Below are positions 1-25,364 of a DNA stretch of 25,364 nt, one piece after another. The number at the start of each line of letters is the position of its first letter. The first letter of the stretch is position 1. The notes beneath the pieces were generated by a model. It saw only the letters and a program-made list of their open reading frames with translations, searched no databases and had not been told where the DNA came from. Made by a program: the position numbers and the translations under genes. Origin of the DNA: an uncultured Odoribacter sp. (GTDB lineage Bacteria > Bacteroidota > Bacteroidia > Bacteroidales > Marinifilaceae); the NCBI GenBank assembly GCA_905193145.1, contig CAJJNP010000029.1, forward strand, positions 1 to 25,364, written 5' to 3'.

Positions 1-3000
1 GTGTCATTGTGGTAAATATAAGAGAATCCGTTATAAAGGAATTGTTTGTGACCGTTGTGGTGTGGAAGTTACTGAAAAGAAAGTACGCCGTGAGCGCATG
101 GGACACATTCAGTTGGTGGTTCCCGTGGCACATATTTGGTATTTTAAATCTCTTCCCAACAAGATTGGTTATCTGTTGGGATTACCTTCCAAAAAATTGG
201 ATGCCGTTATTTATTACGAGCGTTATATTGTGGTGCAGCCCGGTATAATGGCAGAAAAGGGTATTGCAGAGATGGATTTGCTGACAGAAGAGGAGTATTT
301 GGATATTGTAGATGCTTTGCCAGCAGAAAACCAGCATTTGGATGACGAAGATCCGAATAAATTTATAGCTAAGATGGGTGCTGAAGCTATTCAGATGTTG
401 TTGGAACGTCTGAATTTGGATGACTTGTCTTATGAATTGCGTCATAAAGCTAATACTGAAACATCTCAACAACGTAAAAATGAGGCTTTGAAGCGTTTGC
501 AGGTTGTTGAAGCTTTCCGTGAAAGTAAGGAAACGAATAAACCGGAATGGATGATTGTAAAGGTGTTGGCTGTCATTCCTCCTGAGTTGCGTCCTTTGGT
601 GCCATTGGATGGTGGTCGTTTTGCAACTTCGGATTTGAATGATTTGTACCGTCGTGTTATTATTCGTAATAACCGATTGAAACGCTTGATTGAAATCAAG
701 GCTCCGGATGTTATTTTGAGAAATGAAAAACGTATGTTGCAGGAGGCTGTTGACTCTTTGTTTGACAACTCTCGCAAATCAAATGCCGTTAAAATTGAAA
801 ATAACCGTCCGTTGAAGTCTTTGTCTGACAGTTTGAAGGGTAAACAAGGACGTTTCCGTCAGAACTTGTTGGGTAAGCGTGTTGACTATTCTGCCCGTTC
901 CGTTATTGTTGTCGGACCGGATTTGAAAATGCATGAATGTGGTCTGCCTAAGGATATGGCTGCAGAATTGTATATGCCTTTCATTATCCGTAAGTTGATT
1001 GAACGAGGAATAGTAAAGACAGTAAAGAGCGCTAAGAAAATCGTAGACCGTCGTGATCCGGTTGTTTGGGATATTCTTGAAAACGTATTGAAAGGTCATC
1101 CGGTTTTATTGAACCGTGCTCCGACTCTTCACCGTTTGGGTATCCAGGCGTTCCAGCCGAAGTTGATTGAGGGTAAAGCAATCCGTTTGCACCCGCTTGC
1201 TTGTACTGGATTTAATGCCGACTTTGACGGTGACCAGATGGCTGTTCACTTGCCGTTGGGTAATGAGGCTATTTTGGAAGCTCAGATTTTGATGCTTTGT
1301 GCTCACAATATCTTGAACCCTGCTAATGGTGCGCCTATTACTGTACCTTCACAGGATATGGTGCTTGGCTTGTATTATATTACTAAGCCTCGTAAAGGTG
1401 CAAAAGGAGAGGGCTTGAAGTTCTATTCTCCTCAGGAGGTGATTATCGCTTTGAATGAAAAGGCTGTCGATTTGCATGCTTTGGTTCAAGTGAAGATTCA
1501 GGATGTAGATAATGAGGGTAAAGAGTATACCCACATGATCGAAACGACTGTAGGGCGTATTATTTTGAATCAATATACTCCTAAGACTTTCCCGTATATT
1601 AATACATTGATTACGAAAAAGTCTTTGCGTGATATTATCAGTGACGTATTTAAACGTTGTGGTGTTGATGTAACAGCTAAATTCTTGGATGATATCAAGG
1701 ATTTAGGTTATCGTATGGCATTCGAAGGCGGTTTGTCATTTAACTTGGCTGACGTTATTGTTCCGGCAGAAAAGAGTGATTTGTTGCAGGAAGGATATAA
1801 TCAGGTTGAAGAGGTAATGGCCAACTATAATATGGGTCTTATTACGAATAACGAACGTTACAATCAGATTATTGATATTTGGACTCATGTGAATGCTAAG
1901 TTGACAAATACGTTGATGAAGCAGTTGGCAGAAGATGATCAGGGTTTCAACTCTATTTACATGATGCTTGACTCTGGAGCCCGTGGTTCGCGTGAGCAGA
2001 TCCGTCAGTTGGGCGGTATGCGTGGTTTGATGGCGAAGCCGCAGAAATCCGGAGCTACAGGAGGTCAGATTATCGAGAACCCGATTTTGGCAAACTTTAA
2101 AGAGGGATTGTCCGTATTGGAGTACTTTATTTCAACCCACGGTGCTCGTAAAGGTTTGGCCGATACTGCGTTGAAAACGGCTGATGCCGGTTATTTGACT
2201 CGTCGTCTTGTGGACGTGGCTAATGATATTACAATTACAGAGGAAGATTGCGGAACATTGCGTGGCGTTACTATTGCAGCCATTAAGAATAATGAGGAAG
2301 TAGTTGCTTCTCTGTATGAAAGAATTTTGGGACGTGTATCTGTTCATGATATATATCATCCGCACACCAATGAGTTGTTGGTTAAGGCTGGTGAAGAGAT
2401 AACAGAAGAGATTGCAGAACAAATTGATAAATCTCCGATTGAACGTGTAGAAGTTCGCTCTGTATTGACATGTGAGGCTAAGAAAGGCGTTTGTGCGAAA
2501 TGTTACGGACGTAACTTGGCTACTGGCAAGATTGTTCAAATGGGAGAAGCTGTTGGTACTATTGCAGCTCAGTCTATCGGTGAGCCGGGTACACAGTTGA
2601 CTTTGCGTACATTCCACGTGGGTGGTACTGCTGGTAATATTTCTACAGAGAACTCATTGAAGTCTAAGTATGATGGTTATGTAGAATTTGAAGAGTTGCG
2701 ATCAGTTGAATATACACAGGACAATGGACAGAAGTGTGATGTGGTTGTAGGTCGTTTGACAGAGTTGAGAATCGTTGATAAGAATACTAATATTATCTTG
2801 ATAAGCCATACGATTCCTTATGGTGCCAAGCTGTTTGTGAAAGATGGACAAGAGGTTAGCAAGAATGATTTGCTTTGTGAGTGGGACCCGTTCAATGCCT
2901 TGATTATAACAGAATACGGCGGTCGTATTGGTTCTGAAAACTTAATCGAAGGTGAAACCTATAAAGAGGAGTCTGATGAAACAACCGGTTTCCGTGAAAA

Positions 3001-4060
3001 GGTAATTACAGAGTTCCGCGATAAGACAAAAGCTCCTGCTTTGACTATTTTGGATGCAAATGGAGATGTTGTTAAGAGTTACAACTTACCTGTGGGTGCC
3101 CATATTGTAGTAAAAGAAGGTGATCAGGTAATTGCCGGTAGTACGATTGTTAAGATTCCGAGAGCAGTAGGTAAGGCTGGTGACATCACGGGAGGTCTGC
3201 CTCGTGTAACTGAGTTATTCGAAGCTCGTAACCCGTCTAATCCGGCTGTCGTTTCTGAAATTGATGGTGAAGTCACTTATGGTAAGATTAAACGCGGTAA
3301 TCGTGAAATTATCGTGACTTCTAAGGCCGGCGAAGTGAAGAAGTATTTAGTATCTTTGTCTAAGCAGATTTTGGTACAGGAAAATGACTATGTTCGTGCC
3401 GGTACTCCGCTGTCTGATGGTGCTATTACTCCGACTGACATTTTGAATATTCAAGGACCTATTGCTGTTCAAGAATATATTGTCAACGAAGTACAGGACG
3501 TTTACCGTATGCAGGGTGTGAAGATTAATGACAAGCACTTTGAAATTATTGTTCATCAGATGATGCGTAAGGTATTGATTCAGGATTCGGGTGATACTCG
3601 CTTCTTGGAAAATCAAGTGGTGGACAAGACTGAGTTCATGGAAGAAAACGATGAAATGTTCGGTAAGAAAGTCGTATTGGACCCGGGTGATTCAGACAGA
3701 GTGAAAGCCGGTCAGATCATTTCAGCTCGTACTCTTCGAGATATCAATTCACAATTGAAACGTCGTGATTTGAAGACAGTAGAGGCTCGCGATGCTGTTC
3801 CTGCAACTTCGGCTCAGGTTCTTCAAGGTATTACCCGTGCTGCATTGCAGACATCTAGTTTCATTTCTGCAGCATCTTTCCAGGAAACAACGAAGGTGTT
3901 GAATGAAGCTGCGATTTATGGCAAGGTAGACCCATTGGAAGGTTTGAAAGAGAATGTTATCTGTGGACACTTGATTCCTGTTGGAACCGGTATGAAGGAG
4001 TTGAGAGGTTTGGTTGTTGGTTCGAAGGAGGATATGGAGAAAATGCAGAAGAACAATTAA
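1..4060 (+). CDS. rpoC: RNA polymerase subunit beta' (5'-truncated by window edge)
   Basis: This is the beta' subunit of RNA polymerase, which forms the active-site cleft of the transcription enzyme. The first complete codon is at position 2, in the N-terminal zinc finger: CHCGKYKR is followed by CDRCGVEV, so the Cys ligands are visible. About 1352 residues are present. The family is usually about 1400-1430 residues in Bacteroidota, so only some 70 N-terminal residues lie outside the window. The catalytic loop [12 protein letters not shown] is at 1214-1249, and its three Mg-binding Asp codons are at 1220, 1226 and 1232. The second zinc site ([11 protein letters not shown]) begins at 2471. The reading frame is intact to the TAA at 4058-4060. 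The gene would normally follow rpoB, which is outside the window. It is followed by a strong hairpin terminator. Confidence 0.98.
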
Positions 4061-4083
4061 CTTGATCAAATCATAAAATAAAT

Positions 4084-4125
4084 AATTAAGCGAGATTCAT
4101 ATGGATCTCGCTTAATTTTGTTTTA
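4084..4125 (+). terminator. rpoC terminator hairpin
   Basis: A perfect 13-bp inverted repeat pairs 4084-4096 with 4105-4117 across an 8-base loop. It is followed by a T-rich stretch (ttgtttt). It starts 24 bases after the rpoC stop, as expected for an intrinsic terminator ending the rpoBC transcript. Confidence 0.85.
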
Positions 4126-4137
4126 TGGGTGTCGTTT

Positions 4138-4176
4138 GAGTAATAAAAAAGACGTTAAGCAAAGATTAACGTCTTT
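4138..4176 (-). terminator. Terminator of the minus-strand GT5-like gene
   Basis: A perfect 11-bp inverted repeat pairs 4148-4158 with 4166-4176. Read on the minus strand, the stem is followed by TTTTTTATTA. It lies just past the stop of the convergent GT5-like gene, so each of the two convergent genes has its own hairpin. Confidence 0.8.
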
Positions 4177-4200
4177 ATAAATAATGGATAGGTATCTCTA

Positions 4201-5025
4201 TCATTTTTTGCCTGTTGGCTCATTTAAAATTTTATCGAAGAACTGATCATAGATATCGATATATTCTTCCGGAGTCGTATATTCAGTTGTCGGTTTGCCG
4301 CTTTTATTTGCATAAGCTTTTAATTCCGGGTCAACATCCTGACTGTTGAATATAATGCCGTCAGAATAGTCAAATGCCAGTTTGTTAACATTAGTATGTG
4401 TCGGTTCTTTTACAATACTGACGTCTTTAGCTTTTATATTTTCGCTAAGTAATTTTTTAGAGAAGTCTTTATGTAAATTACCTTTGAATTGGTCGTTGTA
4501 TGTAGAGTATACAACTTTTGAATGTGCAAACATAGGATCCTCACTGTATTCTTTTTTCAAATAAAGAGGAACTAATGATGTAATCCATCCCTGACAATAA
4601 ATTAAATCAGGTGCCCATCTTAATTTCTTTACTGTTTCAAATACTCCCCTTGCAAAAAAAATTGCACGTTCATCATTGTCATCAAAAAAGTTTCCATTTT
4701 CATCGGCAACAATATGTTTTCGCTGAAAATAGTCTTCATTATCTATAAAATATACCTGCATCCTTGCTGCTTGTATAGAAGCAACTTTAATAATCAGAGG
4801 ATGGTCGGTATCGTTGATAATAAGATTCATACCAGACAAACGAATAACTTCGTGAAGTTGATTCCGTCTTTCATTAATGCATCCGTATCTTGGCATGAAT
4901 GTTCTGATTTCCTTGCCTTTATCTTGAATACCCTGAGGTAGATAGCGACCTATATGTGCCATTTCCGTTTCAGGTAGATAAGGCATAATCTCTTGAGATA
5001 TAAAAAGAATTTTTTTCTTAGCCAT
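4201..5025 (-). CDS. GT5 (glycogen/starch synthase) N-domain-only protein
   Basis: This 274-residue protein resembles the N-terminal Rossmann domain of GT5 glycogen/starch synthases (KKILFISQEIMPYLPET at the start; WAPDLIYCQGW at mid-length). It is far shorter than the usual 470-500 residues, and the whole C-terminal nucleotide-sugar domain is missing. The KTGGL loop that binds ADP-glucose near the N-terminus of true GlgA is replaced by PETEMAHIG. Catalysis as a glycogen synthase is therefore doubtful. Such short proteins are known in Bacteroidota and are usually annotated as glycogen synthase; their role is unknown to me. The start is set at 5025 because an upstream in-frame ATG at 5061 precedes the promoter -7 box. 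The gene is transcribed alone and converges on rpoC. Confidence 0.8.
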   Translation of the reverse strand: MAKKKILFISQEIMPYLPETEMAHIGRYLPQGIQDKGKEIRTFMPRYGCINERRNQLHEVIRLSGMNLIINDTDHPLIIKVASIQAARMQVYFIDNEDYFQRKHIVADENGNFFDDNDERAIFFARGVFETVKKLRWAPDLIYCQGWITSLVPLYLKKEYSEDPMFAHSKVVYSTYNDQFKGNLHKDFSKKLLSENIKAKDVSIVKEPTHTNVNKLAFDYSDGIIFNSQDVDPELKAYANKSGKPTTEYTTPEEYIDIYDQFFDKILNEPTGKK

Positions 5026-5048
5026 AACTACATTTCCCAATAACAATA

Positions 5049-5079
5049 CAAAGGTAGTCATTTTTGTCTAAAATTCAAA
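5049..5079 (-). promoter_or_regulatory. Bacteroidota promoter for the GT5-like gene
   Basis: On the minus strand, TTTG (5076-5079) is followed after 19 bases by TACCTTTG (5049-5056). This matches the -33/-7 consensus of the Bacteroidota housekeeping sigma factor. The ATG at 5025 lies 23 bases past the -7 box, which supports it as the true start. Confidence 0.8.
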
Positions 5080-5188
5080 AGAGTGCTGAAAATTAAAATA
5101 TTCCATTAGAATATTCATTATTTTCGCTTATGATTTTTTTGTATATTGGGGGATAGAGAATTTGTAAAATCATAGAAGTATTATCGCT

Positions 5189-5542
5189 ATGGCGAAGCAT
5201 AATGAATTGGGGCGGCAAGGCGAGGATATGGCTGTCCGTTATTTGATGGAGAGAGGGTATACTATTCTAGAGCGTAATTGGCGTTTTAAGCATTTAGAAG
5301 TAGATATAATTTGTAGTATAGAAGATTTGTTGGTAATAGTAGAAGTGAAAACACGTCTTGCTGAAGATGAAATTCCAAGTGAGTTGCTGACTTGGCGAAA
5401 ACGTAGAAATCTGCTAAGAGCTGCAGATGCTTACGTCAAAATGCAAAAATCAGATATGGAACTTCGTTTTGATTTGATTATTGTTTCCGGCGAGAATAAC
5501 ACAATAACGCATATACCCGAGGCAATGAATATTCTTGATTAG
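5189..5542 (+). CDS. yraN: YraN/UPF0102 family endonuclease-like protein
   Basis: A 117-residue protein of the YraN (UPF0102) family, which has a PD-(D/E)XK nuclease-like fold and a size typical of the family. The opening GRQGEDMAVRYLMERGY is characteristic. The predicted active-site residues are E37 and D39 (LEVDII) and E52 with K54 (VEVKTR). The usual GEIDLI motif reads HLEVDII here, keeping the acidic pair. The function of the family is not settled; a role in DNA processing is inferred from the fold. It is divergent from the GT5-like gene, with 163 bases between the two starts. A weak -7-like box (TATATTGG, 5142-5149) lies upstream, but I see no convincing -33 element. Confidence 0.9.
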   Translation: MAKHNELGRQGEDMAVRYLMERGYTILERNWRFKHLEVDIICSIEDLLVIVEVKTRLAEDEIPSELLTWRKRRNLLRAADAYVKMQKSDMELRFDLIIVSGENNTITHIPEAMNILD

Positions 5543-5615
5543 ACAAAGTTATGTTGGAATACATTTTGCTATAAACTATTGTCTGTATTCTTTTTATGTA
5601 ATACAAATAATTATC

Positions 5616-5623
5616 TATTTTTG
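5616..5623 (+). promoter_or_regulatory. -7 box upstream of prfA
   Basis: TATTTTTG matches TAnnTTTG 24 bases before the prfA ATG. The -33 region has only T-rich sequence, without an exact TTTG. This suggests that prfA-pyrF has its own promoter separate from yraN. Confidence 0.5.
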
Positions 5624-5647
5624 CATCCGTATTATAAAGCGTAGTAG

Positions 5648-6754
5648 ATGGACAATTCACTGTTAGAGAAATTAGAAACTTTTTATATCCGATTCAATGA
5701 AATCGGACAGCTGATAACTGACCCTGAAGTGATTCAGGATATGAAACGCTATGTGCGGCTGACTAAGGAATACAAAGATTTAGAAGAAATTGTTGCGGCT
5801 GCTGATAAGTATAAATTAGCCTTGCGTACTTTGGAAGAGTCTCGTGAAATTCTTGAAATGGAAGATGATAAAGAGTTGCGCGAAATGGCAGAAATGGAGG
5901 TTGCTGAATTATCGGACAAGTTACCTCAGATGGAGCAAGATATAAAAATGTTGCTTATTCCGGCAGATCCCGAGGATAGTAAGAATGCAATATTGGAAAT
6001 CCGAGGAGGAACAGGTGGAGATGAAGCATGCTTGTTTGCTGGGGATTTGTTTCGTATGTACGCTAAATTTTGTGAGAAAAAAGGTTGGCGGTTGGATATT
6101 TCCAGCTTTAATGAAGGGACTGCAGGTGGATACAAAGAAATTGTTGCCAGCGTTTCGGGGAATGGTGTATATGGTATATTGAAATATGAATCCGGGGTGC
6201 ATCGTGTTCAGCGAGTGCCTGAAACGGAAACACAAGGACGTGTTCATACATCAGCAGCTACCGTTGCTGTATTGCCTGAGGCAGAGGAGTTTGATGTGCA
6301 AATTAATGAGGGCGAAATAAAATGGGATACTTTTAGGTCAGGAGGTGCTGGAGGACAGAATGTAAACAAAGTGGAATCGGGAGTTCGTTTGCGGTATATG
6401 TGGAAAAATCCGAATACAGGAGTTTCTGAGGAAATCTTGATTGAATGTACGGAAACGCGAGACCAACCGAAAAATAAAGAGCGTGCATTGGCTCGTTTGC
6501 GTTCATTTATATATGATAAAGAACATCAGAAATATCTAGATGATATTTCTGCCAAGCGTAAAACAATGGTTAGTACAGGTGACCGTTCTGCAAAAATCCG
6601 TACCTATAATTATCCGCAAGGTCGTGTTACAGATCATCGCATTGGGTTAACGCTTTATAATCTTCAAGCTGTATTGGATGGTGACTTGGATGAAGTGATT
6701 GAAAAGTTGCAGATAGAAGAGAATACCGAACGCTTAAAAGCTAGTGGTTTATAA
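5648..6754 (+). CDS. prfA: Peptide chain release factor 1
   Basis: This class I release factor recognises UAA and UAG stop codons and triggers peptide release on the ribosome. Its 368 residues are slightly over the usual 355-360. The catalytic GGQ is at 235-237, in RSGGAGGQNVNKVESG. The stop-codon recognition motif P-x-T of RF1 is at 191-193 and reads PET, rather than the SPF of RF2, so it is RF1. The conserved IRGGTGGDEA (residues 118-127) is present. It is followed after 26 bases by pyrF, probably as one transcript. RF2 is encoded elsewhere. Confidence 0.97.
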   Translation: MDNSLLEKLETFYIRFNEIGQLITDPEVIQDMKRYVRLTKEYKDLEEIVAAADKYKLALRTLEESREILEMEDDKELREMAEMEVAELSDKLPQMEQDIKMLLIPADPEDSKNAILEIRGGTGGDEACLFAGDLFRMYAKFCEKKGWRLDISSFNEGTAGGYKEIVASVSGNGVYGILKYESGVHRVQRVPETETQGRVHTSAATVAVLPEAEEFDVQINEGEIKWDTFRSGGAGGQNVNKVESGVRLRYMWKNPNTGVSEEILIECTETRDQPKNKERALARLRSFIYDKEHQKYLDDISAKRKTMVSTGDRSAKIRTYNYPQGRVTDHRIGLTLYNLQAVLDGDLDEVIEKLQIEENTERLKASGL

Positions 6755-6780
6755 TGTAATAATAAGTAATATTTGAAGTT

Positions 6781-7611
6781 ATGATAGATTACAATCAATT
6801 ATTTGAGCAAATAAAAAAGAAAAAATCTTTTTTGTGTGTTGGTTTGGATTCTGATATTGCAAAAATACCTCAACACTTATTGACTGCAGAGGATCCTGTT
6901 TTTGAGTTTAATAAAGCTATTATAGATGCAACAGCGGAAGTTGCCATTGCTTACAAACCGAATATTGCTTTTTATGAGAGTCGTGGTTTGGCAGGGTGGA
7001 AATCTTTGGAGAATACTGTGAAATATATAAAGACTAATTATCCGGACATTTTTACTATAGCGGATGCTAAGCGTGGCGATATTGGTAATACTTCTCAGAT
7101 GTATGCTAAAGCTTTTTTGGAAACTTTGGATTTTGATTCCATTACTGTTGCTCCTTATATGGGCGAAGATTCTGTAACTCCTTTTTTGCAATATCCGGGT
7201 AAATGGGTCATTTTATTGGCTTTAACATCAAACAAAGGAGCTTTTGATTTTCAATTCTTTGAGAATTCGGGCGAAAAACTTTATGAGAAGGTTTTGAAAA
7301 AATCACAAGAATGGGGAGATAAGCAAAATATGATGTATGTTGTTGGTGCAACCAAGGCTGAAATGTTAGAAGGTATTCGGAAAATTGTACCGGATCATTT
7401 CTTGCTTGTACCTGGAGTTGGTGCTCAAGGTGGAAGTTTGGAGGAAGTTGCAAAATATGGAATGAATTCTCATTGCGGCTTGATTGTTAATTCTTCTCGT
7501 GGAATTATTTTTGCGGATAAGACAGAGCATTTTGCAGAGCGTGCAGCAGAGGAAGCACGTAAATTGCAGCAAGATATGATGAGACTATTGGCAGAATATG
7601 ACGTTTGTTGA
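6781..7611 (+). CDS. pyrF: Orotidine 5'-phosphate decarboxylase
   Basis: This enzyme decarboxylates OMP to UMP, the last step of de novo pyrimidine synthesis. Its 276 residues fit the longer subfamily (type 2) common in Bacteroidota. The catalytic D-x-K-x-x-D array is visible as D95, K97 and D100 ([10 protein letters not shown]). The phosphate-binding PGVGAQGG is at 211-218, and NSSRGI ends with the phosphate-contacting R240. It lies 26 bases after prfA and is probably co-transcribed with it. A bidirectional hairpin separates it from the convergent glnN. Confidence 0.97.
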
Positions 7612-7632
7612 TATAATTTTTATTTAATATGT

Positions 7633-7667
7633 AAAAGAGAGATTAGCTAAAAGCCAATCTCTCTTTT
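7633..7667. terminator. Shared bidirectional terminator between pyrF and glnN
   Basis: A perfect 12-bp inverted repeat pairs 7633-7644 with 7656-7667 across an 11-base loop. The stem ends carry T runs on the plus strand and A runs giving T on the minus strand. It sits between two convergent genes and can serve both. Confidence 0.85.
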
Positions 7668-7684
7668 GTTTTGGAAGAATTTGT

Positions 7685-9871
7685 TTATTTGAAAAATAGT
7701 AACTCTCGGTACTTAGGCAAAGGCCATATTTCATCATCTACGATTAATTCTAATTTATCAATATGATAGCGGATACGGTCCAGATAGGGAAGCACTGTTT
7801 GTGCATATGCTGTTGCACGCTCTACAATATGAGGTATGGTGTTGTTGGCTACCTTACGGGATTTTGTCATGTCATCAACTAACGTCCTGATCTCTTTGAT
7901 TCGGTCTGAGATTTCTGTAATAGCTTTTAATTGTATTTCGCAATTATCCATATACTGCTGAGGAAAAATATCTTTTAATCCTTTGACATTCATGATTAAA
8001 GTGTTTTGGTAGTTGATAGCTGTTGGAATAATGTGATTAAGCGCCAAATCTCCCAAAACACGGGATTCTATTTGTAATTTTTTTAAGTATATCTCATTTT
8101 TAATTTCGTATCGGGCCTCAAGTTCTCGTTCTGTAAATATACCATTTTTGACAAATAATTGTCGAGCTTTAGGCGATAGATAAGCTCGTAGCGCACTTAT
8201 GCAATCACTTTCAACAGATAGTCCTCGGCGTGCAGCTTCAGTTTGCCATTCTTGACTGTACCCATTTCCTTCAAAGCGGATTTTTTTGCAGGCGATGATG
8301 TATTGACGGAGAGTTTGGAAAATTGCTTCGTCTTTTTTTACTCCTTTTTCAATTAAAATATCCGTTTCTTGTTTGAAAGCAATTAATTGTTCTGCAACAG
8401 CAGTATTAAGAACAATCATTGCTCCTCCGCAATTGGCTGAGGAGCCTACCGCACGAAATTCAAATCGGTTGCCTGTAAAGGCGAATGGTGATGTTCTGTT
8501 GCGGTCTGTATTATCACGCATGATTTCAGGAATTTTCCCGACATTTAATTTTAACTCCGTTTTTTCATCTGGACTCATTTTTCGACTACTTACTTTTTGT
8601 TCGATTTCGTCGAGGATTGCATCTAATTGCTGACCAAGAAATACAGACATAATTACGGGAGGGGCTTCGTCACCACCTAAGCGTCGCTCATTTCCCAAGG
8701 ATACAATACAAGCTTTAAAAAGAGCTTCTTGTTCTAAAACAGCTTTTACCGTTGCTACAAGAAAAACCAAAAATTGGGTGTTTGATTTTGGATTTTTACC
8801 TGGTGATAATAAATTGACTCCGGTGTTGGTCAAGAGAGACCAGTTGTTATGTTTGCCAGAACCATTTATGCCTTTGAATGGTTTTTCATGTAGTAATACT
8901 CTGAATTTATGATGTTTTGCGATACGCTTCATGGTAGACATAAGCAGTTGGTTGTGATCTACTGCAAGATTTGCTTCTTCAAAAATGGGTGCTAGTTCAT
9001 ATTGATTTGGAGCGACTTCATTATGTCTTGTTTTTACTGGTATGCCAAGGCGGTGACATTCGTACTCCAGTTCATCCATAAAGGCATTGACCCGTTCTGG
9101 AATAGCACCAAAGTAATGATCTTCTAGCTGTTGGTCTTTAGCAGAAGAGTGTCCTATTAATGTACGTCCACAAAGTTTTAGGTCAGGACGGGCATTAAAT
9201 AAAGCTTCATCTACCAGAAAATATTCTTGTTCCCAACCTAGTGTTGCCGTAACTTTTTGTATGTCTTTATCAAAATATTGGCAAATATCTACTGCAGCTT
9301 TATCAATGAGAGCAAGTGCTTTAAGCATAGGAGTTTTATAGTCTAGTGCTTCTCCGGTGTAGGCGACGAAAACAGTTGGGATACAAAGGGTATTGTTGTT
9401 AATAAAGGCTGGGGATCCGGGATCCCAAGCGGTGTATCCACGAGCTTCAAATGTATTGCGTATCCCTCCATTGGGAAAACTAGATGCATCCGGTTCTTGT
9501 TGTACAAGCATTCGTCCGTCAAATACTTCAATGACAGACCCATTGCTTTGAATATCAATAAAACTATCATGTTTTTCTGCTGTTGAACCATTTAGAGGAT
9601 GGAACCAATGGGTGTAATGTGTTGCCCCTTTAGAGATGGCCCATGCTTTCATTGCAGCTGCAATTTGGTCAGCCAGGCTGCGGTCGATGGATTCTCCATT
9701 TTGCATTTTTTTCTCTAATTGTTTAAAGGCTTCAGTTGATAAGTATTGACGCATTTTTTCGATGGTTAGTACATCGCAACCGAAAATTTCTGATACCCGA
9801 CCAGGTATGGTAGATCGAATTGGAATACGATCGGTTAATTCTTTAAGAGCAGAAAATCTGATTTTTGCCAT
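7685..9871 (-). CDS. glnN: Glutamine synthetase type III
   Basis: This enzyme condenses ammonium and glutamate to glutamine using ATP, the key step of ammonium assimilation. Its 728 residues match the large dodecameric GSIII family and not the 440-470 residues of GSI. Family hallmarks are visible: HWFHPLNGSTAEKHDSF at 88-104, GWEQEYFLVD at 212-221 (catalytic Glu ligands), EVAPNQYELAP at 285-295, and the ATP/glutamate loop NGSGKHNNWS at 336-345. It is a single gene, read away from pdxY and converging on pyrF. A -7 box lies upstream; no NtrC-like site was recognised. No PII or glutamate synthase genes are nearby. Confidence 0.97.
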   Translation of the reverse strand: MAKIRFSALKELTDRIPIRSTIPGRVSEIFGCDVLTIEKMRQYLSTEAFKQLEKKMQNGESIDRSLADQIAAAMKAWAISKGATHYTHWFHPLNGSTAEKHDSFIDIQSNGSVIEVFDGRMLVQQEPDASSFPNGGIRNTFEARGYTAWDPGSPAFINNNTLCIPTVFVAYTGEALDYKTPMLKALALIDKAAVDICQYFDKDIQKVTATLGWEQEYFLVDEALFNARPDLKLCGRTLIGHSSAKDQQLEDHYFGAIPERVNAFMDELEYECHRLGIPVKTRHNEVAPNQYELAPIFEEANLAVDHNQLLMSTMKRIAKHHKFRVLLHEKPFKGINGSGKHNNWSLLTNTGVNLLSPGKNPKSNTQFLVFLVATVKAVLEQEALFKACIVSLGNERRLGGDEAPPVIMSVFLGQQLDAILDEIEQKVSSRKMSPDEKTELKLNVGKIPEIMRDNTDRNRTSPFAFTGNRFEFRAVGSSANCGGAMIVLNTAVAEQLIAFKQETDILIEKGVKKDEAIFQTLRQYIIACKKIRFEGNGYSQEWQTEAARRGLSVESDCISALRAYLSPKARQLFVKNGIFTERELEARYEIKNEIYLKKLQIESRVLGDLALNHIIPTAINYQNTLIMNVKGLKDIFPQQYMDNCEIQLKAITEISDRIKEIRTLVDDMTKSRKVANNTIPHIVERATAYAQTVLPYLDRIRYHIDKLELIVDDEIWPLPKYRELLFFK

Positions 9872-9907
9872 AAATATTAGTATTGTTTATGTGAGTAATT
9901 TATAAGG

Positions 9908-9915
9908 CAAATGTA
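9908..9915 (-). promoter_or_regulatory. -7 box of glnN
   Basis: On the minus strand TACATTTG matches TAnnTTTG, 36 bases before the glnN ATG. No TTTG appears at the expected -33 distance. This could mean that glnN needs an activator, but that is inference only. Confidence 0.5.
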
Positions 9916-10082
9916 TGAAAATATATCTGATTTTTTGTTGTTGGTATATATTTTTGAGGGGGTATAGTGTGAAATATGGTGTGTTTTTAGAAATATACCT
10001 CATATTTTTATGGGTGATGATATTTATTTTTTGTGTATTGGGTGTCAGATGGGGAAAATATGTGTTTAGTGGAAATTAATTA

Positions 10083-10090
10083 TACCTTTG
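10083..10090 (+). promoter_or_regulatory. -7 box of the pdxY-HAD operon
   Basis: TACCTTTG matches TAnnTTTG exactly. An ATG at 10092 begins one base after it, so the transcript must start beyond that ATG, and the pdxY start is placed at 10113. The -33 element is degenerate. Confidence 0.65.
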
Positions 10091-10112
10091 CATGCATAAA
10101 ATCTTTTTTTTT

Positions 10113-10979
10113 ATGAAGAAAATAGCAGCTATTCATGATCTTTCCGGATATGGTCGAGCTTCTTTGACTGTCGCTATTCCTATATTGTCATATATGGGTT
10201 ATCAGGTTTGTCCATTGCCTACAGCTATATTATCTGCTCATAGCGAGTATCAGAATTTTCGTAGTTTTGACTTGACTGAGCAGATGCAGCCAATTATTGA
10301 CCACTGGAAAGAGTTGCATTTGCATTTTGATGCCTTGTATTCGGGCTATTTGGCTTCTGAGCGGCAATTGGATATTGTTGAACAATTTTTTTGCGACTTT
10401 AAAAAGGATGATAACTTTGTTTTGGTGGATCCAGTATTGGGAGACCATGGACAACTGTATCCTAATATGGAGCAGAAAATGATTGAAGGAATGCGTCGTT
10501 TATGTGGTAGAGCTAAAGTAATAACTCCTAATCTGACGGAAGCTGCTCTGTTGTTAGGACATAAGCTGCGGACTGAAGTTCAAGAGCGAGAGGCTATCGA
10601 GTGGTGTGTGGAGTTGGGAGAGTTGGGGCCCGATTACAGTATTATAACTTCTGCTCCTGTTGGCGGGCAGAATCAGATAGCTACACTTGCTTATAATCGT
10701 TTGGATGGTCGTTTATGGCGTGTGTGTAGTAAGTATTTACCTGCATCTTATCCTGGTACTGGAGATGCTTTTGCCAGCGTTATTACAGGCTGTTTGTTGC
10801 ATGATGACAGTTTACCTGAAGCGATTGAACGTGCGGTACATTTTATTAATATGGGTATTCATGCGACCTTTGGATGCGACCATAATCCGCTTGACGGAAT
10901 GAATCAGGAAAAAGTGTTGCACTATTTAGTTGAGTCATTACCTTATTTTACGTATGAATTATTAGGTACATTTAAATGA
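10113..10979 (+). CDS. pdxY: Pyridoxal/pyridoxamine kinase (PdxY-like)
   Basis: This ribokinase-fold kinase phosphorylates pyridoxal or pyridoxamine in the vitamin B6 salvage pathway. From the corrected start it has 288 residues, the usual size. The N-terminal IHDLSGYGRASL is typical of the PdxK/PdxY group. DPVLGDHG (mid-protein) contributes to the nucleotide site. PGTGDAFAS near the C-terminus carries the catalytic Asp of the GTGD motif. The start at 10113 (MKKIAAIHD) is preferred because the ATG at 10092 abuts the promoter. The gene overlaps the following HAD phosphatase by 4 bases (ATGA), implying translational coupling; the pair might balance phosphorylation and dephosphorylation of B6, but this is a guess. 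A hydroxymethylpyrimidine kinase activity is less likely but possible. Confidence 0.85.
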   Translation: MKKIAAIHDLSGYGRASLTVAIPILSYMGYQVCPLPTAILSAHSEYQNFRSFDLTEQMQPIIDHWKELHLHFDALYSGYLASERQLDIVEQFFCDFKKDDNFVLVDPVLGDHGQLYPNMEQKMIEGMRRLCGRAKVITPNLTEAALLLGHKLRTEVQEREAIEWCVELGELGPDYSIITSAPVGGQNQIATLAYNRLDGRLWRVCSKYLPASYPGTGDAFASVITGCLLHDDSLPEAIERAVHFINMGIHATFGCDHNPLDGMNQEKVLHYLVESLPYFTYELLGTFK

Positions 10980-11800
10980 GCAAAAGTGTAGTTATAACAG
11001 ATTTGGATGGTACGATTTTGCCTCGTGGAGGTCGGATTAGTGGTGCTGTATTAGATGCATTTCAACGTATCGGCAAGAGTGGAAATGTCCGGATTATCGC
11101 AACAGGGAGGAATCTTTATTCTGCAAGGCAAGTATTGGCTGATGACTTTCCTATTGATTATCTTGTTTTTGCATCTGGTGCTGGTGTGATGCGTTGGAGG
11201 GATAAGAAGATACTGTCTGCATATCATTTATCTGAAAAAGATGCGCATGAAATTGCTCGTTATTTGTGGGATTTTAGCATAAATTTTACAGTTCAACGAG
11301 AAATTCCTAATAATCATTACTATTATTATACAGAGCATTATCCGCAGCATTCTGACTATCTTCGTCGTTTGGAAACATATAAGATGTTTGGTATTCCGAT
11401 ATCTTCACCGGAAGAGATACATGGAGAGATTACGCAGTTTGTTATGATTTTGGATGCAGTGCAATTGCGTCTGATAGAAGATATCCGTATGCAGCTGGCC
11501 GGCTATTCTATTGTGCGTACAACATCTCCTCTAGATAACCGCGCCATCTGGTTGGAGATCTTTGCTAAGGGTGTAAATAAAGGAACTGCTTGTCGTAATT
11601 TATTGGAATGGTTGGGGATTGATTGTGCAAATTGTGTCGGTTTAGGTAACGATTATAATGATGTGGATTTTTTGGATATTTGTGGGCATGCTGCTATTGT
11701 GTCGAATGCTCCTGTACAGTTAAAAGCGTTGTATAAAACCGTAGCATCCGACAGAGAAGATGGTTTTGTAGAGTTTGTAATTAAAAATTTGATGATTTGA
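10976..11800 (+). CDS. HAD-superfamily (Cof-type, class IIB) phosphatase
   Basis: A 274-residue haloacid dehalogenase-type phosphatase. Motif I is DLDGT at 9-13, with nucleophile D9 and general acid D11. Motif II is the Thr of IATGR (40-44). Motif III is a Lys near 198-202 in FAKGVNKG. Motif IV is GLGNDYNDVD at 222-231, which binds Mg2+. The region around residues 85-185 is an inserted cap of the Cof/IIB type, which sets the substrate. The substrate cannot be read from the sequence; sugar phosphates and pyridoxal phosphate are known for relatives. It is coupled to pdxY by the ATGA overlap. Its stop lies only 4 bases from the end of the convergent exbD, with no hairpin between them. Confidence 0.85.
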   Translation: MSKSVVITDLDGTILPRGGRISGAVLDAFQRIGKSGNVRIIATGRNLYSARQVLADDFPIDYLVFASGAGVMRWRDKKILSAYHLSEKDAHEIARYLWDFSINFTVQREIPNNHYYYYTEHYPQHSDYLRRLETYKMFGIPISSPEEIHGEITQFVMILDAVQLRLIEDIRMQLAGYSIVRTTSPLDNRAIWLEIFAKGVNKGTACRNLLEWLGIDCANCVGLGNDYNDVDFLDICGHAAIVSNAPVQLKALYKTVASDREDGFVEFVIKNLMI

Positions 11801-11804
11801 TCTT

Positions 11805-12194
11805 TTATTCTGGGTCTGTGGCTAAAATGGCTTTGTAACCATACGTTTTGGCAATATTCATAACGCGCACAACTTGTTCAATCGGTACCGATTTTTCTGC
11901 TTCAATGGAAACACATGGATCTTCGCTGTTTTTTAATATATCAACGATTTTGCTTTCTAGCTGAGAGAAGGGTGTTACCTTGTGATTCAAGTAGAAAGTC
12001 TGTTTTTTATCTATTGAGACAACCGCAGTTGGTTGGTTGGAAGTTTGATTTGTGCTTTTAGGTAATAGCAGTTTGAGAGCATTGGGGTTGATGAGAGTTG
12101 ATGTTACCATGAAAAAAATCAACAATAGGAAAACAATGTCGGTCATTGACGACATATTGAAATTTGGATTAGCCTTTCTTGCTCGTTTTATCAT
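11805..12194 (-). CDS. exbD: ExbD/TolR biopolymer transport protein
   Basis: This inner-membrane protein partners ExbB in the proton-driven motor that energises TonB-dependent outer-membrane transport, or the related Tol system. It has 129 residues, a normal size. A short cytoplasmic N-terminus is followed by one membrane segment (residues about 17-34). D19 in SMTDIVFLLL is the protonatable Asp of the family. The rest is a periplasmic domain ending in AILATDPE. It begins 12 bases after exbB. The usual third partner, tonB, does not follow: the next gene is the convergent HAD phosphatase 4 bases away. Confidence 0.92.
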   Translation of the reverse strand: MIKRARKANPNFNMSSMTDIVFLLLIFFMVTSTLINPNALKLLLPKSTNQTSNQPTAVVSIDKKQTFYLNHKVTPFSQLESKIVDILKNSEDPCVSIEAEKSVPIEQVVRVMNIAKTYGYKAILATDPE

Positions 12195-12206
12195 GGTCTG
12201 ATGGTT

Positions 12207-12884
12207 TTATTGTTTTTGATCATTTCTGATATCGTATGTGATTTCCATATAATCAGAAAGAGTGCTTTCCATATTATTTACAATCCGGTCAATAATCATA
12301 GTGAGGGTATTGTAAGCAAAGTAAGCAATAATTCCGACAATCAATCCGGCAACAGTGGTAATCATGGCTGTGTAAATACCGCGAGATAACAGGGTGATGT
12401 TAATATTGCTGCCAGCTAGAGCCATATCATAGAAGGCTTGTACCATTCCTACTACAGTTCCTAAAAATCCAATCATTGGAGCCATTCCGGAACATGTAGC
12501 CAAGGTACTTAATCCCTTTTCCATATTAGATACCTCAAGGTTGGCTGCGTTTTCAATGACAGAACGTAGTTCATTTGCTGGCAGTTGTTTGTGTATAATT
12601 CCTTTTATGAGGATTCGTGACATGGGCGTGTTTTCTTCTTTACAAAGATTTATAGCTGCCCGAGAATTGCCGGTAAGCATATGCTCTTTTATTTTTGCAA
12701 TAAATTCTTCATTCTTTTTGATATAATGTCGGAGCAGTAAATAGCGTTCAAAGAAAATATAGACGGCAATAATAGATAATGCGAAAATGGGAATCATCAG
12801 CCATCCGCCCTTCACAATCATGCCCCAAATGCTTAGACCTGGTTCGTTTGTTGCTGTTTCTGCCAATAGTATTAATGTATTCAT
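12207..12884 (-). CDS. exbB: ExbB/TolQ/MotA-family proton channel protein
   Basis: The pentameric channel subunit of the ExbB-ExbD motor. It has 225 residues and three predicted membrane segments, at about 20-45, 128-152 and 168-195. The conserved GFLGTVVGMVQAF precedes the last helix, and TTVAGLIVGIIAYF forms it. It is first in the exbB-exbD pair. Divergent from it, two genes away, is a TonB-dependent receptor that could be one client; a general role for all receptors of the cell is at least as likely. TolQ is an alternative family name, but no tol/pal genes are seen. Confidence 0.93.
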   Translation of the reverse strand: MNTLILLAETATNEPGLSIWGMIVKGGWLMIPIFALSIIAVYIFFERYLLLRHYIKKNEEFIAKIKEHMLTGNSRAAINLCKEENTPMSRILIKGIIHKQLPANELRSVIENAANLEVSNMEKGLSTLATCSGMAPMIGFLGTVVGMVQAFYDMALAGSNINITLLSRGIYTAMITTVAGLIVGIIAYFAYNTLTMIIDRIVNNMESTLSDYMEITYDIRNDQKQ

Positions 12885-12907
12885 GATTTTTTCTTTTAAT
12901 GAGGATG

Positions 12908-12939
12908 CGAAGATACGATGAAAATTAGTAAAAGCGAAA
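12908..12939 (-). promoter_or_regulatory. Probable exbB-exbD promoter
   Basis: On the minus strand TTTC (12936-12939), 20 bases and TATCTTCG (12908-12915) match the Bacteroidota -33/-7 pattern with one mismatch in each box. It ends 23 bases before the exbB ATG. Confidence 0.5.
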
Positions 12940-12997
12940 CTTCATCAGATATCTTTAATAAATTCATATCAGAGAGAATGAAGGTAATGTGGTTGGT

Positions 12998-13912
12998 TTA
13001 GTGTTTGATTTGTTTGAGATATTGGTCTGTATTTTTAATATTAAGTGTGAAATTTAAAAATCTTTGAGCATATGGGTCGGGCTCTCCTTGGCGATGAATG
13101 GCATGAAATACTCGTTCGATGCTAAGTCCTTGGGTTTCAATGATGCGTAATTGTTTATCTTTAAGCTCTTGGTATATGCTATGTATGGAAAGAAATGCCA
13201 GGCAGTCAGAATATTGAATATACTGTTTAATGCCTTCAGTTGTTCCTAAAATCAGTTGGGCATTTAGGGTGTTAATGGGAATATTGGATGCTGCTAATTG
13301 TTTTTTTATAACGTGGTAAGTTCCTGATCCTTTTTCCCGGAAAACAAAATTGTAATTGCTCAATTCTTCTTTGTTTATTGTTTCCGGAATATTACTATTG
13401 GCCGCACATACTAATACTATTTCATCTTTTAAGAAAGGTATGTAATGAATGTCTGGTTGTGAAGGTGTTCCTTCAATGAAGGCTAGATGAAGTTCGTCAT
13501 TTAGTATTGCTTGTTCGATTTGTTGTGTATTGCCGCTTATGAGATCTATGGAAATCCCTGTATGTTGATTGTTAAAGCGTGCTAATATTGAAGGGAGGAT
13601 GTATTGGGATAACGTTGTGCTGGCTCCTAAACGAAGAATCCCTTGAAAATTTCCTCGTATTTGGTCTAGTTTGAATTGTATTTTGCGTTCTTGTTTCAGT
13701 ATTGCTTCTGTTTCTTCATAGAGATATCTCCCGGCTTCTGTGATTTGCATTCTGCCTTTAATGCGATGAAAAAGAGTAATTCCCAATTCTTTTTCTAATT
13801 CTTTTATACTTTTTGAAATGGCCGGTTGAGAGAGAAGTAGCTCTTCTGCGACACGGGTGGTGTTTGGGTTGCGGGCCAAATGGCAAAATACAAGGTATTT
13901 GTGATCAAGCAT
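12998..13912 (-). CDS. LysR-family transcriptional regulator
   Basis: A 304-residue LysR-type regulator. The N-terminal winged helix-turn-helix is clear (residues about 1-60: SQPAISKSIKELEKELGITLFHR). It is followed by a linker helix and a type 2 periplasmic-binding-like effector domain (about 90-295). It is divergent from the cobalamin-riboswitch operon: its ATG is 66 bases from the -7 box of that promoter, so the shared region may hold its operator. LysR proteins often regulate the divergent neighbour, but here the neighbour already has a riboswitch, so its target is uncertain. Its own promoter is weak (TTAATTTG on the minus strand, 13935-13942). The ligand is unknown. Confidence 0.92.
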   Translation of the reverse strand: MLDHKYLVFCHLARNPNTTRVAEELLLSQPAISKSIKELEKELGITLFHRIKGRMQITEAGRYLYEETEAILKQERKIQFKLDQIRGNFQGILRLGASTTLSQYILPSILARFNNQHTGISIDLISGNTQQIEQAILNDELHLAFIEGTPSQPDIHYIPFLKDEIVLVCAANSNIPETINKEELSNYNFVFREKGSGTYHVIKKQLAASNIPINTLNAQLILGTTEGIKQYIQYSDCLAFLSIHSIYQELKDKQLRIIETQGLSIERVFHAIHRQGEPDPYAQRFLNFTLNIKNTDQYLKQIKH

Positions 13913-13952
13913 AGCATGTAAGGACTAGTAGTTGCAAATTAAAACAATATTT

Positions 13953-13986
13953 TTTGGATAAACAAGATAAATGTTTTCTATATTTG
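13953..13986 (+). promoter_or_regulatory. Promoter of the cobalamin-riboswitch operon
   Basis: TTTG (13953-13956) and TATATTTG (13979-13986) form a -33/-7 pair with a 22-base spacer, or 21 bases if TTGG is counted as the -33 box. Transcription would begin a few bases before the aptamer, so the whole riboswitch lies in the 5' leader. Confidence 0.75.
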
Positions 13987-13993
13987 CGGCTGA

Positions 13994-14177
13994 AATTGGT
14001 AATCAGAGGAAGTTTCTTTCCCCTGATGCAAGGGAATCCGGTGTAAAACCGGAGCTGTACCTGCAGCTGTAATCCTCATTTCAAAATATCTGTAACTACA
14101 GAGCCACTGTTGTTTGAAAGACAACGGGAAGGTATACAGATAGAGGAAAGCCAGAAGACCTGCCAGTTATCACAATT
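13994..14177 (+). ncRNA. Cobalamin (B12) riboswitch aptamer
   Basis: This leader RNA binds adenosylcobalamin or a related corrinoid and normally lowers expression when it is bound. The core is clear: GCAAGGGAATCCGGTG at 14028-14043, then AAAACCGGAGCTG, the conserved GCCACTG at 14103-14109, GGGAAGG at 14126-14132, and the B12 box AGCCAGAAGACCTGCC at 14149-14164. A possible closing P1 helix pairs 13994-14004 with 14166-14177, with bulges. The ends are therefore approximate. It lies directly after a promoter and before a btuB-like gene, the standard context. Confidence 0.95.
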
Positions 14178-14181
14178 GTGA

Positions 14182-14258
14182 GTACGTAGCTTCCAGGAAT
14201 AGAGGCATAGTCACTTATATTTTATGAAATAGGTGTATATCTTTTTGAAGCTACGTGC
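14182..14258 (+). promoter_or_regulatory. Riboswitch expression platform: nested hairpin
   Basis: A 12-bp stem pairs 14182-14193 with 14247-14258. It has one G-U pair and a perfect 10-bp core (ACGTAGCTTC with GAAGCTACGT). Inside its 53-base loop a second 7-bp stem pairs 14212-14218 with 14229-14235. The T-rich tttgattttt follows at 14261-14270. This may be a terminator-like switch element; the long loop makes the mechanism uncertain. Confidence 0.6.
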
Positions 14259-14300
14259 AGTTTGATTTTTATGTTGAATAAACAAAAATTTAACAGATAG

Positions 14301-16370
14301 ATGAAATGCAAGTATTGGCTGTGTGCATTATTTGTGCTTATAGAACAGACACTTGTTGCGCAGAGTGTGTTGAAAAACAAGAATGAAAAAGAGCTTTCTT
14401 TATTGCTGAATGAAGTGGTTGTGACTGGTACTGGCACAGTGCATTATCTTAAGGATGTGCCTGTACAGACAGAGATTATTCAAGGTAAGGCATTGGAGAG
14501 TTACCAAGGGCGTAGCATTGAGGATATGTTGCAGGGATTGATGCCATCCATAACATTTAATATGAATGATATGGGCAGTCATATTCAAATGAATGGTTTG
14601 GGGAATGACTATGTTTTGATTTTGGTAAATGGTAAGCGGATGAATGGTAATATCGGTGGTCAAAATGATTTGAATATGATTAATACCGATAATATTGAGC
14701 GAATCGAAGTTATTAAAGGAGCTGCATCTTCATTGTATGGGTCTGACGCAATTGCAGGAGTTATCAATATTATTACTAAAAAATACAGAGAAAAAATCAA
14801 TGTGTCCAATACGACGCGTGTGGGTGCCCATGGCGATATCTCTCAATGGAATATATTAGCTATCAATGGGAAATACTTTAGCTCTTCTACAACTTTTCAA
14901 TATAAACATACAGATGGGTGGCGGAATACAGACCGGGAATTGGATCACCATGAAATATGGACAGGTTCTGTGACTAAAACAGTTAATCGGAGTACAAATT
15001 ATACTTTTAACGAATATCTCACTTATAAAGCTAACCGTCGCTTGGACCTGTCAGCTGAAGGCTCCTTGTATCAACGTTGGAACTATCGGTTGACGGGTCC
15101 ATATAAGTATTATCGTTATAATCAATCGTATCGTAACTTTGATGTGGCGGGTGGAGCTCGTTATGCGTTGAATCATCAGAATTATCTAAAAATGGATATT
15201 TCTTTCGGATGTTATAATTATTATTATGATTATACCCAACAGGAAAATACTGATTTTTATACGCAAGAGGGGAAACGTATTACTCGTTATCCCGGAGAAC
15301 ATATTCTTCAAAGTTCGCAGCAACGCACTTTGGGAAAAATCCAAGGGGTATTTTTATTAGGGGAATACCATACTTTAAATACCGGACTGGAATGCCAGTA
15401 TGATTATTTGAAATCTCCTCACCGTATTCAGGGGGATGTGGCATCTGTATATACACTGGCTGCTTATGTGCAAGATGAGTGGAATATGACAGAGCTGTTA
15501 AATTTGACTTATGGTGTGCGTCTGACCGGGCATAAAGAGTTTGGATTACATGTTACACCCAAGGTGTCGGCTATGTGTAAATTAGAACATTGGATTTTTC
15601 GCTTGGGGTATTCTATGGGGTTCAAAACTCCCACGTTGAAAGAATTGTATGATAACTACATTACAACCATTGGTGGTGGTAGATTGAAACATTACTATGG
15701 CAACTGTGATTTGAAGCCTCAAAAATCTCATTATGTATCTGTCGGGATCGAATATAATATACTGAAATTGAGGTTTATGGTAAATGGGTATTATAATCAT
15801 ATCCGGGATATGATTGATTTGGTAGAAACAATAACGACTCCAGAAGATCGTTTGAATGAAGTGCAGGGGAGTATGAAATATGAAAACTTGTCCAAAGCAC
15901 GTACTTTTGGATGTGATGTGACAGTGACGTATGATATTATGCCGTCTTTGTCGATGGATGGCGGTTATAGTTACAACAATGCCAAAGCGCAATATACGGA
16001 TGAGCCGGATTCTAAAGATTATATGAGATATTTGCCTATTGATGGAACGGCATATCATAATGCCACATGGAAAGCAGAATGGAAGCGTATCTGGAAAAAT
16101 TATCGGCTTGCTATCAGTTTGTTTGGACGCTATCAATCGCAGAGACATTATATTCAAGATGGAGATGCGAAACCTCACCAAATATGGAGGTTGAATACAT
16201 GTCACTCTTTGATGGGGTGTAAAAGATGGAAAGTAGATGTACATCTTGGTGTTGATAATCTTTTTGACTATGTTGATCGAACTCCCTTTGGATATCATCG
16301 TTCAACATCTTCTCCTGGACGTACCTTTTATGTTTCGTGTGTATTAAAATATCAAAATAATCGCAAATGA
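14301..16370 (+). CDS. btuB: BtuB-like TonB-dependent outer-membrane receptor
   Basis: A TonB-dependent receptor of 689 residues, predicted to import cobalamin or another corrinoid across the outer membrane. A signal peptide (residues 1-20, cleavage after LVA) is followed by a TonB box, EVVVTGT at 38-44. The plug domain (about 50-160) contains IERIEVIKGAASSLYGSDA at 132-150, typical of the family. The remaining 530 residues form the beta-barrel, rich in aromatic residues. The B12 riboswitch immediately upstream is the main reason for assigning a corrinoid substrate; sequence alone would also allow haem, as in IhtA of Porphyromonas gingivalis. It is not a SusC-type receptor: it is shorter, and no SusD gene follows. 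It is followed after 54 bases by a chelatase-like lipoprotein in the same operon. Confidence 0.88.
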   Translation: MKCKYWLCALFVLIEQTLVAQSVLKNKNEKELSLLLNEVVVTGTGTVHYLKDVPVQTEIIQGKALESYQGRSIEDMLQGLMPSITFNMNDMGSHIQMNGLGNDYVLILVNGKRMNGNIGGQNDLNMINTDNIERIEVIKGAASSLYGSDAIAGVINIITKKYREKINVSNTTRVGAHGDISQWNILAINGKYFSSSTTFQYKHTDGWRNTDRELDHHEIWTGSVTKTVNRSTNYTFNEYLTYKANRRLDLSAEGSLYQRWNYRLTGPYKYYRYNQSYRNFDVAGGARYALNHQNYLKMDISFGCYNYYYDYTQQENTDFYTQEGKRITRYPGEHILQSSQQRTLGKIQGVFLLGEYHTLNTGLECQYDYLKSPHRIQGDVASVYTLAAYVQDEWNMTELLNLTYGVRLTGHKEFGLHVTPKVSAMCKLEHWIFRLGYSMGFKTPTLKELYDNYITTIGGGRLKHYYGNCDLKPQKSHYVSVGIEYNILKLRFMVNGYYNHIRDMIDLVETITTPEDRLNEVQGSMKYENLSKARTFGCDVTVTYDIMPSLSMDGGYSYNNAKAQYTDEPDSKDYMRYLPIDGTAYHNATWKAEWKRIWKNYRLAISLFGRYQSQRHYIQDGDAKPHQIWRLNTCHSLMGCKRWKVDVHLGVDNLFDYVDRTPFGYHRSTSSPGRTFYVSCVLKYQNNRK

Positions 16371-16424
16371 AAGGAGATCTGATAAGAGATTTTCTTAGAG
16401 TATTAATTTAAAAATTAAAGCAAA

Positions 16425-17513
16425 ATGAAGAAAATGATGAATTGGATGGCTATGGCCATGTTATTTGTTTGTCCACTTTTTACTTCTTGTGATGATGGTG
16501 ATGATGATAACACGACTAATCCGGTAGAAAAAAGTGTCGTTGCCAATAAAAAAAGCGACAAGGCAATGCTGTTATGTACATTTGGAAGTACTTATCAGGA
16601 ATCAATTAAAACGTATGATGCTGTGATGTCTGATTTTAAAAAAGCATTTCCTGATTATGATATTTACTTGTCTTTCACTTCGGCTACTTGTGTTAATCGG
16701 GTTTTGGCTGCAACTGGTATTGAACGTCACGGACCGTCAGATTGGTTATCTGCTTTTGGTAATGCAGGTTATAAGAAGGTGGCTGTGCAGTCTTTACATG
16801 TGATTCCTGGTGAGGAATATTTGAGTCTGATGAACACGAAAGTGAAAAAAGATTTCATGATTGAGGGGTTTCCGAAAGTGGAGGTTGCTAAAGGAGCTTG
16901 TTTGTTGGAGACAGATGATGATATCAAGGTTGTTGGCGGCATACTTTTGGATGCTTATAAAGATGTATTAAAGGACCCAAAGAATATCGTGCTTTTTATG
17001 GGGCATGGTAATCCGGAAGATTCTTATAGCCATGCAAATGATCAATATTCCAATTTGGAAAAAGCAATGCAGGTAAAAACTGCCGGAAAGAATAATGTAT
17101 TTGTAGGAACGGTAGATTATGGTGATATGCTTTTCTTTGAGGAAGGAAGTGAAGAGTGCATATATGCTAAATTAAAAGCTTATGAAAAAGCTACTGGTTA
17201 TAAAGCATCGGATATTACCATTTATTTGGCACCGCTTATGTCAATTGCAGGAGATCATGCACATAATGATATGTGGGGACTGGAAGAGGGAGATGATTTT
17301 AGTCAAGCAGTTCCGCAGGGAGAAGCTTGTTGGAGATTGAAGTTGAAAAAAATGGGATATAATATAAATGAAAAAGAAAGTCATCATGGATCGGTTGATG
17401 CTTGTACAATAAAAGGTCTAGGCGATTATGCTGGAATCCGTCAAGTGTGGCTGAAACATATGCAAGAGCAGATTAATGCAGGTAATTGGGCTACTGGAGA
17501 AGATTATCAATAA
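16425..17513 (+). CDS. cbiK: CbiK-type cobaltochelatase-like lipoprotein (IhtB/FetB type)
   Basis: A 362-residue protein. Its body matches anaerobic cobalt chelatase CbiK, which inserts Co2+ into sirohydrochlorin, but it carries a lipoprotein signal. The lipobox LFTSC places the lipidated Cys at 22, and CDDGDDD after it resembles the acidic surface-export signal of Bacteroidota lipoproteins. The chelatase domain starts near residue 46 (AMLLCTFGSTYQES). The two histidines expected at the active site are present: H194 in FMGHG and H278 in AGDHAHND. The position of the CbiK acidic ligand is probably D231 in VGTVDYG. The outer-membrane haemin-binding lipoprotein IhtB/FetB of Porphyromonas gingivalis has the same architecture beside a TonB receptor. 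Here the gene shares an operon and B12 riboswitch with btuB, so a role on corrinoids or precursors is favoured. Whether it inserts, removes or only binds metal tetrapyrroles is unknown. Confidence 0.85.
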   Translation: MKKMMNWMAMAMLFVCPLFTSCDDGDDDNTTNPVEKSVVANKKSDKAMLLCTFGSTYQESIKTYDAVMSDFKKAFPDYDIYLSFTSATCVNRVLAATGIERHGPSDWLSAFGNAGYKKVAVQSLHVIPGEEYLSLMNTKVKKDFMIEGFPKVEVAKGACLLETDDDIKVVGGILLDAYKDVLKDPKNIVLFMGHGNPEDSYSHANDQYSNLEKAMQVKTAGKNNVFVGTVDYGDMLFFEEGSEECIYAKLKAYEKATGYKASDITIYLAPLMSIAGDHAHNDMWGLEEGDDFSQAVPQGEACWRLKLKKMGYNINEKESHHGSVDACTIKGLGDYAGIRQVWLKHMQEQINAGNWATGEDYQ

Positions 17514-17534
17514 TAAAATTGATTATATATTTGA

Positions 17535-17581
17535 AGAATGCAGCCTAGAGAGCATTGGCTTGAGGGTTGCATTCTCTTTTT
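17535..17581 (+). terminator. Terminator of the btuB-cbiK operon
   Basis: An 11-bp stem pairs 17535-17545 with 17565-17575, including one G-U pair, and is followed by CTTTTT (17576-17581). It lies 21 bases after the chelatase stop and closes the riboswitch operon before the V-ATPase promoter. Confidence 0.85.
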
Positions 17582-17612
17582 GGTAAAAAAGTGTTTTAAA
17601 TAGGAGGTTTTA

Positions 17613-17643
17613 TTTGTTTTTTAAGGCAAAAAGACTAACTTGG
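17613..17643 (+). promoter_or_regulatory. Promoter of the V-ATPase operon
   Basis: TTTG (17613-17616), 19 bases, then TAACTTGG (17636-17643), with one mismatch to TAnnTTTG. The predicted leader contains a hairpin, CAAATTC with GAATTTG (17650-17656 and 17669-17675). The 207 bases between the chelatase stop and subunit E hold only the preceding terminator, this promoter and this hairpin. Confidence 0.6.
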
Positions 17644-17720
17644 AGCCTTCAAATTCAAAGAACTTCTAGAATTTGGTAATTGAGAATGGTAAAGAGAATT
17701 ATTCAAAACTATATTCAGAT

Positions 17721-18326
17721 ATGGAAAACAAATTAGATGTATTAACGAAGAAGCTGTACGAGGAGGGGATAGGCAAAGCTAATCAGGAAGCTGAAAAGAT
17801 TATTGCCGAGGCGAAAGCAAAAGCGGAGAGCTTGATTTCGGATGCCGAGGTAAAAGCAAAGGATATTCAGAATGAAGCAATGGCTGAAGCGGAAAATCTG
17901 AAAAAGAAAGCGGTGTCAGAAATGGCATTAAGCGCTCGACAGGCTATCACTGCATTGAAGCAGGAAATTACCGGGCTGATTGTTGGTAAAGTGTCTGGTG
18001 AAATGGCAAAAGAAGCCTTTAAGGATGCTGCTTTTGTTCAGGGAATGGTGGTGGATATCATCAAGAAATGGAATGTGGCTTCTGGAAATCTTGATTTGGA
18101 AGTTATTTTGTCCGATAAGGAGAAGGAACAGTTCCAGCAGTTTGTGGCAGCCAAATATAAAGAATTGTTGGATCAAGGATTGGAAGTGAAGGCTGGAGGA
18201 GCTGATGGTGTATTCATCCTTCGTCCGAAGGATGGGAGTTATCAGGTGGCTTTTTCAGAAGAGCTTTTTGAATCTTTCTTTAGTCAATATATGAGAAGCT
18301 TTACAAAAAGTTTGCTCTATAAGTAA
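17721..18326 (+). CDS. atpE: V/A-type ATPase subunit E (peripheral stalk)
   Basis: Subunit E forms part of the peripheral stalk that holds the catalytic head of a V/A-type rotary ATPase. It has 201 residues from the ATG at 17721. The N-terminal third is a long Ala/Glu/Lys-rich helix (ANQEAEKIIAEAKAKAESL), typical of the stalk coiled coil, and the C-terminal half is globular. An in-frame TTG at 17673 would add 16 residues, but it lies within a leader hairpin; the MENKLDVLTKKLYEEG start fits the family better. It is first in the operon, 21 bases before the DUF2764 gene. The usual coiled-coil partner G/H is not found next to it. Confidence 0.88.
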   Translation: MENKLDVLTKKLYEEGIGKANQEAEKIIAEAKAKAESLISDAEVKAKDIQNEAMAEAENLKKKAVSEMALSARQAITALKQEITGLIVGKVSGEMAKEAFKDAAFVQGMVVDIIKKWNVASGNLDLEVILSDKEKEQFQQFVAAKYKELLDQGLEVKAGGADGVFILRPKDGSYQVAFSEELFESFFSQYMRSFTKSLLYK

Positions 18327-18347
18327 TGTGAGATAAAAATAGACTGC

Positions 18348-19163
18348 ATGGATTATATTGCTTTTATAGCAGGATTGCCTGAGATAGCATGGGACGACCG
18401 GAAACTGTCGCTGACTGTTGGGGAATTTCGCGAGCAACTGAAGGATTATATCAGTGGAAAGGATAAGAATATGATGGATTTGTTCTTTTTGCCGAACGAT
18501 AATGCCCAAGTGTTGCGTTTGCTTAATCGGCAGGGGGCGGATCCCGCATTGCAGACAGTATATCCGTTGAAAGTGCTGGAAGATGAGGTGAGCGAGCCGG
18601 ATAGGAATATTCCGGAATATCTGAGAGGATTTATCGCTGACTTTAAAGAAGAACATCTAAAATACGAAGTAGCGCCAGTGAATGTATTGAGCTGGATGTA
18701 CTACGATTATATGATGAAAGCTGATAATCGGCTGGTGAGAGAGTATGCTGAATATTCTATGAATCTAAAGAATCTGGTGACAGCTGTAAATGCTCGAAAA
18801 TACGGCATGGAGGTGGCTAAAGAGGTGATTGGAAGTAATGATTTTGCTGTTGCATTACGGACATCCAATGCCAAGGATTTTGGTCTTTCATTAGATTATC
18901 CTTTTGTGGAAAAAGTGATGGCGTTGATGGATTCGCCTGATTTGGTAGAGCGTGAACGAGGACTCGACCTGCTTATTTGGGACTTTTTGGATGAGGCGAT
19001 AACTTTTGAATATTTTTCATTTGAACGGGTGATTAGCTATTTGCTTCGTTTGATGATTGTCGAACGATGGAGTAAGATGAGCTCGGAATCCGGTAGAAAA
19101 GTATTTATGGAAATGGTTGAAAAGTTCAGGAAGAGTTTTCAGTTTGATGAACAATTTAAATGA
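18348..19163 (+). CDS. DUF2764 family protein of V-ATPase operons
   Basis: A 271-residue soluble, mostly helical protein of the DUF2764 family. The family is known from V-type ATPase operons of Bacteroidota, Spirochaetes and Chlamydiae, always between atpE and atpA as here. It starts DYIAFIAGLPEIAWDD and has no signal peptide or membrane segment. Its place in the operon matches that of subunits C and F in archaeal and Enterococcus operons, which are missing here. I infer that it takes over the role of subunit C (the d-type socket between the central shaft and the membrane ring); this is not proven. It lies 21 bases after atpE and 16 bases before atpA. Confidence 0.85.
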   Translation: MDYIAFIAGLPEIAWDDRKLSLTVGEFREQLKDYISGKDKNMMDLFFLPNDNAQVLRLLNRQGADPALQTVYPLKVLEDEVSEPDRNIPEYLRGFIADFKEEHLKYEVAPVNVLSWMYYDYMMKADNRLVREYAEYSMNLKNLVTAVNARKYGMEVAKEVIGSNDFAVALRTSNAKDFGLSLDYPFVEKVMALMDSPDLVERERGLDLLIWDFLDEAITFEYFSFERVISYLLRLMIVERWSKMSSESGRKVFMEMVEKFRKSFQFDEQFK

Positions 19164-19179
19164 TTAAATTAGAACTTTT

Positions 19180-20937
19180 ATGGATAAAACACAAGGAAAA
19201 GTTCATAGCATTATTTCCAATCTTGTGCTTGTCAAAGTGGAAGGACCTGTTTCTCAAAATGAGATTTGCTTTATTGAAACAGGTAAAGAACGTTTGATGG
19301 CTGAGGTGATAAAGGTGGTTGGAGATCTTGCCTATGTGCAGGTGTTCGAAAGTACCCGTGGATTGAAACCGGGAATGCCTGTAGAATTTCAAAATCATAT
19401 GCTCGAGGTTAGTCTCGGTCCTGGTTTGTTGTCTAAAAATTTTGATGGTTTACAGAACGACCTTGATAAAATGACCGGAGTCTTTTTGAAAAGAGGAGAA
19501 TATACCAATCCGTTGGAGAATGACAAGAAATGGAACTTTACTCCATTGGCGAAGGTTGGTGATAAAGTAAAGGCTGCTGATTGGTTAGGTAACGTTAAGG
19601 AAAATTGGTTGGACCATAAGATTATGGTGCCATTTAAATTTGAAGGAGAATACACAGTGGCTTCTGTAGTACCGGCTGGTGAATATACTATATTGGATAC
19701 CATTGCTGTTTTGAAGGATAAAAATGGTCAGGAGCATAATATTACAATGGTGCAAAAGTGGCCGGTGAAAGTAGCTATCCGTAATTATGTTGACAAGCCA
19801 CGTCCTTTCCGTCAGATGGAAACCGGAGTTCGTGTGATTGATACAATGAATCCGATGTTGGAAGGAGGAACTGGTTTTATTCCAGGACCGTTCGGTACCG
19901 GAAAGACTGTGTTACAGCATGCATTGGCCCGTTTTGCTGATGCAGATGTGATTATTATGGCTGCTTGTGGTGAGCGTGCTAATGAGGTGGTGGAAATTTT
20001 TACAGAATTCCCGGAGTTGCAGGATCCTCGTTCTGGACGCTCTTTGTATGAGCGAACAACTATTATCGCAAATACATCTAATATGCCTGTTGCTGCGCGA
20101 GAGGCTTCTGTATATACAGCGATGACTATCGGTGAGTATTATCGTGCAATGGGAATGAAGGTGTTGTTGTTGGCAGACTCTACATCTCGTTGGGCTCAGG
20201 CTTTGCGTGAAATGTCGAATCGTATGGAGGAGTTGCCAGGGCAGGATGCTTTCCCGATGGACTTGTCTGCAATTATTTCAAACTTCTATGCACGTGCAGG
20301 AATGGTTTATTTGAACAATGGCAAAACGGGATCTGTTACATTTATTGGTACGGTATCACCTGCCGGTGGTAACTTAAAAGAACCTGTAACAGAATCAACC
20401 AAAAAGGTTGCCCGGTGCTTCTATGCATTATCTCAATCTCGAGCAGACTCCAAACGTTATCCGGCTATTGATACTTTGGATTCATATTCGAAGTATTTGG
20501 AATACCCTGAATTTGTGGATTATGCGAAGAAGAATATATCTGATTCTTGGATTGCTGATGTGAATGAGGCAAGAAATATGTTGGTGAGAGGACGAGAAAC
20601 TGCAGAGCAGATTGATATTTTGGGAGATGATGGTGTGCCATTGGATTATCATGTGATTTTTTGGAAATCAGAGTTAATCGACTTTGTGATTTTGCAGCAG
20701 GATGCTTTTGATAATATTGATGGTTCTACATCGATGGAACGTCAGCAGTATATGTTGAATATGGTGTTGGGAGTCGTGCGTTCGGATTTTGAGTTTGACT
20801 CATTTGAAGAGGTCAATCCTTATTTCAAACGTATTATTAATGCATTCAAGCAGATGAACTATTCGGAGTATCAGTCTGAAAATTTCAAGAAATTTGAGGA
20901 TGAGGTTACTGGAATCATCAATGAGAGAAAGATATAG
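19180..20937 (+). CDS. atpA: V/A-type ATPase catalytic subunit A
   Basis: The catalytic subunit that hydrolyses or makes ATP in the A3B3 head. It has 585 residues, as usual for the family. The P-loop GPFGTGKT is at 236-243, and ACGERANEV follows at 262-270 with the catalytic Glu region. The extra domain of A subunits (about residues 110-200, between the beta-barrel and the nucleotide domain) is present, which separates it from F-type beta. LLLADSTSRWAQALRE, after the P-loop, is the Walker B region. It is third in the operon and is followed by atpB after 23 bases. Confidence 0.97.
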   Translation: MDKTQGKVHSIISNLVLVKVEGPVSQNEICFIETGKERLMAEVIKVVGDLAYVQVFESTRGLKPGMPVEFQNHMLEVSLGPGLLSKNFDGLQNDLDKMTGVFLKRGEYTNPLENDKKWNFTPLAKVGDKVKAADWLGNVKENWLDHKIMVPFKFEGEYTVASVVPAGEYTILDTIAVLKDKNGQEHNITMVQKWPVKVAIRNYVDKPRPFRQMETGVRVIDTMNPMLEGGTGFIPGPFGTGKTVLQHALARFADADVIIMAACGERANEVVEIFTEFPELQDPRSGRSLYERTTIIANTSNMPVAAREASVYTAMTIGEYYRAMGMKVLLLADSTSRWAQALREMSNRMEELPGQDAFPMDLSAIISNFYARAGMVYLNNGKTGSVTFIGTVSPAGGNLKEPVTESTKKVARCFYALSQSRADSKRYPAIDTLDSYSKYLEYPEFVDYAKKNISDSWIADVNEARNMLVRGRETAEQIDILGDDGVPLDYHVIFWKSELIDFVILQQDAFDNIDGSTSMERQQYMLNMVLGVVRSDFEFDSFEEVNPYFKRIINAFKQMNYSEYQSENFKKFEDEVTGIINERKI

Positions 20938-20960
20938 GTTAATTAAAAATCCATAGTTAA

Positions 20961-22283
20961 ATGAATACAGCTTTTCAAAAAGTATATACAAAAATCACTC
21001 AGATTACGAAAGCTACCTGTTCACTGAAGGCCCAAGGTGTCGGTAATGATGAATTGGCGATTGTCAACGGACGTTTGGCTCAGGTAGTAAAGATTTGGGG
21101 AGATGATATTACGCTGCAGGTATTCTCGGGAACGGAAGGCATTCCTACCAATGCAGAAGTGACTTTTCTAGGAAAAGCACCTACGTTGAAGGTGGGAGAA
21201 GATCTGTGCGGACGTTTTTTCAATGCATTTGGTGACCCGATAGATGGAGGGCCTGCTGTTGATGGTGAAGAACGTGAGATTGGAGGACCTTCGGTGAATC
21301 CTGTTCGTCGTAAACAGCCTTCTGAATTGATTGCAACCGGAATAGCAGGTATTGACTTAAACAATACTCTAGTATCAGGACAGAAAATTCCGTTTTTTGC
21401 CGATCCAGACCAGCCTTATAATCAGGTGATGGCTAATGTTGCATTGCGTGCACAGACTGACCGTATTATTTTAGGGGGGATGGGATTGACGAATGACGAT
21501 TATTTATATTTTAAGAATCTGTTTGACAACGCCGGTGTGCTTGATCGTATTGTCAGTTTTGTGAATACGACAGAAGCTCCTCCTGTTGAGCGTTTGTTGG
21601 TTCCGGATATGGCATTGACTGCTGCAGAATATTTTGCTGTGGATAGGAATGAGAAGGTTTTGGTATTGTTGACAGATATGACGTTATATGCTGACGCATT
21701 AAGTATTGTGTCTAACCGTATGGATCAGATCCCGTCTAAGGATTCAATGCCAGGTTCGCTTTATTCAGACCTCGCGAAGATTTATGAGAAAGCGGTACAG
21801 TTCCCACAAGGTGGTTCTATTACAATTATTGCCGTGACTACACTTTCTGGTGGAGATATTACTCATGCAATACCGGACAATACCGGTTATATTACGGAAG
21901 GACAGCTTTTCTTGCGTAAGGATACTGAAATAGGTAAGGTTATTGTAGATCCATTCCGAAGTTTGTCTCGATTGAAACAGTTGGTAATCGGTAAAAAAAC
22001 ACGTAAAGACCATTCACAAGTGATGAATGCCGCTATACGTCTGTATGCGGATGCTGCCAATGCTCGTACAAAATTGGAAAATGGTTTTGACTTGACGGAT
22101 TATGATAGACGTACTCTTGATTTTGCTCGTGATTATTCAAATGATTTGTTGGCAATCGACGTTAATATCAGTGTTACAGAAATGTTGGATACAGCTTGGA
22201 AGTTGTTCCGTAAATATTTTACCCGCTCTGAACTAGGTATCAAGAAAGAGATTGTGGATGAATTTGGAGGCGATATAAAATAA
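20961..22283 (+). CDS. atpB: V/A-type ATPase regulatory subunit B
   Basis: The non-catalytic partner of subunit A in the A3B3 head, 440 residues and of usual size. It lacks a Walker A motif, as expected: the region reads SGQKIPFFADPDQPYN. GSLYSDLAKIYEKAVQFP and SRLKQLVIGKKTRKDH are characteristic of B subunits. It is 23 bases after atpA and 12 bases before atpD. Confidence 0.96.
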   Translation: MNTAFQKVYTKITQITKATCSLKAQGVGNDELAIVNGRLAQVVKIWGDDITLQVFSGTEGIPTNAEVTFLGKAPTLKVGEDLCGRFFNAFGDPIDGGPAVDGEEREIGGPSVNPVRRKQPSELIATGIAGIDLNNTLVSGQKIPFFADPDQPYNQVMANVALRAQTDRIILGGMGLTNDDYLYFKNLFDNAGVLDRIVSFVNTTEAPPVERLLVPDMALTAAEYFAVDRNEKVLVLLTDMTLYADALSIVSNRMDQIPSKDSMPGSLYSDLAKIYEKAVQFPQGGSITIIAVTTLSGGDITHAIPDNTGYITEGQLFLRKDTEIGKVIVDPFRSLSRLKQLVIGKKTRKDHSQVMNAAIRLYADAANARTKLENGFDLTDYDRRTLDFARDYSNDLLAIDVNISVTEMLDTAWKLFRKYFTRSELGIKKEIVDEFGGDIK

Positions 22284-22295
22284 TAATGATTCGGT

Positions 22296-22895
22296 ATGGC
22301 AATTAAATTTCAATATAATAAAACTTCGCTTCAAAGTCTTGACAAACAGCTCAAGATGAGGGTGCGAGCTTTGCCTACCATTAAAAATAAGGAATCTGCG
22401 TTGCGTTCAGAAGTGAAGAAAGCAAAAGAAGTGGCAGATGAGTTTGATTCTAAATTGGAGAATACTCTCAATGCCATTAATAATATGTTGCAGCTTTACG
22501 ATGAATATACACCCGATATCTTAACGGTAAAAGATGTGGAGATGTCCGTTAAGAAAATAGCAGGTGTACGGACGCCGGTCTTGGAAAAAGTGGAATATGA
22601 AATAAAGGATTTCAGTTTGTTCAATGCACCGGGATGGTTCCTTGACGGGATTCAGCACGTTAAGGAAGTGGTGAATATTGCCGTAGAAAGAGAATTCTAT
22701 ATGCGGAAAATGGAACTGCTTGATCGTGCCCGTAAAAAGACGACTCAGAAGGTGAATTTGTATGAGAAAGTGCAAATCCCAGGATTTCAAGAAGCTATTC
22801 GGAAGATTAAGCGGTTCTTGGAAGATGAGGAGAATCTTTCAAAGTCGGCGCAGAAAATAGTGAAAACCCGTAAAGCAATGGAGGACGAAGCATGA
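22296..22895 (+). CDS. atpD: V/A-type ATPase subunit D (central shaft)
   Basis: The coiled-coil rotor shaft inside the A3B3 head, 199 residues. The N-terminal FQYNKTSLQSLDKQLKMRVRALPTIKNKE and the charged C-terminal helix match the family. Its stop overlaps the atpI start (ATGA at 22892-22895), implying coupled translation. Subunit F, which usually caps D, is not encoded in the operon. Confidence 0.93.
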   Translation: MAIKFQYNKTSLQSLDKQLKMRVRALPTIKNKESALRSEVKKAKEVADEFDSKLENTLNAINNMLQLYDEYTPDILTVKDVEMSVKKIAGVRTPVLEKVEYEIKDFSLFNAPGWFLDGIQHVKEVVNIAVEREFYMRKMELLDRARKKTTQKVNLYEKVQIPGFQEAIRKIKRFLEDEENLSKSAQKIVKTRKAMEDEA

Positions 22896-24793
22896 TAGTA
22901 CCTATGCGAAAATTATCCCTGTTGATATTCTACAAAGATTATCAGGAGTTTCTCGAGGAGCTTCGAGAAAAGGGAGTGGTTCATGTCCATGAAAATAAAA
23001 AAAGGTCAGCTGAGGATGAGGAGCTGAAACAAAAGTTTGCTCTATTGAAGCGGATTGTAGAAACAAGTAAATTATTGGCTAAACGGATTCCTAATGAACA
23101 GAAAGAGGCAGAAGGTGAAGTTGTAAACTTGTGGGAGAGTGCTTGTTCTGTAGATGAAAAATTAGCTGTTTATCATCGCTTGTTTCATTTGGGGGATATG
23201 ACAAAAAAAGAGGGGAATGTGAGTGATTTGGATATCCTGGCTTTTTTGGAAGGCAGATTTAAACAAATGGATCACATAGACCAGCAGATTGCTTCGTTGA
23301 TAAAAGATAGTTCAATTTACGAGCCTTGGGGTGATTTGCCACAAGAGCGTATTAATGGTCTGTTGGATGTAGGATGGGATATGCGCTTTTTTATGGCTCC
23401 AGACCGTAAATACTTGCCGGAATGGGAAGATAAGTACAATGCATTTATTATTAACGAAGAGAAAGGTCAAAAGTTTTTTGTTACGGTAATGCCACAGGGA
23501 GCAGAAGGAGTTCCGGAGGCTGATGCCGTGCAATTTCCGCAGTTGAGTGCTCAAGAAATTCGAGAGCGTATCGAGCTTTTGAAAGTAGAGAAAGAAACAA
23601 TAGGGAATACTCTTGACAAAGTGGCGGCTTGTTCTGTGGCTTATTTAGCTCAAGTTCGCAAAGAAGTGTATGAGGATACAGATCTTTTAAAAATAAAGGA
23701 TGCTGCTCAGGTGTTGTTGGATGATAAAGTGATAGCATTGGAGGGCTGGGTTCCGGAGAGTATCGCTGCCGAAACGGATCATTGGCTTTCTGCTAAAGGT
23801 GTTGCTTATGAATTGGAAGCGCCTACGAATGAGGATAATCCACCTATATTATTGAAAAACAATAAATTTGCTAGATTATTTGAGTTTATTGGCGAGTTGT
23901 ATTCTTTGCCTAATTATAGGGAAATTGATTTGACGCCTTTCTTTGCTCCGTTTTTTGTTTTGTTCTTTGGCTTTTGTTTAGGTGATGCTGGATATGGATT
24001 ATTGATTCTGCTCGGTGTCACTTTATATAAAATCAAAGCACAATCTGCAATTCGTCCTATATTGTCTTTGGCGCAGTGGTTAGGACTTTCCACTGTCATT
24101 ATGGGTATTGTAGGGGGAACTTTCTTTGGAGTATCCTTGTTGGATGCTAAGATTGCTTGGTTAGAACAATTTAAGGCGTATATGCTCGATTCTCAGCAAT
24201 TGTTCAATTTGGCTCTGATCATAGGTGTTGTACAGATAATTTTCGGTATGTTCTTAAAGGTGGCTAATTTATGGAAACAATATGGCTTACCTGCTGCGCT
24301 TTCTACCATTGGTTGGTTAGTTGGTATTTTAGGGGGTGGAGCTTGTTATTGGTTTGCCAGTCAAGGTCATAATATGACTATACCGATGTATATTGTATTT
24401 GCCGTTGCAGGCTTGTTGATATTTGTATTCAATAATATTCGACGCAATGTATTCATTAATATCGGTTCCGGTTTATGGGATTCCTATAATATGGTGACTG
24501 GTTTGTTGGGTGATACTCTTTCTTATATACGTTTATTTGCATTGGGAATATCCAGTGCTGTATTGGGATTAGTGTTTAACGACTTGGCAATGAATATGAG
24601 CGGAGATATTCCGGTTTTGAAACAGATACTGATGCTGGTTATATTGGTTTTTGGTCATAGTGTTAATCTGTTTATGGCAGGTTTAGGCTCATTTGTCCAC
24701 CCGATGCGTCTTACATTTGTTGAGTTTTATAAAAATGCGGGATTTGAAGGAGGAGGTAAGAAATATCAGCCTTTCAAGAAAAGGTCATTATAA
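22892..24793 (+). CDS. atpI: V/A-type ATPase subunit I (membrane stator, a-type)
   Basis: The membrane stator subunit that forms the ion half-channels beside the rotor ring, 633 residues. The soluble N-terminal half (about residues 1-345) is helical. The C-terminal half has about seven membrane segments, starting near ITPF-like DLTPFFAPFFVLFFGFC. The essential Arg is R547 in SYIRLFALGISSA. A second in-frame ATG at 22904 (MRKLSLL) is a possible start; the 22892 start is chosen because it overlaps the atpD stop. It is followed after 40 bases by atpK. Confidence 0.95.
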   Translation: MIVPMRKLSLLIFYKDYQEFLEELREKGVVHVHENKKRSAEDEELKQKFALLKRIVETSKLLAKRIPNEQKEAEGEVVNLWESACSVDEKLAVYHRLFHLGDMTKKEGNVSDLDILAFLEGRFKQMDHIDQQIASLIKDSSIYEPWGDLPQERINGLLDVGWDMRFFMAPDRKYLPEWEDKYNAFIINEEKGQKFFVTVMPQGAEGVPEADAVQFPQLSAQEIRERIELLKVEKETIGNTLDKVAACSVAYLAQVRKEVYEDTDLLKIKDAAQVLLDDKVIALEGWVPESIAAETDHWLSAKGVAYELEAPTNEDNPPILLKNNKFARLFEFIGELYSLPNYREIDLTPFFAPFFVLFFGFCLGDAGYGLLILLGVTLYKIKAQSAIRPILSLAQWLGLSTVIMGIVGGTFFGVSLLDAKIAWLEQFKAYMLDSQQLFNLALIIGVVQIIFGMFLKVANLWKQYGLPAALSTIGWLVGILGGGACYWFASQGHNMTIPMYIVFAVAGLLIFVFNNIRRNVFINIGSGLWDSYNMVTGLLGDTLSYIRLFALGISSAVLGLVFNDLAMNMSGDIPVLKQILMLVILVFGHSVNLFMAGLGSFVHPMRLTFVEFYKNAGFEGGGKKYQPFKKRSL

Positions 24794-24827
24794 GAATGAA
24801 ATATTAGTAGTAAACAATTTAAAATAG

Positions 24828-25280
<453 letters not shown>

Positions 25281-25309
25281 TCTGAAGAGGAATATATAAT
25301 CATATGAAC

Positions 25310-25342
25310 GGAGGTGTGTCAAAATGCGCACCTCCTTTTTTT
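25310..25342 (+). terminator. Terminator of the V-ATPase operon
   Basis: A 9-bp stem (25310-25318 with 25327-25335, G/C-rich GGAGGTG core, one G-U pair) is followed by seven T. It lies 30 bases after the atpK stop and shows that the operon ends here. The last 22 bases of the window hold nothing I recognise. Confidence 0.9.
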
Positions 25343-25364
25343 ACGCACAAAGCCCCGACTTTCA

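What the first reader, a model, noticed from the sequence alone, without database searches (positions are those of the whole stretch)
13953..17581. B12-riboswitch operon pairing a TonB receptor with a lipoprotein chelatase
Seen: promoter, cobalamin aptamer, BtuB-like receptor, CbiK-like lipoprotein and terminator in one self-contained unit. No other cobalamin synthesis gene is present. Known: in Porphyromonas gingivalis a CbiK-like lipoprotein (IhtB/FetB) beside a TonB receptor (IhtA) binds haemin. Inferred: this version works on corrinoids or cobalt-free precursors at the cell surface. It could load cobalt into, strip metal from, or simply capture scavenged tetrapyrroles before import. If so, metal chelation outside the cell would be part of B12 acquisition.
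Basis: partly seen in the sequence, partly recalled or inferred. Interest (0 to 1): 0.75.

Follow-up and report, generated by a model that had tools for sequence, protein, structure and literature searches.

The report
Surface capture of a B12-ring precursor
A B12-sensing RNA switch controls an outer-membrane importer and a surface-anchored cobalt-chelatase relative that gut bacteria probably use to scavenge a half-built tetrapyrrole ring they cannot make themselves and turn it into vitamin B12.

Summary
In detail: a Bacteroides-type promoter, a cobalamin riboswitch, a TonB-dependent receptor, a CbiK-family lipoprotein and a terminator form one unit at 13953-17581. It is widely conserved in Bacteroidales. 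The riboswitch precedes receptor plus CbiK in 71 of 78 relatives chosen by CbiK similarity and in 39 of 40 loci from a family sample. Corrin-ring genes lie in the same fetched stretch in 72 of 110 loci. Carrier genomes have CbiD (40 of 40), yet 35 of 40 lack HemC and 35 of 40 lack a CobA above cut-off: they hold the corrin pathway without the means to make its starting ring. A second CbiK, where present, looks exported (20 of 20 checked), and 39 of 40 show no separate CbiX. My best reading: the unit acquires sirohydrochlorin, the substrate of CbiK, for cobalt insertion outside the cytoplasm and import into B12 synthesis, a candidate answer to the 'enigma' reported for Porphyromonas gingivalis in 2000. 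No ligand or activity was tested, and the window's own genome was not available.

The parts
13953..13986 (+). Bacteroides-type promoter match TTTG-N22-TATATTTG
   Evidence: pattern search; consensus recalled, not from a tool
13980..14181 (+). cobalamin riboswitch aptamer (RF00174)
   Evidence: cmscan 84.5 bits, E 8.8e-20, full-length model match
14182..14300 (+). leader between aptamer and first start codon, with a predicted 12-pair hairpin (possible expression platform; mechanism not shown)
   Evidence: fold of 13986-14310: -98.4 kcal/mol, z -4.95 for the whole stretch, aptamer included
14301..16370 (+). TonB-dependent receptor, 689 aa, whose relatives recur directly before the CbiK lipoprotein
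16425..17513 (+). CbiK-family lipoprotein, 362 aa
16488..16490 (+). lipobox cysteine Cys22, followed by DDGDDD (surface-export-like signal)
   Evidence: Cys at this place in 118 of 119 rows, window and some duplicates included; at least 2 acidic residues after Cys in 97 of 109 distinct proteins versus 1 of 36 BtuF-type lipoproteins
17004..17006 (+). active-site His194 (= His145 of Salmonella CbiK)
   Evidence: alignment; invariant in 119 of 119 rows; His145/His207 named catalytic in PMC7689651 (passages)
17115..17117 (+). Asp231 at the place of the canonical Glu (Glu175 of Salmonella CbiK; its role is recalled)
   Evidence: Asp in 119 of 119 lipoprotein rows, Glu in 20 of 20 second-CbiK proteins
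17256..17258 (+). active-site His278 (= His207 of Salmonella CbiK)
   Evidence: alignment; invariant in 119 of 119 rows
17535..17581 (+). intrinsic terminator: hairpin then T-run
   Evidence: -24.8 kcal/mol, z -4.14

Best explanation
The unit is a tetrapyrrole-precursor acquisition module for B12 synthesis. When cobalamin is scarce the riboswitch lets the operon be expressed. The CbiK-family lipoprotein on the cell surface binds sirohydrochlorin, or a metal form such as sirohaem or cobalt-sirohydrochlorin, shed by other organisms. It may load or exchange its metal, and it hands the ring to the adjacent TonB-dependent receptor. In most relatives a second, exported CbiK can insert cobalt. A BtuFCD-type transporter then carries cobalt-sirohydrochlorin to cytoplasmic CbiL and the rest of the corrin pathway. 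Shown: anatomy, conservation, riboswitch linkage, co-occurrence with corrin genes, usual absence of HemC/CobA hits, export signals, conserved metal-site histidines. Inferred: ligand identity, catalysis at the surface, handover, inner-membrane route, and that the window's own genome follows its relatives.
Against: No ligand or activity test. The lipoprotein carries Asp where canonical CbiK has Glu, so it may bind rather than catalyse; it is far below the cobaltochelatase equivalog cut-off (97 against 400 bits). Four of 40 carriers have HemC, CobA and a SirC-type hit (G016, G025, G029, G030), so the module is not strictly tied to their loss. HemC is rare in the whole family (5 of 151), so its absence marks the family as much as the module. 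Eleven of 55 CbiD-positive Bacteroidaceae lack the lipoprotein at E 1e-40; four of these show an exported CbiK instead, seven show none in the stretch fetched. Three Porphyromonas loci (L023, L025, L027) have no riboswitch upstream. PMC6461909 says Bacteroidetes have the highest share of cobinamide salvagers. Free sirohydrochlorin in the gut is not shown. HemA, HemB, HemD, HemH and CobN/BtuS were not tested. The window's genome is not held, and no corrin gene was found in the window.
Confidence: 0.6

Rival explanations
1. Corrinoid capture: the receptor imports cobamides or cobinamide and the CbiK lipoprotein is a corrinoid-binding accessory like BtuG, BtuH, BtuJ or BtuK, its chelatase fold reused for binding.
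For: Cobalamin riboswitch; the receptor model ties BtuB with Cir in structure; B. theta operons of this regulatory kind encode cobalamin-binding lipoproteins (PMC12751083, PMC8941943, passages).
Against: The unit follows CbiD although most Bacteroidetes use cobamides (PMC6461909 abstract). P. vulgatus has a separate receptor/lipoprotein/BtuFCD-type operon. The metal-site histidines are invariant, which a corrinoid binder would not need. The receptor is far below the BtuB equivalog cut-off.
Confidence: 0.15
2. Cobalt uptake: the lipoprotein binds Co(II) or a cobalt chelate at the surface and the receptor imports it for corrin synthesis.
For: Invariant His-Asp-His site; tied to CbiD; the need for cobalt in corrin-ring synthesis (general knowledge).
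Against: Does not explain why a tetrapyrrole-chelatase fold is kept, nor how a genome without HemC and CobA obtains its ring.
Confidence: 0.1
3. Haem or porphyrin acquisition as proposed for IhtAB/FetB of P. gingivalis: the lipoprotein binds haem or exchanges its metal and the receptor imports haem or iron.
Against: Riboswitch control and corrin clusters. Disruption of the cbiK gene BF638R_2502 in B. fragilis did not affect haem-iron use (unpublished data quoted in PMC6460266, passages; I did not show that this gene is an orthologue). IhtB is not regulated by Fur (PMC10913741, passages). The FetB fragment branches outside the Asp-type lipoprotein clade. No conserved His in region 437-481, where haem receptors carry one (motif recalled).
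Confidence: 0.12

Closest known systems
FetB/IhtB with IhtA of Porphyromonas gingivalis (PDB 9b86)
   Different: Canonical Glu at the metal site; outside the Asp-type clade on a long branch; read in the literature as haem/iron/Mn; its promoter and riboswitch status were not tested here
Periplasmic CbiK of Desulfovibrio vulgaris (PDB 2xvx, 2xvz)
   Different: The window protein is a lipoprotein paired with a receptor under a cobalamin riboswitch, with insertions (362 against 269 aa) and Asp at the place of the Glu of Salmonella CbiK
BtuB-BtuG and BtuH/BtuJ/BtuK cobamide uptake loci of Bacteroides
   Same: Cobalamin riboswitch, TonB-dependent receptor with surface lipoprotein partner
   Different: The partner is a chelatase-family protein linked to corrin-ring synthesis; four B12-uptake papers have no occurrence of 'CbiK' in the text held and PMC6593275 lists it only as a synthesis enzyme
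Tetrapyrrole precursor salvagers (Shelton et al. 2019) and the P. gingivalis 'enigma' (Roper et al. 2000)
   Same: Corrin pathway without the early steps
   Different: Those works define the gap (passages; Roper seen as a title only); I saw no named importer in the passages; this unit is a candidate for it

Membership tests
Cobalamin riboswitch RF00174 | score above the curators' gathering score, full-length | tested here: met
   84.5 against 31.5 bits, model 1-189 of 189
Cobalamin riboswitch RF00174 | expression falls when cobalamin is present | not testable with these tools
   needs transcript measurement
CbiK (PF06180, class II chelatase) | Pfam cut-off and fold | tested here: met
CbiK (PF06180, class II chelatase) | catalytic histidine pair | tested here: met
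   H194 and H278 aligned to His145 and His207; 119 of 119 rows
CbiK (PF06180, class II chelatase) | canonical Glu at the metal site (role recalled) | tested here: not met
   Asp231, Asp in 119 of 119 rows
Sirohydrochlorin cobaltochelatase equivalog NF047852 | curated cut-off 400 bits | tested here: not met
   97.2 bits
Sirohydrochlorin cobaltochelatase equivalog NF047852 | inserts cobalt into sirohydrochlorin | not testable with these tools
   needs an enzyme assay
BtuB vitamin B12 receptor | TIGR01779 cut-off 599.7 bits | tested here: not met
   127.6 bits
BtuB vitamin B12 receptor | structure nearest to BtuB | tested here: inconclusive
Haem receptor (TIGR01785, TIGR01786) | curated cut-offs 316.85 and 323.75 bits | tested here: not met
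   134.3 and 134.8 bits
IhtB/FetB group | falls inside the same clade as FetB | tested here: inconclusive
   FetB fragment is sister on a long branch, one row only
Surface lipoprotein of Bacteroidota | lipobox plus acidic export signal | tested here: met
   Cys22 then DDGDDD; 97 of 109 distinct relatives against 1 of 36 BtuF-type (signal recalled)
Tetrapyrrole precursor salvager | corrin-ring genes present, early tetrapyrrole genes absent | tested here: met
   for relatives only, and by three markers: CbiD 40 of 40, HemC absent in 35 of 40, CobA absent in 35 of 40; HemA, HemB and HemD not tested
Tetrapyrrole precursor salvager | same for the genome of the window | not testable with these tools
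   no genome held

The most novel reading that the evidence does not exclude
Cobalt insertion for B12 happens outside the cytoplasm. Many Bacteroidales build B12 from sirohydrochlorin scavenged from neighbours. A surface CbiK lipoprotein (in P. vulgatus the only CbiK/CbiX-type chelatase found) pulls iron from sirohaem or loads cobalt at the cell surface, and a dedicated TonB-dependent receptor imports cobalt-sirohydrochlorin, so the first committed step of the vitamin pathway is extracellular. Species listed as B12 prototrophs by corrin-gene counts would in fact depend on a shared tetrapyrrole.
Probability: 0.35. Interest if true: 0.9.

Novelty: new variant of a known kind. Interest (0 to 1): 0.8.

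Why it matters
Roper et al. (2000; title seen in the reference list of PMC6461909) called cobalamin synthesis in P. gingivalis an enigma; PMC6461909 says that species lacks the steps to precorrin-2, and makes precursor salvage a general class, but names no importer in the passages I saw. This unit is a concrete, testable candidate, present in common gut genera. If right, gut B12 production in these genera depends on cross-feeding of a tetrapyrrole intermediate, 'prototroph' calls for such species (for example Bacteroides vulgatus in the table reproduced in PMC8123684, passages) need revision, and cobalt chelation can sit outside the cytoplasm. It would also suggest re-testing the Iht/FetB system of P. 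gingivalis with sirohydrochlorin.

Tried and rejected
Considered and set aside: (a) chance or artefact: linkage holds in two locus sets with a reversed-sequence control. (b) Phage or mobile origin: a viral-contig scan, which reaches close relatives only, found none. (c) The receptor as a plain BtuB: sequence cut-offs not met, and the structure comparison is tied between Cir and BtuB, so it does not decide the ligand. (d) A hidden cytoplasmic chelatase: PF01903 hits coincide with second-CbiK genes in all but one genome (G037). (e) CobA hidden among methyltransferases: in the 35 genomes without a match over the 185-bit cut-off the best match was 81.7 to 131.9 bits, or none (G007); for P. vulgatus it is the CbiF part of the CbiG-CbiF fusion. 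(f) Weak PF13241 hits (20-29 bits) occur in most of the 40 genomes, and the family rings in all 14 controls, so the weak hits were read as general Rossmann matches; this is judgement, not a test. (g) The PHROGs and PADLOC libraries were not used. (h) Two CbiD-negative carriers: G341 has a CbiJ-CbiD match cut by a contig end (L173); G228 remains unexplained.

Of 46 carriers in the family sample, 40 were fetched; the others are G009 and G002 (in the first set), G101, G298, G214 (not fetched) and G341 (contig starts inside the gene). Of the misses, L033 is cut by a contig end, and the same protein in L120 (a fuller contig) does have the riboswitch. The 119 rows include the window and duplicates; 109 distinct lipoproteins with a lipobox remain. 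The gene counts rest on tblastn with one to three references each, so they are lower bounds. Second-CbiK export was judged by hydropathy and by eye, on the 20 I fetched of those listed, mostly the best-scoring ones. Genome completeness is not told for these handles; many are draft or metagenome assemblies, though P. vulgatus ATCC 8482 is titled a complete sequence. The three CbiL genes tested score 150-157 bits, just under the 163-bit cut-off. One search takes the first lipobox match, so at least five of the twelve low rows (L009-L012, L117) are likely undercounts; the BtuF control may suffer likewise. Absence from print rests on the listings in an open-licence library only.
Full report
WHAT IS THERE. 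The window is a Bacteroidales-type chromosome segment. At 13953-17581 lies one self-contained unit: a promoter match, a full-length cobalamin riboswitch (84.5 bits, E 8.8e-20), a 689-residue TonB-dependent receptor, a 362-residue CbiK-family lipoprotein (PF06180, E 2.2e-42) and a terminator hairpin. No corrin-synthesis gene was found elsewhere in the window by tblastn with my references.

CONSERVATION. I gathered relatives by similarity to the CbiK lipoprotein, not by riboswitch. In the genome collection 78 loci were kept (best 80 of 556 confirmed). A cobalamin-riboswitch motif lies upstream on the same strand within 6 kb in 71 of 78. The seven misses are L015, L026, L033 and L049, cut by contig ends, and L023, L025 and L027, all Porphyromonas. 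In an even draw of 151 genomes of the P. vulgatus family, 46 carry the gene; of these 40 were fetched and 39 show the riboswitch, the miss L138 being cut short. Eight of the 40 are also in the first set. A relative of the window receptor lies directly before CbiK (within 400 bases) in 75 of 78 and 39 of 40. The motif search finds 3 hits in 2.42 Mb of reversed sequence.

LINK TO CORRIN SYNTHESIS. The 40 carrier genomes that I chose from the 78 loci all have CbiD. In the family sample 44 of 46 carriers and 11 of 105 non-carriers have CbiD (Fisher p 4e-25, not corrected for shared ancestry). In the wider order sample 4 of 159 carry the gene at E 1e-50, all four with CbiD (two of them, G008 and G009, already in the first set), while CbiD occurs in 13 of 159. 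At least one corrin-ring gene lies in the same fetched stretch in 72 of 110 loci. In Bacteroides pyogenes the order on one strand is receptor, CbiL-type gene, the window-type receptor (overlapping CbiL by four bases), CbiK (CbiL 156.9 bits, just under the 163-bit cut-off). In two others CbiL follows CbiK (L146, L148). CbiL is the enzyme that acts after cobalt insertion (PMC8123684, passage).

THE MISSING BEGINNING. These genomes mostly cannot make the ring that the corrin pathway starts from. HemC is found in 5 of 40 carriers and in 5 of 151 family members, one of them CbiD-positive; its rarity is thus a family trait, and the point is that the corrin pathway is kept without it. A uroporphyrinogen methyltransferase above the cut-off is found in 5 of 40. 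A strong precorrin-2 dehydrogenase-type hit is found in 4 of 40. Thirty-four of 40 lack both HemC and CobA. The HemC search rang in 11 of 14 control genomes and the CobA search above cut-off in 11 of 14, so sensitivity is reasonable; the named control Bacteroides ihuae rings for CbiD but not for HemC. The natural entry point is then sirohydrochlorin, the substrate of CbiK, or a metal form of it.

WHERE COBALT GOES IN. Most carriers have a second CbiK. The 20 that I fetched, mostly the best-scoring ones, have exported N-termini: 18 signal-peptide-like and 2 with a lipobox, judged by hydropathy and by eye; four more in non-carriers are signal-peptide-like. The 20 keep the canonical His-Glu-His and form their own clade. 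No separate CbiX was seen in 39 of 40 genomes. P. vulgatus ATCC 8482 shows only the lipoprotein CbiK while holding CbiL (by BLAST), CbiHC, CbiET, CbiGF, CbiJD and CbiA. So cobalt insertion appears to take place outside the cytoplasm. This is the boldest step and rests on absence of hits; HemH and CobN/BtuS families were not tested.

VARIANTS AND EXCEPTIONS. Of 11 CbiD-positive family members without the lipoprotein at E 1e-40, four show an exported CbiK within the fetched 20 kb around CbiD; in two of them (L169, L171) it directly follows a riboswitch in the corrin operon. The other seven showed none in the fetched stretch. Four carriers (G016, G025, G029, G030) have HemC, CobA and a SirC-type hit, so some species keep both routes. 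Three Porphyromonas loci have the pair without an upstream riboswitch.

HOW IT MOST LIKELY WORKS. Low cobalamin opens the riboswitch (class behaviour, not tested). The surface lipoprotein captures a sirohydrochlorin, possibly sirohaem, and may exchange or load its metal. The receptor imports it, the second CbiK (where present) completes cobalt loading, a BtuFCD-type transporter moves it inward, and CbiL continues. Confidence 0.6 for precursor acquisition; 0.35 for catalysis by the surface protein itself.

COMPARISON WITH PRINT. All papers were seen as passages found by search terms, none in full. Four papers on B12 uptake in Bacteroides (PMC12751083, PMC8941943, PMC10404256, PMC6143338) do not contain the word CbiK in the text held; PMC6593275 lists it as a synthesis enzyme. 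PMC6461909 defines tetrapyrrole precursor salvagers, says most are Firmicutes, says Bacteroidetes have the highest relative share of cobinamide salvagers, and notes that P. gingivalis lacks the steps to precorrin-2, citing Roper et al. 2000 (title seen only). PMC6460266 quotes unpublished data that disrupting the cbiK gene BF638R_2502 of B. fragilis did not affect haem-iron use, and describes the operon BF638R_2501-2512 as holding the CobN-like BtuS1. PMC10913741 states that IhtB is not regulated by Fur, that ihtB transcript changes under iron and haem limitation were about twofold or less and not significant, and that Iht comprises receptor, lipoprotein, binding protein, permease and ATPase, an arrangement much like the one here. 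PMC13402209 reports FetB as a manganese chelatase acting on protoporphyrin, and PMC13227078 calls IhtB a putative ferrochelatase or reverse ferrochelatase; both keep the haem/porphyrin rival alive. PMC12654859 describes a rumen genome with corrin genes but none of the early ones and, citing a 2008 paper on D. vulgaris CbiK, says of the cobaltochelatase in another of its genomes that it both transports sirohydrochlorin and joins it to cobalt; it proposes no receptor in the passages shown. None of the listings or 96 showed a paper proposing a sirohydrochlorin importer in Bacteroidales; subscription journals are mostly not covered.

VERDICT. Real, widespread and not explained in the literature I could search. 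It is built from known kinds of parts (riboswitch, receptor plus surface lipoprotein, CbiK fold) in a new role, hence a new variant of a known kind.

Noticed in passing
11805-12884, minus strand: An ExbB/TolQ-like and ExbD/TolR-like pair lies just downstream of a LysR-type regulator gene (12998-13912) that is divergent from the riboswitch unit; whether the pair energises the receptor is untested.
   Followed up: no
12998-13912, minus strand: The LysR-type regulator scores 216.8 bits against the selenium-metabolism LysR model (cut-off 250).
   Followed up: no
L084:12738-18854 (B. pyogenes): A CbiL-type gene sits between two TonB-dependent receptor genes and overlaps the second by four bases; an unusual coupling of a cytoplasmic methyltransferase with outer-membrane import.
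   Followed up: partly
L169:628-10597 and L171:1277-10878: In genomes without the lipoprotein a riboswitch is followed by an exported CbiK, a receptor and then the corrin genes: an alternative lay-out of the same idea.
   Followed up: partly
L087:275-1777 (Dysgonomonas mossii): A PepSY-TM protein (PF03929) lies between the exported CbiK and the corrin genes; a relative is near the cluster in L164 and L169. Possible reductase for metal or ring.
   Followed up: no
L009:13922-14438 (P. vulgatus): Two divergent cobalamin riboswitches stand about 100 bases apart, between genes that look like a biotin carboxylase and an anaerobic ribonucleotide reductase from their N-termini (impression only).
   Followed up: no
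L023, L025, L027 (Porphyromonas): The receptor-CbiK pair is kept but no riboswitch motif lies upstream; in L027 one lies downstream at 11776-11840. Regulation seems to have changed in part of this genus.
   Followed up: partly
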